From Parasphingorhabdus flavimaris (GTDB lineage Bacteria; Pseudomonadota; Alphaproteobacteria; Sphingomonadales; Sphingomonadaceae), in assembly GCF_013371215.1 (NCBI RefSeq), contig NZ_JABWMH010000002.1:496001-560000 (forward strand): 64,000 bases of DNA, read 5' to 3'. Both the position numbers and the translations under genes were made by a program. Below, one piece after another: positions 1-64,000 of the stretch; the first letter of the stretch is position 1; the number at the start of each line of letters is the position of its first letter. The notes under the pieces are model-generated. The model searched no databases. It was not told where the DNA came from and was given only the letters and a program-made list of their open reading frames with translations.

Positions 1-833
1 AACATCGCGACGGACAGCAATGTGCCGGGCGACGATTTCGTCGCATCCTCGATATGGGCCAATTTGTGGATCAGGGCTTCGCCATTCTCTACGGTCCAGA
101 ATTGCGCGGCAACCGGCTCCCCGTCAATATAGGCCAGGCCGAGACGCATGCAGCCCGCCGCCGCTTCATGCTCGGCCAATTTCTTCAGGAAATCGGGATT
201 GCCCTCTTCGGGCTTCCAGCTGCGTTCGTAAACCGAGACATAATCATTCCAGTCTTCTTCGGAAAACTCCTTCTCAATCCTGACCGATACGAGGTTTTTC
301 TTGGCCTTGCGCCGAACGGTGCTGCGCAGCTGCCCGGGGCGATCGGCCCAATATTGGTCAAAGGTGCGACCGTTGACGTTGAGGATATGATTATCATCGG
401 CCTTCGACCGGAACACGATCCAGCCAGCTTGTTCAAACGCACGCTCGGTCAGGCTGGCGGCGGAATCCTCGTCGGGAACCGGCGTAATTTCTATGCGGTG
501 GGAGCTGGACTTGAGCTGCTTGGCGAGTTTGGCGAGCAGGGCCAGCTTGGTCACCTCGTCATAGTCGGCGAGAAAAATCGGGCGGAAGGTGAAATTATAC
601 CAATTGGCGAGCGCAGCATGGCGCCCGAGTCCGGTTTTCATCAGGAACATCCAGGCTTCGGCTTCGCCTTCGCTACTGTGAACGATCAATGGAGACTTGT
701 CCGGCAGACAAAGCTCGTGCAGCTGTCTGAGCCAGTCGATCCGGTCGAACAACGATTTCTGGACCGAGCGGCCCAGTTTTTCTCCGGCAATGGCTTGCAC
801 GGATTGAAAATTGCTATGATATTCGCTGCTCAT
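1..833 (-). CDS. GNAT/FemAB-like N-acetyltransferase, 3' end outside the window
   Basis: Read leftward from ATG at 833-831, the frame stays open to the window edge, giving 277 residues without a stop. The protein begins MSSEYHSNFQ. Its second half carries a segment typical of the BioF2/CelD-like acetyltransferase family (Acetyltransf_6): RSTVRRKAKKN, then an SVYERSWKPEE stretch and GEPVAAQFWTVENGEALIHK. Such proteins transfer acyl or aminoacyl groups to cell-surface or polysaccharide precursors. It is divergent from the exosortase-A acyl-CoA ligase, with 53 bases between them, which suggests a role in the same polysaccharide pathway. The C-terminal end is missing only because the window cuts it. 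The opposite-strand ORF at 54-839 is a shadow. Confidence 0.85.
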   Translation of the reverse strand, partial: MSSEYHSNFQSVQAIAGEKLGRSVQKSLFDRIDWLRQLHELCLPDKSPLIVHSSEGEAEAWMFLMKTGLGRHAALANWYNFTFRPIFLADYDEVTKLALLAKLAKQLKSSSHRIEITPVPDEDSAASLTERAFEQAGWIVFRSKADDNHILNVNGRTFDQYWADRPGQLRSTVRRKAKKNLVSVRIEKEFSEEDWNDYVSVYERSWKPEEGNPDFLKKLAEHEAAAGCMRLGLAYIDGEPVAAQFWTVENGEALIHKLAHIEDATKSSPGTLLSVAM

Positions 834-886
834 GGTTAAGGTCGTATCTGTCACAAATCTGCTCTTTTTCCCATAGGTCAAACCAA

Positions 887-2425
887 TTGAATATTGAATC
901 AGAAAACGCTGCATTCCCACTCGACCATCTGGCGATAGGCAAGGATCCGGATGCGGACGCTCTCGTCATGCGTTCGGGGACTCTTAGCTACAAGATGTTA
1001 AATCATCGTGTTGGCCTGCTGGCGGCATGGCTGCTGGGGCAGGGCCTTGTCAAAGGAGACCGCGTCGGAACCTGGCTGGCCAAGACCGAACTGGCCTGTA
1101 TCATGCCGCTGGCTTCGGCCCGGGTCGGACTGATCCACGTGCCGGTCAATCCGTTGCTCAAACCGGCTCAGGTCGCTCATATCATGTCCGACAGCGGTGC
1201 CAGGCTGCTGATCAGCAATTCCGGGCGTCTCAAATCGCTCGAGGATAGCGATGTCGACTGTGGCCTGTTCGAAGACAAGGCCATTGCATCCGCTCTGGAA
1301 CTGCTCGGGGAGCCGGTGGCACCCAGCCCGTCCACGACCGATACGGATGATCTGGCCGCCATTCTCTATACCAGCGGTTCGACGGGCCGTCCCAAGGGTG
1401 TGATGCTCAGCCACGCCAATCTGACACTGGGCGCGCTCAGCGTCGCGGAATATCTCAAGCTCTCGGCAGACGACCGGACTATTTGCGTGCTGCCGCTGAG
1501 CTTTGACTATGGCCAGAACCAGCTGTTTTCCGCCTGGGCTGCTGGTGGATGTGCGGTGCCGCTGGATTATCTGACTCCGCGTGACGTCATGAAGGCATGC
1601 GCGCGGGAAAAGATAACCACATTGGCCGCTGTACCGCCGCTCTGGGTGCAACTGGTCGAACAGGATTGGCCGGAAGACGCCGTGGCGTCAATGCGGCGTC
1701 TGACCAACAGCGGTGGCGCGCTGACCCCGAGTCTGGTCAAGCAGTTGCGGGCGATATTCGGGGCAGGTACCGACATCTACGCGATGTACGGCCTGACCGA
1801 AGCCTTCCGATCCACCTATCTCGACCCTGCGCTGATCGACGACAACCCGACCAGCATGGGGACCGCGATACCCTTCGCCGAAATCCTGGTGGTCGATGAG
1901 GCAAGGGCCGTCGCCGGTCCCGATCAGGCGGGCGAACTGGTCCATTGTGGACCGCTGGTGGCCCAGGGCTACTGGAACGATCCCGAGCGGACCGCGGAAC
2001 GGTTCAAAAGCGCGCCGGAGGCATCGGGCTACCGCGGGACTGCGGTCTACTCGGGCGATACGGTGAAGCGCGGCGCGGACGGCCTGCTCTATTTCGTGAG
2101 CCGCGACGATGCGATGATCAAGAGTTCCGGCAACCGGATCAGCCCGACCGAGATCGAAAAAATTGCCGTCGAATCGGGGATGGTTGCAGAAGCGGTTGCT
2201 CTGGGAGTGCCCGACGAACGCCTCGGTCAGGCGATCCGGCTTTTTGTCAGGCCTGTCGATGCTGACCTGCCGTCCGATGCCATGACCGAGCAGCTGGAAA
2301 AATATCTGAAGCAGAATTTACCGAATTTTATGCACCCGCGGGATATTGTCCCGCTTTCTGAATTTCCCAAAAACCCCAATGGAAAGCTGGACCGGAACGC
2401 GTTGGCCAGCATGGATATCGAATGA
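887..2425 (+). CDS. Acyl-CoA ligase (AMP-forming), exosortase A system-associated
   Basis: This 512-residue ANL-superfamily enzyme would activate a carboxylic acid as an adenylate for thioester formation. The P-loop YTSGSTGRPKG is near residue 161, the MYGLTEA motif near 300, the SGDTVKRGADG hinge region near 385, and the catalytic lysine in PNGKLDR is K500. Start: TTG at 887 gives the N-terminal segment expected of the family and has AGG at 875-877. The next in-frame ATG, near 968, would cut into the conserved fold. The stop overlaps the start of the PLP decarboxylase (ATGA), so translation is probably coupled. Family assignment rests on the motifs plus the locus, which holds nearly the full set of XrtA-associated genes. 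The substrate is unknown. Confidence 0.9.
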   Translation: MNIESENAAFPLDHLAIGKDPDADALVMRSGTLSYKMLNHRVGLLAAWLLGQGLVKGDRVGTWLAKTELACIMPLASARVGLIHVPVNPLLKPAQVAHIMSDSGARLLISNSGRLKSLEDSDVDCGLFEDKAIASALELLGEPVAPSPSTTDTDDLAAILYTSGSTGRPKGVMLSHANLTLGALSVAEYLKLSADDRTICVLPLSFDYGQNQLFSAWAAGGCAVPLDYLTPRDVMKACAREKITTLAAVPPLWVQLVEQDWPEDAVASMRRLTNSGGALTPSLVKQLRAIFGAGTDIYAMYGLTEAFRSTYLDPALIDDNPTSMGTAIPFAEILVVDEARAVAGPDQAGELVHCGPLVAQGYWNDPERTAERFKSAPEASGYRGTAVYSGDTVKRGADGLLYFVSRDDAMIKSSGNRISPTEIEKIAVESGMVAEAVALGVPDERLGQAIRLFVRPVDADLPSDAMTEQLEKYLKQNLPNFMHPRDIVPLSEFPKNPNGKLDRNALASMDIE

Positions 2426-3657
2426 TCAAGACCAAAGCGACAGGACCGATCCCGCCAGGATATTCTGCAATCGATGGTGAACTCGCGATTGGCGGGCAGA
2501 AAGCCAGCGCGCTGGTTGCAGAAAATGGTTCGCCGCTTTTTGTCTATTCGAGCAGCCGGCTTGATGCGCGGATGGCGCAATTGCGGACAGCCATGCCCGA
2601 TGCCCTGGATTTGCATTATGCAATGAAGGCCAATCCCTTTCCGCCGTTGCTCCGGCACATGGTCGGGCTGGCCGACGGGATTGATATCGCTTCCGGCGGG
2701 GAATTGCGGATGGCACTCGATGCTGGCGCAGCTGCGGAACATATCAGCTTTGCAGGGCCCGGGAAAAGGGATGACGAGCTTGAGCAGGCGATCCGGGCCG
2801 GTGTCACCATCAATATCGAATCGCCCAGCGAATGTGACCGGGCGTTACGGATCGGCACGAACCTCGGCACAACGCCACGGCTTGCCATCCGGGTAAATCC
2901 GGACTTTGACCTCAAAGGGTCGGGCATGAAAATGGGTGGCGGCGCGAAACCGTTCGGGATGGATATCGAACTGGTTGCACCAACGGTGAAACGGATATTG
3001 GACGCTGGAGCAGATTGGCGCGGCTTTCATATTTTTGCCGGTTCGCAAGCGCTCAGCGCCGATGCGATAATCGAGACACAGGCGCAGACGCTGGAACTTG
3101 CCGCCCGGCTTGCAACGATGGTCGGGCAGGCGCCGGATCATGTAAATCTCGGCGGCGGGTTCGGTATTCCCTATTTCCCCGGTGACGAGCCGGTTGATAT
3201 CGAAATGGTCGGAAATGCCCTTTCGGAACAGTTCGAACGACTGCCCGATATCCTGGCTTCCACGCAATTTGCGATTGAGCTTGGCCGCTATCTTGTCGGC
3301 GAAGCGGGTGTGTATCTGACGCAGATCGTGGATCGCAAGGAAAGTCAGGGCCATATATTTCTGGTCACGGACGGCGGCCTGCATCATCAACTGGCGGCTA
3401 GCGGCAATTTCGGAACCGTGGTGCGGCGCAATTATCCCGCAGCCATCGCCAGCCGATTTGAAGAGGAGCCGAGCGAAACCGTTTCCATAGTTGGCTGTCT
3501 GTGCACGCCGCTGGACCGGTTGAGCGACAACGCCGCGATGCCCGAAGCGCACGTCGGGGACATCGTCGCGATCTTTTGCGCCGGTGCTTATGGTGCCTCG
3601 GCAAGCCCGGCCAATTTCCTCGGTCAGGGGCCGGCGAAAGAGATATTGGTCGATTAG
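2422..3657 (+). CDS. PLP-dependent decarboxylase, exosortase A system-associated
   Basis: This 411-residue protein belongs to fold-type III PLP enzymes of the DAP/ornithine decarboxylase group. The PLP-binding lysine is K69 in HYAMKANPFPPLL. A glycine-rich phosphate-binding loop reads NLGGGFGIPYFPGDE. The C-terminal part contains the dimer-interface cysteine motif CLCTPLDRL and CAGAYGASAS. It overlaps the upstream acyl-CoA ligase by four bases. In other exosortase-A loci this pair is accompanied by an acyl carrier protein; none is visible here between 3658 and 3829, though one could lie left of the window. The likely reaction is decarboxylation of an amino acid or of a ligase-activated product used to decorate the polysaccharide; the substrate cannot be read from sequence. 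Confidence 0.9.
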   Translation: MIKTKATGPIPPGYSAIDGELAIGGQKASALVAENGSPLFVYSSSRLDARMAQLRTAMPDALDLHYAMKANPFPPLLRHMVGLADGIDIASGGELRMALDAGAAAEHISFAGPGKRDDELEQAIRAGVTINIESPSECDRALRIGTNLGTTPRLAIRVNPDFDLKGSGMKMGGGAKPFGMDIELVAPTVKRILDAGADWRGFHIFAGSQALSADAIIETQAQTLELAARLATMVGQAPDHVNLGGGFGIPYFPGDEPVDIEMVGNALSEQFERLPDILASTQFAIELGRYLVGEAGVYLTQIVDRKESQGHIFLVTDGGLHHQLAASGNFGTVVRRNYPAAIASRFEEEPSETVSIVGCLCTPLDRLSDNAAMPEAHVGDIVAIFCAGAYGASASPANFLGQGPAKEILVD

Positions 3658-3829
3658 TTCCAGAGGTTTTGGATGCGGCCAAAGCGCCAGTCCCGTTAAT
3701 CTGAAATTCAGCTATTCCTAACGCAATATTCACTATTTTCTAGCATAGCCACCTCGTGACTTTGTGTGATCTGCCCGTTTTCCGCCGGAAATCAGGCGTG
3801 TCGCGAAGAGTATTTACGAGGTGTACAAA

Positions 3830-4486
3830 ATGCGTTCTGCTATCAAAAACAAGCACTTGGCGAAATTGATGATTGGTGCCGGAATGGCGTCACTTTCCGT
3901 CGCCGGATGCTCCGGCAACTCCAGTGGGCCCCAGCTCCCCCCGGCATCTTTCGTGTCCATGCAGGAAGGGCCAGGTGAAGAATATGTGATCGGTCCGCTC
4001 GACGAACTGACCATTTTTGTATGGCGCAATCCAGAACTGGGCGCGAAGGTTCAGGTCCGGCCCGACGGCCGAATCACCACGCCGCTGATCACCGATATGC
4101 CAGCCGTGGGCAAGACGCCCGCGATGCTCGCGCAGGATCTGAAGCTGCAGTTGTCCCAATATATCAACGAGCCGCTGGTTTCGGTCATCGTCAACAATTT
4201 CTCCGGGACATTTTCGCAGCAAATCCGTGTCGTCGGGGCGACCGAAAAGCCTGCCTCTATTCCGTACCGCGCCAATATGACGTTGCTCGATGCGATGATC
4301 TCGGTCGGAGGACTGTCGGAATTTGCATCCGGTAACCGCGCCCGGCTGATCCGGCATGACCGTGGAACCGGTCAGCAGAAGGAATTTGCGTTGCGCATCG
4401 ACGACTTGCTGAAAAAGGGCGAGGCCAAGGCCAATGTCATGCTCCGTCCCGGTGATGTGATCATCATCCCGGAAAGCATGTTTTGA
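3830..4486 (+). CDS. XrtA-associated polysaccharide export lipoprotein (Wza-like)
   Basis: This 218-residue outer-membrane lipoprotein of the polysaccharide biosynthesis/export family forms the exit channel for the exopolysaccharide. A lipoprotein signal ends in the lipobox SVAGC with Cys27 as lipidation site. The Poly_export domain follows (YVIGPLDELTIFVWRNPEL, VRPDGRITTPLI), then a SLBB-type segment near the end (MLRPGDVIIIPESMF). I chose ATG 3830 over the in-frame GTG 3821 because the Shine-Dalgarno GAGGT at 3818-3822 overlaps the GTG and sits 7 bases before the ATG. It is the first gene of the export/assembly block, followed by the chain-length regulator. The 172-base gap upstream may hold its own promoter. 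Confidence 0.92.
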   Translation: MRSAIKNKHLAKLMIGAGMASLSVAGCSGNSSGPQLPPASFVSMQEGPGEEYVIGPLDELTIFVWRNPELGAKVQVRPDGRITTPLITDMPAVGKTPAMLAQDLKLQLSQYINEPLVSVIVNNFSGTFSQQIRVVGATEKPASIPYRANMTLLDAMISVGGLSEFASGNRARLIRHDRGTGQQKEFALRIDDLLKKGEAKANVMLRPGDVIIIPESMF

Positions 4487-4526
4487 GTTGGTTTTGCCTC
4501 CATCTGACAGGAATTGAAAAGAGCTT

Positions 4527-6062
4527 ATGAACAGCCTTTATGATGAATTTCGCATAGCGGTGCACAGCGTCTGGAACCGGCGCTGGCTGGCGCTGGCCGT
4601 TGCCTGGGGGTTATGTCTGCTGGGGTGGCTGGTCGTCGCGTTGATTCCCAACAGTTATGAATCAAAGGCACGTATCTCGGTCGAGATGCAGTCGATATTG
4701 TCCGACAAGGTCGGGGTCGATGCACGCGAGCGCAAGAAGAATATGGAACGGGTCCAGGAAACTCTGGCATCGACCATCAATCTTGAAAAAGTTGTCCGTG
4801 GAACCGCGCTGAACGAGTCTGTCTCGAGCGACCGGGAACTGGCTGGCAAGGTCGAGATGCTGCGCAAGAGCGTTCAGATTAAATCCGAAAAGGACAATCT
4901 GTTCGAGATCATCGCGACGTCTTCGGCGAGCAATCTTTCCGACGCGGAAAATGCCGTCTTGTCGCGCGACATCGTCCAGAAAATGATCGACATTTTTGTC
5001 GAGGAAAACCTGTCCGGTGACCGCGATGAAACCAGTCAGACCATCAAGTTTCTCGACGCCCAGCTCGCCCAGCGGGAAAAGGAGCTTCAGGAAGCCGAGC
5101 AAAAGCGGGTGCAGTTCGAGACTGAAAATCTGGGCCTGTTGCCGGGTATCGGCTCGATCAGCCAGCGACTGGAAGCCGCACGCGCGGAGCAGAGCCAGAT
5201 CGACTCGCAACTCAGTCAGGCTTCGGCTTCACTGGCCGCCTTGAACGGTCAACTGGCCGGCACTCCATCGTCTATCGCAACGCCGGGGGTTGCCGGTGGC
5301 GGCGGTGCCCGTGCCCAGTTGTCACAGGCGCAATCGACACTGGCGGCTGCGCGCGCACGCGGCTGGACCGACAGCCATCCCGACGTGACGGCGATGAAGA
5401 ATGAAATTGCCGCCCTTCGTGTGCAAGCGGCCAAGGAGCCGGCTGGTGGTGGCGGATATCGCACACCGAATCCCGCTTATAGTTCGCTGCAGAGCATGCG
5501 GGCCGAACGCCAGGCGACGGTTGCCGCATTGCAGGCACGGAAAAATGCACTGCAGGCGGATATGGCGCAGCTGGCGTCCAAGCAGACGCTGGAGCCAGGC
5601 ATTGCTGCGGAAATGTCGCGGATCAATCGCGATCATGAAGTTCTGAAGGATCAGTATAACAAGCTGCTCACCGACAGGGAGCAGATCAAGTTGCGCGGGC
5701 AGGTCGAATCGGAAACCGATTCGGTGAAATTCCGGGTAATCGATCCGCCGTCCAGCCCGCGGTCTCCGGCTGCACCCAATCGGCCACTATTGCTGGCCAT
5801 GGTTCTGTTCGCCGGCATCGGTGGCGGTGTTGGTACGGCTTTCGCCATCGGGCATCTGCAGACCAGCTATCCGACCGCATCGAAACTGGAAAAAGCCAGC
5901 GGATTGCCGGTGATCGGTTCGGTTTCGCAGGTTCTGACCAGTGTCCAGCGCGCAGCACGCGGGCGCAAGTTACGTCTTTTCTACGGCACAAGCGGTGCGC
6001 TCTTCGGCGTTTTTGGAATGCTTATGATCGTGGAATTCATCCAGCGCGGCATGGTGGCCTGA
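4527..6062 (+). CDS. XrtA system polysaccharide chain-length determinant (Wzz/GNVR)
   Basis: This 511-residue inner-membrane co-polymerase controls polysaccharide chain length with the export protein and tyrosine kinase. A Wzz domain opens with a transmembrane helix at about residues 19-40 (LALAVAWGLCLLGWLVVAL). A long Gln/Glu/Ala-rich periplasmic coiled coil runs from about 175 to 400. A proline-rich stretch (DPPSSPRSPAAPNRP) then precedes the second helix near 420-445. A further hydrophobic stretch near residues 484-506 (GTSGALFGVFGMLMIVEF) makes a possible third membrane segment. There is no kinase domain in this protein; it is encoded separately 10 bases downstream, the arrangement usual for Gram-negative exosortase-A loci. 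Confidence 0.92.
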   Translation: MNSLYDEFRIAVHSVWNRRWLALAVAWGLCLLGWLVVALIPNSYESKARISVEMQSILSDKVGVDARERKKNMERVQETLASTINLEKVVRGTALNESVSSDRELAGKVEMLRKSVQIKSEKDNLFEIIATSSASNLSDAENAVLSRDIVQKMIDIFVEENLSGDRDETSQTIKFLDAQLAQREKELQEAEQKRVQFETENLGLLPGIGSISQRLEAARAEQSQIDSQLSQASASLAALNGQLAGTPSSIATPGVAGGGGARAQLSQAQSTLAAARARGWTDSHPDVTAMKNEIAALRVQAAKEPAGGGGYRTPNPAYSSLQSMRAERQATVAALQARKNALQADMAQLASKQTLEPGIAAEMSRINRDHEVLKDQYNKLLTDREQIKLRGQVESETDSVKFRVIDPPSSPRSPAAPNRPLLLAMVLFAGIGGGVGTAFAIGHLQTSYPTASKLEKASGLPVIGSVSQVLTSVQRAARGRKLRLFYGTSGALFGVFGMLMIVEFIQRGMVA

Positions 6063-6072
6063 GGGAGCAGTT

Positions 6073-6991
6073 ATGAACAAATATAGTCCCCCCCAGAAAA
6101 CCAGGTTCGCTGCTCGAAAGGGCAGGGGAAATCTACGATTATATCCCTGCGGTCCGGACCATCGACCAGCATGACAATGCAGCCGAGGGTCAACCGCCTG
6201 CGGCTGATCGTCAGCAGATCAGCGCGGCTCCGCAAAGGCCTGTAGCTGCTTATGACGGGCCGCGGGTGATCGTCGACCGTGACAAGCTCAGGGAAGCGGG
6301 TTTCATCGTTCCGGATGGACCTGTCACCGGCATCTCCGAAGAATTCAGGATCATCAAGCGACAGTTGCTGATGGTCGCGAAGGGCAGCCCTAAAACGGCG
6401 CCGGTACCGCACGGCGAGCGGATATTGATCTGCTCCGCCCATCCGAATGAAGGCAAGACATTCTGCGCGCTGAACCTCGCGCTGTCGATCGCCGCGGAGA
6501 AGGATAACGAAGTCCTGCTGGTTGACGCGGATTTCGCCAAGCCAAGCATATTGTCGAGCCTCGGTCTCGAGGGGAGCAAGGGCCTGATGGATGCGCTTGC
6601 CGATCCGGAATTGCCGGTCGAGAACTGCATCATCCACACCGATATTCCCGGCCTCGCCATTCTGCCGGCCGGTGACCAGACCAATGCCGATACCGAATAT
6701 CTGGCGTCGGCGCGTACCGAACAGGTGCTCGATCGCCTGACCCGGCACAATCCCAATCGCATCGTCATTTTTGATTCTCCACCAGCATTGTCGGCTTCGC
6801 CGGCATCGGTTCTGGCGACTCATGTCGGCCAGGTTCTGATGGTGGTCAAAGCGGATGAAACAACCGAAACCGCCCTGCGCGATGCGCTGAGTCTGATGGG
6901 CGGATGTGAACATATCCAGCTTCTTCTGAACGGTACCAAATTCTCGCCGACTGGAAGACGTTTCGGGTCCTACTACGGATATGGAGAGTAA
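6073..6991 (+). CDS. XrtA-associated tyrosine autokinase with an apparent +1 frameshift in a C7 tract
   Basis: This BY-kinase phosphorylates tyrosines in its own tail and works with the Wzz protein in polymer assembly. The catalytic part contains Walker A (SAHPNEGKTF), Walker A' (VLLVDADFAKPS), Walker B (IVIFDSPPA) and a C-terminal tyrosine cluster (FGSYYGYGE). The reading frame is open from 6077 to the stop but has no usable start codon before GTG 6266. Upstream residues such as KPGSLLERAGEIYDYIPAV match the N-terminus expected of the family. The only well-placed ATG, 6073, preceded by GGGAG, is in another frame and hits TGA at 6172. Removing one C from the C7 run at 6088-6094 joins ATG 6073 to the kinase frame. 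Possible explanations are a sequencing error, phase variation, slippage, or use of GTG 6266. Confidence 0.85.
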
Positions 6992-6994
6992 GCC

Positions 6995-8617
6995 ATGACC
7001 TCGCAAACGATCGCCAAAGCCCTGAAATGCGGAGCGGCAATATTTCCCCTGCTCGGACTGGCCGCGCCAGCCGCTGAAGCGCGCGACCGCCGCGCCGAAG
7101 TGACTCCCTATATCGAGATCCAGCAGGTGCTGGTCGCCGACCTGAATGATGGTGGCGACGTGCTGACCTATACATCGGTCGCCGCCGGTATCGACAGTTC
7201 CATCCAGACCCGCAACGCGGAAGCCCAAGTGAACGTGCGTTACGAACGCCGCATCTCTTATCAGGATGATTTCGGTGACGATGATGTGATTACCGGACTG
7301 GCGCGCGGTGGCGTGCAGGTCGTTCCCGGCCTCCTGTCGCTTGAAGCGGGCGCGCTTGCCACTCGCAGCCGGGTTGATTTGCGTGGCGAGTCGCCTTCCA
7401 ATGCGGTCGGCAATATCGACAATGTGACGCAAGTCTATTCGGTTTATGCCGGTCCGAACCTGTCGACCGAGGTCGGCGCGCTGGACGTTAATGCCAATTA
7501 CCGGCTCGGCTATACCAAGGTCGAGAGCGAAGATACGGGGGCCTTGCCTCCCGGACAGCTTCCGATCGATATTTTTGACGACAGCGTGAGTCACTCGGCC
7601 AGCGCCAGTGTCGGCATGCAGCCGGGCGACCTGCCTTTCGGCTGGTCGGTCGGTGCGGGCTGGGAACGCGAAGATGCAGGGCAACTGGATCAACGCTATG
7701 AGGGCAAATATGCCCGCGCCGATGTCACGGTGCCGGTCTCTTCGACCCTGGCAGTGGTCGGCGGCGTCGGTTATGAAGATATCGAGATTTCGGAACGCGA
7801 CGCGGTCCGCGATGTCAATGGTGACCCGGTGGTCGACAATGATGGCCGACTGGTTACCGATGAGACATCGCCACGCTTGCTATCCTATGACCAGGACGGA
7901 ATCATCTGGGATGTCGGGGTGATGTGGCGACCAAGCCGTCGCACCTCGTTCGAGGCCCGGGCCGGACAGCGTTACGGCAGCGAGACCTATTACGGCAGCT
8001 TTGGCTATCAGCCCAACCAGAATACCGCGCTGAACATCTCTGTCTATGATACGGTTTCGGGATTCGGCAGCTTGCTCAATGACAATCTGGCCAATCTCGG
8101 AACCAGCTTTTCCAGCTCGCGCAATCCGCTGAGCGGCGAGCTCAACGGTTGCGCCTTCGGTCAGTCGGGTGGCTTGTGCTTCAACGACGTGTTGCAGTCG
8201 GCGTCCTCGTCCTCATTCCGTGCGCGCGGCGTCAACGGGCAATACACCTATAATTATAACGGCTGGCAGGCCGGCCTTGGCGTGGGATATGCGCGCCGTC
8301 GCTTCTTCGCTTCGCAACTGGGAGCGGTCGCTGCGGTCGACGGGCTGGTTGATGAAAATTATTATACCAATCTGTCGATTGGCCGCGACATTGACACCTA
8401 TTCCAGTTTCGATGCGAATGTTTATGCCAATCTTCTGGATAGCGGCTTTGCGGGCGCTCCCAACGTTCTGGGCGTCGGTGCCAATGCCGCATATTATCGG
8501 CGGATTTTGCCAGGACTTCAGGGGACCGCCGCGGTCGGCCTGGACAGCTACCGGCAGGAGGGCTTCGACAGCGAGCTCACCGCTTCCGCTCTGCTGGGCC
8601 TAAGATATGACTTTTAA
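6995..8617 (+). CDS. Exosortase A (PEP-CTERM) system-associated outer-membrane beta-barrel protein, TIGR03016-like
   Basis: This 540-residue protein has an N-terminal signal peptide (KCGAAIFPLLGLAAPAAEA, cleavage near residue 30). A repetitive alternating pattern rich in Tyr, Gly, Asn and aromatic residues follows, typical of outer-membrane barrels. It ends in LLGLRYDF with the terminal Phe used by the BAM machinery. Its place between the tyrosine kinase and the secretion ATPase is that of the TIGR03016-type protein of exosortase-A loci. It may be a periplasm/outer-membrane partner of polysaccharide secretion; no biochemical function is established for the family. It starts 3 bases after the kinase stop, so it is almost certainly cotranscribed. 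Confidence 0.82.
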   Translation: MTSQTIAKALKCGAAIFPLLGLAAPAAEARDRRAEVTPYIEIQQVLVADLNDGGDVLTYTSVAAGIDSSIQTRNAEAQVNVRYERRISYQDDFGDDDVITGLARGGVQVVPGLLSLEAGALATRSRVDLRGESPSNAVGNIDNVTQVYSVYAGPNLSTEVGALDVNANYRLGYTKVESEDTGALPPGQLPIDIFDDSVSHSASASVGMQPGDLPFGWSVGAGWEREDAGQLDQRYEGKYARADVTVPVSSTLAVVGGVGYEDIEISERDAVRDVNGDPVVDNDGRLVTDETSPRLLSYDQDGIIWDVGVMWRPSRRTSFEARAGQRYGSETYYGSFGYQPNQNTALNISVYDTVSGFGSLLNDNLANLGTSFSSSRNPLSGELNGCAFGQSGGLCFNDVLQSASSSSFRARGVNGQYTYNYNGWQAGLGVGYARRRFFASQLGAVAAVDGLVDENYYTNLSIGRDIDTYSSFDANVYANLLDSGFAGAPNVLGVGANAAYYRRILPGLQGTAAVGLDSYRQEGFDSELTASALLGLRYDF

Positions 8618-8652
8618 GAGCGTCAACAACGCCGTTGATCGGAGATACGCGC

Positions 8653-9948
8653 ATGTATGAAACATTTTACGGGTTAAGCGGTCGGCCGTTTCAGCTGACC
8701 CCGGATCCCCATTTCTATTTCGAGAGCCTGACACACCGCAAGGCGTTGTCCTATCTCGGCTATGGCCTGGCTCAGGGTGAGGGCTTCATCGTCATCACCG
8801 GCGATGTCGGCGCGGGCAAAACCACGTTGGTTAGCCATTTGATGGCGACGATCGACAAGGCGCGTCTGACCGCGGCCAATATCGTGACCACCAAGCTGGA
8901 CAGCCAGGATATCGTGCGGGTTGCTGCCAATCATTTCGATATCGACACCGATCATATGGACAAGGCCCAGTTGCTGAGCGCGTTTGAAGAATTTCTTCAT
9001 TCCGAAGCGCGGGCCGGCCGACGCTGTCTGCTGATCGTCGATGAATCGCAGAACCTCCCGGTGGACGCGCTGGAAGAATTGCGCATGCTGTCGAACTTCC
9101 AGCTCGGCGGACAGGCATTGCTGCAGATATTCCTGCTCGGTCAGCCTGAATTCCGCGACATGCTGGAAAATTCCAACCAGCTCGAGCAATTGCGGCAACG
9201 GGTCATCGCGCATCATCATCTCGAGCCGATGAGCGCAGAAGAAATCGAGCCCTATATCACCCATCGCCTGTCGAAAAGCGGATGGTCCGGGCGGCCGAAA
9301 ATTACCTCCAATGTCTTCCGTCTGCTCTTTATCGAGACCGATGGCGTGCCTCGCAAAATCAACACGTTGATGAGCCGGGTATTGCTGATGGGATCGATCG
9401 AACAGGCGGAACTGATCGACCAGGCCATGGTCGGCCGGGTGCTTGCCGACCTGAATGGCGAAGACATCGACATCGATGCGCCGCTGGAGCCGTCGGGCGA
9501 GATCAAAAGCCCGCTGTGGGAAAAGCCCAAAAAAGTCCGCGATGCGGGCAGCGAGCCGTCGGTCGAAATATCGAACCTTTCTGCCGAGCAACCGGTTGCC
9601 GAGCCTGATGCCGAGCCGTTCGAGCCGGCTTTTGAAGCGACGCCGGCAACGGACCATGATGTGGTCAATCTCCGGGATCGCGAAGCATCTGCGGAACCGG
9701 TTGCCGAGCCGGTACAGCCCGAATTTGCGTCTGCACAGAAGGCGCCGGCATTTGCCGCACCGGCGGCGGCGCTCGACGATGCCACCGCAGAGAAGGTCGA
9801 CATAATATCCCAGCGTCTGTCCCTGTTGGAAAAACGCATGGACGGTCAGGAAGAAAATCTGCACCGCGTCTTGACGATGCTCGTGGAATGGGTCGAAAAC
9901 GATGTCCGGAGCAAGGAAAACTATGTCAATGCAGGACGCGCGGCCTGA
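8653..9948 (+). CDS. XrtA-associated AAA ATPase (general secretion ATPase-like)
   Basis: This 431-residue ATPase resembles ExeA/GspA-type proteins and is a standard member of exosortase-A loci. Walker A (TGDVGAGKTTLV) lies near residues 49-60 and Walker B (CLLIVDESQNLP) near 126. The N-terminus YETFYGLSGRPFQLTPDP is the family signature. After about residue 290 comes a low-complexity Glu/Pro/Ala tail, then a short predicted coiled coil (DIISQRLSLLEKRMDGQEEN). The start is ATG 8653 rather than TTG 8635 because GGAGA at 8641-8645 precedes it by 7 bases. Its 3' end overlaps the deacetylase start. It probably powers or regulates polysaccharide or protein export; the partner is unknown. Confidence 0.9.
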   Translation: MYETFYGLSGRPFQLTPDPHFYFESLTHRKALSYLGYGLAQGEGFIVITGDVGAGKTTLVSHLMATIDKARLTAANIVTTKLDSQDIVRVAANHFDIDTDHMDKAQLLSAFEEFLHSEARAGRRCLLIVDESQNLPVDALEELRMLSNFQLGGQALLQIFLLGQPEFRDMLENSNQLEQLRQRVIAHHHLEPMSAEEIEPYITHRLSKSGWSGRPKITSNVFRLLFIETDGVPRKINTLMSRVLLMGSIEQAELIDQAMVGRVLADLNGEDIDIDAPLEPSGEIKSPLWEKPKKVRDAGSEPSVEISNLSAEQPVAEPDAEPFEPAFEATPATDHDVVNLRDREASAEPVAEPVQPEFASAQKAPAFAAPAAALDDATAEKVDIISQRLSLLEKRMDGQEENLHRVLTMLVEWVENDVRSKENYVNAGRAA

Positions 9949-10825
9949 ATCTTTCGCCACGGCGGGAAAAGCGGATGCTTTGCTCAATGCCATGTCTGTC
10001 GACATCGAAGACTGGTTTCAGGTGGGAGCCTTCGAGACCGTCATCGACCGTGCCGACTGGGATCAGCTTGAGCATCGGGTAGAACGCAACAGCGAAGCGG
10101 TGCTGGAGCTGTTCGACGAAGCGGGCATCAAGGCGACGTTCTTCACTCTCGGTTGGGTTGCTGAACGCTATCCGGCCCTGATGCAGAAGGTTGCTGCTGC
10201 GGGCCATGAAATTGCCAACCACGGCTATGACCATGCCCGCGTGTTTACGCTGACCCCGGACCAGTTCCGGGATGATCTGGATCGCAGCCGGAAAATTCTG
10301 CAAGACACATCCGGGCAAAAGGTGGTCGGATATCGGGCACCGAGTTTCTCTATCGATCAGCGGACTCCCTGGGCGCATGAAATATTGGCCGAGCAAGGCT
10401 ATGCCTATTCATCGAGCGTCGCGCCGATCAACCATGATCATTATGGCTGGGCCGGTTCACCGCGATTTGCTTGGAAACCGGTCGAGCAATCCGGATTCAT
10501 CGAACTGCCGGTGACGACGGTAAAGCTGGGCAATCGCGTATTCGCTGCAGGTGGCGGCGGTTTTTTCCGGCTTTTGCCTTATCCGTTATACGAGCGCTCG
10601 ATCCGCAAGATGCACAATGATGACGGACGCGGGGCGATATTCTATTTCCACCCGTGGGAAATCGATCCCGGCCAGCCACGGGTCGGTGACGCGCCGATAA
10701 AATCAAAGCTGCGCCATTATACCAATTTGCGACTTATGCGGGCCAAGCTCTTGCGGGCGGGGCAGGATTTCAAATGGGGCCGGGTCGACGAACTGGCAGC
10801 ACTGGAAGCGGGGTTGATGCGATGA
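9923..10825 (+). CDS. XrtA system polysaccharide deacetylase (NodB family, DUF3473)
   Basis: This carbohydrate esterase family 4 enzyme of about 300 residues removes N-acetyl groups from the polysaccharide. Visible motifs are the catalytic Asp segment MSVDIEDWFQVGAFE, the metal-binding HEIANHGYDHARVF (His-x3-His pattern), GYRAPSFSID, and FYFHPWEIDPGQPR with the late His. The C-terminal DUF3473 portion follows. The start is uncertain. ATG 9923 has AAGGA at 9913-9917 and overlaps the upstream gene by 26 bases; ATG 9902 and ATG 9929 are alternatives. The conserved domain starts only near 9992. It is translationally coupled to the FemAB gene downstream by an ATGA overlap. Confidence 0.9.
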   Translation: MSMQDARPESFATAGKADALLNAMSVDIEDWFQVGAFETVIDRADWDQLEHRVERNSEAVLELFDEAGIKATFFTLGWVAERYPALMQKVAAAGHEIANHGYDHARVFTLTPDQFRDDLDRSRKILQDTSGQKVVGYRAPSFSIDQRTPWAHEILAEQGYAYSSSVAPINHDHYGWAGSPRFAWKPVEQSGFIELPVTTVKLGNRVFAAGGGGFFRLLPYPLYERSIRKMHNDDGRGAIFYFHPWEIDPGQPRVGDAPIKSKLRHYTNLRLMRAKLLRAGQDFKWGRVDELAALEAGLMR

Positions 10826-11895
10826 ATATGGCATTCAAGCCCAAACCATTGTCGGTCCGCATTCTCGAGCGGCCGGAGGCCAATGAACTGGCCCGGATCG
10901 ACGCCTTTGTGTCCGCGTCCGCACAAGGCACTGCGTTTCATCGTCCCGCCTGGGTGCTGGCGGTCAGCCGCGCTTGCGGCCATCAGTGGCGATATCTGCT
11001 CGCCGAGGACGGCACCGGCGAGTTGCAGGGTATATTGCCGCTCAATCTCATTCATTCCGCCTTGTTCGGTCGCGCCCTGGTGTCGTCCGGTTTTGCGGTC
11101 GGAGGCGGCATATTGTCCGACAATGATCAGGCCATCCAGTTGCTGGCCGACAAAGCCTGGGAATTTGCCGAACGTTACAGTTTCCCGAGCGTCGAATTAC
11201 GTGGCGGACCGGTTCCCGACGGGCAATGGCATCACAAGCAAGGCATTTATGCCGGCTTTGTGAATCCGCTGGCGGATGACGACGAGAGCCAGTTGCTGGC
11301 GATCCCGCGCAAACAGCGGGCGGAGATTCGCAAGGGACTTGCCAATGACCTGACCGTGCGTGTGGGAGTCGGGGAACAGGACCGGGCCGACCATTATGCG
11401 GTCTATGCCGAAAGCGTCCGCAATCTCGGGACACCGGTTTTCCCGAAGGCATTGTTCGATGAGGTTCTCGACGAATTTGGTGAGGATGCCGATATCCTGA
11501 CGGTGCTCCATGATGGCAAACCCGTGGCCAGCGTGCTGAGCCTTTATCACCAACAGACCGTCATGCCTTATTGGGGCGGAGGCACATGGGATGCGCGCCG
11601 GTTCAGGGCCAATGATATCATGTATTATAGCCTGATGAACCATGCCCGCAAACGGGGATGCAACAAGTTTGATTTCGGGCGTTCGAAATATGGCACCGGC
11701 GCTTTTTCCTTCAAGAAAAACTGGGGGTTTGAACCGCAGCCGCTGTCCTACGCGACCCGCACCGCCGACGGTGAAGAGGCACGCGACGTCAATCCCTTGA
11801 GCCCCAAATATAAGGCCAAGATCGCCTTGTGGCAGCGCCTGCCGCTGCCGGTTGCAAATCTGATCGGACCGATGATTGCCAAGGGCCTCGGCTGA
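10822..11895 (+). CDS. FemAB family protein, exosortase A (PEP-CTERM) system-associated
   Basis: This 357-residue FemAB-type GNAT-fold transferase would add an amino acid or acyl group to a glycan or lipid-linked precursor. It contains GTAFHRPAWVLAVSRACGH, PRKQRAEIRKGL, an HDGKPVASVLSLYH strand and the HARKRGCNKFDFGRSKYGTG region, followed by a family-typical FKKNWGFEPQPLSY. The start ATG 10822 overlaps the deacetylase stop (ATGA); longer in-frame extensions upstream lie inside the deacetylase and are unlikely. The last base of its stop codon is the first base of the next start (TGATG). Together with the leftward gene at 1-833, this locus holds two FemAB/GNAT-like transferases. Confidence 0.9.
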   Translation: MNMAFKPKPLSVRILERPEANELARIDAFVSASAQGTAFHRPAWVLAVSRACGHQWRYLLAEDGTGELQGILPLNLIHSALFGRALVSSGFAVGGGILSDNDQAIQLLADKAWEFAERYSFPSVELRGGPVPDGQWHHKQGIYAGFVNPLADDDESQLLAIPRKQRAEIRKGLANDLTVRVGVGEQDRADHYAVYAESVRNLGTPVFPKALFDEVLDEFGEDADILTVLHDGKPVASVLSLYHQQTVMPYWGGGTWDARRFRANDIMYYSLMNHARKRGCNKFDFGRSKYGTGAFSFKKNWGFEPQPLSYATRTADGEEARDVNPLSPKYKAKIALWQRLPLPVANLIGPMIAKGLG

Positions 11896-13118
11896 TGGGA
11901 GAAATCCTGTTTCTGGCCCACCGCGTCCCGTGGCCGCCCAATCGCGGCGACAAGATCCGCTCGCACCATTTTCTGCAGAAGCTGATGGATTGCGCGCCGG
12001 TGCACGTCGCCTGTTTCGCCGATGACGAACAGGAAAGGCAAATCGGCTGGGACCGCAAAGCGGAACTGGCATCCTGCGAAATTGTCGTCCGCAACAAACC
12101 CAGATGGCGGGCCGGAATCGAGGCGCTGGTTTCGGGGAAACCAGTGTCGCTGACATCGTTCGAGAATTCTGAAATCAACGCCTATGTAGCGCGGGTAATC
12201 GCCACCCGCCCGGTCGACTGCATCTTCGTATTTTCCGGACAGATGGCGCAATATATTCCACCCGATTTCGACGGCCGTGTGGTGATGGATTTCGCCGATG
12301 TCGATAGCGCCAAATTTGAAAGCTATGCGGGGGAAGGTTTCGGTCCGATGGCCTGGATCAATCGTCGCGAGGGACGCCTGCTGAGCGCGTTCGAGAAAGA
12401 TGTTGCGGCACGCGCCGACCATAGTCTGTTTGTCAGCGAAGCCGAGGCAGCGTTGTTCCGACAGCGTTCGGGATTGTCTGCCGGTCGGGTGAAGGCGGTC
12501 GGTAACGGGATCGATCTGGAATTTTATGCTGCCCGGGATGTCCATCCAGAAGGTCTGAAGGGCGAAGGGCCCATGATCCTGTTCACCGGCCAGATGGATT
12601 ATCAGCCGAATGTGCAGGCGGTTCAGAGCTTCAGCATGGAGGTCATGCCCGAAATTCTTGCGCGTTTCCCAAGTGCACGTTTCGCGATTGTTGGGCGGGC
12701 GCCGTCCGAGAAGGTGAGGCAATTGGATGGTCAGCACGGCACCGTTGTGGTGGGCGCGGTCGATGATATTCGCAGCTGGATCATGGCCGCCGATGTCGTG
12801 GTCGCGCCGTTGCGGATCGCCAGAGGCATTCAGAACAAGGTGCTCGAGGCGATGGCCATGGCCAGGCCGGTGGTGGCATCGACATGCGCCGCCGAGGGCA
12901 TAAACGCGATCAACGGAGAGCATTTCCTGATTGCCGAATCTGTCGAGGACGAAGCGCAACTGGTTCGCGATTTGCTGGCGGACCCGGAGCGGGCGAGACG
13001 ACTGGGCGAGCAGGCCGGGATATTGATCCAAGCGCAATATTCCTGGGAAACGCAGCTCGCCAGCCTGCCGGCGCTGTGCGGGTTTTCTGCCGCTGTTGTT
13101 GCCGAGGCTGCAGCATGA
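11895..13118 (+). CDS. Glycosyltransferase, exosortase A system-associated (TIGR03087-like sugar transferase)
   Basis: This 407-residue GT-B fold protein resembles GT4 enzymes. The N-terminal domain opens with EILFLAHRVPWPPNRGDKIRSHH, the signature of the PEP-CTERM/EpsH1-associated sugar transferase family. The C-terminal nucleotide-sugar domain has LFTGQMDYQPNVQAV, VGRAPSEKVRQL, VAPLRIARGIQNKVLEAMAM with the conserved Glu, and PVVAST. It probably adds a sugar to the lipid-linked repeat unit at the cytoplasmic face. It starts at ATG 11895, overlapping the FemAB stop, and its own stop overlaps the exosortase start by four bases. The donor sugar cannot be deduced. Confidence 0.9.
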   Translation: MGEILFLAHRVPWPPNRGDKIRSHHFLQKLMDCAPVHVACFADDEQERQIGWDRKAELASCEIVVRNKPRWRAGIEALVSGKPVSLTSFENSEINAYVARVIATRPVDCIFVFSGQMAQYIPPDFDGRVVMDFADVDSAKFESYAGEGFGPMAWINRREGRLLSAFEKDVAARADHSLFVSEAEAALFRQRSGLSAGRVKAVGNGIDLEFYAARDVHPEGLKGEGPMILFTGQMDYQPNVQAVQSFSMEVMPEILARFPSARFAIVGRAPSEKVRQLDGQHGTVVVGAVDDIRSWIMAADVVVAPLRIARGIQNKVLEAMAMARPVVASTCAAEGINAINGEHFLIAESVEDEAQLVRDLLADPERARRLGEQAGILIQAQYSWETQLASLPALCGFSAAVVAEAAA

Positions 13119-14668
13119 CGAGCGCGACGGCAGATCAGGTTGCGACCGAAGCAAAGCCGACGATGTCCGTTTCGCTATGGTCGAAACATCTGAAATTGCT
13201 GGCGATTGCCAGCCTGGCAATTCTCGCGATATTCTGGCGCGACGGCGCCGACATGGTGCGGAACTGGTGGAATATCTCCACCTACAACCACTGCCTGCTG
13301 ATATTGCCGATCCTCTATTATCTCGTGCAGCAGCGTCAGGAAGAACTGGCAAAACTTACGCCGCAAATCTGGCTGCCTGGACTGTTGCTCACCGGCATTG
13401 CATCCTTCGGGTGGTTGCTGGGTGAAGCTGCCGGGGTTGCGCTCGCGCGTCATCTTGGTTTGCTGATGATGCTGCAGGGCGCGGTGGTGACGCTGCTCGG
13501 TCCGACGGTGGCGCGGGGTCTGATATTCCCTCTCGGCTTCAGTTTTTTTCTCGTGCCGTTCGGCGAGGAATTTGTGCCCTTTCTGCAGATGGTCACCGCC
13601 AAATTGTCGATGGTCTTTCTTGGGTGGGCCGACATTCCGGCCTTCATCGATGGCGTGTTCATATCCACGCCCACCGGCTATTTCGAGGTTGCCGAAGCCT
13701 GTTCCGGGATCAAGTTCCTGATCGCGATGCTCGCCTACGGGGCGCTGGTTTCCAATATCTGTTTCCGCAGCTGGAAGCGCCGGATATTGTTCATGACAGC
13801 GGCGGTGATTGTTCCGGTTCTCGCCAATGGCATCCGCGCATTCGGCACGATGTATATCGCGCATCACACCACGCTCGATTTCGCCGCCGGTTTCGATCAT
13901 ATTTTCTACGGCTGGTTCTTTTTCGCTTTTGTCCTGATTCTGGTGATGGCGATCGGCTGGCCTTTTTTCGATCGCAAGATTGACGACCCGATGATCGACG
14001 GAGATGCCTTGAGCGGGAAGCAAAATCTGCCGGCAACCGGGGAAAAGCCGCTCAAGGTGATGGCCGCAATGGCCGCGATCATTCTGATTCCCGTAATCTG
14101 GACGTCGGCGCTAGCTGCCCAGGAATCGCCTGTTCCCGATCGGATTTCCCTTCCGGACGTGGCCGGCTGGGAGCGCGTGGATTACCAGCCCCTCTATCCC
14201 TGGCAACCGGTGTTTGACCGTTCGAGTCATCAGCTTTTCGGTCGCTACCGGAACGCGTCGACCGGAACGGAAGTCGATCTTTCCATTGCTGTCTACGACC
14301 GTCAGGAAGAAGGGCGCGAGATTGTCGGCTATGGGCAGGGCGCCCTGGTTCCGAATACGCGATGGTCGTGGAACCGCGATCTGGATGCGCCGGACGGGGC
14401 TGTCGCGATCGAACTGGTCGCACCTGGGCCGGTGGTCCGCGACGTGGTCTCATTTTACCGGATCGGTGGAAAGCTCACCGGCAGTGGTTCGGTGGTGAAG
14501 CTGGAAACAATGAAGAGCAGGATATTCGGAGGGCAGCAACAGGCGGTCGCGATACTCGTTTCCTCGGAAACAAATCGCGATGTATCGTCTCGTATGTCGA
14601 TCGATGCCTTCCTGAATGATTTGGGTCCGGTCGACAAATTGGCTGACGAGATGGCGGGGCTGCGCTAG
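13115..14668 (+). CDS. xrtA: Exosortase A fused to EpsI domain
   Basis: This 517-residue integral membrane protein combines two parts. The N-terminal half (to about residue 310) has eight or so hydrophobic helices and the exosortase catalytic triad: Cys196 in EACSGIK, Arg241 in NGIRAFG and His262 in DHIFYGWFFF. This is the transpeptidase that cleaves PEP-CTERM tails. After one more helix (near 313-335), the C-terminal half is a periplasmic EpsI/DUF3485 domain with GWERVDYQPLYPWQPVF, a Gln-rich region and EVDLSIAVYDRQ. EpsI is a separate gene in some other loci. ATG 13115 overlaps the glycosyltransferase stop. No PEP-CTERM substrate gene is visible in this window, so the targets must lie elsewhere. 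Confidence 0.93.
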   Translation: MTSATADQVATEAKPTMSVSLWSKHLKLLAIASLAILAIFWRDGADMVRNWWNISTYNHCLLILPILYYLVQQRQEELAKLTPQIWLPGLLLTGIASFGWLLGEAAGVALARHLGLLMMLQGAVVTLLGPTVARGLIFPLGFSFFLVPFGEEFVPFLQMVTAKLSMVFLGWADIPAFIDGVFISTPTGYFEVAEACSGIKFLIAMLAYGALVSNICFRSWKRRILFMTAAVIVPVLANGIRAFGTMYIAHHTTLDFAAGFDHIFYGWFFFAFVLILVMAIGWPFFDRKIDDPMIDGDALSGKQNLPATGEKPLKVMAAMAAIILIPVIWTSALAAQESPVPDRISLPDVAGWERVDYQPLYPWQPVFDRSSHQLFGRYRNASTGTEVDLSIAVYDRQEEGREIVGYGQGALVPNTRWSWNRDLDAPDGAVAIELVAPGPVVRDVVSFYRIGGKLTGSGSVVKLETMKSRIFGGQQQAVAILVSSETNRDVSSRMSIDAFLNDLGPVDKLADEMAGLR

Positions 14669-14678
14669 GGCGCACGAT

Positions 14679-16574
14679 ATGTGCGGAATTGCAGGAATCT
14701 TTCATCTGGAGACGGCCAAGCCGGTCGATCCCGATCGCCTGCGCAAGATGACCGACGCTCTCGGCCACCGCGGCCCCGACGGTTCGGGCATCTGGACCGC
14801 GCCGGGGGTCGGGCTGGGGCATCGCAGGCTGTCGATCATCGATCTGGAAGGCGGCGCGCAACCGATGCTGACGCCCGACGAGGCGCAGATACTGAGCTTC
14901 AACGGCGAGATTTATAATTTTCTCGAAGTGCGCGCGGAGCTCGAACGCCTCGGCCACCAGTTCCAGACCAGCAGCGACAGCGAAGTCATCCTTTTTGCCT
15001 GGCGGCAATGGGGAGTGGATTGCCTTAAGCGGCTGAACGGCATGTTCGCCTTCGCGATCTATGACCAGCGCAGCCGACAATTGTTTCTCGCCCGGGACCG
15101 GTTGGGTGTGAAACCGCTGTTTTACGCGCGGGTTTCCGACGGCAGCATATTGTTCGGGTCAGAACTTAAAGCCTTGCTGGCCAATCCATTGCTACGCCGC
15201 GACCCGAACATCACGGCAGTCGATGACTATCTCGCCTTTGGCTATGTGCCGGATCAGACATCCTTGCTGAAGGGCGTGAAGAAACTCGCCGCCGGTCATT
15301 ATCTTTTGCTCGAGCAAGGCAAGCCGGAACCTGAATCTGTACAATATTGGGATATGGATTTCAGCCAGCGGAGCAAGGGATCGGCCAGGGATCTTGAGGA
15401 AGAACTGGTCGAGCTGCTCAAGCAGGCGGTAAACTCGCGGATGATTTCCGACGTGCCGTTGGGAGCCTTTCTCTCGGGCGGGGTCGACAGCAGCGCAGTG
15501 GTCGCCCTGATGGCCGAGAATAGTCGCCGGGCGGTCAAGACCTGCTCGATCGGCTTCGACCAGCAGTCGCTCGACGAGACCGGCTACGCACGTGCGATAG
15601 CGGAGCGCTTCCAGACCGATCATCGCGAACGTATCGTGGCTGCTGATGATTTCGGCCTGATCGACACGCTGGCCGACCATTTCGACGAACCCTTTGCCGA
15701 CGCCTCCGCGCTGCCGACCTATCGGGTAAGCGAGCTGGCACGCGAAACGGTGACCGTGGCGCTGTCCGGTGACGGCGCGGACGAAGCGATGGCCGGATAT
15801 CGCCGTCATGTCTTTCACCATGCCGAAGAGCGGGTGAGGGGGCTTTTGCCGCAATCCTTCCGCGGGCCGGTCCTGGGCTGGCTCGGTTCTGTCTATCCCA
15901 AGGCCGACTGGGCACCGCGACCGTTTCGCGCCAAGTCTACCCTGCTGTCGCTCGCGAGGAGCGGACCGGAGGGCTATGCCGAAGCTGTCGGCGTGACGAC
16001 CCCTTCCGGCAGACGGTCCGTCTATTCCGATGCGCTGCAACGCGATCTGGGAGAATATCACGCCGAGCAGCGGATGATCGATCTGATGGAAAATGCGCCG
16101 GCGCAAAATGGTCTCGACCAGGCCCAATATGCCGATATGAAAATGTGGCTGCCCGGCGATATATTGACCAAGGTCGACCGCACCAGCATGGCTGTGGGAC
16201 TGGAAGCGCGCGAGCCTTTGCTGGATTACAGGCTGATGGAATTCGCCGCGAAGCTGCCGGCCAATTTGCGGGTGCACAAGGGGCAGGGCAAATATCTGCT
16301 GAAAAAGTCGATGGAGAAATATCTGCCCAATGATATTCTCTATCGCCCCAAAATGGGTTTTGTCACGCCGATCGCCCAATGGTTTCGCGGACCGCTGGCC
16401 GATCAGGCGCGGGATATCAGCAGCGGCGGAGCTCTGGCGCGAACCGGATGGTTTGACGGCAAGGCCCTGCGCAAGGTCGCGGATGACCATATCGCCGGGC
16501 GTTCCGATAACAGCCGTCTGCTCTGGCAGCTGCTGATGCTCGACAAGAGCCTGCAGCGTTTATTCGGCCTCTGA
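14679..16574 (+). CDS. Amidotransferase 1, exosortase A system-associated (asparagine synthase-like)
   Basis: This 631-residue class II glutamine amidotransferase is related to AsnB. The initiator Met is followed by the nucleophile Cys2 (MCGIAGIF). The glutaminase domain includes RGPDGSG and SFNGEIYNF. The synthetase domain has the PP-loop [14 protein letters not shown] near residue 265 and [13 protein letters not shown]. Exosortase-A loci usually carry one or two such enzymes, which probably amidate a sugar or amino acid of the polysaccharide. The start is ATG 14679, which places Cys at position 2; the longer frame from 14616 would destroy the catalytic N-terminus. Its last 15 bases overlap the convergent truA gene. 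Confidence 0.92.
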
Positions 16575-17318
16575 CACCGGCGGGTAGAGAGCCTCGACAA
16601 AATAAAGGCCATCAGGCGGTGCATTGAAGCCGAGCGCATTGCGATCTTTTGCCGCCAGCGCGTTTTTGAGATCCGTCTTGGTCCAGGTGCCGGTACCGAC
16701 CAGTTTCAGACAGCCGACAATCGAACGCACCTGATGGTGGAGGAATGAGCGGGCGGCTACCTCGACTTCAATCTCGTCGCCAAAGCGGCTGACCGATATG
16801 CTGTCGAGCGTCTTTACCGGGCTTTGCGCCTGACAATGGGTCGAACGGAAAGTGGTGAAATCATGCTGTCCGATCAGTAGCTGCGCCGCATGGTGCATCG
16901 CATCGGTGTCGAGATCCGGAGCGACCTGCCAGCTAAGCCCGCGATCGAAGGTCAGCGGCGCGCGGCGGTTGGTGATCTTGTAGAGATAGCGCCGGCCCTC
17001 GCAGGCGAAGCGGGCGTGCCATTCGTCGTCGACAATATCACATGCCAGCACCGCGACCGGATGGGGACGCAATCCCGCATTGATACCTTCGCGCAAGCGA
17101 AAGGGTGTTAGCCTGGTATCGAGATCGAAATGCGCGCGCATCGCCAGCGCGTGGACGCCAGCATCGGTTCGGCCTGCGGCGAACACCCGTACGGTCTGGC
17201 CGGTGATTTTCTTGATTGAATCCTCGACCGCTTGCTGGACGCTGGGGCCATGGTCCTGATGCTGCCAGCCCATGAACGGGCGGCCATCATATTCCAGAGT
17301 GAGGGCAAAGCGGGTCAT
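16560..17318 (-). CDS. truA: tRNA pseudouridine(38-40) synthase TruA
   Basis: This 252-residue enzyme isomerises uridines 38-40 in the tRNA anticodon arm. The catalytic Asp52 lies in [12 protein letters not shown]. The N-terminal [16 protein letters not shown] and the later RRYLYKI and [13 protein letters not shown] motifs are conserved. The start codon overlaps the stop of fmt by four bases (ATGA), the usual fmt-truA arrangement in alphaproteobacteria. The 3' end overlaps the convergent amidotransferase gene by 15 bases. Confidence 0.97.
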
Positions 17319-18220
17319 CGCAAAATCGTCCCTGCCGGAATTTTTGTGCCGTTGAGAAAGGATTTCAGGTCCATCGCCGGCTTACCGGCTTTCTGGATCA
17401 CCTCGGGCTGGATGGCTCCCGCGCCGCAGGCTATAAGAAGACGTTCGTCCAATATTGTGCCGGACGGTCCAACCCCTTCGCTGACGGTCGCCTTCAGAAT
17501 TCGATACCGATTGTTTTGATATTCGAAAAAGGCGCCGGGCAGGGGATTATATGCCCGAATCTGACGCTCGACCTGCTCGGCCGGCTGATCGAGATCGAGC
17601 CGTGCATCCTGTTTCTCGATTTTCTTCGCATAAGTTGCCAGTGCATCATCCTGAATTTCCGCAGGATATTCCAACGGAGATGCCAGATAACGAACCATCA
17701 GTTCTGCGCCTTTTTCGGCCAGTTCCTCGGTCAGCTCACCAGCGGTTTTACCGTCGATTGGGGTCTCGGATTTTAGCAACATCGGTCCAGTGTCCAATCC
17801 CGCTTCCATCTGCATGATGGTGATTCCGGTTTCCGCATCTCCGGCGAGGATCGCTCGCTGGACCGGAGCCGCCCCGCGCCAGCGGGGGAGCAGCGAGCCG
17901 TGGATGTTCAGACACCCCGTCTTGGGCGCATCCAAAATCGCCTGCGGCAGGATCAGGCCATAAGCGGCGACAACCGCTGCATCGAGATCCAGTGCGGCAA
18001 AGGCGGCTTGTTCTGCTTCATCTTTGAGAGAGACAGGCGTCCTTACGGATAGCCCCGAACTCTCGGCCAGTCTCTGGACAGGCGAGGGGCTAAGCTGCTT
18101 CCCGCGTCCGGCACGGCGCGGGGGCTGCGAATAGACCGCAACAATTTCATGTCCGGCATCGTGCAGCGCTTGCAGCGCAGGAACGGCAAAATCCGGGGTT
18201 CCCATAAAGGCTAGACGCAT
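17315..18220 (-). CDS. fmt: Methionyl-tRNA formyltransferase
   Basis: This 301-residue enzyme formylates Met-tRNAfMet for translation initiation. The N-terminal [19 protein letters not shown] is diagnostic, and the catalytic Asn/His and folate-binding segment is [20 protein letters not shown]. The C-terminal OB-like domain begins near residue 205 ([13 protein letters not shown]). I chose the start at 18220 because the family begins MRLAFMG; an upstream in-frame start at 18244 would add eight residues with no family support. Deformylase, the enzyme that removes this formyl group, is encoded about 4 kb away at 22193. Confidence 0.97.
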
Positions 18221-18296
18221 AAAATCTCGCTTGTGTGTGGCCAAACTGTAGCTAAGTTCTTGGCAGGTGACGCAATATGTCCCTAAAGGTCAAATC

Positions 18297-18899
18297 ATGG
18301 CATCGCAAGAGATCGAAAATCTGGTTCAGGCCCTCGCCAAACTTCCCGGTCTTGGTCCGCGTTCGGCGCGGCGAGCGGTATTATATCTTCTGAAGCGTCC
18401 GGAAACGGCGATGAAGCCGATATTGGCAGCAATGACGACGGTCGAAGAACGGCTCGTGACCTGCGGCATATGCGGCAATGTCGATACGCAGGACCCCTGC
18501 CAGATATGCAATGACCCGCGTCGCGACGAAAAGGCGCTGTGCGTGGTTGAAGAAGTATCCGACCTCTGGGCTTTGGACAAATCCCGGCTGTTCCCCGGAA
18601 AATTTCACGTGCTCGGCGGGCGATTGTCGGCACTGGACGGGGTAAGACCGGAAGACATCGCGATCGACAAGCTGATCAAGCGTGTCGAGGAGGGCGGGAT
18701 TGACGAAGTCGTTCTGGCTATGAATGCGACTCTGGAAGGCCAGACAACCGCCCATTATATTGCCGAACGGCTGGAAAATTACCCGCTGCGGTTGAGCCAA
18801 TTGTCCCATGGGATTCCCGTGGGTGGCGAGCTGGACTATCTCGATGAGGGCACATTGGCGCAGGCGCTGCGCTCGCGGCGACCGATACACCAGGATTGA
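18297..18899 (+). CDS. recR: Recombination mediator protein RecR
   Basis: This 200-residue DNA-binding protein of the RecFOR pathway loads RecA on gapped DNA. It has a helix-hairpin-helix ([20 protein letters not shown]), a four-Cys zinc finger ([16 protein letters not shown]) and a TOPRIM domain with [12 protein letters not shown] and [15 protein letters not shown]. The C-terminal Walker-B-like part contains [20 protein letters not shown]. The start is ATG 18297 with AAAGGT at 18285-18290 just upstream; GTG 18267 would add ten unsupported residues. It is divergent from fmt. Confidence 0.97.
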
Positions 18900-19167
18900 T
18901 CCGGCGCCGACTCCATGTCTCGCAACATGGTTCAAGGGCTCGATTTAGTATAAAAATTGTGGCTTGTTGGTAACAATAAAACAATCAAATGATAAATATT
19001 GATCGTTGAAGGCGTTGGAAAGTAACCAATTTCTGGGATTTCTGGTGACGATTAAGTGGCTAATTAATCGCACTTGACGAAGGGGCTGCGTTGTGGCCAC
19101 ATTGTACACACAATAAAAAAGTCAGTCCTCCCCATGAAGGCAAAGAGACTGACAACCAGGAGAGAGC

Positions 19168-22077
19168 ATGATGAGGAAATCCATTTTACGCAACAGGTGC
19201 GCCCTCGGCGCGTTGACCTTAGCTATGGGAGTAGCCCCGGGACTGGCGCACGCTCAGGACGCGGCAGACGAGGTCGATCCCAAGAGTGTCATTGTGGTCA
19301 CGGGGTCCTATATTCGCGGAACTCCGGAAGATGCTGCTGTTCCGGTCGATGTTTACTCGAGCGCCGATCTCGCGCAAAACGGGGTTTCTTCGCCACTCGA
19401 ATTTATCAAGGATCTGCCGGAAGTGGGCAGCGTTCTGGGCGATTCAAACCAATTCTCCACCAACGCGCAGGGAAATCAGGGCTTCGGTTCGATCAACCTC
19501 CGCAATCTCGGTCCAACGCGCACACTGGTGCTGTTCAATGGCCGGCGGACGCTGACCGCACCTGGTGCAGTCGGCGGCGGCTTTGGTGATACCAACGCGA
19601 TACCGCTATTCGCTCTGGATCGCGTCGAAATCCTGAAAGACGGGGCCGCGGCAACATATGGTTCCGATGCCATTGCCGGTGTCGCGAACTTCATCACCAA
19701 AAAAGGTTTTGAAGGCGTCGAAATTCAGGGCGACTATGATTTTATCAAAGGATCGGACAACAATTACACGGCATCCATTCTGGTCGGCCAGAATTTTGGT
19801 GACCTGAATATCATGGCCGGCTTCGGCTGGCAACATCGCTCCGAACTGCCATCGACCGCGCGCGACTACGGGTTCCAGCCATATGATGTAAATCCTGCTG
19901 CCTGGTCTGCTTTGGCAACGCCGGGGGCATTCATTGTCCCGGGCGTGGGCTTGCGTCCTGACGTGGGCTGTGCCGAAACGGGTGGTACTCCCGACGGGAT
20001 ATGCCGCTTCAGCTTCATTCCCTTTGATAATCTGATCGAGGAAGAAGATCGCTACCAGGGATATGTCCAGGCTGATATCGATCTCACGGATTCCTTCAGG
20101 TTCCGTGGCGAATTCACTTATGCGCAAACCGATCTTGACCGGATCGGCACATCGCCAGGTTATCCGCCGCTTCAGGGCCCGGGTGGTGCACAATTGGGCG
20201 GCGGCTTCACCGTAGATCCTGCTAACCCCGGCGCGCAAGTCTATGCCAATCAAATCGGGCTTACCGCTCCGATAGCGGGTCCTATCGGCATTTTCCTCTG
20301 GCGGCCATTTGGCAATCTCGGCAATCCTACCGATCCCGGCAGAGGATCAGGGCGCCAGACCGCCAATAACCGGGCGTTCAGGCTATCGGGTACGCTTGAA
20401 AAGGATTTCTCAGAAACCTTGCGCGGGCAATTGTCGATGACCTGGGCAACCTATGAACGGAGACGCAGCTCGCCAGGCGTTGTCGGCTCACGCTTGCAGG
20501 ATGCGCTCAATGGATTGGGCGGCGCCGATTGTGATCCGGCAACCGGGACTCCCGGCGTCGGTGGGTGTCAGTGGTTCAACCCGTTCATCAATGCCGGACC
20601 GGGGCATCCGTCTCTCGGCCTGACGAACCCGTTCTATGTTCCCGGCAATGAAAACTCGCCCGATCTGGTCGAGTTTCTGCAAATTGACAATGGTGTCGAA
20701 GAAACCGAAGACACATTTGTCGTGGATCTCATCTTCTCCGGCGAACTGGGTATCGACCTTGGTGGTGGCCCTGTCGGCTGGGCTGCAGGCGCACAATATC
20801 GTCAGCTTGATTTTCTCTCCCGTCCGCTGACGGTTGAGTCCAATCTCGATATCAATCCTTGCGTAATTCTGGGCGATCAAAGCTGCATTGGCGGATCTCT
20901 GGACGGAGCAGGGTCGTTCATCTTCCTGGGCGGTTCGCGGCCAGAGCGATTGGCCCAGAATGTGAAGGCGGTCTTTGCCGAAGTCGCTGTTCCTATCAGC
21001 GATACGCTGGAAATTACTGCTGCAGCCCGTTTTGAAGATTATGGTGGATCCATCGGTTCTACCTTCAATCCCAAAGGTGCCGTTCGTTGGGAACCGGTTG
21101 ACTGGCTAGTTCTTCGCGGTTCCGTTGGCACGACCTTCCGCGGGCCGCTGGCAGCGCAGGTGTCGAACAATGCCAATACAGCGCTTGCGGCGATCAATGC
21201 GGCAAACGGCAACTTCAAGGCTGTTGATATCGCGGGTAACCCTACCGACCTCGGGCCGGAAAAAGCGTTCAGCTACAACCTCGGTGCGGTTGTTGACTTC
21301 AGCGGCTTTACCTTCTCGGTGGATTATTGGAGCTTTGATTTCAAAGATGAAATCACCACTACCGATGCCCAGGCGATCGCCAGCAGCGTGGTACCGACCG
21401 CTGGTGGTCTGGCAAATTGTTCCAGTCCATTTGCATCTCTTATCACATTTGATGGCGGGGCCTGTGTGCAGGGCACCACAACCGGATTGAACATTTCGCG
21501 TGTTCTGACGCAATGGGTCAATGGTCCGAAAACCAAGACATCGGGCCTTGATTTTGCCGCCAGCTACACCACCGATATCGGACCGGGCGTGTATACAATC
21601 GGCGTCAATGCGAGCCACACGCTCAAATATGATATCGGTGACTTCAACCTGGACGGGAACTTGCTTCGCGCTGGTTTCAGTGCCGTGGGAGCTGCCAATC
21701 TCGATCGGCTGCCAGGGACAATTTCGCCATGGCGGGCCAATGCCTTCATCAACTATAATGTTGCCGGGCTGAACCTGCGTTATGGCGCAACCTATATCGC
21801 AGGGGTTCGTGATGAAAGGTGCGACGGTTTGCAATTCTGTGCCACTACCAATTTCGGCGGCACCAATTTCGGCCGGAATATTTCCAGCTATATGCAGCAT
21901 GACGTTCACGCAGCCTATGATTTGCCAATCAATGCTTTCGACGCGCAGTTGCAATTCTCGGTCGAGAATTTCACCAACGAAGACGCTTCAGCGGCGCGGT
22001 TGCCGCTGGGATATAACCCGTTCGTGGGTAATACCCTGGGGCGCGTTTTCCGCCTTGGTGCGAAAATCGGGTTCTAA
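19168..22077 (+). CDS. TonB-dependent receptor
   Basis: This 969-residue outer-membrane active transporter has a signal peptide ending at about AHAQD (residue 31). A TonB-box-like VIVVTGSYIRG follows, then a plug domain (residues about 45-170, with LRNLGPTRTLVLFNGRR and VEILKDGAAATYGSDAIAGVANFITKK). The 22-strand barrel runs to the terminal Phe (VFRLGAKIGF). AGGAG near 19158 precedes two adjacent ATGs, 19168 and 19171. The substrate is unknown: no siderophore or sugar-use genes flank it, and the sequence belongs to the large sphingomonad group of unassigned receptors. The 268-base gap before it is AT-rich and probably holds its promoter; I see no clear operator. A terminator follows. Confidence 0.93.
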   Translation: MMRKSILRNRCALGALTLAMGVAPGLAHAQDAADEVDPKSVIVVTGSYIRGTPEDAAVPVDVYSSADLAQNGVSSPLEFIKDLPEVGSVLGDSNQFSTNAQGNQGFGSINLRNLGPTRTLVLFNGRRTLTAPGAVGGGFGDTNAIPLFALDRVEILKDGAAATYGSDAIAGVANFITKKGFEGVEIQGDYDFIKGSDNNYTASILVGQNFGDLNIMAGFGWQHRSELPSTARDYGFQPYDVNPAAWSALATPGAFIVPGVGLRPDVGCAETGGTPDGICRFSFIPFDNLIEEEDRYQGYVQADIDLTDSFRFRGEFTYAQTDLDRIGTSPGYPPLQGPGGAQLGGGFTVDPANPGAQVYANQIGLTAPIAGPIGIFLWRPFGNLGNPTDPGRGSGRQTANNRAFRLSGTLEKDFSETLRGQLSMTWATYERRRSSPGVVGSRLQDALNGLGGADCDPATGTPGVGGCQWFNPFINAGPGHPSLGLTNPFYVPGNENSPDLVEFLQIDNGVEETEDTFVVDLIFSGELGIDLGGGPVGWAAGAQYRQLDFLSRPLTVESNLDINPCVILGDQSCIGGSLDGAGSFIFLGGSRPERLAQNVKAVFAEVAVPISDTLEITAAARFEDYGGSIGSTFNPKGAVRWEPVDWLVLRGSVGTTFRGPLAAQVSNNANTALAAINAANGNFKAVDIAGNPTDLGPEKAFSYNLGAVVDFSGFTFSVDYWSFDFKDEITTTDAQAIASSVVPTAGGLANCSSPFASLITFDGGACVQGTTTGLNISRVLTQWVNGPKTKTSGLDFAASYTTDIGPGVYTIGVNASHTLKYDIGDFNLDGNLLRAGFSAVGAANLDRLPGTISPWRANAFINYNVAGLNLRYGATYIAGVRDERCDGLQFCATTNFGGTNFGRNISSYMQHDVHAAYDLPINAFDAQLQFSVENFTNEDASAARLPLGYNPFVGNTLGRVFRLGAKIGF

Positions 22078-22095
22078 AATTCGAACATAAGAATG

Positions 22096-22133
22096 AAAGG
22101 GCTCGTCAATATCCTGGCGGGCCCTTTTCTTTT
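22096..22133 (+). terminator. Rho-independent terminator after the TonB-dependent receptor
   Basis: A 10-bp stem (22096-22105 with 22118-22127; AAAGGGCTCG against CGGGCCCTTT, one G-T wobble) encloses a 12-base loop and is followed by a T-rich run (TTTTCTTTTG). It sits 19 bases after the receptor stop. Confidence 0.88.
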
Positions 22134-22192
22134 GTCTGGGCCCGCCACCGCCGATGGTTGACGAATCCCGGCATAATCCCTAAATTTGGCTC

Positions 22193-22765
22193 ATGGCTAT
22201 ATTACCGATCCTTGAAGTTCCCGATCCGCGGCTGAAAACCGTTTCAGAACCGGTCACCGAGTTTGACGATTCGCTCAAAGCGCTGATCGCGGACATGTTT
22301 GATACCATGTATGACGCGCCAGGTATTGGCCTTGCCGCGATCCAGGTTGGCGTACCCAAGCGGATTCTGGTCATCGATCTTCAGGAACCGGTCGAGCATG
22401 ACCATGATCACGAGCATGGCGAGCATTGCAACCATCAGCATGAAGTGATCCGCGATCCGAAGGTCTTCATCAATCCTGAAATCCTCAATCCGTCGGAAGA
22501 TTTGAACGTTTACAGCGAGGGATGCCTCTCGGTTCCCGACCAATATGCCGACGTCGAACGGCCGGCGACCATCACCGCGCGCTGGCAGGATGAAAACGGC
22601 AAGCAATATGAAGAGCAGATCGAAGGCATGCTGGCCACCTGTCTGCAGCACGAGATGGACCATCTCGAAGGCATATTGTTCATCGATCATCTGTCGCGGT
22701 TGAAGCGTCAGATGGTGCTGAAGAAGCTGGCCAAATTGCGTAAGGAACACGGGATCGCGGCCTAA
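22193..22765 (+). CDS. def: Peptide deformylase with histidine-rich insert
   Basis: This 190-residue metallo-enzyme removes the N-formyl group from nascent proteins. All three motifs are intact: GIGLAAIQ (residues 44-51), EGCLSVP with metal ligand Cys111, and QHEMDHLEG with His153, Glu154 and His157. Between motifs 1 and 2, residues 69-83 form a loop with seven His and one Cys (EHDHDHEHGEHCNHQHE), where many deformylases have only a short acidic loop. It could bind or buffer metal ions, but that is inference. It is preceded by the receptor terminator, so it probably has its own promoter in the 60 bases upstream. Confidence 0.96.
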   Translation: MAILPILEVPDPRLKTVSEPVTEFDDSLKALIADMFDTMYDAPGIGLAAIQVGVPKRILVIDLQEPVEHDHDHEHGEHCNHQHEVIRDPKVFINPEILNPSEDLNVYSEGCLSVPDQYADVERPATITARWQDENGKQYEEQIEGMLATCLQHEMDHLEGILFIDHLSRLKRQMVLKKLAKLRKEHGIAA

Positions 22766-22857
22766 CCGTCGCCAGTCAAATCCGACATTAGGTCTATTGC
22801 CTATTACGGGAAACGCTTCTAGGTTCTCTTTTCGTTCTTATCGGAAAGTGAGTTAAT

Positions 22858-24237
22858 TTGGACCCCATCATTGTCATCATCGTCATTGTCATCGCTCTCC
22901 TGGGCGGTCTGGCGCTGGGCTGGATTATTGGCGGCAAGCCTGCCAAGGATGCAGCGCAAGCGACCAAGGATGCGGTTCATGCAGCCAAAGAGGCTGCTCA
23001 GGCGACCGATGCACTGCGGATCACGCTCGATGGCGTGCGCGACGAGCGGGATGCGGCGCGGACCGAACTGGCGGCGTTGCAGGCTGACGCGCGCAATCAC
23101 GAAAAACAGATGCAGCAATTGATCGATGCGAAAGAGGCGCTGTCGGCGCAATTTTCCGAGATCGGTGCCAAGATGCTGGAAACGGCCCAGCGGCAGTTTC
23201 TCGAACGGGCCGACCAGCGCTTTGACCAGGCCAATGAAAAAGGCGGCGAGAAAATCGCCAAGTTGCTGCAGCCGGTCCATGAACGTCTGGCGACCTACGA
23301 AGCCTCGATTACGAAAATCGAGAAAGAGCGCACTGAATCCTATGCCGGGATCAGCGCCACGATCGAACAGGTGCGGCAGGGGCAGGACAGGGTGCAGCAG
23401 GAAGCCGCGCGCCTCGTCAACAGTCTCCGCAACGCGCCAAAATCGCGCGGACGCTGGGGTGAACAGCAACTCAAGAATGTCCTCGAAACCTGTGGGCTAT
23501 CGGAACATACCGATTTTGTCACCGAACAGAGTATCGACACCGATGAAGGGCGCCTGCGCCCCGATGCGGTGATAAATGTACCGGGCGGGCGCAAGCTGGT
23601 GATCGATGCCAAGGTCTCGCTCAACGATTATCAGGATGCGTTCGAGGCAGATGACGAAGCCGCGCGCAGCTTTGCCATGGCGCGCCACTGCAACAGTATG
23701 AAGGCGCATATCGACGGACTTTCCAAGAAAGCATATTGGGACCAGTTCGAGAATGCTCCGGACTATGTGATCATGTTCGTGCCCGGAGAACATTTTCTGG
23801 CCGCCGCGCTGGAACATGAGCCGACGCTCTGGGACCATGCCTTCGAGAAGAAAGTGCTGCTGGCAACGCCGACCAATCTGGTTGCTATCGCGCGGACCGT
23901 TGCCGGTGTCTGGCGACAGGAAAAAATGGCGGCGGAAGCCAAGCAGATCGGCCAATTGGGCAAGGAAATGTATGACCGGCTTGCGGTCGCCGGAGAGCAT
24001 CTCAAACGCATGGGTTCGGGCCTGGGCAGCGCCGTTGGCAATTATAACAAATTTGTCGGTAGCTTCGAGCGCAATGTCATGGCAACCGGGCGCAAATTCG
24101 CCGAGCTGCAGATCGAGACCGGCAAGAAGGATCTCGAACCCGTGCCCGAGATCGAAGCGCTACCGCGCTACAGCGAAGCGATGACCGAAAAGCTGATCGA
24201 GGACGATCGCGACATCAGCGATCAGGCGGCAGAATAG
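22858..24237 (+). CDS. rmuC: DNA recombination protein RmuC
   Basis: This 459-residue protein of the RmuC family limits recombination at inverted repeats in E. coli. A single N-terminal membrane helix (IIVIIVIVIALLGGLALGWIIGG) is followed by an Ala/Glu/Lys coiled coil to about residue 190. The conserved nuclease-like core then follows (RGRWGEQQLKNVLE, VIDAKVSLNDYQDAFEADDE, YVIMFVPGEHFLAAAL, LLATPTNLVAIARTVAGVWRQE). The start is TTG 22858, behind GGAAAGTGAG at 22843-22852. No ATG in frame would preserve the membrane helix. Given the cluster of inverted repeats at 59-63 kb, the presence of this gene is worth noting, though no link is shown. Confidence 0.95.
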   Translation: MDPIIVIIVIVIALLGGLALGWIIGGKPAKDAAQATKDAVHAAKEAAQATDALRITLDGVRDERDAARTELAALQADARNHEKQMQQLIDAKEALSAQFSEIGAKMLETAQRQFLERADQRFDQANEKGGEKIAKLLQPVHERLATYEASITKIEKERTESYAGISATIEQVRQGQDRVQQEAARLVNSLRNAPKSRGRWGEQQLKNVLETCGLSEHTDFVTEQSIDTDEGRLRPDAVINVPGGRKLVIDAKVSLNDYQDAFEADDEAARSFAMARHCNSMKAHIDGLSKKAYWDQFENAPDYVIMFVPGEHFLAAALEHEPTLWDHAFEKKVLLATPTNLVAIARTVAGVWRQEKMAAEAKQIGQLGKEMYDRLAVAGEHLKRMGSGLGSAVGNYNKFVGSFERNVMATGRKFAELQIETGKKDLEPVPEIEALPRYSEAMTEKLIEDDRDISDQAAE

Positions 24238-24239
24238 CG

Positions 24240-24647
24240 CTAGGGCGCGCCGTCCGGTCCCTCGGTAATCGTACCGCCGCAGCCGTTTAGCGTACCGCTG
24301 TCGCTGGCTTCGACCCTCACCGTATCGGCGTAGCTGCGATCGCTCATGCCATCGCTGCATTTTTCGTCGCTGGTGATGTAGACATTGATATTGTGGCTGT
24401 CGGAAAATCCTTTGACCTCCCAGCCGGTGCCGCTTTGCTTCATGCGATGAACCGGAAGCGTGAAATCATTGCCCTCCTGGGTCGTGAAGGCGATCTCGTC
24501 ACCCTTGATCTCGACGGTCCAGCCCGGTTCGGTGCCGATGGCGCTATAGTCGCCCAGCTTCGCTTCTTCCACCGGCGCCTCTGCGGGCTCTCCACAGGCC
24601 GAAAGCGTCAGCGCAGCCAATGACGACAATAATATAGCGTTTTTCAT
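24240..24647 (-). CDS. Small lipoprotein, COG3650-like
   Basis: This 135-residue predicted lipoprotein has the signal MKNAILLSSLAALTLSAC with lipobox LSAC. The mature part carries AIGTEPGWTVEIKGDEIAF and KCSDGMSDRSYADTVRVEA followed by NGCGG, a pattern seen in COG3650-type envelope proteins often found next to META/HslJ domains. The two Cys in the mature part may form a disulfide. Function is unknown. It ends 2 bases from the convergent rmuC stop and lies upstream of the rRNA methyltransferase on the same strand. Confidence 0.8.
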   Translation of the reverse strand: MKNAILLSSLAALTLSACGEPAEAPVEEAKLGDYSAIGTEPGWTVEIKGDEIAFTTQEGNDFTLPVHRMKQSGTGWEVKGFSDSHNINVYITSDEKCSDGMSDRSYADTVRVEASDSGTLNGCGGTITEGPDGAP

Positions 24648-24697
24648 AATTTATCCCCTCCGCCTTCAAGCTATCATAGGGAATGTAAAATTTCTAA

Positions 24698-25501
24698 TTA
24701 TCTCTTGCGGCTCTGATTGAGCACTTCATAGGCCATCACCGAGGCCGCGACCGCAGCGTTCAGGCTGTCGGCTTTTCCCATCATCGGCATTTTGACCAGC
24801 GTGTCGCAAGCCGCTTCATAATCTTCCGGCAATCCTTGCGCTTCGTTGCCGATCAGCAGGAAGGTCGGGGCAGTGTAGCGCACCGACTGATAATCATTTT
24901 CGGTATTGAGACTGGTACCGACCAGCTCGCCCGGGCCACTGCGCAACCAGCTCTGAAAATCCGGCCATTTTGCCTGAACGATCTTCTGGGTAAAAATCGC
25001 GCCCATGCTCGCGCGTACGGCCTCGACGGAAAAGGGATCGACGCAATCGTCGATCAGGATCAGGCCGCCCGCGCCGACCGCGTCACCGGTCCGCAAAATC
25101 GTGCCGAGATTGCCGGGATCACGCAGCGATTGGGCCACCAGCCAGATATTCGCGCTCGACCGGTCGAGCTCTTCAAGCGGTACCGGGTGATCCTGATAGA
25201 TGCCGATAATCGACTGCGGGTTCGATTTGCCGGATAGTTTGGCGATGATCGCTTCGCTGGTCTCGATAACGTCGCCGCCGGCGGCCACGGTCGCGGCCTC
25301 GATTTTCCGGGCGAGGGGGTGGAGTTCACTATCCTCGACCACCACCAGCATCCGGGGTGTTTTCCCGCTGTCCAGCGCCTCGGTCAATATCCTCAGCCCT
25401 TCGGCAAGGAACAGGCCCTCACGCTTGCGGTGCTTTTTCTCGCGCAAGCTTTTGAGCCGCTTTATCGTCGGATTGGAAAAGCCGGTAATCTGGTGGCGCA
25501 T
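24698..25501 (-). CDS. TrmH/SpoU-family RNA 2'-O-methyltransferase
   Basis: This 267-residue SPOUT methyltransferase acts on rRNA or tRNA. The N-terminal substrate-binding domain has FSNPTIKRLKSLREKKHRKREGLFLAEG. The SPOUT knot domain has the three motifs: SLRDPGNLGTILRTGDAVGAGGLIL, FLLIGNEAQGLP and MGKADSLNAAVAASVMAYEVL. The start is ATG 25501 because the conserved N-terminus begins RHQITGFSNP; the upstream GTG at 25519 would overlap the HPr gene. It lies 4 bases after the HPr stop, so it may be cotranscribed with the PTS genes. The exact RNA target is unknown. Confidence 0.92.
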   Translation of the reverse strand: MRHQITGFSNPTIKRLKSLREKKHRKREGLFLAEGLRILTEALDSGKTPRMLVVVEDSELHPLARKIEAATVAAGGDVIETSEAIIAKLSGKSNPQSIIGIYQDHPVPLEELDRSSANIWLVAQSLRDPGNLGTILRTGDAVGAGGLILIDDCVDPFSVEAVRASMGAIFTQKIVQAKWPDFQSWLRSGPGELVGTSLNTENDYQSVRYTAPTFLLIGNEAQGLPEDYEAACDTLVKMPMMGKADSLNAAVAASVMAYEVLNQSRKR

Positions 25502-25505
25502 AAGC

Positions 25506-25784
25506 TCAGTCTTCACCAAAGCCGTCGACGACGAGCCCGGTCAGCTTCTCGAGCGCGCTCTCTGCATGTTCGCCGGCCACGATAATCTCGATACTGTCAC
25601 CCTTGGCAGCGCCGAGCATCATCAGGCCCATGATCGACATGCCGGTCACCTCTGTACCGTCCTTCGCCACTCTGACGTCCAGACTGTCCGGCAGTTTTGA
25701 GACATAGGTAACAAATTTCGCGCTTGCTCTTGCGTGCAGGCCCCGTCTGTTGGTGATTTCGACAATTTTGCGAAACTCGCTCAC
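25506..25784 (-). CDS. HPr phosphocarrier protein of the regulatory PTS
   Basis: This 92-residue HPr accepts phosphate from PTS enzyme I on the active-site His17 (RRGLHARASAKF). A regulatory-Ser region GMSIMGLMML matches the site that HPr kinase phosphorylates. The start is a GTG at 25784 that overlaps the EIIA stop (GTGA). No ATG exists in the right position, and the family N-terminus fits this start exactly. No PTS permease is present here, so it probably belongs to a signalling-only PTS, as in many alphaproteobacteria. Confidence 0.95.
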   Translation of the reverse strand: MSEFRKIVEITNRRGLHARASAKFVTYVSKLPDSLDVRVAKDGTEVTGMSIMGLMMLGAAKGDSIEIIVAGEHAESALEKLTGLVVDGFGED

Positions 25785-26185
25785 GCGTCGCTGCCCAATA
25801 TTTCCGACGCGACGCTGATATATTTCTGTCCGGCTTCCTTGGCGGCGGCGATTGCGGAAACGATATCCATCGACTTGCGGGCACCGTCGAGACGAATCAG
25901 CATCGGGAGATTGACTCCGGCGATGACTTCGACCTTGCCTTTTTCCAACAAGGAGATGGCCAGATTGGACGGCGTTCCGCCGAACAGGTCGGTCAATATG
26001 ATGACCCCCTTGCCGGAATCGACCTTGGCGACGCAATCGGCAATTTCCTGGCGGCGCACTTCCATATCGTCGCGCGCACCGATGCCGATTGCGGCAATGG
26101 CTTTCTGTGCACCGACGACATGTTCCATCGCGATGACAAATTCCGTTGCCAGCTGCCCGTGTGTAACGAGAACCAATCCAATCAT
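25781..26185 (-). CDS. PTS EIIA component, mannose/EIIA-Man type
   Basis: This 134-residue EIIA-Man (PTS-EIIA type 4) domain begins MIGLVLVTHGQLATEF, with His9 as the predicted phospho-acceptor. VIILTDLFGGTPSNLAISLL is the family signature. It receives phosphate from HPr. In alphaproteobacteria it is found with HPr, hprK and rapZ without sugar-specific EIIB/C partners, pointing to a regulatory role. It is coupled to HPr by a 4-base overlap and begins 5 bases after the rapZ stop. Confidence 0.95.
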   Translation of the reverse strand: MIGLVLVTHGQLATEFVIAMEHVVGAQKAIAAIGIGARDDMEVRRQEIADCVAKVDSGKGVIILTDLFGGTPSNLAISLLEKGKVEVIAGVNLPMLIRLDGARKSMDIVSAIAAAKEAGQKYISVASEILGSDA

Positions 26186-26190
26186 CCTGA

Positions 26191-27126
26191 TTAAATTCCC
26201 CTGTTCCCGTTCAATTTCTGCATGGATTCCAGCGCTTCCATCGGCGGTGATGCCAGGTTGCGATGGAGGACATTGGGCGAAAATCCAGCACTACGCAAGT
26301 CTTTGCTCAGACGCTCGGCAACATGTACCGATCTGTGACGGCCACCAGTGCAGCCAATCCCTATGTTGACGTAGGCCTTACCGGCTTCCTGATAGCGCGG
26401 AAGCAGAAATGTGAGCATGTCCATTATCTTCTCGATTGCCTCGGCATAGGCAGGGTCCTTGCTGACATATTCGGCGACTTCCGGATCGAGGCCGGTCTTT
26501 TGCTTGAGCTCGGGCACCCAGAACGGGTTGGCCAGGAAGCGGACATCGAAGAGCAGATCGATATTGTTCGGCAGGCCTCTGGAAAAACCGAAGCTGGTGA
26601 TGGTGATCGTTGTCGCAGCGTCCTTGTCGAGCGAGAAATGCTCCCGGATTTCGCGCTGAAGGTCGTTGGCGGTCAGGTCGCTGGTGTCGATAACATGGTC
26701 CGCCCAGCGACGAAATGGCGCGAGCAATGTCCGTTCATGGGCGATGCCGTCTTTGGCAGGCCGGTCCAGGGCCAACGGATGCCGCCGGCGGGTCTCCGCA
26801 TAGCGCCGCTCCAGTTCCGCGCCAGCGCAATCGAGAAACAGGGTCGAGATCAGATAGCCCGGCTTTTTCTGCAGGCGTTTGATGCTGTTGATCAGCTTGT
26901 CCGGTTCAAACCCCCGGGTCCGGCTATCGAACCCGAGCGCCAGTGGCTGGTCATTGTCATCGCGCGAGCTCGACGGGGGCGTGTTCAAGAGGCTTTCGAC
27001 CAGTCGAAAGGGAAAATTGTCGACCGTTTCCCAGCCGATGTCTTCCATCGTTTTCAGAGCTGTGGTCTTGCCAGCGCCGGACAGGCCGGTGACCAGCAAA
27101 ACACGTTTGGCGGAGCGCTCGGTCAT
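26191..27126 (-). CDS. rapZ: RNase adapter protein RapZ
   Basis: This 311-residue P-loop protein has Walker A GLSGAGKTT near residue 14 and Walker-B-like IDTSDLTANDL. The C-terminal domain contains SFGFSRGLPNNIDLLFDVRFLANPFW and the conserved GIGCTGGRHRSV. In enterobacteria RapZ senses glucosamine-6-phosphate and delivers GlmZ RNA to RNase E. In alphaproteobacteria its partner is less clear, but the gene keeps its link to PTS genes. It overlaps hprK by four bases. Confidence 0.95.
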   Translation of the reverse strand: MTERSAKRVLLVTGLSGAGKTTALKTMEDIGWETVDNFPFRLVESLLNTPPSSSRDDNDQPLALGFDSRTRGFEPDKLINSIKRLQKKPGYLISTLFLDCAGAELERRYAETRRRHPLALDRPAKDGIAHERTLLAPFRRWADHVIDTSDLTANDLQREIREHFSLDKDAATTITITSFGFSRGLPNNIDLLFDVRFLANPFWVPELKQKTGLDPEVAEYVSKDPAYAEAIEKIMDMLTFLLPRYQEAGKAYVNIGIGCTGGRHRSVHVAERLSKDLRSAGFSPNVLHRNLASPPMEALESMQKLNGNRGI

Positions 27127-27578
27127 TGGCTGACACTATCCCCCAATATCCGGCGCAAGGCCCATTCTACCTTGATTGGCGCGCTGCTTTCCATGGCGTC
27201 CAGTGTACAGAACGGAATATTTATTCCCAGCAAATTCCTGACCTGTCTCTCGAGCGGGAAACGATCGGGAGCCGCTTTCAAATCGACGACCATTTTCAGC
27301 GGGACGTCGGTCATATGGTCGCATTGCATAATGCCCAGAGAACGGATTTCCAGTTTGCCCGCGATATTGGCTGGAGAACGAAGCAACAAATCATCTTTCC
27401 TGCGTTGAATCTCGACATAATCGTCGCTGATCAGAATGCCGCCGCGATCGATGAGGCGGAGCGCCAGATCCGACTTTCCCGACCCGGATATTCCGCATAT
27501 CATCACCCCCGCACCGGAGATCGCGATCGCCGTCGCATGGGTTGTCAATTGGCTGTGCTGTTCGGGAGCATCTGTCAT
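27123..27578 (-). CDS. hprK: Short HPr kinase/phosphorylase
   Basis: This protein of about 151 residues corresponds only to the C-terminal catalytic domain of HprK, as is usual in alphaproteobacteria; Gram-positive versions are about twice as long. Walker A is GISGSGKSDLALRL, and later conserved residues include GGILISDDYVEI and EIRSLGIM. It would phosphorylate the regulatory Ser of HPr. ATG 27578 shares one base with the chvG stop (TGATG); GTG 27581 is an alternative one codon earlier. It is part of the chvI-chvG-hprK-rapZ-EIIA-HPr cluster. Confidence 0.93.
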   Translation of the reverse strand: MTDAPEQHSQLTTHATAIAISGAGVMICGISGSGKSDLALRLIDRGGILISDDYVEIQRRKDDLLLRSPANIAGKLEIRSLGIMQCDHMTDVPLKMVVDLKAAPDRFPLERQVRNLLGINIPFCTLDAMESSAPIKVEWALRRILGDSVSQ

Positions 27579-29161
27579 CACAGGGCCTTCGGCAGCCGGA
27601 TTTCAAAACAGGCACCAGACTCTCCGCCGTCGCGATCGAGAATACGGATCTCGCCCTGATGCCCTTCGACGATGGTCTTCGCGATCGCCAGTCCGAGGCC
27701 GCTGTGCTTGCCAAAAGCCTCGCCATCCGGACGGTCGGAGTGGAAACGCTGAAAGACCTGCTCTCTTTGATCAGGCGCAACGCCAGGCCCCTGGTCGGCG
27801 ATATGGATGACAATTTCGTCACCATCGGGCGTGGCCAGAATCTCGACCAGACCGCCTTCGGGCGAGAAGGATACGGCATTGTCCAGCAGATTGCCGAACA
27901 CGCGCTCGAGACGACCGCCGTCACCCATCACCTTTGCAACATCCTTTGCCGGCCGCGCGAAGGCGATATGAACCCCGAGATTGGAGGTCCGCTGTTCGCG
28001 AGCGGCGAGCAATTGCTCCAGCATCTTGCCGATATCAATCGGTTCGAACTTGGCTCTGGCAAGCTCGGCATCGACGCGCGAGGCATCGGAGATATCGTTG
28101 ATCAACCGGTCTATGCGGCGAACATCGTCATTGGCGACGTCAAGCAGCTGTTTTTGCAGATCGGGATCATCGACCCGTTCCAGCCCTTCCAGCGCTGATC
28201 GCAAGGAGGCGAGGGGGTTCTTGATTTCATGGCTGACATCGGCGGCGAAAGCCTCGGTCGCGTCGATCCGGTGGCGCAGGGCAGCGCTCATGTCGGACAG
28301 GGCGCGGCTCAACTGCCCGATTTCGTCGCGCCGGCCCGGCATCCGGGGTATCGCGATCTCGTCTGATCGACCCATGCGGACGCGGACAGCGGCGACAGCC
28401 AGTTTTCTAATCGGCCTGACAATGGTGCGAGCGAGAAAAAGAGACAGCAGGATCGAGATTGTCGCAGCAACCAATATTACCAGCAACACGCTCGCCCGTT
28501 CGGCCCTGACGATCCGCGTGATGTCGCGCGCATTGGCGGTGAGCAGAATCGAACCGGCGCCGTCCGGCAGCGACTTTCCAGCTACAATCACCGGCGTGCG
28601 GTCCGGCGCATAGCTGACTGAGCTGACCGCAGCTGATTTGCGCTCGGCTGTCTCGAGTTCGGACCAGGCCCCGGCTACATCATTGGCAGGCTCGCTGAAA
28701 TTCGGAATCTGGGTCGTGAAGACGACGCTCTCGATGGTCTTGTCGAGCATCCGGGCCGCGTCCTTGCGCAACGGCTCGGCGTCCGGGTCGACGAATTGAT
28801 AGGTCGGCTCTGCAAGCTCGAAACTGTCGATGACTTTCCTGCCATCCGGCGCGTAAAGCCTCAGCCGGGCGCCCAGATGGCTGGCAAATTGTTCGACCAG
28901 GGCATCTCGGTTCGCGATATCTCCCGAGGACAGGGCATCGGCGACGATCGTCAGTTGCAGCCGCGCCTGGGTCAGCCGTTCTTCAGTGAGCCGGTCCCGA
29001 TAATTGTTGAGATAGAACAGGCCGCCTGCCAGCAGCGCAATCGCCAGGACATTGACGACCAATATGCGGGTTGTCAGCGAAAGGCGCGCCGACCAGCGAA
29101 GCGAGAGGCCACTTTCACTATCTTGTCCGCTATCATTCTGTGTAGCGATATCCGGCTCCAT
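27578..29161 (-). CDS. chvG: Sensor histidine kinase ChvG
   Basis: This 527-residue membrane kinase has transmembrane helix 1 ([19 protein letters not shown]) near residue 33 and a periplasmic stimulus-sensing domain of about 190 residues. Helix 2 ([20 protein letters not shown]) and a HAMP segment ([16 protein letters not shown]) follow. HisKA has the phospho-His in [15 protein letters not shown], and the ATPase domain has the N box (NLLDNAVSF), DQGPGV and GLGLAIAK. With ChvI it forms the acid- and envelope-stress two-component system known in Agrobacterium (ChvG/I) and Sinorhizobium (ExoS/ChvI), where it influences exopolysaccharide. It overlaps chvI by 29 bases. Confidence 0.95.
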
Positions 29162-29837
29162 ATAGCGTATCTATTGCATCAAATTCAGCGTCAACTTCGC
29201 GAAATTTTCGTCGCAGTCGTTTGATGTGACTGTCGATGGTCCGGTCGTCGACATAGACGTCATCCTGATAGGCGGCATCCATCAACTGGTTGCGGCTTTT
29301 TACCACGCCGGGCCGATGCGCCAATGTTTCCAGAATCATGAATTCGGTCACGGTCAGGGTCACGTTCGCGTCCTTCCACCGTACCAGATGCCGCGCCGGA
29401 TCCATTTCCAGACTGCCGCGGACGATCGGTTCTGCCGATTCGTCATCCTGACCTTCCTCGAGCGACTTGATAAATTCCGTCCGTCGCAGGATGGATTTGA
29501 CCCGGGCGATCAGCAGGCGTTGCGAGAATGGCTTCTTGATATAGTCGTCGGCTCCCATCGCGAGGCCCAGCGCTTCGTCGAGCTCTTCATCTTTCGACGT
29601 CAGGAATATGACTGGCAAGTTCGATTTCTCGCGCACTTTTCTGAGCAGCTCGAGCCCGTCCATCTTCGGCATCTTTATGTCGAATATTGCGAGGTCCGGC
29701 GGATTCTCCAATATCGCATGAAGTGCCGCTTCGCTGTCCGAATAGACGCGTGTGATAAAACCTTCCGCCTGCATCGCGATGGATACAGAGGTCAAAATAT
29801 TGCGGTCATCATCGACAAGAGCAATATTGGCTGCCAT
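29133..29837 (-). CDS. chvI: Response regulator ChvI (OmpR/PhoB family)
   Basis: This 234-residue regulator has a receiver domain with acidic pocket VDDD near residues 8-11 and phospho-acceptor Asp53 ([13 protein letters not shown]). A switch region LTSKDEEL and KKPFSQ follow. A winged-helix DNA-binding domain runs from residue 130 on ([42 protein letters not shown]). It is first in the leftward cluster and divergent from pckA across a 238-base gap, where both promoters should lie; I cannot point to a clear ChvI site. Its last 29 bases overlap the start of chvG. Confidence 0.96.
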
Positions 29838-30075
29838 AAATTTGCGTTCCTTTGCCGCTCGCGCTGGATTTGACCTAGTGGATGGGATAGTAGGTTACAA
29901 GACAACTTGTCGGTGTCGGTTTCGAGAAACAAAGTCGTGATCTGTCCGGATTTCGAGAATATTTAATATGGTCGGCAGCAAGAAATTTGACCGACTCGAC
30001 TTGGTTCAGTAAGCGCCATTCCAAATTGCCAGATCGGCGTGACCTCAACCTGTTTCAAGCTTTAGGGGATTTCCA

Positions 30076-31671
30076 GTGTCAAATATTTCGTCTGTGTCGT
30101 TAAAAGATCAGGGCTTTGCCAATTCGGGCGAGCAACACTGGAACCTTGGTGCCCCGGCGCTGGTCGAAGCCGCCGTTTCTCGCGGTGAGGGCCATTTGGC
30201 CAAAGACGGTCCGCTGGTCGTCGAAACCGGCAAACACACCGGTCGCTCTGCCAATGACAAATTCATCGTGCGCGACGGGGAAACCGAAGACAGCGTATGG
30301 TGGGGAAAAACCAACGTCGGGATGACGCCCGATCATTTCGCCGCGCTGAAAGAAGATTTCCTTGCCGCTCTGGCCGAGAAAGATACGCTGTTCGTCCAGG
30401 ATCTTTTCGGTGGTTCGCAGCCGGAACACCGGGTCAATGTCCGGATCATCAACGAACTGGCCTGGCACAATCTGTTCATCCGCACGATGCTGGTGCGGCC
30501 CGATGCCGAAGAACTCGCGGCTTTCGTCCCCGAATATACGATCATCGATCTGCCAAGCTTCAAGGCCGATCCGGAACGTCACGGCACGCGTAGCGAAACC
30601 GTGATCGCGGTGAACCTGACCGAGAAGCTGATCTTGATCGGTGGCACAGCTTATGCCGGCGAAATGAAGAAGTCCGTGTTCGGCCTGCTCAACTATCTGC
30701 TGCCGCTCGACTCGGTGATGCCGATGCATTGCTCTGCCAATATGGGTCCGGAAGGCGATACCGCCATTTTCTTCGGCCTGTCGGGAACCGGAAAAACCAC
30801 GCTGTCGGCTGATGCCAGCCGCGTGCTGATCGGCGACGACGAGCATGGCTGGTCGGATACCGCAGTCTTCAACTTCGAAGGCGGCTGCTACGCCAAGATG
30901 ATCCGCCTGTCCGAAGAAGCTGAGCCGGAAATTTTTGCAACCACACGCCGGTTCGGAACCGTGCTTGAAAATGTCGTGATGGACCCCGAAACCCGGGAAC
31001 TGGATCTCGATGACAACAGCAAAGCGGAAAATACCCGTGGCGCTTACCCGATCGATTTCATCCCCAACACTTCCGAAAAAAACATGGGTCCGGTGCCCAA
31101 GAATATCATCATGCTGACCGCCGATGCGTTCGGCGTATTGCCTCCGATATCGCGGTTGACACCCGAGCAGGCGATGTATCATTTCCTCTCCGGATATACC
31201 GCCAAGGTCGCTGGCACCGAAATCGGTGTTACCGAGCCGGAAGCAACGTTCTCGACCTGTTTCGGTGCGCCGTTCATGCCGCGCCATCCTTCGGTCTACG
31301 GCAATCTCCTCAAGGAACGGATCGCCAAGGGCGGCGTTCGCTGCTGGCTGGTCAATACCGGCTGGACCGGCGGAAAATATGGCGAAGGCAGCCGTATGCC
31401 GATCAAGGCGACTCGCGCATTGCTGAATGCGGCGCTGGACGGCAGCCTCAACAACGGCGAATTCCGGATCGACGAGAATTTCGGCTTTGAAGTGCCGGTG
31501 TCGGTGCCGGGTGTCGACAGCGCCATCCTCGACCCTCGGTCGACCTGGTCAGATACGAGCGCTTATGATGAAACAGCGCAAAAGCTGGTCAAATTGTTCA
31601 TCGACAATTTCGAACAATTTGCCGAGCATGTCGATCAGAATGTACGCCAAGCGGCGCCTACCGCCGCCTGA
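30076..31671 (+). CDS. pckA: Phosphoenolpyruvate carboxykinase (ATP)
   Basis: This 531-residue enzyme converts oxaloacetate to PEP for gluconeogenesis. It has the P-loop [13 protein letters not shown], the metal-binding [12 protein letters not shown], and the [11 protein letters not shown] and [11 protein letters not shown] segments of the ATP-dependent class. The start is GTG 30076 with AGGGGA at 30064-30069, spacing 6. Adjacency to chvI is conserved in several alphaproteobacteria. PEP is also the phosphate donor of the PTS proteins encoded on the other side, so the region links the PEP node with signalling. Confidence 0.97.
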
Positions 31672-31680
31672 TAGCTGTCT

Positions 31681-32430
31681 CTAGCCGGTGATGGTCGGTT
31701 GGCTTTCGAAACTGATATCGAAATAGCCATGATCGTCACCGTCCGAGCCCGATAGCGGATGCCTCTTGATCGAGGTGCGTGGTGAGCCGGGAATATCGAT
31801 TTTTCCGTGCGTCACGATATCATCGACGATGCGAGCGAGCTGCTCGGCGACATCGGAAGCCTCATAGTCCGTACCTACGGACAGACGGATTTCCCGGTCT
31901 GCGAAATAGGCGAGTCCGCGGGTTAAGAAGCGGCCCTTTCTCTCTTCGGCGAAGCAAATCTGAAAATCTGGCGGAAATGGCCCGCCGGCCAGATAGTCGC
32001 TGACCGCTTTGTCATAGTCGGCAAAGTGCACCAGTCCGCCGGATGGACCCCATGCCGCGGCTGTGGCTGCCAGAATTGTCCCGATCCATTTGCCGAGCAT
32101 CAGCAGGCGACAGTTGATTTCGGGCAGATGCCTGGCGCTGGTCACGATGTCCCTCGGGCCTATGCCAATGGCTGAACCGTCCGGGTAGGGAAGGTCGCCG
32201 GATAGCGGCCTGAAACTTTCGTCGGCAAATTTCTGGCGGGTTTCTTCGGCGGACAAGCGGGAAAGAAGGAATGGCATGCCATCGACAATGACTTCCAGCA
32301 TGTCCAGATCGTCGAACTTGGCGCCGTTGACCAGCAATCTGTCTCCGGCTGCGCGGGGCCAGGGGAAATGCGCCAGATCAAACCCGTTCATCATGGGCGC
32401 TACGATGAGCAGGGCGGGGTCGGAAATCAC
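31681..32430 (-). CDS. Uncharacterised protein, DUF4261-like
   Basis: A 249-residue cytoplasmic protein without membrane helices. Segments such as IVAPMMNGFDLAHFPWPRAA and, near the end, GRFLTRGLAYFADREIRLSVG resemble DUF4261-type proteins; this assignment is from pattern memory and is tentative. The start is uncertain. GTG 32430 gives MISDPALLIVAP, and a longer frame reaches 32577 but its first 49 residues look unlike coding sequence. It is convergent with pckA (9 bases between stops). No function can be given. Confidence 0.7.
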   Translation of the reverse strand: MISDPALLIVAPMMNGFDLAHFPWPRAAGDRLLVNGAKFDDLDMLEVIVDGMPFLLSRLSAEETRQKFADESFRPLSGDLPYPDGSAIGIGPRDIVTSARHLPEINCRLLMLGKWIGTILAATAAAWGPSGGLVHFADYDKAVSDYLAGGPFPPDFQICFAEERKGRFLTRGLAYFADREIRLSVGTDYEASDVAEQLARIVDDIVTHGKIDIPGSPRTSIKRHPLSGSDGDDHGYFDISFESQPTITG

Positions 32431-32625
32431 GCGGCCAATTCCGTATCTCCTTCGTCGATCCTTTTGTTCTTTATATGTTCTAACCGCAATCGCCGGTAAA
32501 GGCAATCCTGGCCGGAACAGCCGCCCCGTAATTGGTAATGAAAGAGGCCTGATCCCGCGACCAATCCGGAAAACCATCCAAACAATGGATTGTCAGCCTG
32601 CCGATCCATCCGTAATCATCGCAGC

Positions 32626-32829
32626 ATGTCCAACCTGATCTTGTCGATATTGATGCTCGCCGGAGCCGCGCTGCTTGCAGGCGGAATTTTTGTGCTGCGA
32701 AAGGGCGAAAGCAAAAAGCAGGGCTGGCTGATGCTTGCCGCCGCCGCCGTGATGTTCGCAAATGTGGGGATTGGGCTGATTCCTGTCCCGGACAGCAATC
32801 AGCCGTTATCGACGCAGTCCGAGGACTGA
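32626..32829 (+). CDS. Small two-helix membrane protein
   Basis: A 67-residue protein starting at ATG 32626, with two hydrophobic helices (LILSILMLAGAALLAGGIFVL and GWLMLAAAAVMFANVGIGLI). They are separated by a charged turn, RKGESKKQ, and followed by a polar tail. The positive turn suggests both ends face the periplasm (inference from the positive-inside rule). It ends 2 bases from the convergent alpha/beta hydrolase stop. Function is unknown. Confidence 0.72.
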   Translation: MSNLILSILMLAGAALLAGGIFVLRKGESKKQGWLMLAAAAVMFANVGIGLIPVPDSNQPLSTQSED

Positions 32830-32831
32830 AC

Positions 32832-33488
32832 CTATTTGATCGGCGAATCCGGTGCGAGCCGCATGTCGAGATAATTGTCGACCGAGCCCATCAGCAAATC
32901 CATTTCATTTTCGTAGAAATGGTTGGCCCGCGGAATTTCGTCGTGATGGATTGTGATATGTTTTTGCGTCCGCAGCTTGTCGACCAGTTTCTGGACCGCA
33001 CTGGGGGTCACGACTTCATCGTTCACGCCCTGAATGATGATGCCCGAGGACGGGCAGGGCGCGAGGAAGTTGAAATCATACATGTTCGCAGGTGGCGAAA
33101 CAGAGATGAATCCTCGGATTTCCGGGCGGCGCATCAGAAGTTGCATGCCGATCCAGGCGCCAAAGCTATAGCCGGCGATCCATGTGGTCTGCGCTTCGGG
33201 ATGAAAGCTCTGTACCCAGTCGAGTGCCGATGCAGCATCCGACAATTCGCCAATCCCGTTGTCAAACGTGCCCTGCGAACGGCCGACGCCGCGGAAATTG
33301 AACCGCAAGGTCGCGAAACCGCGCTTCACGAATGTCTTGTACATCGCCTGGGTGATCCGGTCGTTCATCGTCCCACCGGCTTGCGGGTGGGGATGAAGGA
33401 TCATCGCAACCGGCGCACGGTCACGGGGTCCTGGGCTGAAACGGCCTTCGAGGCGGCCTTCGGGTCCGGTAAAAACTACATCTGGCAT
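32832..33488 (-). CDS. Alpha/beta hydrolase (COG2945 type)
   Basis: This 218-residue cytoplasmic alpha/beta hydrolase has an oxyanion-hole region ILHPHPQAGGTMNDRI and GFATLRFNFRGVGRSQG. The nucleophile elbow is GYSFGAW with catalytic Ser, a candidate acid lies in QGVNDEVVTPS, and the late His is in RANHFYENE. The family is widespread and its substrate is unknown. It is divergent from the first cysteine desulfurase across 140 bases. Confidence 0.9.
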   Translation of the reverse strand: MPDVVFTGPEGRLEGRFSPGPRDRAPVAMILHPHPQAGGTMNDRITQAMYKTFVKRGFATLRFNFRGVGRSQGTFDNGIGELSDAASALDWVQSFHPEAQTTWIAGYSFGAWIGMQLLMRRPEIRGFISVSPPANMYDFNFLAPCPSSGIIIQGVNDEVVTPSAVQKLVDKLRTQKHITIHHDEIPRANHFYENEMDLLMGSVDNYLDMRLAPDSPIK

Positions 33489-33628
33489 GGGTTTTCAATT
33501 CTTCGCTCAAAATTACAATGTCCAGAGCGCGAGATTATAGAATAGCTTTTGCGCTGGATGCGTCGCCTATATAGGGAGAGTCAACAAATCCGCAACTCAA
33601 TCCAGCACAGCAGAGAGTTTTTGCCAAT

Positions 33629-34705
33629 ATGGTGACCGGGACGAAACGCATCTATCTCGACTATGCCGCGACAGCTCCGATGCTGGACGAGGCCAAGAGG
33701 GCCTGCGTGGAGGGTTTTGAAAATTGGGCCAATCCATCCTCTCCCCACGGCGACGGTCGTGCGGCGCAGGCGGTGCTGGAAAATGCGCGGCGGCGGTTCA
33801 AGGCGGCCCTCGACTGGGATGGCGATGTGATTTTTACCAGCGGCGCCAGCGAAGCGGTCCAGATCGCTCTGACCAAATCCAAGCCTGCACTGCAATATGT
33901 CTCTCCCGTCGAACATGACGTGGTGTTGAGATTTGCACCGAACGCGAGGACCATTCCGGTTGATATGGGGGGCGCGGTGGTTCCGATGAACCTCAACCAT
34001 CTGCTGAAGGGCGCCGAGGAGCCGGCGCTGGTGGCGATCCAGTCGGTCAATAACGAGACCGGCGTGATCCAGGATCTCGATGCCCTTTCCAAAGTCGTGC
34101 GCGACCGGGGCAGCTATCTTCTGGCCGACTGTTCCCAGTCGATCGGGAAGATGCCGTTGCCGGACGCTGATCTGATCATCGTGGCCGGCCATAAATTCGG
34201 CGGACCTCCCGGTGTCGGCGCGTTGCTGGTAAAGGATCTGAGGCTGCTCGAAGCCGATGGCGGTCAGGAGCAAGGCTATCGTTCCGGCACCCAGAATCTG
34301 CCCTATATCATGGGGATGACCGCTGCGCTCGAAGCGCCCGCAAATTGGGCAGGGCGGGCGATGGAATTGCGTCAGCATCTCGACGATGCCATCAAGAAGG
34401 CGGGCGGCGCGGTGATCGCGGAATATTCTCCCCGCATCGCTACCATCGCCAGCTATCATATGCCGGGCGTCGCTGCGAATACCCAGCTGATCAAATTCGA
34501 CATGGCAGGTTTTTCGGTCTCCGCCGGGAGCGCCTGCTCTTCGGGAACGCTCAAGACCAGCCATGTGCTCGAAGCGATGGGCACGGATGCTCAGGTCGCT
34601 CGCGAAGTCGTCCGGGTCAGTATCGGGCGGGGTACCAGCAGGGCGCATATCTATGCCTTCATAGAGCAATGGCAGTCGATATTTGCGGCGGCGAAAGGAA
34701 GCTGA
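33629..34705 (+). CDS. Cysteine desulfurase family protein (first of two)
   Basis: This 358-residue fold-type I PLP enzyme has the PLP lysine K189 (AGHKFGGPPGVGALL) and the active-loop cysteine C303 (VSAGSACSSGTLKTSHV), so it appears catalytically complete. Compared with the next gene it is shorter and diverged. The start is ATG 33629; the family N-terminus RIYLDYAATAPM follows. It lies 9 bases before the second desulfurase, and the two plus the ferredoxin form an operon. It might supply sulfur for Fe-S clusters or tRNA modification, or act as a partner of the second enzyme. Confidence 0.92.
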   Translation: MVTGTKRIYLDYAATAPMLDEAKRACVEGFENWANPSSPHGDGRAAQAVLENARRRFKAALDWDGDVIFTSGASEAVQIALTKSKPALQYVSPVEHDVVLRFAPNARTIPVDMGGAVVPMNLNHLLKGAEEPALVAIQSVNNETGVIQDLDALSKVVRDRGSYLLADCSQSIGKMPLPDADLIIVAGHKFGGPPGVGALLVKDLRLLEADGGQEQGYRSGTQNLPYIMGMTAALEAPANWAGRAMELRQHLDDAIKKAGGAVIAEYSPRIATIASYHMPGVAANTQLIKFDMAGFSVSAGSACSSGTLKTSHVLEAMGTDAQVAREVVRVSIGRGTSRAHIYAFIEQWQSIFAAAKGS

Positions 34706-34714
34706 ACCGGACCC

Positions 34715-35824
34715 ATGGCAACCATCTATCTTGATAACCAGGCGACCACGGTGCTCGCGCCGGAGGTTTTCGACGCGATGCTGCCGTGGCTCAAGGACAA
34801 TTTCGGCAATCCGCACAGCCCCCATGTGATGGGCCGGCAGGCGGCATCGGCGGTGGAAGTCGCCCGCGAGCAACTGGCCGCGCTGTTGCCCGCTAACGGG
34901 CGCGTAATATTCACCGGAAGTGCGACCGAAGCGATCAATCTCGCGTTCGGCGCCGTCCGCAGAATATCTGGCGAGGGCCGCGACCAGATCGCGGTCATCG
35001 ACACCGAACATGCCGCGGTGCGCGACACCGCGCTTTGGTACGGCACGCAGGGTTTTGACACAAAATTGCTCCCGGTCGATCACCAGGGTCTGGTCAAAAT
35101 GGAAGATATGGAAGCATGTTTTTCTTCTCGAAGCGCATTGGTCGGAGCAATGCTGGTCAACAACGAAATCGGCGTGATCCAGCCGGTCGAGCAAATTACA
35201 GAGATGGCGCATAAATATGGCGCTTTGATGCTCTGCGACGCGGTGCAGGGCTTTGGCCGGATCGATATTCCGCAAGAGGCTGACCTGATCGCGCTGTCCG
35301 GACACAAGATTTACGGGCCCAAGGGAATCGGCGCACTGTGGGTTCGTGATGGTGTAAATCTGCCACCGCTGATCCATGGCGGTGGACAGGAGCAGGGGGT
35401 GCGGTCTGGTACGCTCTCTCCCGCATTGTGCGTCGGACTGGGCGTGGCTGCAAAAATCTGTGCCGAGCGCCGTGAACGGGACGCGGCCCATATTGCCGGG
35501 CTCGCTGCGAAAGCGCGCAGCCTGTTCAGCGACTGGACGATGAACGGGGCGGTAGATCAGCGCTATCCGGGGAATCTCAATATCCGCCGCGACGGACTCG
35601 ACGTGGCGCGGCTGATGTCGGAGGTCCGCGGCGTCGCCTTTTCTGCCGGTTCTGCCTGTGCCAGCGGTTCGGGACGGCCGAGCCATGTGCTGGCGGCTCT
35701 CGGACTTAAAGCGGCGCAGATAAAATCATCTATCCGTCTAGGATTTGGCCGCTACAATGAGATCGAAGAGGTGGAGCAGGCGGCGCATCTGATCAATCAA
35801 GCGGCGGAGAGCCAGCTATCATGA
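34715..35824 (+). CDS. Cysteine desulfurase (IscS/NifS-like, second of two)
   Basis: This 369-residue enzyme mobilises sulfur from cysteine. It begins with IYLDNQATTVLAPEV, has PLP lysine K198 (SGHKIYGPKGIGAL) and catalytic C315 (SAGSACASGSGRPSHV). The N-terminal half contains the HxxN-type NNEIGVIQP and CDAVQGFGR motifs. Its stop overlaps the ferredoxin start (ATGA). No IscU, IscA or suf genes are in view, so the scaffold system must lie elsewhere. Confidence 0.94.
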   Translation: MATIYLDNQATTVLAPEVFDAMLPWLKDNFGNPHSPHVMGRQAASAVEVAREQLAALLPANGRVIFTGSATEAINLAFGAVRRISGEGRDQIAVIDTEHAAVRDTALWYGTQGFDTKLLPVDHQGLVKMEDMEACFSSRSALVGAMLVNNEIGVIQPVEQITEMAHKYGALMLCDAVQGFGRIDIPQEADLIALSGHKIYGPKGIGALWVRDGVNLPPLIHGGGQEQGVRSGTLSPALCVGLGVAAKICAERRERDAAHIAGLAAKARSLFSDWTMNGAVDQRYPGNLNIRRDGLDVARLMSEVRGVAFSAGSACASGSGRPSHVLAALGLKAAQIKSSIRLGFGRYNEIEEVEQAAHLINQAAESQLS

Positions 35825-36162
35825 CCAATGTCACAGTGAATTTTGTCAGTTCTGACGGCGAGACAACCGTTTCTGCCAAGGCATCGGAAGGTGACAATCT
35901 GCTGACCGTGGCGCAAATCCATCACCAGCCGCTGGAAGGCACCTGCGAAGGGCAAATGGCCTGTTCCACCTGTCATGTTATTGTGGATGCTGCCGATTTT
36001 GACCGGTTGCCCGAAGCGAGCGAGATGGAAGAGGATATGCTCGATCTCGCCGCCGCAGCCCGCAGAACCAGTAGATTGGCTTGCCAGATCACCCTGACGG
36101 CGGCTTTGGACGGACTGACCGTCCACATTCCTGCGGACAGCCACAATATGCAGATCGTCTAA
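35821..36162 (+). CDS. [2Fe-2S] ferredoxin, adrenodoxin/ISC type
   Basis: This 113-residue ferredoxin has cluster ligands C42, C48, C51 and C88 in the C-x5-C-x2-C-x36-C pattern (GTCEGQMACSTC, RLACQI) typical of the vertebrate-type Fdx that gives electrons to Fe-S cluster assembly. An acidic surface helix (EASEMEEDMLDLAA) matches the docking site for its reductase and IscS. Its coupling with two cysteine desulfurases supports a role in Fe-S biogenesis. Confidence 0.95.
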   Translation: MTNVTVNFVSSDGETTVSAKASEGDNLLTVAQIHHQPLEGTCEGQMACSTCHVIVDAADFDRLPEASEMEEDMLDLAAAARRTSRLACQITLTAALDGLTVHIPADSHNMQIV

Positions 36163-36201
36163 CGACTTGCATTTCGACCAAACTCCCACCATATGCGCAG
36201 C

Positions 36202-36290
36202 GGGAGTCGGGTGGACGTAGTGTTCGCCAACCCGGTCAGGTCCGGAAGGAAGCAGCCGTAACGATTTTTCTGCGGGTCGCCCGGCTCCTA
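36202..36290 (+). ncRNA. ffs: Small SRP RNA (4.5S RNA)
   Basis: The sequence contains the nearly invariant SRP core GGTCAGGTCCGGAAGGAAGC (36234-36253). This includes the GGAA tetraloop and the symmetric loops that bind Ffh. Flanking arms GGGAGTCGGGTGG (from 36202) and CGCCCGGCTCC (to 36288) pair with G-U wobbles to close the long hairpin. The ends are estimated from this pairing. Position just upstream of dnaX is common in sphingomonads. Confidence 0.95.
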
Positions 36291-36445
36291 CTTTGAAACA
36301 GCGCGATGCTTTGGCCGCGGCTGGAACCTCCTAACCTTTATGTAAGTCAGTCTTTCAGCGAATTATGTCGCTAATTTGGACAAGACTTGGCTTTGGCGCT
36401 TAAAGCCTTCGACAAGCCGGAGCCTCTCGCCTAAACTCTTTCAAC

Positions 36446-38182
36446 ATGTCCGATTCACAAGATATTTTCGCGGCTGGCGGTGTCGATGCACCCGAACAGC
36501 CCGCCCCCGGCGCGGCGCAACCCTATCGGGTGCTGGCGCGCAAATACAGGCCTTCGAAATTTTCCGAGCTGATCGGCCAGGACGCAATGGTCCAGACGCT
36601 GGCCAATGCGATCAAGCGCGACCGGCTTGCCCATGCGTTCCTGATGACCGGTGTCCGCGGAGTGGGCAAAACCTCCACCGCGCGTTTGATTGCAAAGGCG
36701 CTGAACTGCATCGGGGAAGACGGTCAGGGCGGTCCGACGATCGATCCCTGCGGTCAATGCGAACCGTGCCGCAGCATCGCCGAAGGCAGCTTTATCGACG
36801 TTATCGAGATGGATGCCGCCAGCCATACCGGTGTCGACGATGTTCGCGAGATCATCGAAGCGGTGCGCTATTCATCGGTTTCGGCCCGCTATAAGATCTA
36901 TATCATCGACGAAGTCCATATGCTGTCGAAAAACGCCTTCAACGCGTTGCTGAAGACGCTTGAAGAGCCGCCGCCGCACGTGAAGTTCATTTTCGCCACC
37001 ACCGAGGTCAACAAGGTTCCGATTACCGTTTTGTCCCGTTGCCAGCGTTTCGATCTCAAGCGGATCAGCGCCGAGCAACTGTCCGCACATTTCGGGATGA
37101 TCGTTGAAAAAGAGGGTGTGACCGCCGAGCAGGAAGCGCTCGATCTGATCGCACAAGCGGCGGAAGGGTCGGTCCGCGACGGTCTTTCTATCCTCGATCA
37201 GGCGATTGCTCACGCCGATATGGACGGCGACGGTCAGGTGAAAGCTGTCCAGATCCGGGATATGCTCGGTCTGTCGGACCGGAGCGCGGTCCGTCGGCTT
37301 TTCGCCAAATTGCTCGAAGGAGATTCGGCAGCGCTTCTCGATGCTATCTCCGAGCAATATAAAATCGGCGTCGAGCCCTTGTCGCTGATGAACGGCCTGC
37401 TCTCGCTGTCGCATCAGGTGACCCTGTTCAAGGTCGGCAGAGCCAGTGATCCGACATTGTCCGACAGCGCCAAGCAGCAATTTGCAGATTGGTCCGAACA
37501 GCTCTCCTATCCGGTCCTGCACCGGCTCTGGCAGTTGCTGCTCAAGGGTTATCAGGAAGTCCAGCAGGCGCATCTCCCCCGCGAAGCCTGCGAGATGGCG
37601 CTGTTGCGGGTGCTTTGTGCCGGCGATATGCCCGATCCGGGAAAGCTTGCGAAAATGCTGGAGCAAAACGGGTCCGTCACTGCGAGCACTGCGACTATGC
37701 AGGAGGCTGCGCCACCACCGCCACAGGCAGCACCTGTCGCACAGACGACGCCACTTGCTCCTGCTCCCGCGCCGACCGAGACGCCAGAGCCGCAAGCGGG
37801 CGCGCTGCCAAACGATTTTTCCGAGGTTGTCAAAGCCGTCGGGCGGGTCTCCGCTGTCCTGGAAAGCATTTTGATCGCCGACATGCGGCTGATATCGCTT
37901 GATGCTCCCAATGTCATCTATCAGCCAGTCCGTGCAATTGGTGATTCCGATATCCGGAAAATCACCGAAGCGTTGCGACAGGAAACCGGCCGGGACTGGA
38001 AATTTACCGAAGGGCAGGGCGAGGCGCAGCCCAGTCTTGTCGAAAGGGAACAGCAGATCAGAGACGCCGAGCGGCAGGCGATACTCGACGCCCCGCTGGT
38101 GAAAGCGGCTTTTGAAGCTTTTCCCGATGCCGTATTGCTGGAGGATGAAGATTCTCGCCCACAAGAGTCAAGGAGCGCATAG
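36446..38182 (+). CDS. dnaX: DNA polymerase III subunits gamma and tau
   Basis: This 578-residue clamp-loader ATPase has Walker A TGVRGVGKTSTAR, a four-Cys zinc module (LNCIGEDGQG then CGQCEPC) and Walker B IYIIDEVHMLSKNAF, then a lid and collar domain. After about residue 395 a Pro/Ala/Thr-rich linker leads to a C-terminal tau-like domain that should contact the polymerase. I saw no obvious poly-A slippage site for making a separate gamma product. It starts at ATG 36446 and ends 2 bases before ybaB, the conserved dnaX-ybaB pair (without recR, which here lies at 18.3 kb). Confidence 0.96.
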   Translation: MSDSQDIFAAGGVDAPEQPAPGAAQPYRVLARKYRPSKFSELIGQDAMVQTLANAIKRDRLAHAFLMTGVRGVGKTSTARLIAKALNCIGEDGQGGPTIDPCGQCEPCRSIAEGSFIDVIEMDAASHTGVDDVREIIEAVRYSSVSARYKIYIIDEVHMLSKNAFNALLKTLEEPPPHVKFIFATTEVNKVPITVLSRCQRFDLKRISAEQLSAHFGMIVEKEGVTAEQEALDLIAQAAEGSVRDGLSILDQAIAHADMDGDGQVKAVQIRDMLGLSDRSAVRRLFAKLLEGDSAALLDAISEQYKIGVEPLSLMNGLLSLSHQVTLFKVGRASDPTLSDSAKQQFADWSEQLSYPVLHRLWQLLLKGYQEVQQAHLPREACEMALLRVLCAGDMPDPGKLAKMLEQNGSVTASTATMQEAAPPPPQAAPVAQTTPLAPAPAPTETPEPQAGALPNDFSEVVKAVGRVSAVLESILIADMRLISLDAPNVIYQPVRAIGDSDIRKITEALRQETGRDWKFTEGQGEAQPSLVEREQQIRDAERQAILDAPLVKAAFEAFPDAVLLEDEDSRPQESRSA

Positions 38183-38184
38183 CT

Positions 38185-38520
38185 ATGAAGTCGATGGAAG
38201 AAATGATGAAAGCCGCGCAGGAAGCCGCGCAACAGGTCCAGACCCAGATGGAAGAGGCCCAGAAAAAGCTGGATAGCCTTGAAGTCGAAGGGCAGGCCGG
38301 TGGCGGACTGGTCAAGGTGAAAGCGACAGCAAAAGGCCGGATATTGTCGGTCTCGATCGACGACAGCCTAATGAAGGCCGATGAAAAACAGATGCTGGAA
38401 GATCTCGTCGCGGCCGCGTTCAACGATGCCCGCAACCGCGCCGACACGGTGAGCAGCGAGGAAATGGGCAAGATGACCAGCGGCATGCAGTTACCCCCAG
38501 GTTTTAAACTGCCTTTTTAG
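38185..38520 (+). CDS. ybaB: YbaB/EbfC nucleoid-associated protein
   Basis: This 111-residue DNA-binding protein has a Gln/Glu-rich N-terminal helix (MMKAAQEAAQQVQTQMEEAQ), then LVKVKATAKGRILSVSIDDSL and a C-terminal EEMGKMTSGMQLPPGF. The last is the family's Met/Gly/Leu-rich tail. It binds DNA as a tweezer-shaped dimer. It is directly downstream of dnaX and surely cotranscribed. Confidence 0.96.
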   Translation: MKSMEEMMKAAQEAAQQVQTQMEEAQKKLDSLEVEGQAGGGLVKVKATAKGRILSVSIDDSLMKADEKQMLEDLVAAAFNDARNRADTVSSEEMGKMTSGMQLPPGFKLPF

Positions 38521-38547
38521 CTCTGTTTGCCAATCGGTCGCATTGCG

Positions 38548-38575
38548 CTTGAAGTGTCTCTTGCAGCCACCATAT
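38548..38575 (+). promoter_or_regulatory. Predicted sigma-32 (heat-shock) promoter of lon
   Basis: The -35 element CTTGAAG (38548-38554) and -10 element CACCATAT (38568-38575) are separated by 13 bases. They match the RpoH consensus CTTGAAA-N11-16-CCCCATNT with two mismatches in total. The predicted transcription start near 38582 leaves a short leader before lon ATG 38619. Heat-shock control of lon is well known in proteobacteria. Confidence 0.75.
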
Positions 38576-38618
38576 AGTGGTCAGAAGCGCTGTTTCAGCG
38601 CAGTATGTTGGAGTAAAA

Positions 38619-41048
<2,430 letters not shown>

Positions 41049-41285
41049 AGACAATCACTTGCGAGTCGCTGCGACGAACCGAAGGCCGATTTTCGTGGTA
41101 AATTTATCGAAACAGGCGGCGCGTTGCTGCCTTGCGGGTCATTTACCATGTTTTGTCGTAAAAAATGGGGGTTTGGCGCAGAAAACAGCGGTTTTACTTT
41201 GACTCACTCGGATAATTTCGCATTACTGCTGCCAGACAAAGCTGCGATTCAAAGAATTGCCATCAGAGAAGGGGGGATACCCATA

Positions 41286-41558
41286 ATGAATAAACAGGAT
41301 CTTATCAGTAATGTTGCAGACCACAGCGGTCTCAGCAAGAGCGACGCCGGTAAAGCGGTAGACGCAGTATTCGAATCCATCACCAGCGCATTGTCCAGCG
41401 GCGGCGAAGTTCGTCTCGTTGGCTTCGGTACGTTCTCGACTTCAAAGCGCAAAGCTTCAACCGGCCGCAACCCGCGCACCGGCGAACCAATGCAAATTCC
41501 AGCATCGACACAAGCAAAATTCAAAGCCGGCAAGGGCTTGAAAGACGCCGTCAACTAA
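41286..41558 (+). CDS. hup: DNA-binding protein HU
   Basis: This 90-residue nucleoid protein has the helical dimer domain (MNKQDLISNVADHSGLSKSDAGKAV), VRLVGFGTFSTSKRKAS, and the DNA-intercalating arm GRNPRTGEPMQIPAS with the conserved Pro. The start is ATG 41286, preceded by a strong purine run GAAGGGGGGAT (41269-41279). The 237 bases after lon are non-coding and probably contain its promoter. Two terminators follow. Confidence 0.97.
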   Translation: MNKQDLISNVADHSGLSKSDAGKAVDAVFESITSALSSGGEVRLVGFGTFSTSKRKASTGRNPRTGEPMQIPASTQAKFKAGKGLKDAVN

Positions 41559-41570
41559 TAGACTAAACCG

Positions 41571-41598
41571 GGGAGCAGAGTTTCGCTCCCTATTTTTT
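41571..41598 (+). terminator. Rho-independent terminator 1 after hup
   Basis: Stem GGGAGC (41571-41576) pairs with GCTCCC (41585-41590) around an 8-base loop and is followed by TATTTTTT. It lies 12 bases after the HU stop. Confidence 0.85.
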
Positions 41599-41620
41599 CG
41601 CACTTTGTTCTGGAAAACAG

Positions 41621-41651
41621 GGCGGGACCTCGAAAAGAGGCCCGCCTTTTT
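41621..41651 (+). terminator. Rho-independent terminator 2 after hup
   Basis: GGCGGG-A-CCTC (41621-41631) pairs with GAGG-CCCGCC (41637-41646) around a 5-base GAAAA loop with one bulged A, then TTTTT. A backup to terminator 1, fitting a strongly expressed gene. Confidence 0.83.
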
Positions 41652-41810
41652 CTATGGGCACCGGTTTAAATTGTCATGATTATTGTCCCGCGATCAACCG
41701 AGGTGACTTCGGTGACTGTTCTGCGAGCAATATCTGGTGACGAGCGCCCGCGTCTGGGCTGGAGACTTTTCCGGAAACCATCCGCCGGATGGCTTGTCTA
41801 AAGGGAAAAA

Positions 41811-41886
<76 letters not shown>

Positions 41887-41939
41887 ACTAGAGGGGCTAT
41901 ATAGGGCCGAATGGATAGAACACAAGCGGTGTTATCAAA

Positions 41940-43052
41940 TCACTCGAATGCGCCGCCCTGGCGACCGGGATGACGGTCGATCGACATCAATATTCCGACG
42001 CAGATCATGATCGTCATCATCGACGAACCGCCGTGGCTGAGGAAGGGCAGGGGAATGCCGACGACCGGTGCCAGGCCCATCACCATCATCAGGTTGATCG
42101 CGACGTAAAAGAAGATGGTTACCGTCAGTCCCGCTGCGGTCAGCTGGGAAAAGCGGGTCTTCGCCTTCATCGCGACGCCCAGCCCCCAGCGGAACAGCAG
42201 GAAGAAGCAGAATAGTACCACGACGCCCCCCATCAGGCCCCATTCCTCGGCCATGGTGGCAAAGACGAAGTCGGTGTGTCCCTCGGGCAGATAATCGAGG
42301 TGGCTCTGGGTGCCGTTCAGAAAGCCTTTGCCGAACAGGCCGCCGGAGCCGATCGCGATTTTCGACTGGCTGATATGATAGCCCGATCCCAGCGGATCAT
42401 TTTCCGGGTTGAGAAATGTTGTCACGCGCCGCTGCTGATAATCCTCGAGCGCGAAGAAATAGGCTATCGGCGCCAATACCGCCACCGCAGCACCGCCGCC
42501 GATGAACAGGCGCAGGGGCAGTCCTGCGAGAAACGCGACCGTCAGCGCGCCGACGAATACCGTGATCGTGGTGCCGAGATCGGGCTGCAGCAGAATGAGG
42601 GCACAGGGCAAGGCCAGCAACGCGAAAAGCGGCCAGATCGCGCCCCAGGTCCGGATCTGGCTGGGGGGCAGGAGATCATAGAAGCGGGCAACCGCCAGGA
42701 TGATCGCGACCTTCATCAGTTCCGATGGCTGGATCCGGATGAAACCGAGGTTGAGCCAGCGCTGGCTACCGCCACCGACCGCGCCGAGCAGTTCGACGCC
42801 AACGAGCATGATCACAATGACGATATAGGTCGGGAAGGCCATGGTCTTCCAGAATGATTCCTTGAACCGGGACATCACCACTGCCATCGCCAGGAAAACG
42901 CCGAAACGGCCCATGTGCAGGCCGGCCCACGGGGACACACTGCCGCCCGCCGCCGAGTAGAGGACGACAAAGCCAAAGCTGGCCATGACGAAAAGAAGCA
43001 GGATGGTCTTCCACGGAAGCTGCGCAATCGGCGCTGGGATGAAATCACTCAA
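41940..43052 (-). CDS. rodA: Peptidoglycan glycosyltransferase RodA
   Basis: This 370-residue SEDS-family membrane enzyme polymerises glycan strands during cell elongation. It has about ten membrane helices, the conserved segments SGYHISQSKIAIGSGGLFGKGFLNGTQ and PEGHTDFVFATMAEEWG with the catalytic Glu/Asp region, and VVGIPLPFLSHGGSSM near the C-terminus. It is the last gene of the leftward mreBCD-mrdA-rodA cluster and begins 3 bases after the PBP2 stop. Confidence 0.97.
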   Translation of the reverse strand: MSDFIPAPIAQLPWKTILLLFVMASFGFVVLYSAAGGSVSPWAGLHMGRFGVFLAMAVVMSRFKESFWKTMAFPTYIVIVIMLVGVELLGAVGGGSQRWLNLGFIRIQPSELMKVAIILAVARFYDLLPPSQIRTWGAIWPLFALLALPCALILLQPDLGTTITVFVGALTVAFLAGLPLRLFIGGGAAVAVLAPIAYFFALEDYQQRRVTTFLNPENDPLGSGYHISQSKIAIGSGGLFGKGFLNGTQSHLDYLPEGHTDFVFATMAEEWGLMGGVVVLFCFFLLFRWGLGVAMKAKTRFSQLTAAGLTVTIFFYVAINLMMVMGLAPVVGIPLPFLSHGGSSMMTIMICVGILMSIDRHPGRQGGAFE

Positions 43053-43055
43053 CGT

Positions 43056-45020
43056 CTAATCTCCGCCGCCGGTTTCGGCGGCGTCGGAAGCTGCTGGTGG
43101 GGGAGGGGCCGTCCCTTCGGCAATCGCCTTCTCCAGCTGCTTCTTGCTCCGATAGGCGGCCATTTTTGTGTCCATGCGTTCCTGGATCGTGCCGCCCCAG
43201 GATTTTTCGAGACCGGTCAGGACATCCATCGCCTTTTCACGGTCGTAGAGAAAGGTCAAAACGTCCCGTGCGACCGGATAGGCGGCACCGGAGCCGCCGC
43301 CATGTTCGATCACGACCGCGGCCGCATAGCGGGGATTGTCGTAGGGAGCGAAACAGACGAACAGGCCGTGATCGCGATATTTCCACGCCACATCATTGCC
43401 ACCGCGGCCATAGTCGAGATTGACGACCTGAGCGGTACCGGTCTTGCCGGCCATTTTTACATTTTCGAGCGGCAGCCGGGCCCGTCCGGCAGTGCCCGGC
43501 CCGTTGACCACATCACTCATCGCCTCGTGAACGTATAGAAGATGTTCCGGATCGATGTTCAGTGTTTCCATCACCGGTTTCTTCTGGTTCATGATCAGAC
43601 GCGGGATCACGTTTTTTCCGGTCGCTATCCGCGCCGACATGACCGCCAGCTGGGTCGGATTGACCAGCATATATCCCTGACCGATCGTGGTGTTGACCGT
43701 GTCATAGGCCTGCCATTCGCGATCATATTTCTTGCGCAGCCACGCCGGGTCGGGAACCGTGCCGTAAAACTGGCTCGGGACGGGTATCGGATATTTTTGT
43801 CCCAGCCCCAGCCGGTTGGCCATCAGGGCGATCGGGTTGATCCCGATTTTCTGGGCAAAATGATAAAAATAGACGTCGCAGCTCTGGTAAATGCCCTTCG
43901 CCATATCGACACGACCGTGGCCGCCGCGTTTCCAGCAGCGAAAGCGCCGGTTTCCGACCTGCAGGCCGCCATTGCAGTTGACGCTCTCGTCAGGGCTCAG
44001 TCCGGCCTCCAGAAACGCAAGAGCGACCATCGGCTTGACGGTCGATCCTGGCGGGAACAGGCTCTTGAGAGACTTGTCGAGCAGCGGCACATGATCGTCC
44101 TCGCGCAGCATGCCATATTCGGTAACACCGATACCGTCGGAGAAGCTATTCGGATCAAAGGACGGCATCGAGGTCATCGTCAGGATGTCGCCGCTCTCGC
44201 AGTCCATGACGACGACCGATCCGGACTGGGTTCCCAGCCGGCGGGCGGCATATTCCTGCAGGTCGATATCGAGGGTCAGCTGCATTGCCTTGCCCGGAAC
44301 ATCCGCGCGTGTGCGCAGTTCCCTGACAATCTTGCCGCGTGCGGTTACCTCCACCCGCTTGGCGCCGGGTTTGCCCTGGAGGCGGTCTTCGAAGATTTTC
44401 TCGAGCCCGTCCTTGCCGATTTTATAGCCGGGCGTGATCAATATGGGATCGGGCTTTTCCTTATATTCTTCAGCCGAAGCGGTGCCGACATAGCCGACCA
44501 GATGGCCAATGGCCGGACCGCTCGGATAATTGCGCGAGAAGCCCTGACGCGGCGATACGCCGGGCAGATCGGGCAATCTGACGCTGACCGCGGCATAGGC
44601 TTCCCAGTCCAGTCCGGTCGCAACCTGAACCGGCTGAAAGCTGCTGGCCTGCTCGAGTTCGCGGTTGATCCGTTCGAGATCTTCCGCGTCAAGCGCGAGC
44701 AGTTCGGCCAGGGTGGCGACGGTCTTTTTCTTGTCGCGCAACCGGTCGGGGATGATGTCGACGCGAAAGTCTGTCTTGTTATTGGCAATCGGTTTGCCAT
44801 TGCGATCGATCAGCCAGCCGCGCCGTGGCGGGACCAGGGTGAGATTGACGCGGTTGCTCTCCGACAAAAGCTTGTAACGCTCGTTCTCGGCAACCGAGAT
44901 ATAGGCCATGCGGCCTGCGAGCAACACGCCAACGCCAATCTGCAGCCCGCCGACGACAGTCGCGCGTCGGGAGAAAGTGAGCGTCTGCATCGCGCTGCTG
45001 ATGGTCTTGGCCGACTTCAT
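43056..45020 (-). CDS. mrdA: Penicillin-binding protein 2
   Basis: This 654-residue transpeptidase partners with RodA. An N-terminal membrane helix (VVGGLQIGVGVLLAGRMAYIS) is followed by the non-catalytic PBP dimer domain (GFSRNYPSGPAIGHLVGYVG) and the transpeptidase domain. Active-site motifs are SxxK in FPPGSTVKPM, SxN-like SCD in GIYQSCDVYFYHF, and KTGTAQV. The C-terminal end is a short basic then Pro/Ala/Gly-rich tail. It overlaps mreD by four bases. Confidence 0.97.
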   Translation of the reverse strand: MKSAKTISSAMQTLTFSRRATVVGGLQIGVGVLLAGRMAYISVAENERYKLLSESNRVNLTLVPPRRGWLIDRNGKPIANNKTDFRVDIIPDRLRDKKKTVATLAELLALDAEDLERINRELEQASSFQPVQVATGLDWEAYAAVSVRLPDLPGVSPRQGFSRNYPSGPAIGHLVGYVGTASAEEYKEKPDPILITPGYKIGKDGLEKIFEDRLQGKPGAKRVEVTARGKIVRELRTRADVPGKAMQLTLDIDLQEYAARRLGTQSGSVVVMDCESGDILTMTSMPSFDPNSFSDGIGVTEYGMLREDDHVPLLDKSLKSLFPPGSTVKPMVALAFLEAGLSPDESVNCNGGLQVGNRRFRCWKRGGHGRVDMAKGIYQSCDVYFYHFAQKIGINPIALMANRLGLGQKYPIPVPSQFYGTVPDPAWLRKKYDREWQAYDTVNTTIGQGYMLVNPTQLAVMSARIATGKNVIPRLIMNQKKPVMETLNIDPEHLLYVHEAMSDVVNGPGTAGRARLPLENVKMAGKTGTAQVVNLDYGRGGNDVAWKYRDHGLFVCFAPYDNPRYAAAVVIEHGGGSGAAYPVARDVLTFLYDREKAMDVLTGLEKSWGGTIQERMDTKMAAYRSKKQLEKAIAEGTAPPPPAASDAAETGGGD

Positions 45021-45532
45021 GACGCCACCCGCCAGTTATCGATCGCGCCGATCAGCCGGGCAAGGAACGGATAGAGCAGGATCGACAGCAGAATCTGGGG
45101 CAAAAGCAGATCAAGCCGCAATATATTGGATTGAAAATCGACGATCAGCATACCGCCTATTAGCACAAAAATGATCGCAACGGAGGCGATAAGCCAATCC
45201 TGCCAGTAATCGCGGCTTACCGCCTTGCGATCGATTGCCTCGAGCAGGATGAAAACGACCGACCACAGAAACACGGCGCTGCCAAACGGCTGTCCGCTGA
45301 AGATATCGTCGACCAGACCCAGCGGAAAACCGGCCCATACCGGCCAGTATCCCGGACGGATAAGCCGCCAGGCCAATATCACCAGCAGCCCCAGCGGGGG
45401 CAGTATCGGATAATCGGTAATGATGGGCAGGGCGGTGATCATCGAAGCAATGACGACGGTCACCGGCGGTATCAGTTTTATGCGCAACTGGGACGGCTGC
45501 CTGCCAATTCTGGATTGACGCGATCTGGGCAC
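45017..45532 (-). CDS. mreD: Rod shape-determining protein MreD
   Basis: This 171-residue inner-membrane protein has five or six hydrophobic helices. Characteristic segments are PPLGLLVILAWRLIRPGYWPVWAGFPLGLVDD and FGSAVFLWSVVFILLEAIDRK. It links MreC to the PBP2/RodA complex. It overlaps mreC by one base and mrdA by four, so translation is coupled. Confidence 0.95.
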   Translation of the reverse strand: MPRSRQSRIGRQPSQLRIKLIPPVTVVIASMITALPIITDYPILPPLGLLVILAWRLIRPGYWPVWAGFPLGLVDDIFSGQPFGSAVFLWSVVFILLEAIDRKAVSRDYWQDWLIASVAIIFVLIGGMLIVDFQSNILRLDLLLPQILLSILLYPFLARLIGAIDNWRVAS

Positions 45533-46434
45533 TATTCGTCCGTTTCCTCTTCCGCGCCGATCACAGCATCCCTGTCAATCTGACGCACGGTTTCAGCCTG
45601 GAAAATCGGTTGGACAATGGCGTGGCTGACCTTGGCAGGATTGGCCAGAACCCGGCCTATCGCTCCGGTTTCAGTCTTGCGAATGACGACCGCCACGGGA
45701 ATGCCCGGACTATAGAGCCCGCCGCTGCCCGAGGTGATCAGAAGGTCGCCGCCCTTGAACGGATTGGTGCCGATATTGATCGGTTGAATGTCGACCGTGC
45801 CATCCCCGCGCCCGGTGGCAAAGGCGGGCAGGCTGTCGCTGGCCCGCTGCACCGGAGTCACATTTTTTCCGTCGGAGACCAGCAGGACGCGCGCGGTGGT
45901 CGGTCCGGTTTCCAATATCCGGCCGACCAGCCCTTCGGGCGAGCGGACCGGCTGACCGATTTCAAGCCCGCTGGAGCTGCCGACACCCAGGGTCGCGATC
46001 CGGCGCGAACTGGACGCGGTCGAACTGATCAGACGGGCCATGGCGATAGAATCGGGAACTTCCTCGTCGAGCTTCAACAGTCTCTTGAGGCGTTCATTCT
46101 CCTGTCGGAGTGCGCGGGCTTCCAGGATTTCTATCCGATTCTGCTCGACTTCCCGTTGCAATGCCGCATTTTTCGATGCCGCGTTGAAATAGGCAGAAAT
46201 CTCGCCGCCGGCGCTGCCTGTGGCACCGCCGATATTGGAGAGGGTTCTGCTGACCGGAGCCATTGTTTCTGCGCCAATCGTGCGAAGGGCGGAAAAGCCT
46301 AAAGGATCGATGAAAGAGACGAGCAAAAGGAGCAGACCAATGATCGCTCCCGAAATGCCCAGTAAATAGCTAGCGAAAATGCTGTATTGCGCCCGCTTGG
46401 AAAATCCTGGACGCCGGTTTGTTGGCGGCGCCAT
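45532..46434 (-). CDS. mreC: Rod shape-determining protein MreC
   Basis: This 300-residue protein has an N-terminal membrane helix (GISGAIIGLLLLLVSFIDPLG) and a coiled coil near residues 78-115 (NAALQREVEQNRIEILEARALRQEN). A periplasmic double beta-barrel follows, with GLVGRILETGPTTARVLLVSD and GDLLITSGSGGLYSPGIPV. It organises the elongation machinery with MreB and MreD. It lies 48 bases after mreB. Confidence 0.96.
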   Translation of the reverse strand: MAPPTNRRPGFSKRAQYSIFASYLLGISGAIIGLLLLLVSFIDPLGFSALRTIGAETMAPVSRTLSNIGGATGSAGGEISAYFNAASKNAALQREVEQNRIEILEARALRQENERLKRLLKLDEEVPDSIAMARLISSTASSSRRIATLGVGSSSGLEIGQPVRSPEGLVGRILETGPTTARVLLVSDGKNVTPVQRASDSLPAFATGRGDGTVDIQPINIGTNPFKGGDLLITSGSGGLYSPGIPVAVVIRKTETGAIGRVLANPAKVSHAIVQPIFQAETVRQIDRDAVIGAEEETDE

Positions 46435-46482
46435 ATTGATCTATCCTTTCATTTCCAATCGTTGTTTCATCATTGTTCGGGC

Positions 46483-47538
<1,056 letters not shown>

Positions 47539-47670
47539 TTATCTTCGCAGGCCAGCTGCACCAATTGGACAACGCTCTGGTTAAGCTGGACGGCTCATGA
47601 AATTAACCATGACATTCGTCCAGAAAATCAGGGGTCGCTTGGCAAGGTCGCTTGGGCTAGGAACGACAAT

Positions 47671-49476
47671 ATGTCAATAAGAAGACTTCCAAATAGCCTG
47701 ATAAATCGGATAGCTGCCGGGGAGGTGGTCGAGCGCCCTGCCAGTGCCCTGAAAGAGCTGGTCGAAAATGCGATCGACGCCGGTGCCAGCCAGATCAACA
47801 TCCGTCTCGATCAGGGCGGACTCGACCTGGTCCAGGTCTCCGACAATGGTTGCGGGATGGGCCGTGACGATATCGTGCTGGCGCTGGAACGTCACGCGAC
47901 GTCGAAATTGCCGGACGAAGCGATCGAGCTGGTGACCACAATGGGTTTTCGCGGGGAAGCCCTTCCTTCGATCGCCAGTGTTTCGCGGATGACGATCGAA
48001 AGCCGCATGGCTGGCGAAGATGGTTGGTCGCGGGTCATTGACCATGGCGAGCTGGCCCACGAGGGGCCGACTGCAATCCCGCCGGGTACGAAGGTGCGGG
48101 TCGAACAGCTTTTCGGCAATGTTCCGGCCCGGCGCAAATTTCTCCGCAGCGCGCGCAGCGAATATGCCGCCTGTACCGACATTGTCCGGCGACTGGCGAT
48201 GGCGCGACCCGATATCGGGTTCACGCTGGAGCATCAGGGGCGAAAGGCAATTGCGGTCCAGGGCGGCGAATCGGGTCCAGAACGGGTCGCCGCGCTGACC
48301 AGCCGCGATCTCCGCGCCAATAGTGTCGGAGTCGATCTCCAGCGGGAAGAGATTCGCCTGACCGGCGTCGCGGGCCTACCGACCTATAACCGCGGCGTTG
48401 CCGATCACCAGTTTCTGTTCGTCAATGGTCGCCCGGTCAAGGACCGGTTGCTCGTCGGGGCGGTGCGCGGCGCCTATGCCGAAATGCTGGCGCGGGATCG
48501 TCACCCGGTGGTCGCATTGTTCATCGAAATGCCGCCGGAACTGGTCGACGTGAACGTCCATCCGGCAAAAACCGAAGTGCGTTTTCGCGAACCGGCGATG
48601 ATCCGCGGGATGATCGTCAGCGGGTTGCGCAAGGCGCTGGACGAAGGCGGGTTCCGGGCGGTCCAGCGACCGGCGGAATCGGCGCTGTCCAATTGGCAGC
48701 GGGAACCGGCTGCTCCGGATCCCCAGGGCAGTATCTTTGCGACCCAGGGGCGGTCCAATATCGCACAACAGCCCTATCCTTCGGCACAGATGCACGAAGG
48801 GGGCAGCGCTTTTTCCGGCTTTGACCGGCAAGAGGATCTGGCGCCGCTGATGGGCAAGGCGGAAGAGGCTTCCGCACCGGTGCCCGATGGAGCCCGCCAT
48901 CCGCTCGGGATCGCCCGCGGGCAGGTCGCCAAAACCTATATCGTAGCCGAGGCCGAAGACGGTCTGGTGATCGTTGATCAGCATGCGGCGCACGAGCGGC
49001 TCGTGCTCGAACGGATGCGCAAGGCGGTCGAGGGTGGCACCGTGGCGTCCCAGGCGCTTCTGATGGCCGAAGTCGTCGAACTGGATGAAAATGCCTGCGA
49101 CCGGCTCGAGGCGCGGGCGGCGGAATTGTCGGATTTCGGTCTGGAGCTGGAACGGTTCGGACCGAGCGCAATGCTGGTGCGGGCGACGCCGGCTATGCTC
49201 GGCTCCGGCGACGTGAAATCCCTGGTCACCGACCTTGCAGACGAGCTCGTTGCATATGACGAAGCGCTGAGCCTCAAGGAGCGGGTCGATCATGTCGCAT
49301 CGACGATGGCCTGCCACGGTTCGGTAAGGGCAGGGCGGGTGCTCAATGTCGCCGAGATGAATGCGCTACTCCGCGAAATGGAAGTGACGCCGCATAGCGG
49401 CCAGTGCAATCACGGTCGCCCGACCTGGGTAAAGCTGGCGCTCGAGGATGTGGAGAAATTATTCGGCCGCAAGTGA
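47671..49476 (+). CDS. mutL: DNA mismatch repair protein MutL, endonuclease type
   Basis: This 601-residue GHKL ATPase has LVENAIDAGASQI, DNGCGM and GFRGEALPSIASVS in the N-terminal domain. A Pro/Gln-rich linker of about 100 residues follows, then the C-terminal dimer domain. The latter contains DQHAAHERLVLE, matching the DQHA-x2-E-x4-E endonuclease motif of MutL from bacteria without MutH, and CNHGRPTW. Nicking activity is therefore expected. The start is ATG 47671; the frame stays open far upstream (to 46387), but that part runs antisense through mreB. An imperfect hairpin without a T tract follows the stop. Confidence 0.96.
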   Translation: MSIRRLPNSLINRIAAGEVVERPASALKELVENAIDAGASQINIRLDQGGLDLVQVSDNGCGMGRDDIVLALERHATSKLPDEAIELVTTMGFRGEALPSIASVSRMTIESRMAGEDGWSRVIDHGELAHEGPTAIPPGTKVRVEQLFGNVPARRKFLRSARSEYAACTDIVRRLAMARPDIGFTLEHQGRKAIAVQGGESGPERVAALTSRDLRANSVGVDLQREEIRLTGVAGLPTYNRGVADHQFLFVNGRPVKDRLLVGAVRGAYAEMLARDRHPVVALFIEMPPELVDVNVHPAKTEVRFREPAMIRGMIVSGLRKALDEGGFRAVQRPAESALSNWQREPAAPDPQGSIFATQGRSNIAQQPYPSAQMHEGGSAFSGFDRQEDLAPLMGKAEEASAPVPDGARHPLGIARGQVAKTYIVAEAEDGLVIVDQHAAHERLVLERMRKAVEGGTVASQALLMAEVVELDENACDRLEARAAELSDFGLELERFGPSAMLVRATPAMLGSGDVKSLVTDLADELVAYDEALSLKERVDHVASTMACHGSVRAGRVLNVAEMNALLREMEVTPHSGQCNHGRPTWVKLALEDVEKLFGRK

Positions 49477-49570
49477 TCCATTGTCGCCATGACAACGGAT
49501 CGTGATAGCGGTCACTGTCCGATTTGCCTGATGCCGTAAGCCGCTGGCTGGAATGAAACGGGAGTCCGCC

Positions 49571-50044
49571 ATGATATATCTCCGCCTGGTCTGTGTATTG
49601 CTGGCTCTGCTGACAGCCAATGGCGTCGCGGCCCAGCCGCAGGCCGCTCCGGACAAGGATGCCCACAGCCCGCAGGCCGCGTTCGACCTGACCGGTCATT
49701 GGCAACAGGAAGATGGTCAGACCTTCCATTTCACGCAGGACGGATCGAGCCTGACTTCGCGATATTCGACCGCGTCGCCGGGCAATGCCGGAAATGCCAT
49801 AGATTTCACCGCAACCATATATGGTAACCTGATTTACGGCGCGCACCGGGCCGCTTTTTCTCCGGCGATGCTGGAAAAATGTTCCAGTCAGATATGGGTC
49901 GGCATGGGGCTCACTCTCAATGCCGAGGGCACCGAACTGGCGGGTTTTCGCGGGGGCAGAATAGTCGATGCCGACGATTGCACGGTCGAAGACAGCGATC
50001 CGGTTCGGCTTGTCTACGTCAGGATCGATCGACCCGGATCGTAG
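49571..50044 (+). CDS. Secreted protein of unknown function
   Basis: This 157-residue protein has a signal peptide (MIYLRLVCVLLALLTANGVAAQ). The mature part reads FDLTGHWQQEDGQTFHFTQDGSSLTSRY, a beta-strand pattern that may be lipocalin-like or similar to small envelope-sensing domains, and contains two Cys (EKCSSQIW and DDCTVED). ATG 49571 was preferred to ATG 49553 because GGGAG at 49560-49564 precedes it by 6 bases. It is convergent with the phosphodiesterase gene. Function is unknown. Confidence 0.8.
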   Translation: MIYLRLVCVLLALLTANGVAAQPQAAPDKDAHSPQAAFDLTGHWQQEDGQTFHFTQDGSSLTSRYSTASPGNAGNAIDFTATIYGNLIYGAHRAAFSPAMLEKCSSQIWVGMGLTLNAEGTELAGFRGGRIVDADDCTVEDSDPVRLVYVRIDRPGS

Positions 50045-50050
50045 AAGCAA

Positions 50051-51298
50051 TCAGGGTTTGAGGACCGGTTCGAACGGGGCCAGGCTGCCGTCGCCAGCAA
50101 CCGGATTTACGCCCGTCAGCTTTGCAACAAGCGAATAGATATCCACATTGTCAAATGCCGGGAGCTGGCCGCCCGCGCGGATCGCGGGGCCGCTTGATAG
50201 GAAAAATGCCATCATGTCGGGATCGCGATGGTCGTAGCCATGGCCGCCGCCGGTTCCGGTCATCCATTCCGGAACGTCCTGCAACACGACCCAGCCGGTT
50301 TCGACCAGACAGAAAATGGATGGCACGCGGGGATTTGTACCGTAGCCCAGCTCAGGCGGAATATTCTGCCGGTCCCAGCATTGCATATGCTCGTGCGGCT
50401 GCAGGAACGCCGCGCGCACCGCATCCCGATTGCCCTCCAGCGGCTCGACAGCCAGATAATTGCCGTCCTCGACCACCCGATACTGGTCACGCGCCATGAT
50501 CTGGTCGAGATAGATGATCCGGTCCGGCGCGGTCTCGGTCATGCCGTGATCGGATGCGATGACGAAATTGACCGGTTGGTCAAGATTGTCCAGCTGCTGC
50601 TTCAAGCGACCGATTTCGCTGTCCACGGCGGAGATGGCGGCGTGCAGCTTCTCTCCCGGAGCGGGTCCGTAATAATGGCCTGCGGTATCGACGGTATCGA
50701 AATAGAGCGTGACCAGTCGGGGCCGGATATCGGCGGGCCGCCGCATCCAGTCGACAATCGCATTGATCCGGCGATCATTCGACAGTTTCTGGTTGAACGG
50801 CCACCAGTCCGCCGGCCTGACACCGTTGAAATCCACTTCCGATCCGGGCCAGAACATGGTTGCCGAACGAATGCCCTGTTTCTCGGCGGTGATCCAGATC
50901 GGTTCCGCCTGGTTCCACCAGAACGGGTCCTGGGTTGCCATTTTGAAGACTTCGCCCGGCCGTGCTGCATCCTCCATCGTATTGCCGACAATGCCGTGAT
51001 GATCGGGAGTCTTGCCAGTCACCAGCGTCCAGTGGTTGGGGAATGTCTTGCTCGGGAAGGACGGACGCATCGGACCATATATGCCCGAAGCTGCCAGCGC
51101 GCTCAGATTGGGGGTGATCCCGCGCTCGAGATAATCGGGCCGGAACCCGTCGATCGAGATCAGGATGGTGACCGGATCGCGTTGTTCAGTCTTTTCGCTG
51201 ACCGGATCGTCCAGTTCGGGTGTGGTCGCCGCCAGGGCAGGGGCACCGGCCAGCAGGAAGCCGGCCAAAATCAGCGAAATCAGGTTCTTGAACATCAT
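50051..51298 (-). CDS. Ectonucleotide pyrophosphatase/phosphodiesterase family protein
   Basis: This 415-residue secreted alkaline-phosphatase-superfamily enzyme has a signal peptide ending near ALAA (residue 24). Metal and active-site motifs are ISIDGFRPDYL with Asp50, PSFPSKTFPNHWTLVTG with nucleophile Thr85, YFDTVDTAGHYYGP, ASDHGM and GGHGYDHRDPDM. It probably hydrolyses nucleotide or phosphodiester substrates in the periplasm. The start ATG 51298 is 6 bases after GGAGG. It is a standalone gene here. Confidence 0.93.
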   Translation of the reverse strand: MMFKNLISLILAGFLLAGAPALAATTPELDDPVSEKTEQRDPVTILISIDGFRPDYLERGITPNLSALAASGIYGPMRPSFPSKTFPNHWTLVTGKTPDHHGIVGNTMEDAARPGEVFKMATQDPFWWNQAEPIWITAEKQGIRSATMFWPGSEVDFNGVRPADWWPFNQKLSNDRRINAIVDWMRRPADIRPRLVTLYFDTVDTAGHYYGPAPGEKLHAAISAVDSEIGRLKQQLDNLDQPVNFVIASDHGMTETAPDRIIYLDQIMARDQYRVVEDGNYLAVEPLEGNRDAVRAAFLQPHEHMQCWDRQNIPPELGYGTNPRVPSIFCLVETGWVVLQDVPEWMTGTGGGHGYDHRDPDMMAFFLSSGPAIRAGGQLPAFDNVDIYSLVAKLTGVNPVAGDGSLAPFEPVLKP

Positions 51299-51355
51299 GT
51301 CGATCCTCCGGGCGTCACATCCTAGCCGGACTTTCTAGCCGGACTTTGTGACAAT

Positions 51356-52456
51356 TCAGACATTGAATTTGAAATTGAAGATATCGCCATCTTTCGCGAC
51401 ATATTCCTTGCCTTCCTGACGGAGCTTTCCGGCGTCGCGGGCAGCGCTTTCACCGCCCAGCGCGACATAATCGTCAAAGGCGATGGTTTCGGCGCGGATG
51501 AAACCGCGTTCGAAGTCGCTGTGGATTTCGCCGGCGGCTTCGGGCGCCTTGGCGCCCTTGTGGACGGTCCAGGCACGCGCTTCCTTGGGGCCGACGGTGA
51601 AGAATGTCTGCAGCTCAAGCAGCTGGTATCCCGCGCGAATGACCCGCGCAAGGCCGGATTCTTCCAGTCCGAGATCGGCGAGATATTCGATGCGTTCTTC
51701 CGGTTCCATGCTGACCAGTTCCGATTCGATCGCGGCTGAAACGATGACCGCCTCCGCGCCCTCGGCCTTGGCCTTTTCGTAGACGGCGGCGCTCAGCGCA
51801 TTGCCATCCTGCGCGTCTTCTTCAGCGACGTTGCAGACGTAAAGCACCGGCTTGGCGGTCAGCAGTTGCGACTGGTCAAAAATCCGCTCCTCTTCCTCGC
51901 CTTCGGGCTCGGTCAGGCGCGCCGGCTTGCCTTCGCGCAACAATTCCAGCGTCCGGCCCAGCACATTTGCCGCGATCTTCGCTTCCTTGTCGCCGCTATT
52001 GGCTTTTTTCTGGAAGGCAGGCACACGCTTTTCCAGACTTTCCAGATCGGAGAGCAATAGTTCGGTCTCGACCACTTCGGCATCGGAAATCGGATCGATC
52101 TTGTTCGAAACATGCTGGATATCGTCATCTTCGAAACAGCGCAAAACGTGCACGATTGCGTCTACTTCGCGGATATTGCCAAGGAACTGGTTGCCGAGGC
52201 CTTCGCCTTGCGACGCCCCTTTGACCAGGCCGGCAATATCGACAAAGGCGAGCTGGGTTTCGATAATCTTGGCGCTGCTCGCGATTTTCGCAATCTGCTG
52301 CAGCCGCGGATCGGGCACCGCGACCTGGCCGACATTGGGCTCGATCGTGCAAAACGGATAATTGGCCGCCTGCGCCGCCTGTGTTTCGGTCAGTGCATTG
52401 AAAAGCGTTGATTTTCCGACGTTGGGAAGCCCAACGATACCGCATTTGAAACCCAT
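51356..52456 (-). CDS. ychF: Redox-regulated ATPase YchF
   Basis: This 366-residue Obg-related P-loop protein has G1 GLPNVGKSTLFNAL, G3 DIAGLVKGASQGEGLGNQFL and, in place of the NKxD specificity motif, NVAEEDA, which explains preference for ATP. A TGS domain closes the protein (WTVHKGAKAPEAAGEIHSDFERGFIRAE). It binds ribosomes and is involved in oxidative-stress responses in E. coli. Linked with pth downstream, the usual pairing, on the same strand with a repeat arm between. Confidence 0.97.
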   Translation of the reverse strand: MGFKCGIVGLPNVGKSTLFNALTETQAAQAANYPFCTIEPNVGQVAVPDPRLQQIAKIASSAKIIETQLAFVDIAGLVKGASQGEGLGNQFLGNIREVDAIVHVLRCFEDDDIQHVSNKIDPISDAEVVETELLLSDLESLEKRVPAFQKKANSGDKEAKIAANVLGRTLELLREGKPARLTEPEGEEEERIFDQSQLLTAKPVLYVCNVAEEDAQDGNALSAAVYEKAKAEGAEAVIVSAAIESELVSMEPEERIEYLADLGLEESGLARVIRAGYQLLELQTFFTVGPKEARAWTVHKGAKAPEAAGEIHSDFERGFIRAETIAFDDYVALGGESAARDAGKLRQEGKEYVAKDGDIFNFKFNV

Positions 52457-52533
52457 TTAATTCACTCCGTCGTGCTGGAACCGATTCAGCACCCCGTGCC
52501 AAATCGTTCGAAACTTGCGCATATACGCTCTGG

Positions 52534-52554
52534 ACCCTGAATCAAGGTCAGGGT
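52534..52554. repeat. Palindromic repeat arm between ychF and pth
   Basis: ACCCTGA (52534-52540) and TCAGGGT (52548-52554) form a 7-bp hairpin around ATCAAGG. It resembles a single arm of the two-arm repeats found at 59-63 kb, and no second arm is present here. There is no T tract, so it is not a standard terminator. Confidence 0.6.
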
Positions 52555-52577
52555 GATGATTCATTCAAAAATGGCCG

Positions 52578-53147
52578 CTATTCCTGCATCCGCATGGCAA
52601 CTTCGCTCATGAACCGCGCATCGTCGCCCTTCGCCAGCCAGTCCGCTTCGGCAGCAACCACGCCCAGCATATCGGCCAGATCGTCAATTTCCGACTTGGC
52701 ATAATTGCCCAGCACATGGCCGGTGACCCGTGACTTGGTGCCGGGATGGCCGATGCCGATGCGTACCCGCCGAAATTCGGGGCCGATATGGGCGATCATC
52801 GATCTTATGCCATTATGGCCCGCCGCGCCGCCGCCGCGCTTGACCTTGACCCGGAATGGTTCGAGGTCGAGCTCGTCGTAGAAGACGGTGACGTCTTCCG
52901 GCTCCAGCTTGTAGAAATCCAACGCCGCGCGCACACTCTGACCGCTTTCGTTCATGAAAGTGCCGGGTTTCAGAAGGACCAGTTTTTCGCCACCGAGCCG
53001 TGCTTCCATCGTCCAGCCCTTGAACTTCTGTTTGGGCGGCGGGAATCCGTGCACTTCCTCGAGCGCGTCGATCACCATGAAGCCGACATTGTGCCGGTGC
53101 ATCGCGTATTGCGTGCCCGGATTGCCAAGACCGACCCATAGTTGCAT
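52578..53147 (-). CDS. pth: Peptidyl-tRNA hydrolase
   Basis: This 189-residue enzyme recycles tRNA from prematurely released peptidyl-tRNA. It has VGLGNPGTQYAMHRHNVGFM with catalytic His20, LKPGTFMNESGQSV, FYDELDLE with the Asp, and KRGGGAAGHNGIRSM. The start is ATG 53147, giving the family N-terminus MQLWVGLGNPG; the frame extends upstream to 53204 through the rplY terminator and is not used. It follows rplY, the common rplY-pth-ychF order. Confidence 0.97.
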   Translation of the reverse strand: MQLWVGLGNPGTQYAMHRHNVGFMVIDALEEVHGFPPPKQKFKGWTMEARLGGEKLVLLKPGTFMNESGQSVRAALDFYKLEPEDVTVFYDELDLEPFRVKVKRGGGAAGHNGIRSMIAHIGPEFRRVRIGIGHPGTKSRVTGHVLGNYAKSEIDDLADMLGVVAAEADWLAKGDDARFMSEVAMRMQE

Positions 53148-53191
53148 TATTGAACGCGCTCCCTGCTCGACACCGACATTTGGACAGACAA

Positions 53192-53231
53192 AAAAACCGT
53201 CCATGCTGAAATCTCGGCATGGACGGTTTTT
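53192..53231 (-). terminator. Strong, perfectly paired terminator after rplY
   Basis: A perfect 15-bp inverted repeat (53192-53206 with 53217-53231) around a 10-base loop; the stem core is ACCGTCCATGC. A-tracts and T-tracts flank it on both sides, so it can terminate in either direction. On the minus strand it ends rplY transcription with a run of seven T. Confidence 0.92.
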
Positions 53232-53257
53232 CGTTACATTGTTTTGTAAGGAAAGGT

Positions 53258-53923
53258 CTAGTCTTCGGAATCGCCTTCTTCGCCTTCGGCTTCTTCGCCT
53301 TCAGCTTCTTCCGTACCTTCTTCGCTTTCCTCGGCTTCGTCGTCAGACGATTTCAGAGCCGAAGGTGCGGTGACGCCGGCAATGGTGAAGTCGCGATCGG
53401 TGATCGAGCTTACAGCGCCGTCTGGCAGCGTGATACTGGAGATATGGATCGAATCACCAATTTCCAGGCCGGTCACGTCGATTTCGATCTGGTCAGGGAT
53501 ATGATCCGCATCGCACATCAGGTCGAGTTCGTGACGGACAACGTTCATGACGCCGCCACGTTTCAGGCCAGGAGATTCTTCTTCGTTGATGAAGACAACA
53601 GGAATATTGACCTGTACCTTCGCGCCCTTTGCGAGGCGGAAGAAGTCAACGTGGAGCGGACGGTCGGAGACCGGGTCGAAAGCAACATCCTTTGGCAGGG
53701 TGCGGGTTTTCTTCCCGTCGACGTCTACCTGAACCAGCGAGTTCATGAAATGGCCGGTGCCGAGAAGTTTGTTCAACGCACGCTCTTCGACGTGAATTGC
53801 AATGGCTTCTTTCTTGTCGCCGTAAATAACGGCAGGGACACGGCCTTCGCGACGCAGTGCACGGGAGGCTCCCTTGCCAGCCCGTTCGCGTGGTTCGGCT
53901 GCAATAGTCAGCTGATCACTCAT
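53258..53923 (-). CDS. rplY: 50S ribosomal protein L25/Ctc
   Basis: This 221-residue long-form L25 has an N-terminal 5S-rRNA-binding domain ([31 protein letters not shown]) and a TL5/CTC C-terminal domain ([30 protein letters not shown]). The last 28 residues or so are almost entirely Asp, Glu, Gly and Ser, an acidic tail common in alphaproteobacterial L25. A strong terminator separates it from pth. Confidence 0.96.
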
Positions 53924-54037
53924 AATGTTGCTCCAAAAATTAGCTTTTGTTAGATTTCCGCCACGCCTCCAGGGTGCTCATGGCCGGAAAGAGGGCGCTA
54001 TAAGGTCGGGTCGCCCCAAAAGCAAGGGGTTTGAAGC

Positions 54038-54835
54038 CTAGCGGAAAAAGCCGATCTGCGAGCTTGTCGCGAGCAAAATTCCGCTTTTTGACCAGATTTC
54101 GGCCCGACCGTCGGTTGCGCTGTTGCGGACCGTCGCGCCGGTTACGCGCAGCAGCATGAAATCATTGCCCGCCAGGGCTAGATCCTCTTCGCTGGCATAT
54201 ATGTATGTTGCCATCGCAACGCTCGAACCGGGCCGGAATTGTTCGGTCACGAAAAAGGTCCGTGGCATCGGTGTATCGAGAATCGAGAACAGGCTGACTC
54301 GGTCAACCGGACGGCCGTCGGCTTCCTTGATCCACACCATTGCCTCAGGTGACTTGTTGACCGCGAACGGCATACCCTTGGCGATGCGCTGGTCATAGCG
54401 GGAGACCCATGCCGGAGCCATCGGATTGACCGATGGCAGGGAGATGGATTCTTCGGGTGACTTGGCATCGGGAATCGCGATCTGATAGTCGATATCGGTC
54501 GGACGGCGGGTGCTGGTCACAATATCGGCGACATTGGTCAGCGCGCCGTTTTGCGACAGCTCCACCCGCCAGAATTGCGTCGACGCGCCGGCGCGGAGCA
54601 ATGTGACCGATAGTCTGACCTCGCCCGGCCCGACGCCGGTCATGAACATGATCTGCTGTGAAACCAGCGGACCGCGGCGCTCGGGATGCATTTCCACCGC
54701 CTGAGCGGCGACAGCTGCCACCCATCCGCCAAAGGCCATGCCGGTGGGGTTGCGATATACATCGCTCGCTTCGATTGTGTACTGTCCGTCTTCCAGCGCG
54801 ATCAGCGCGGTTTCGCGATCAAATATATATGTCAT
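54038..54835 (-). CDS. Acyl-CoA thioesterase family protein (double hotdog)
   Basis: This 265-residue protein resembles TesB-like thioesterases of double-hotdog fold. It has NPTGMAFGGWVAAVAAQAV in the first hotdog and DRVSLFSILDTPMPRTFFV with SSVAMATYIYASEEDL in the second. It would hydrolyse acyl-CoA thioesters of unknown chain. It begins 12 bases after the upstream TraB/GumN gene and is probably in the same operon. Confidence 0.85.
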   Translation of the reverse strand: MTYIFDRETALIALEDGQYTIEASDVYRNPTGMAFGGWVAAVAAQAVEMHPERRGPLVSQQIMFMTGVGPGEVRLSVTLLRAGASTQFWRVELSQNGALTNVADIVTSTRRPTDIDYQIAIPDAKSPEESISLPSVNPMAPAWVSRYDQRIAKGMPFAVNKSPEAMVWIKEADGRPVDRVSLFSILDTPMPRTFFVTEQFRPGSSVAMATYIYASEEDLALAGNDFMLLRVTGATVRNSATDGRAEIWSKSGILLATSSQIGFFR

Positions 54836-54847
54836 GCAATGCCCTGA

Positions 54848-55762
54848 TTATTGGATTTTTTCAATTTTATAGCCGCGTTGCGCGAGCGTTTCCTGAACCG
54901 CGTCCGGTCCGGCGAGATGGGCCGCGCCCACCGCGACAAGCGACGTGCCCGGCTTTTGCAGACGCTTGTCCAGCTGTTCCACCCAGTCGAGATTGCGCGA
55001 TACCAGCAGATATTTGCGGGTCGTCGGGTCGGCGAGGATCCCGGAGTCGGTCAGCGTCACCATCTGCTCGATATTGCCGGTCATCCAGGCGTTGAACAAT
55101 TCTTCGAAATCCTGCTGCGCGTCGATCGAATCCTCGACCACGCTGGTCAACATCTGGCGTTGCTGTGCTTCGGGAAGCTTGTCGAAATAGCCCAGTTGCA
55201 ATTCGATCGTCTCGAGAGCCTCGATCGGCTTGCCTGCTTTCGTGAATTGTTCGGTGAGTTTTTCTTCGACGCCGCTGCTGCTGTTCAGTCCGAGGCCTCG
55301 GGTCTGCGCGGAAGCCAGCGAAAGCGCTGCGGCCCATGTTTCCATCCGGTTGAGCGCGCGTTCGGGAATATTGGCGGAATCGATGATCCGTTCGAGATCA
55401 TCGTGCAGGGAAGGCCTGATCCGGGTCTCCAGCTTCTGCTGCCCGGGCGAGACCGCCAGTCGGGAGAATGTCTTGGCCGCGCTCTTGGTGTCGTCCAGGC
55501 CGAGCACTTCGATGACCAGACGGTCCGATTCCGCTATCGCCGTTTCCAGCGCAGGCGTACGCCATTGCACATCGTCGGGCAGAATGTGGATCGTGCCGAA
55601 CATATAGGCGACGCCGGTCTGCCCGGGCTGGGTACCGGTGACTTTCCACAGAGCGGGCGTGCCGTTCTTGACCGTATTCAGGTTCGCCGGTTCGGGGCTG
55701 TTGTTGCACGCGCCGAGTGTCAACGCGGCGAGCAGGGTCAGGATGGGGGCTAATATGCGCAT
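54848..55762 (-). CDS. TraB/GumN family lipoprotein (second of a tandem pair)
   Basis: This 304-residue protein is predicted to be a lipoprotein: MRILAPILTLLAALTLGAC with Cys19. The TraB/GumN domain shows the metal-binding motif GTIHILPDD near residue 56, SDRLVIEVLG, a helical region with KPIEALETIELQLGYFDKLPEA, and the terminal VGAAHLAGPDAV with a second conserved His. Relatives include TIKI metalloproteases, but bacterial function is not settled. ATG 55762 is chosen since it gives the lipoprotein signal. It is a paralogue of the gene just upstream. Confidence 0.88.
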   Translation of the reverse strand: MRILAPILTLLAALTLGACNNSPEPANLNTVKNGTPALWKVTGTQPGQTGVAYMFGTIHILPDDVQWRTPALETAIAESDRLVIEVLGLDDTKSAAKTFSRLAVSPGQQKLETRIRPSLHDDLERIIDSANIPERALNRMETWAAALSLASAQTRGLGLNSSSGVEEKLTEQFTKAGKPIEALETIELQLGYFDKLPEAQQRQMLTSVVEDSIDAQQDFEELFNAWMTGNIEQMVTLTDSGILADPTTRKYLLVSRNLDWVEQLDKRLQKPGTSLVAVGAAHLAGPDAVQETLAQRGYKIEKIQ

Positions 55763-55814
55763 AATATCTATTTGGTGTGCCGGCGGCCAAAAGGAAGGAC
55801 GAGGGCGAGAATGT

Positions 55815-56762
55815 TCAATATTCAATCCGATCCACAGTCATGCCTTTTTGTTCCAGAATAGCCTGCAGACTGCTTTCTCCTGCAAGATGACCGGCGCCGA
55901 CCGCAAGAAACACGGTTCCCGGCTTCTCCATCCGCTTGTCGACCCATTCGGCCCAGGTAATGTTCCGGTTGACCAGCAATGTGTCATATAGAATCTTGTC
56001 TTCCATGCCGGCATTCATCAGCGCGCCCAGGGCATCGATATTGGCGTTCGCCCATTCGGCGACCATCTGTTCCATCCCGCTGGCGGCATCTTCAATGTTA
56101 TCGACGGTGAAGTTAAGAAAGCGGATCTGCACCTCTTCCGGCAAATTGTCGAAAAAACCCAGTTGTTGCTCCGGCGTTTCAAGCCCGGTGATCGTGAGCG
56201 CCCGGGCCTTGGCATGGGCCAGCAATTCATCTTCCACGCCCTTGTCGGTTGCATATCCGTTTTGCATCAGCGGTATCAGCGAAAGGCTGACGCTGGCGAA
56301 CCACGGATCGAGCGGATCGAAAGCGGCGACCGGCATCTTGAATTTCGTCATTGCGGCTTCAAAATCTGCACGATCTTCGGGGGTCAATTTGTCGCGCAGC
56401 GAAACGCCGCTTTTGTCGATCGCCAGGTCGGTGACGATTTTCGTCATCTCCGCCGGGTCGGGCTTGATCATTTCGATCACAAGCTCGTCCGACGCATCGA
56501 AGCTTTCCTTTACGGCTTCGTCGAACCAGGTCATGCCGGGTTTCAGGATATGGACGGTCCCGAACAGATAGATGGTCGTGTCTTCATCCTTGATCACCCA
56601 GAGCGCTGGATCGGGATCGTCCGGCATGGTCGCTGGTGCGGTGACGGGTGTGGGAACGGCATTGCTGCCGGCGCTATCCGGTTCCTGAACAATTGCCGGG
56701 CAGGCAGTCAGCGACAGATACAGGGGGAACAATAAAGCGGTGGATAGCCAGCGACGCGCCAT
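55815..56762 (-). CDS. TraB/GumN family lipoprotein (first of a tandem pair)
   Basis: This 315-residue paralogue of the next gene has signal MARRWLSTALLFPLYLSLTAC with Cys21, GTVHILKPGMTWFDEAV, ELVIEMIKPDPAEM, ITGLETPEQQLGFFDNLPEE and VGAGHLAGESSLQ. Both copies keep the GTxH and GxxH motifs and look functional. ATG 56762 has GGAG 11 bases upstream. The two genes are 52 bases apart and likely arose by local duplication. Confidence 0.88.
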   Translation of the reverse strand: MARRWLSTALLFPLYLSLTACPAIVQEPDSAGSNAVPTPVTAPATMPDDPDPALWVIKDEDTTIYLFGTVHILKPGMTWFDEAVKESFDASDELVIEMIKPDPAEMTKIVTDLAIDKSGVSLRDKLTPEDRADFEAAMTKFKMPVAAFDPLDPWFASVSLSLIPLMQNGYATDKGVEDELLAHAKARALTITGLETPEQQLGFFDNLPEEVQIRFLNFTVDNIEDAASGMEQMVAEWANANIDALGALMNAGMEDKILYDTLLVNRNITWAEWVDKRMEKPGTVFLAVGAGHLAGESSLQAILEQKGMTVDRIEY

Positions 56763-56908
56763 GAACAGGTTACTCCGAGAGAGATTGGAAGGGGCTACAT
56801 TCAACAATTATCGCCAAATGCCCAGTGAAATTTCTGTCTTGATGCGGTGGTACTGGTAGCAGCCTTGCGAATATGTTAACCGGATGGTTAAATCCAGGAG
56901 GTTTTCCG

Positions 56909-59008
56909 ATGAGCATGATTCACGCCCGCACCTGTCATATTTGCGAAGCCAATTGCGGCCTGCTGGTCGAGGTCGAGGGGCGCGAAATATTGTCGATCAG
57001 GGGCAATCCCGATCATGTGCTGAGCCGTGGCCATATCTGCCCCAAGGGAACAGCGATTGCCGATCTGCAGGATGACCCCGACCGCTTGCACAAGCCGGTC
57101 AAGAAAGTGGATGGCCAGTGGCAGGAAATCGGCTGGGAACAGGCCTATACGGAAATCGCCGCGAAACTCGTCGCGCTCAAGGGGCAGGGCGCCAAGCCGG
57201 CGATATATGCCGGTAATCCCGGTGCGCATGATTATGCCCTCTCGACCCAGGTCGGCCAGCTGCGCCGCGCGATCGGGCTGAAAAACATCTATTCGGCTTC
57301 AACGCTGGACCAGATTCCGCATCATGTCGTGCAATATCATATGTATGGTCATGTCAGCCTCGCCGCGGTGCCCGATATCGACCGCTGCCAGTATCTGGTG
57401 ATTATCGGCGGCAACCCGATGGCCTCCAACGGCAGCATCTGGACCGTGCCCGACTTCAGGAAAAGGGTGAAGGAAATGCAGGCGCGTGACGGCAGGCTGG
57501 TCGTCGTCGATCCGCGCCGGACCGAAACCGCCAGGATCGCGGACGCGCATCATTTCGTGAAGCCGGGGACCGACACCGCGTTGCTGATCGGCATTTTGAA
57601 AAGCATTTTTGATAGCGGTCTGGTCGACACGTCCCGCGTCGATGCGCTGCTCGATGACAGCTGGAGCGCCATCGAACCAGCGGTTGCGGGCTTTGATATG
57701 GACCAGCTTGCTGCCCATTGCGGTATATCGGCTGCGACCATGCAGGAAATGGCCACGCAACTGGCCGCGGACCAGCCCGCCGCGCTCTATGGCCGGATGG
57801 GTGTGTCGGTCTGCGAATTCGGGACGCTCAACCAGTGGCTGATCCAGATCATCAATATCGCGTCCGGCAATCTCGACCGGGTCGGCGGCACGATGGTTCC
57901 GCAGCCGGCGCTCGACACCATCAATCTGGTCGGCAGGGGGTCGGTGCGCACCGTCGATACCGTGCGCGGGCCGATGCCCTCGATCATGGGCGAGCTGCCG
58001 ACGATCACCTTCGCCGATGAAATGCTGCGCGACGACGAGCAGCGGATCAGGTCGCTGTTCGTGCTGACCGGCAACCCGGTGCTGTCCGCACCGGATGGCG
58101 CCAAGCTCGATCGCGCGCTCGAGCGACTCGACCTGATGGTTTCCTTCGACATGTATGTCACCGCGACCAGCCGCCATGCGGATTATATATTGCCGCCCTG
58201 CGGGCCGCTGGAAAAGGATCACTATCCGTTTTTCTTCGGGCCGCTGGCGATCCGCAACTATGCCAGCTACTCGCCGGCGATCTTCGACATGCCAGACGGC
58301 GAGAAGGCCGACTGGGAGATTGTCGCCGAGCTCAGCCTCGCGATAATGGCGCAGGACGGACAGGATCTCCCCAATATCCGTGTGCCGCGGGATGTCCTCG
58401 ACAATATGCTGCAAAGCTCCCCCGCCGGACTGACGCTGGCCGAAGTGGAGGCGGCGCCAAACGGGATCGATCTCGGGCCGCTGCAGCCGTGCATGGCCGA
58501 ACGGCTGCGCACCGAGAACGGCAAGATCCACTGCGCCCATCCCGATTTCCTCGCCGAACTGCAGCGCTTTGCCGCTTCGCTCGATGACGAGCAGCCTGAT
58601 GTCTTGCGTCTGATTGGGCGTAGGCACGTCCGCCAGAACAACAGCTGGCTGCACAACAGCAAACGCCTGCTCAAGGGGCCGGATCGCTGCACCCTGATGA
58701 TCCATCCCGATGACGCCATGGCTCGCGGCCTAACCGATGGCGGCATGGCGACCGTGACCAGCCGGGTGAACAGCGTCGATATCCCGGTCGAGGTGAGCGA
58801 TGACGTCATGCCCGGCGTGGTGTCGATCCCGCATGGCTTCGGTCACGGACGCAAAGGCGTCGGCCTTTCGGTGGCGCGGGAGAAGCCGGGGGTTTCGATC
58901 AACGACCTGACCGATACAGAGCGCTTTGACCCGCTGTCCGGCAACGCCGTGTTGAACGCGGTGGCGGTTACGGTTGCCAGAGCAGAGGAATTGGTGGCGG
59001 CGGAATAG
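56909..59008 (+). CDS. Molybdopterin-dependent oxidoreductase
   Basis: This 699-residue protein of the DMSO reductase superfamily binds one [4Fe-4S] cluster through C9, C12, C16 and C44 (TCHICEANC, HICPKG) and a bis-MGD cofactor (GNPMASNGSIWTVPDF, DPRRTETARIADAHHFVKPGTD, ASRHADYILPPCGPLEKDHY). There is no Tat signal, so it should be cytoplasmic. No electron-transfer subunit or cofactor maturation gene lies nearby. The substrate is unknown. The start ATG 56909 has a textbook CCAGGAGG at 56894-56901. An inverted repeat follows its stop. Confidence 0.93.
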   Translation: MSMIHARTCHICEANCGLLVEVEGREILSIRGNPDHVLSRGHICPKGTAIADLQDDPDRLHKPVKKVDGQWQEIGWEQAYTEIAAKLVALKGQGAKPAIYAGNPGAHDYALSTQVGQLRRAIGLKNIYSASTLDQIPHHVVQYHMYGHVSLAAVPDIDRCQYLVIIGGNPMASNGSIWTVPDFRKRVKEMQARDGRLVVVDPRRTETARIADAHHFVKPGTDTALLIGILKSIFDSGLVDTSRVDALLDDSWSAIEPAVAGFDMDQLAAHCGISAATMQEMATQLAADQPAALYGRMGVSVCEFGTLNQWLIQIINIASGNLDRVGGTMVPQPALDTINLVGRGSVRTVDTVRGPMPSIMGELPTITFADEMLRDDEQRIRSLFVLTGNPVLSAPDGAKLDRALERLDLMVSFDMYVTATSRHADYILPPCGPLEKDHYPFFFGPLAIRNYASYSPAIFDMPDGEKADWEIVAELSLAIMAQDGQDLPNIRVPRDVLDNMLQSSPAGLTLAEVEAAPNGIDLGPLQPCMAERLRTENGKIHCAHPDFLAELQRFAASLDDEQPDVLRLIGRRHVRQNNSWLHNSKRLLKGPDRCTLMIHPDDAMARGLTDGGMATVTSRVNSVDIPVEVSDDVMPGVVSIPHGFGHGRKGVGLSVAREKPGVSINDLTDTERFDPLSGNAVLNAVAVTVARAEELVAAE

Positions 59009-59026
59009 GGTAAGACATCGCAAAAT

Positions 59027-59102
59027 GTGCTCCGCACTTGATGCGGAGCTCTGGAGGCTGGACGCTGACTGCCGATAGGGCTCCGCATCAAGTGCGGAGC
59101 AC
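59027..59102. repeat. Two-arm inverted repeat element, family A
   Basis: Two 23-base arms (59027-59049 and 59080-59102) are perfect reverse complements. Each arm is also a hairpin by itself (GCTCCGCA-CTTGA-TGCGGAGC). The 30-base core between them is not repeated. It lies in the gap between the molybdopterin oxidoreductase and glyQ. No transposase is present. Confidence 0.9.
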
Positions 59103-59200
59103 GATGGTTCTTGCAAATGAGGCCATTCCTCCCTTGACCCTCGTGCCCTCCTTCGCCAAAGCAGCGCGTAAATATTGCACTCGCGAAGAAAGTCTTCATC

Positions 59201-60073
59201 TTGGCCGATACGAAGCCTCTAAGCTTCCAGCAGATCATCCTGAAACTCCACAATTACTGGAGCGATCGGGGCTGCGTGATCCTGCAACCCTATGACATGG
59301 AAATGGGGGCAGGGACGTTCCATCCCGCGACCACCCTGCGCGCCCTCGGGCCGGATCCGTGGAATGCTGCCTTCGTCCAGGCCTGCCGCCGTCCGACCGA
59401 TGGTCGCTATGGCGAGAATCCGAACCGGCTCCAGCATTATTACCAATATCAGGTAGTGCTCAAACCATCGCCGCCGGACATCCAGCAGCTCTATCTAGAC
59501 AGTCTGGTCGCGATCGGCATCGATCCGATGCTCCACGATATCCGTTTCGTCGAGGATGACTGGGAAAGCCCGACGCTCGGCGCCTGGGGACTCGGCTGGG
59601 AAGTTTGGTGCGACGGCATGGAAGTCACCCAGTTCACCTATTTCCAACAGATGGGCGGCTTCGACTGCAAGCCGGTGGCTGGCGAACTGACCTACGGGCT
59701 GGAACGTCTGGCCATGTACATCCAGAATGTCGACAGCGTTTACGATCTGGATTTCAACGGAAATGGAGTATCTTACGGCGATATCTTTCTGGACAATGAG
59801 AAGCAGATGTCGGCATGGAATTTCGAGGTCGCCGACACGGAAACCCTGTTTGACCTGTTCAACAAGGCGGTCGTCGAATGCGAGAACTGCCTCGAGGCGA
59901 AACTCCCGATTCCCGCCTATGAACAGGCGATCAAGGCCAGCCACGTTTTCAACCTGCTGCAGGCGCGCGGCGTCATCAGCGTCCAGGAACGCGCCAGCTA
60001 CATGGGCCGCGTCCGTGATTTGGCCAAGGGCAGCTGTGAAGCGCATATGATCAAGAACGGATGGGCCGCGTGA
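59201..60073 (+). CDS. glyQ: Glycyl-tRNA synthetase alpha subunit
   Basis: This 290-residue class II synthetase subunit has [63 protein letters not shown] with motif-2 residues, and [14 protein letters not shown] (motif 3). It charges tRNA-Gly as an alpha2beta2 complex. The start is TTG 59201 ([12 protein letters not shown]), since no ATG or GTG lies at the conserved N-terminus; AAGAAAG at 59187-59193 may be its ribosome site. The gap to glyS is 133 bases, most of it a repeat element. Confidence 0.97.
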
Positions 60074-60094
60074 TGGTTGTGGCAACATTATTTT

Positions 60095-60202
60095 CCTCCC
60101 TGTGCGAAGCACGGGGAGGGGGACCATCCGCAGGATGGTGGAGGGGCCCCTCCGTCAGCCGTTCCGGCTGCCACCCCCCCATCGCTTCGCGACAGGGAGG
60201 AA
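60095..60202. repeat. Two-arm repeat element, family B, copy 1 (glyQ-glyS spacer)
   Basis: The left arm 60095-60119 is a hairpin (CCTCCCTGTGC-GAA-GCACGGGGAGG). The core has a CCATCC/GGATGG hairpin, a 14-base palindrome GGAGGGGCCCCTCC (60140-60153) and CAGCC-GTTCC-GGCTG. The right arm (to 60202) is an inverted, diverged version of the left arm. The part 60129-60202 matches 73 of 74 bases with a segment inside glyS (61078-61151). Confidence 0.93.
60194..60200 (+). promoter_or_regulatory. Ribosome binding site of glyS, supplied by the repeat
   Basis: AGGGAGG at the 3' end of the repeat lies 6 bases before ATG 60207 and is the only Shine-Dalgarno candidate for glyS. The terminal arm of the element thus serves as the translation signal of an essential gene. 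Confidence 0.8.
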
Positions 60203-60206
60203 TTAG

Positions 60207-62501
60207 ATGACCGACTTCCTGCTCGAACTGCTTTCCGAAGAAATCCCGGCGCGGATGCAGGCGAAAGCCCGCGCCGACCTGCAGCGGCTGTTCACCGAAC
60301 AGATGACCGCAGCGGGCCTGAAAGCCGGCGCGATCACCGTCTGGTCGACGCCACGGCGTCTTGCTCTCATCGCCAGGGGCCTGCCCGCACAGACCGAAGC
60401 GGTCAGCGAGGAAGCCAAGGGACCACCCGAAGCCGCGCCGGATCAGGCGGTCGAGGGTTTCTGCCGCAAGAATGAGGTCACCCGCGACCAGCTCGAAGTG
60501 CGTGACGTCAAGGGACGCCCGACCTATTTTGCCGTGATCAACAAGCCGGGCCGCGATACGCAGGATGTGCTGGCGGAAGCCATTCCGGCGATCATCAGGG
60601 CCTTCCCGTGGCCGAAATCGATGCGCTGGGGTGACGCCAGTGCGTCGACCGAAAGCCTGCGCTGGGTGCGGCCGCTGAGCGGCATCGTCGCGATCTTCGG
60701 CGACGATCTGGTGCCATGCGAAATTGACGGCATGACGTCAGCCTATGATACGGTCGGGCATCGCTTTCACCATGATGGCATGATCACCATCGGCAATGCC
60801 GATGACTATGTTGAAAAACTGCGCGCCTGTCATGTGATCGTCGATCATGAAGAGCGTCAGAATATCATCCGCGATGGGGCCGCGAAAGCCGCATCCGACG
60901 CCGGACTGGAGCTGGTCGAAGACGAAGGCCTGGTGATCGAGAATGCCGGCCTGACCGAATGGCCGGTGCCGTTGCTGGGCGCGTTCGATCCCGCATTTCT
61001 CGACGTACCGGAAGAGGTGATCCAGCTGACCGCCCGGGTGAACCAGAAATATTTTGTGTGCAAATATCCTCCCAATGCGCAGGATGGTGGAGGGGCCCCT
61101 CCGTCAGCCGTTCCGGCTGCCACCTCCCCATCGCTTCGCGACAGGGAGGAAAAATTGGCTCCCTATTTCGTCTGCACGGCGAATATCGACGCCAGCGATG
61201 GCGGCAAGGCAATTGTTGCGGGGAACGAAAAAGTCCTCGCTGCGCGACTCTCCGACGCAAAATTCTTCTGGGAACTTGACCAGAAGACGGCATTGGAGGA
61301 TCATGCAAAGAAATTGAGCAACATCGTGTTCCACGAAAAATTGGGAACGGTTGCCGACAAGGTAGAGCGTGTGGCCAAGCTGGCTGAGTGGTTGGCGTCT
61401 TTAGAAGGGACTGGGTTACTCCGTGCCAACCCGGAACAGACCAAGCAGGCCGCACGTCTCTGCAAAGCCGATCTCGTCACCGAAATGGTCGGCGAGTTCC
61501 CCGAGCTGCAAGGCTTGATGGGCGGCTATTATGCAGAGAAAGAAGAGCTTCCGGTGGAAGTCTCACAAGCGATCAGAGATCATTACAAGCCGGTCGGGCA
61601 GGGCGATGATGTGCCGACTGACCCGGTGACGGTGTGGGTGAGCCTGGCGGATAAGCTGGATACGCTGGCTTGCTTTTTTGCGATTGATGAGAAACCCACC
61701 GGTTCGAAAGATCCGTTCGCGCTCCGTCGGGCGGGAATCGCTAATCTGAGCCTGTGGCACGATAATAAATTGCGAGGGTCACATTTAAAAGTGCTTCGCC
61801 AGGCTATTGCAATCGCGGCCGAACAGATGCCTACGTTAAAAGAGAGGCTGGAAAATTTATCCAAAGCGGCGGGCGTATCAGAGAATTTGTTGAAGAGAGC
61901 TATTGATCGCGAAGCTGAGGAACTTTGGGGTTTTCTCGTTGACCGGCTGAAAGTCCAGCAACGCGAAGCGGGCGTCCGTCACGACCTGATTGACGCGGTG
62001 TTCGCGCTGGGTGGTGAAGACGATCTGGTGCGTTTGCTCGCCCGGGTTAAGGCTTTGCAGGCCTTTGTCGAAACCACGGACGGGGAAAATCTGCTCGCCG
62101 GTTACAAGCGGGCTTCGAATATATTGAAGAAAGAGGGCGCTGGTGCCGTTCGTGTCGAGCGTAGTCGAGACACGGATGAAGGTAGGCATGGTCTCTCGAC
62201 TTCGCTCGAGACGAACGGGGAAGGGCTCAAACCCCTTTCCTACACGCCCGAAAAGGCCGAAAAGACCCTCATAGACGCGCTCGACGCGGCGCAGCCGCAG
62301 GTCACTGCCGCGATCGAGGCCGAGCAGTTCGAGCAGGCGATGACCGCGCTGGCGGCCCTGCGCGGCCCGATTGACCAGTTTTTCGAGGATGTGACGGTGA
62401 ACGACGACGACGGAGCGAAGCGCGAAGCCCGGCTTGCCCTGCTCGCGCGTTTTCGCAACGCCGTCCACCAAGTTGCTGATTTTTCGAAGATCGAGGGCTA
62501 G
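60207..62501 (+). CDS. glyS: Glycyl-tRNA synthetase beta subunit, with two repeat-derived inserts
   Basis: This 764-residue beta subunit binds and positions tRNA-Gly. It is about 60-70 residues longer than the roughly 690-700 usual for the family. The N-terminus TDFLLELLSEEIPARMQAKA, SLRWVRPLSGIVAIF, VNQKYFVC, TANIDASDGGKAIVAGNEKVLAARLSDA and KADLVTEMVGEFPELQG are all family-typical. The extra length is explained by two in-frame inserts that coincide with DNA repeats. Residues about 287-317 (AQDGGGAPPSAVPAATSPSL) come from family B copy 2, and residues about 647-671 (RVERSRDTDEGRHGLSTS) come from family C. The frame is open throughout, so it is probably functional. Confidence 0.95.
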   Translation: MTDFLLELLSEEIPARMQAKARADLQRLFTEQMTAAGLKAGAITVWSTPRRLALIARGLPAQTEAVSEEAKGPPEAAPDQAVEGFCRKNEVTRDQLEVRDVKGRPTYFAVINKPGRDTQDVLAEAIPAIIRAFPWPKSMRWGDASASTESLRWVRPLSGIVAIFGDDLVPCEIDGMTSAYDTVGHRFHHDGMITIGNADDYVEKLRACHVIVDHEERQNIIRDGAAKAASDAGLELVEDEGLVIENAGLTEWPVPLLGAFDPAFLDVPEEVIQLTARVNQKYFVCKYPPNAQDGGGAPPSAVPAATSPSLRDREEKLAPYFVCTANIDASDGGKAIVAGNEKVLAARLSDAKFFWELDQKTALEDHAKKLSNIVFHEKLGTVADKVERVAKLAEWLASLEGTGLLRANPEQTKQAARLCKADLVTEMVGEFPELQGLMGGYYAEKEELPVEVSQAIRDHYKPVGQGDDVPTDPVTVWVSLADKLDTLACFFAIDEKPTGSKDPFALRRAGIANLSLWHDNKLRGSHLKVLRQAIAIAAEQMPTLKERLENLSKAAGVSENLLKRAIDREAEELWGFLVDRLKVQQREAGVRHDLIDAVFALGGEDDLVRLLARVKALQAFVETTDGENLLAGYKRASNILKKEGAGAVRVERSRDTDEGRHGLSTSLETNGEGLKPLSYTPEKAEKTLIDALDAAQPQVTAAIEAEQFEQAMTALAALRGPIDQFFEDVTVNDDDGAKREARLALLARFRNAVHQVADFSKIEG
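61068..61151. repeat. Two-arm repeat element, family B, copy 2 (inside glyS)
   Basis: Bases 61078-61151 match copy 1 (60129-60202) at 73 of 74 positions; the single difference is T against C in the right arm. The left arm is mostly deleted: CCTCCC is followed directly by AATG and the core. It lies in frame in glyS and is read as part of the protein. It also places AGGGAGG before an in-frame TTG at 61155. Confidence 0.93.
62146..62218. repeat. Two-arm inverted repeat element, family C (inside glyS)
   Basis: Arms 62146-62173 and 62191-62218 are 28 bases each and reverse complements at 25 of 28 positions. Each arm contains an inner TCTCGA/TCGAGA-type hairpin. The core is 17 bases. The element is read in frame within glyS and coincides with a stretch (RVERSRDTDEGRHG) not expected in GlyS. 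Confidence 0.9.
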
Positions 62502-62579
62502 AAGAGATTTGATTCATAACAGTGTAAAGTGTGTAAAGTTCGACGGCGGTTTTTTCGGTTATGAGGACTGACCGAAAAG

Positions 62580-62698
62580 CCCCTCCTCTTCAGAGGAGGG
62601 GTCGGGGTGGTGTCTATCCCCACTCACAAAACTCGGAGACTGGCATCGAGCCAGCCTCCTCATAAACCACCCCTTGCCCCTCCTTTGAAAAGGAGGGG
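62580..62698. repeat. Two-arm inverted repeat element, family D (glyS-ppdK gap)
   Basis: The left arm is a 9-bp hairpin CCCCTCCTC-TTCA-GAGGAGGGG (62580-62601). The right arm is CCCCTCCTT-TGAA-AAGGAGGGG (62677-62698), an inverted near-copy. GGGGTGGT (62604-62611) pairs with ACCACCCC (62666-62673), and a GGAG-x-CTGGC hairpin fills the centre. It takes up most of the 220-base gap before ppdK. Confidence 0.9.
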
Positions 62699-62721
62699 TT
62701 GGACAGTGATGAGGCAGATGA

Positions 62722-64000
62722 ATGACCCAATATGTATATCGTTTCGGTGGCGGCATGGACGCGGATGGTGCGCCATCTGGCAAGACAGAAGCCCGCAACC
62801 TGCTCGGCGGCAAAGGGGCCAATCTCGCCGAAATGGCCAATATCGGCCTGCCGGTTCCTCCCGGGTTCACGATTTCCACCGAAATGTGCACCGAATATAT
62901 GAACAATGACGGCGCCTATCCCGACAGTCTGAACGCCGAAGTCGCGCAGGGCGTGGCCCATATCCAATCGGTCACCGGCAAGACATTCGGCGATGCGGCC
63001 GATCCGCTGCTGGTCTCGGTGCGCTCCGGCGCCCGCGCCTCGATGCCCGGGATGATGGACACGGTGCTCAATCTCGGTCTCAACGACGACACCGTCGAGG
63101 GCCTTGCCAAAACCTCCGGCGACGAACGTTTCGCCTGGGACAGCTATCGCCGGTTCATCCAGATGTATAGCGATGTGGTACTCCAGCTCGACCATGATTC
63201 CTTCGAAGAGGCCTTGGAAATTATCAAGGAAGACAACGGATTCTTCACCGATACCGAGATGGAGTCTGAACATTGGAAGGCCTTGGTCAGCGAATATAAG
63301 GCGCTGGTCGAGAAGCAATGGGGCAAGCCTTTCCCGCAGGACGTCAATGACCAGCTCTGGGGCGCGGTCAGCGCCGTGTTCGGCAGCTGGCAGGCAGACC
63401 GGGCCAAGGTCTACCGCCGGCTCAACGATATTCCCGCCGAATGGGGCACGGCCGTCAACGTCCAGGCGATGGTCTTCGGCAATATGGGTGAAACCAGCGC
63501 CACCGGCGTCGCCTTCACCCGCAATCCCTCGACCGGGGACAGCGCCTATTATGGCGAATGGCTGATCAACGCGCAGGGCGAGGATGTTGTGGCCGGCATC
63601 CGCACCCCGCAATATCTTTCGAAAGCCGCCCGCGAAGAGGCCAATGCCAAGCCGCTGTCGATGGAAGAGGCGATGCCGGAGACCTACAAGGAGCTGACCG
63701 ACGTGTTCGATCTGCTCGAACGCCATTATCGCGACATGCAGGATATCGAATTTACCGTCGAACGCGGCAAATTGTGGATGCTGCAGACCCGCTCGGGCAA
63801 GCGTACCGCCAAGGCGGCACTGAAAATTGCGGTCGATATGGCCCATGACGGCCTCATCACCGAGGAAGAAGCGGTGTTGCGCGTCGATCCGATGGCGCTC
63901 GACCAGCTGCTCCACCCGACGCTCGATCCGGAAGCGAAACGCGACGTGCTGACCACCGGCCTGCCGGCTTCTCCCGGCGCAGCCAGCGGTCTGATCGTGT
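62722..64000 (+). CDS. ppdK: Pyruvate, phosphate dikinase, N-terminal part
   Basis: The first 426 residues of a protein usually near 880-900; the window ends inside it. It converts pyruvate to PEP, or the reverse, with ATP and phosphate. The nucleotide-binding domain shows YRFGGGMDADG, LLGGKGANLAEMANIGLPVPPGFTI, VSVRSGARASMPGMMDTVLNLG and GVAFTRNPSTGDSAYYGEWL. DIEFTVERGKLWMLQTRSGKRT leads to the phospho-His domain, which starts near the edge (PASPGAASGLIV). ATG 62722 has GAGG at 62711-62714. With pckA at 30 kb it is a second PEP-forming enzyme in the window. Confidence 0.96.
   Translation, partial: MTQYVYRFGGGMDADGAPSGKTEARNLLGGKGANLAEMANIGLPVPPGFTISTEMCTEYMNNDGAYPDSLNAEVAQGVAHIQSVTGKTFGDAADPLLVSVRSGARASMPGMMDTVLNLGLNDDTVEGLAKTSGDERFAWDSYRRFIQMYSDVVLQLDHDSFEEALEIIKEDNGFFTDTEMESEHWKALVSEYKALVEKQWGKPFPQDVNDQLWGAVSAVFGSWQADRAKVYRRLNDIPAEWGTAVNVQAMVFGNMGETSATGVAFTRNPSTGDSAYYGEWLINAQGEDVVAGIRTPQYLSKAAREEANAKPLSMEEAMPETYKELTDVFDLLERHYRDMQDIEFTVERGKLWMLQTRSGKRTAKAALKIAVDMAHDGLITEEEAVLRVDPMALDQLLHPTLDPEAKRDVLTTGLPASPGAASGLIV

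Follow-up and report, generated by a model that had tools for sequence, protein, structure and literature searches.

Palindromic repeats in frame within glyS of Parasphingorhabdus flavimaris and recurrently filled loops of the glycyl-tRNA synthetase beta subunit in Sphingomonadales

Palindromic Repeats at the glyQ-glyS Locus

The DNA analyzed here, called the window, is a stretch of 64,000 nucleotides from Parasphingorhabdus flavimaris (NZ_JABWMH010000002.1, positions 496,001 to 560,000). The genes and repeats of the window described below lie on its plus strand. The gene glyQ (59201-60073), recognized from its open reading frame and Pfam, encodes the alpha subunit of glycyl-tRNA synthetase. 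Downstream of it, glyS (60207-62501) encodes the beta subunit of 764 amino acids. GlyS contains the Pfam domains tRNA_synt_2f and DALR_1 and is a normal beta subunit except for two palindromic inserts.

The glyQ-glyS spacer contains a full element (60092-60206) of a palindromic repeat designated E1, in which two double-hairpin units of ~56 nt form an inverted pair. A shortened E1 copy is found 949 bp away inside glyS as insert B (61062-61154; the E1-homologous part is 61075-61151). Positions 60126-60202 and 61075-61151 align without gaps and are identical at 97% of 77 nt; one mismatch falls at position 3 and the other in the CCCCCC/CCTCCC run. The initial annotation had reported 73 identical bases out of 74 between 60129-60202 and 61078-61151, and the alignment reproduced this count exactly. 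Its placement of the first copy between the genes and of the second in frame within the essential gene glyS also held. The spacer element is predicted to fold at -75.7 kcal/mol with an outer stem and inner hairpins, and its z-score against dinucleotide shuffles is -7.1. The inner copy shows a z-score of -4.9 on the same basis.

The translation of insert B is KYPPNAQDGGGAPPSAVPAATSPSLRDREEK, 31 residues in length. It stands in place of a six-residue turn, such as RDKSGK, which is the empty state of this site in insert-free relatives. Extra residues read in frame had been correctly noticed, but their number is not about 28; the net gain is 25. Since the reading frame is kept, the insert is probably translated, and YPPNAQDGGGAPPSAVPAATSPSLR is the tryptic peptide of GlyS predicted in that case.

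A second palindromic insert in the same glyS had been overlooked. This insert D (62143-62226) is a copy of another repeat, E2, which is unrelated to E1 and lies in frame near the C-terminus of GlyS. Its peptide is VRVERSRDT...LSTSLETNG. Folded with its flanks (62137-62230), it shows a z-score of -5.6, and E2 has 32 matches in the genome of the window. A third palindromic repeat family, of the SAPHLM type, is present upstream of glyQ (59027-59102, corresponding to G000:C2:555027-555102). The Rfam search of 59000-64000 returned three sub-threshold matches alone, which were taken as chance.

Structure and Distribution of E1

Full E1 elements in the genome of the window are 106-131 nt long. The search of this genome with the repeat unit, which the initial annotation had proposed, gave 32 matches at E ≤ 1e-3 with both strands counted. 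E1 was found in 15 of 32 genomes of the genus (E ≤ 1e-8). In the family, it was found in at least 36 of 199 genomes and at least 25 of 91 genera (E ≤ 1e-12); these counts are lower bounds, with up to four candidates scored per genome.

The 69 E1 units compared share constant GGGGAGG arms. The borders of the second hairpin are of two kinds, ACC/GGT-type arms in 36 units and TGGC/GAC in 33, and mixtures of the two were not seen in these units. The stem of the second hairpin is variable but complementary. It has 4.33 outer pairs on average, compared with 1.97 when the arms were re-dealt (maximum 2.49 in 1000 deals), and the first hairpin has 4.51 compared with 3.09 (maximum 3.46 in 500 deals), where these controls count related E1 copies as independent.

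E1 units are mostly open to translation. In 63 units, 87% of the six frames are open, while the value is 74% in 200 shuffles (maximum 79%). Coding copies of E1 use five of the six phases. Open frames are generally common in GC-rich DNA, which bears against the argument from frame openness.

Y1 (RAYT-type) transposases are present in 13 of the 32 genomes of the genus: nine of the 15 with E1 and four of the 17 without it (Fisher p 0.07). No E1 core was found in the flanks (up to 1.5 kb) of 20 fetched Y1 loci. E1 is present in some genomes without any Y1 match, such as that of G005, a one-contig genome (G000 is the genome of the window, the other G numbers are genomes of the genus, and L numbers are named loci). 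Mobilization of E1 by RAYT is therefore unsupported.

Recurrent Filling of GlyS Loops

GlyS was compared among 110 sequences, from 30 genomes of the genus and 80 named loci, with two duplicates among them. The tree was built after the removal of 24 sequences: the duplicates L150 and L181, the partial L186, L195, and L198, G013 with a run of N, and 18 distant outgroup rows. G010 was set as empty by hand, L201 counts among the empty rows, and the site-A readings of L206 and L219 are misreads. Rows without a pattern match at site D, including G002, were left unscored.

Four places in GlyS are variable. They are site A after GHRFH, site B after VNQKYF(V/I)C, site D after NILKKE, and region C. Region C is an unexplained hypervariable segment in the HD domain, for which the literature searches gave no useful match.

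Most GlyS homologues lack an insert at site B, in support of the initial annotation. Site B is filled by any repeat in 15 of 86 tree rows, site D in 29 of 68, and site A in 8 of 75. A rapidly built likelihood tree requires at least 10 state changes for site B, 15 for site D, and five for site A, losses included; the counts of gains are rough, with SH-aLRT support of at least 95 on 27 of 83 inner branches and recombination of glyS.

Four palindrome families in all are found at site B. E1 is present in G000, G005, G008, G011, G014, G016, G019, and G022. Sphingorhabdus soli (L184) has a related form. The CTCCCGC..GCGGGAG palindrome, which is different from E1, fills this site in G003, G009, G017, and L163. 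A SASSAEH-type palindrome is found in G002, and a CCCGCGCAGGCGGG-type palindrome in L209. At site D, about seven families can be labelled by their peptides: E2, HPELVS...QVQDDE, PAKAG-type, PAxAGAH, SAPHLM/SASSAEH, CTCCC-type, and E1 (L209). The PAKAG and PAxAGAH families may be related. Four further families have copies elsewhere, with 6/9/5, 28/39/11, 34/71/51, and 1/10/27 matches per genome. PAxAGAH has a single match in G024, indicating that this family is not repeated in that genome.

Folding served as a control for calling an insert a palindrome. All 14 scored inserts at site B (13 distinct) have a z-score below -3; that of G005 is too short and that of G008 contains a run of N, and both were left unscored. 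The same threshold is passed by 27 of 43 inserts at site D and by 7 of 11 at site A, where two of the 11 are misreads. The poor folders at site A include G006 (z -1.8) and G019 (z -0.6). Sixteen inserts at site D are above -3. Fourteen of them carry an acidic EEDP/DEDP loop, which is ordinary sequence; L188 (z -2.4) and L197 (z -0.8) are peptide-labelled repeats, yet their folds are weak. That ordinary non-hairpin inserts also occupy site D suggests a loop permissive to insertion in general.

The frame is not always kept, as G002 shows. Its genome is one contig, and its glyS has a CTCCC-type palindrome at site D that breaks the frame. The open frame stops within the palindrome after 674 residues, and the rest of GlyS, toward the C-terminus, resumes in another frame. 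This may be a truncated working subunit, a programmed frameshift, or an error in sequencing through GC-rich hairpins. In the available part of PMC8464048, the beta subunit of Escherichia coli without its last 114 residues is described as still forming an active tetramer, with reduced charging. The other GlyS sequences without the usual C-terminus (G014, which is the same as L181, G020, L189, and L198) end at most two bases from the end of the available sequence.

If the inserts were removed from RNA or protein in the manner of introns or inteins, strong hairpins inside an essential gene would be easy to understand, and the out-of-frame palindrome of G002 would be harmless. Such removal is extremely improbable. 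It does not require the frame to be kept, whereas the frame is kept in all 15 filled rows at site B. Moreover, insert B has 31 residues, which is too short for the known inteins, as these are far larger. Retention of the inserts as extra loops of the protein is preferred here.

History of the Two E1 Copies

Insert B is not an artefact of assembly. Seven further genomes of the genus carry forms of it (G005, G008, G011, G014, G016, G019, and G022), and G005 consists of one contig. Measured with the two flanking codons, the insert is 123 nt in G014, its commonest relative, 99 nt in G000 and G022, 42 nt in G005, 189 nt in G011 with nested extra hairpins, 138 nt in G016, and 126 nt in G019. In G005, it is cut down to 12 residues. 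The left part of the copy in the window is shortened, as had been noted, and the difference from G014 is 24 nt. All differences from 123 nt (-24, -81, +66, +15, and +3) are multiples of three; this argument is small and partly circular, as the lengths were taken from intact frames.

G022 is the sister of the species of the window in the tree (SH-aLRT 97). Its insert B has the same shortening and differs from that of the window at one position in 99 nt. G022 also has the spacer copy. Outside this pair, classifiable E1 spacer copies are present in eight genomes (G005, G006, G008, G010, G014, G016, G019, and G020). Their orientation is opposite to that in G000 and G022 in seven of the eight and the same in G020, and the end hairpin is (A/G)TTGCTGC(G/A)CAAC in all eight. 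The right hairpin of the spacer, ATCGCTTCGCGAC, is found among E1 spacers in G000 and G022 alone, and it is the form seen at site B. The site-B copies of G000 and G022 have the GGATGG hairpin, as do the spacers of G020 and G022. In E1-free genomes such as G003, G017, G018, and G024-G029, glyQ and glyS practically abut, whereas a spacer with another palindrome, as judged by eye, is present in, e.g., G001, G004, G007, G009, and G030.

The near identity of two copies so close together (97% over 77 nt, 949 bp apart) had been read in the initial annotation as recent copying of the spacer element into glyS. This is very unlikely. Both copies and the same shortening are common to G022, and insert B occurs in full, nested, or reduced form in six other genomes (G005, G008, G011, G014, G016, and G019). 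In five of these six, the spacer element has the other orientation; the spacer of G011 is unclassified. Gene conversion between two older copies best accounts for the near-identity, and the shared hairpin types point to it. Their distribution suggests that this exchange predates the split of G000 and G022.

Predicted Structure of GlyS

An AlphaFold2 model of GlyS from the window (58 rows) has a mean pLDDT of 90 and a pTM of 0.84. Stretches of at least three residues with pLDDT below 50 are confined to 299-314 and 649-670, each inside an insert; low pLDDT is partly expected there, where few aligned rows cover the sequence. Insert B lies between strands 283-286 and 317-325, and insert D between helices 624-642 and 683-704. 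The closest solved chains are beta subunits of glycyl-tRNA synthetase, and the model matches that of E. coli (7yse_C, E 6e-43, TM 0.81 by target). Site B is a beta-hairpin turn, site A is a turn, and site D is a linker of the C-terminal domain.

By alignment, site B corresponds to about residues 290-293 of E. coli, from which we infer that it falls in the B3 domain. This domain contacts the alpha subunit and adds to ATP binding, according to the available part of PMC8464048. In the model, insert B hangs from the turn without replacing the strands, and both inserts look disordered on a confident core.

It could be supposed that the inserts are kept for a function, either through hairpins of the glyS mRNA or spacer that tune translation, or through a disordered loop that tunes the enzyme. 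The recurrence of filled loops across many species is consistent with this, as is the strong folding of the spacer and the insert. The spacer itself is largely palindromic in some genomes, while glyQ and glyS practically abut in others (G003, G017, and G024-G029). Nevertheless, a function is unlikely. Close relatives have no insert at site B, and the length of this insert varies, with 12 residues in G005 and larger forms in G011 and G016. In addition, the site is shared by different families with unrelated peptides. It is more likely that the inserts are tolerated, and insert B would then be neutral.

Repeats in Other Genes

In the genome of the window, 43 open frames spanning a repeat were listed (some places twice, glyS included), and 20 were scanned with Pfam. 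Scanned frames without a Pfam family are probably spurious and were excluded from the count. A SIR2-containing frame of L080 was also excluded, as the repeat precedes the domain and may precede the true start.

E1 is in frame inside ileS, encoding isoleucyl-tRNA synthetase (two units), inside truB (two units), and inside a gene for a DnaE-family polymerase (three elements), which is presumably DnaE2. E2 is found inside ligA (twice) and carA (half a unit). The stretches skipped in alignments to solved chains are, in query positions, 494-552 for IleRS, 187-232 for TruB, 213-237 and 631-679 for LigA, 207-232 for CarA, and 475-532 for DnaE. The first insert (query 211/212 to 238/239) interrupts the ligA alignments of eleven genomes, and in eight of them the second (639-641 to 678-682) does so too. 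This is as expected if those genomes lack the inserts.

The truB genes of G007, G009, and G010 contain an HPELVS-type palindrome at about the same place as E1 in the genome of the window. This coincidence, together with the four families found at site B and the seven or so at site D, would fit targeted insertion, in which an enzyme or a DNA feature steers palindromes to these positions instead of selection sparing them there. Such targeting is quite unlikely. The families have no end sequence in common, as judged by eye, and the non-hairpin sequences described above occupy site D as well. The sites match turns and linkers in the model.

Discussion

We consider E1 to be, most probably, a selfish, stop-poor palindrome tolerated in protein loops. 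It would belong to the dispersed, non-coding palindromes of the REP/MITE kind and enter genes as DNA. In coding sequences, its copies would survive mostly where the frame stays open and the extra residues form a disordered loop. Two properties may ease this tolerance. One is that E1 has a high GC content and few stop codons in almost all frames. The other is that hairpins gain and lose blocks, by which in-frame variants could be kept. In other species, unrelated palindrome families fill the same loops of GlyS. Because of the broken frame in G002, our confidence in this explanation was lowered slightly, from high to fairly high.

The repeat recognized in the initial annotation is a real feature, and the recurrent acceptor loops are a stronger pattern than was visible to it. 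A wider hypothesis is that a few loops in essential enzymes of translation and replication (sites A, B, and D of GlyS, TruB, LigA, IleS, and the DnaE-type polymerase) are standing acceptor sites, which have been filled, lost, and refilled by unrelated palindromes through the evolution of Sphingomonadales, and that some fills are used as expression brakes or as evolvable disordered loops. At present this is a speculation that we regard as improbable.

These observations turn in-frame palindromic insertion from isolated cases into a traceable process, in one essential gene, at three loops, in many species, and with several unrelated families. Empty, full, nested, shrunken, and in one case frame-breaking states are open to comparison. 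The route by which palindromes get into proteins, and any use made of them there, can now be tested directly in free-living bacteria. Annotators should also be aware that repeat DNA may lie behind loops that are lengthened in the core enzymes of this order.

Comparison with Known Palindromic Repeats

The initial annotation knew of no named counterpart in sphingomonads, but such repeats had been described. According to Di Nocera et al. (2013, PMC3733652; the statements here refer to part of its main text, without the supplementary gene list), CGTC REPs are present in all alphaproteobacterial orders, including S. wittichii, S. chlorophenolicum, and N. aromaticivorans. There, E. litoralis and S. 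alaskensis are reported to have intragenic REPs in truB and in tRNA synthetases, and DnaE2 and DNA ligase are named as further acceptors. In the same text, CGTC REPs have no dedicated transposase, and insertion at about the same site is given only for recB of two Xanthomonas, with different sites otherwise. Neither E1 nor a report of unrelated families refilling the same loops of GlyS was found in the literature searched, which includes that part of PMC3733652.

The repeats described here resemble the intragenic CGTC/GTAG REPs in their sphingomonad hosts, and the acceptor genes largely repeat those named in that part of PMC3733652. Site-D inserts such as PAKAGAQ...GLRRND resemble CGTC dimers by eye. 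E1 is different. The CGTC REP is defined there by a CGTC (or TGTC/CCTC) tag, one stem of 8-9 bp opening with A-T pairs, a loop of 4-5 nt, and a CCA-like tail. The 69 units of E1, in contrast, have two hairpins with GGGGAGG arms in ~56 nt in place of one short stem, and neither a CGTC or GTAG tag at the end nor a CCA-like tail. Nor does E1 resemble a GTAG REP or REPtron, as its unit has no GTAG end and no E1 core was seen in the flanks of the 20 fetched Y1 loci.

Miniature inverted-repeat transposable elements (MITEs) with translational fusions are also short palindromic elements with in-frame intragenic copies, as described in the available part of PMC10969869. E1 is an inverted pair; neither terminal inverted repeats of a known insertion sequence nor a target-site duplication, which would mark a MITE, is established for it, the flanks of empty and filled B sites having been compared by eye.

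The precedent proposed in the initial annotation, the Rickettsia palindromic elements (RPEs), is apt, since an in-frame palindromic insert in an essential gene is comparable. E1 is likewise a multi-copy palindromic repeat, in frame in a conserved gene and missing from orthologues. In both cases, palindromic repeats lie in frame in unrelated genes of an alphaproteobacterium (PMC10969869 and PMC3733652, in the parts available). The gene truB is an acceptor in both, with RPE-1 in truB of R. conorii, and RPE-4 and RPE-6 are themselves classified as CGTC REPs (PMC3733652, same part). The likeness drawn here is one of description. RPEs are ~150 bp (PMC10969869, same part), and in the GlyS proteins compared here several unrelated families share one site. 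In-frame palindromic inserts are thus already known, and E1 with the refilled loops of GlyS is a clear new example of this little-studied lengthening of proteins.

Palindromic repeats in and around the glyQS operon

Downstream of glyS, which encodes the beta subunit GlyS of glycyl-tRNA synthetase, two CCCCTCC...GGAGGGG palindromes are observed at 62580-62601 and 62677-62698 of the window. The glyQS operon is therefore both flanked and filled by repeats. The E1 palindromic repeat in the glyQ-glyS spacer has one orientation in P. flavimaris (G000) and the related species G020 and G022, and the opposite orientation in G005, G006, G008, G010, G014, G016, and G019. It is as if the palindromes were inverting in place or were frequently replaced. 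In the one-contig genome G002 of the same genus, the glyS reading frame (L091) is broken by a palindrome at site D, the loop near the C-terminus of GlyS. This break could represent a truncated subunit, a frameshift, or a sequencing error.

E1 is also clustered elsewhere in the P. flavimaris genome. A dnaE-family gene (C3:90285-92636) contains three similar full E1 elements (L005, L007, and L008) in identical phases, and is a further example of several like copies inside a single gene. At C1:814375-815256, an array of units is formed by six E1 matches (L010, L013, L017, L021, L022, and L026), which share a strand and span 0.9 kb.

Hypervariable segment of GlyS

Residues 509-578 of GlyS (window 61731-61940) and the counterpart region in other GlyS proteins constitute a hypervariable segment, 27-129 aa long in 104 GlyS sequences. 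It is placed in the HD domain, based on E. coli 341-540 (PMC8464048).

Over the first 180 residues, 32 same-genus GlyS pairs share at least 94% identity. In 12 of them, the next 45 residues are also at least 85% identical, and the identity within the hypervariable segment is only 14-32%. For examples before, within, and after the segment, the identities are 94%, 23%, and 100% in Sphingobium (L199/L203) and 96%, 28%, and 96% in Bradyrhizobium (L222/L223). The segment is not variable in every case, since L222 and L224 are 96% identical there. Certain segment alleles are common to separate lineages (G009/G031, 68%; G000/G020, 87%).

Nine hypervariable segments showed no Pfam match at the cut-off, one showed no match in PDB, and the literature search found no description of the segment. 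The pattern resembles what cassette exchange or antagonistic diversification would produce in an essential enzyme, and is perhaps more surprising than the palindromic insert in glyS.
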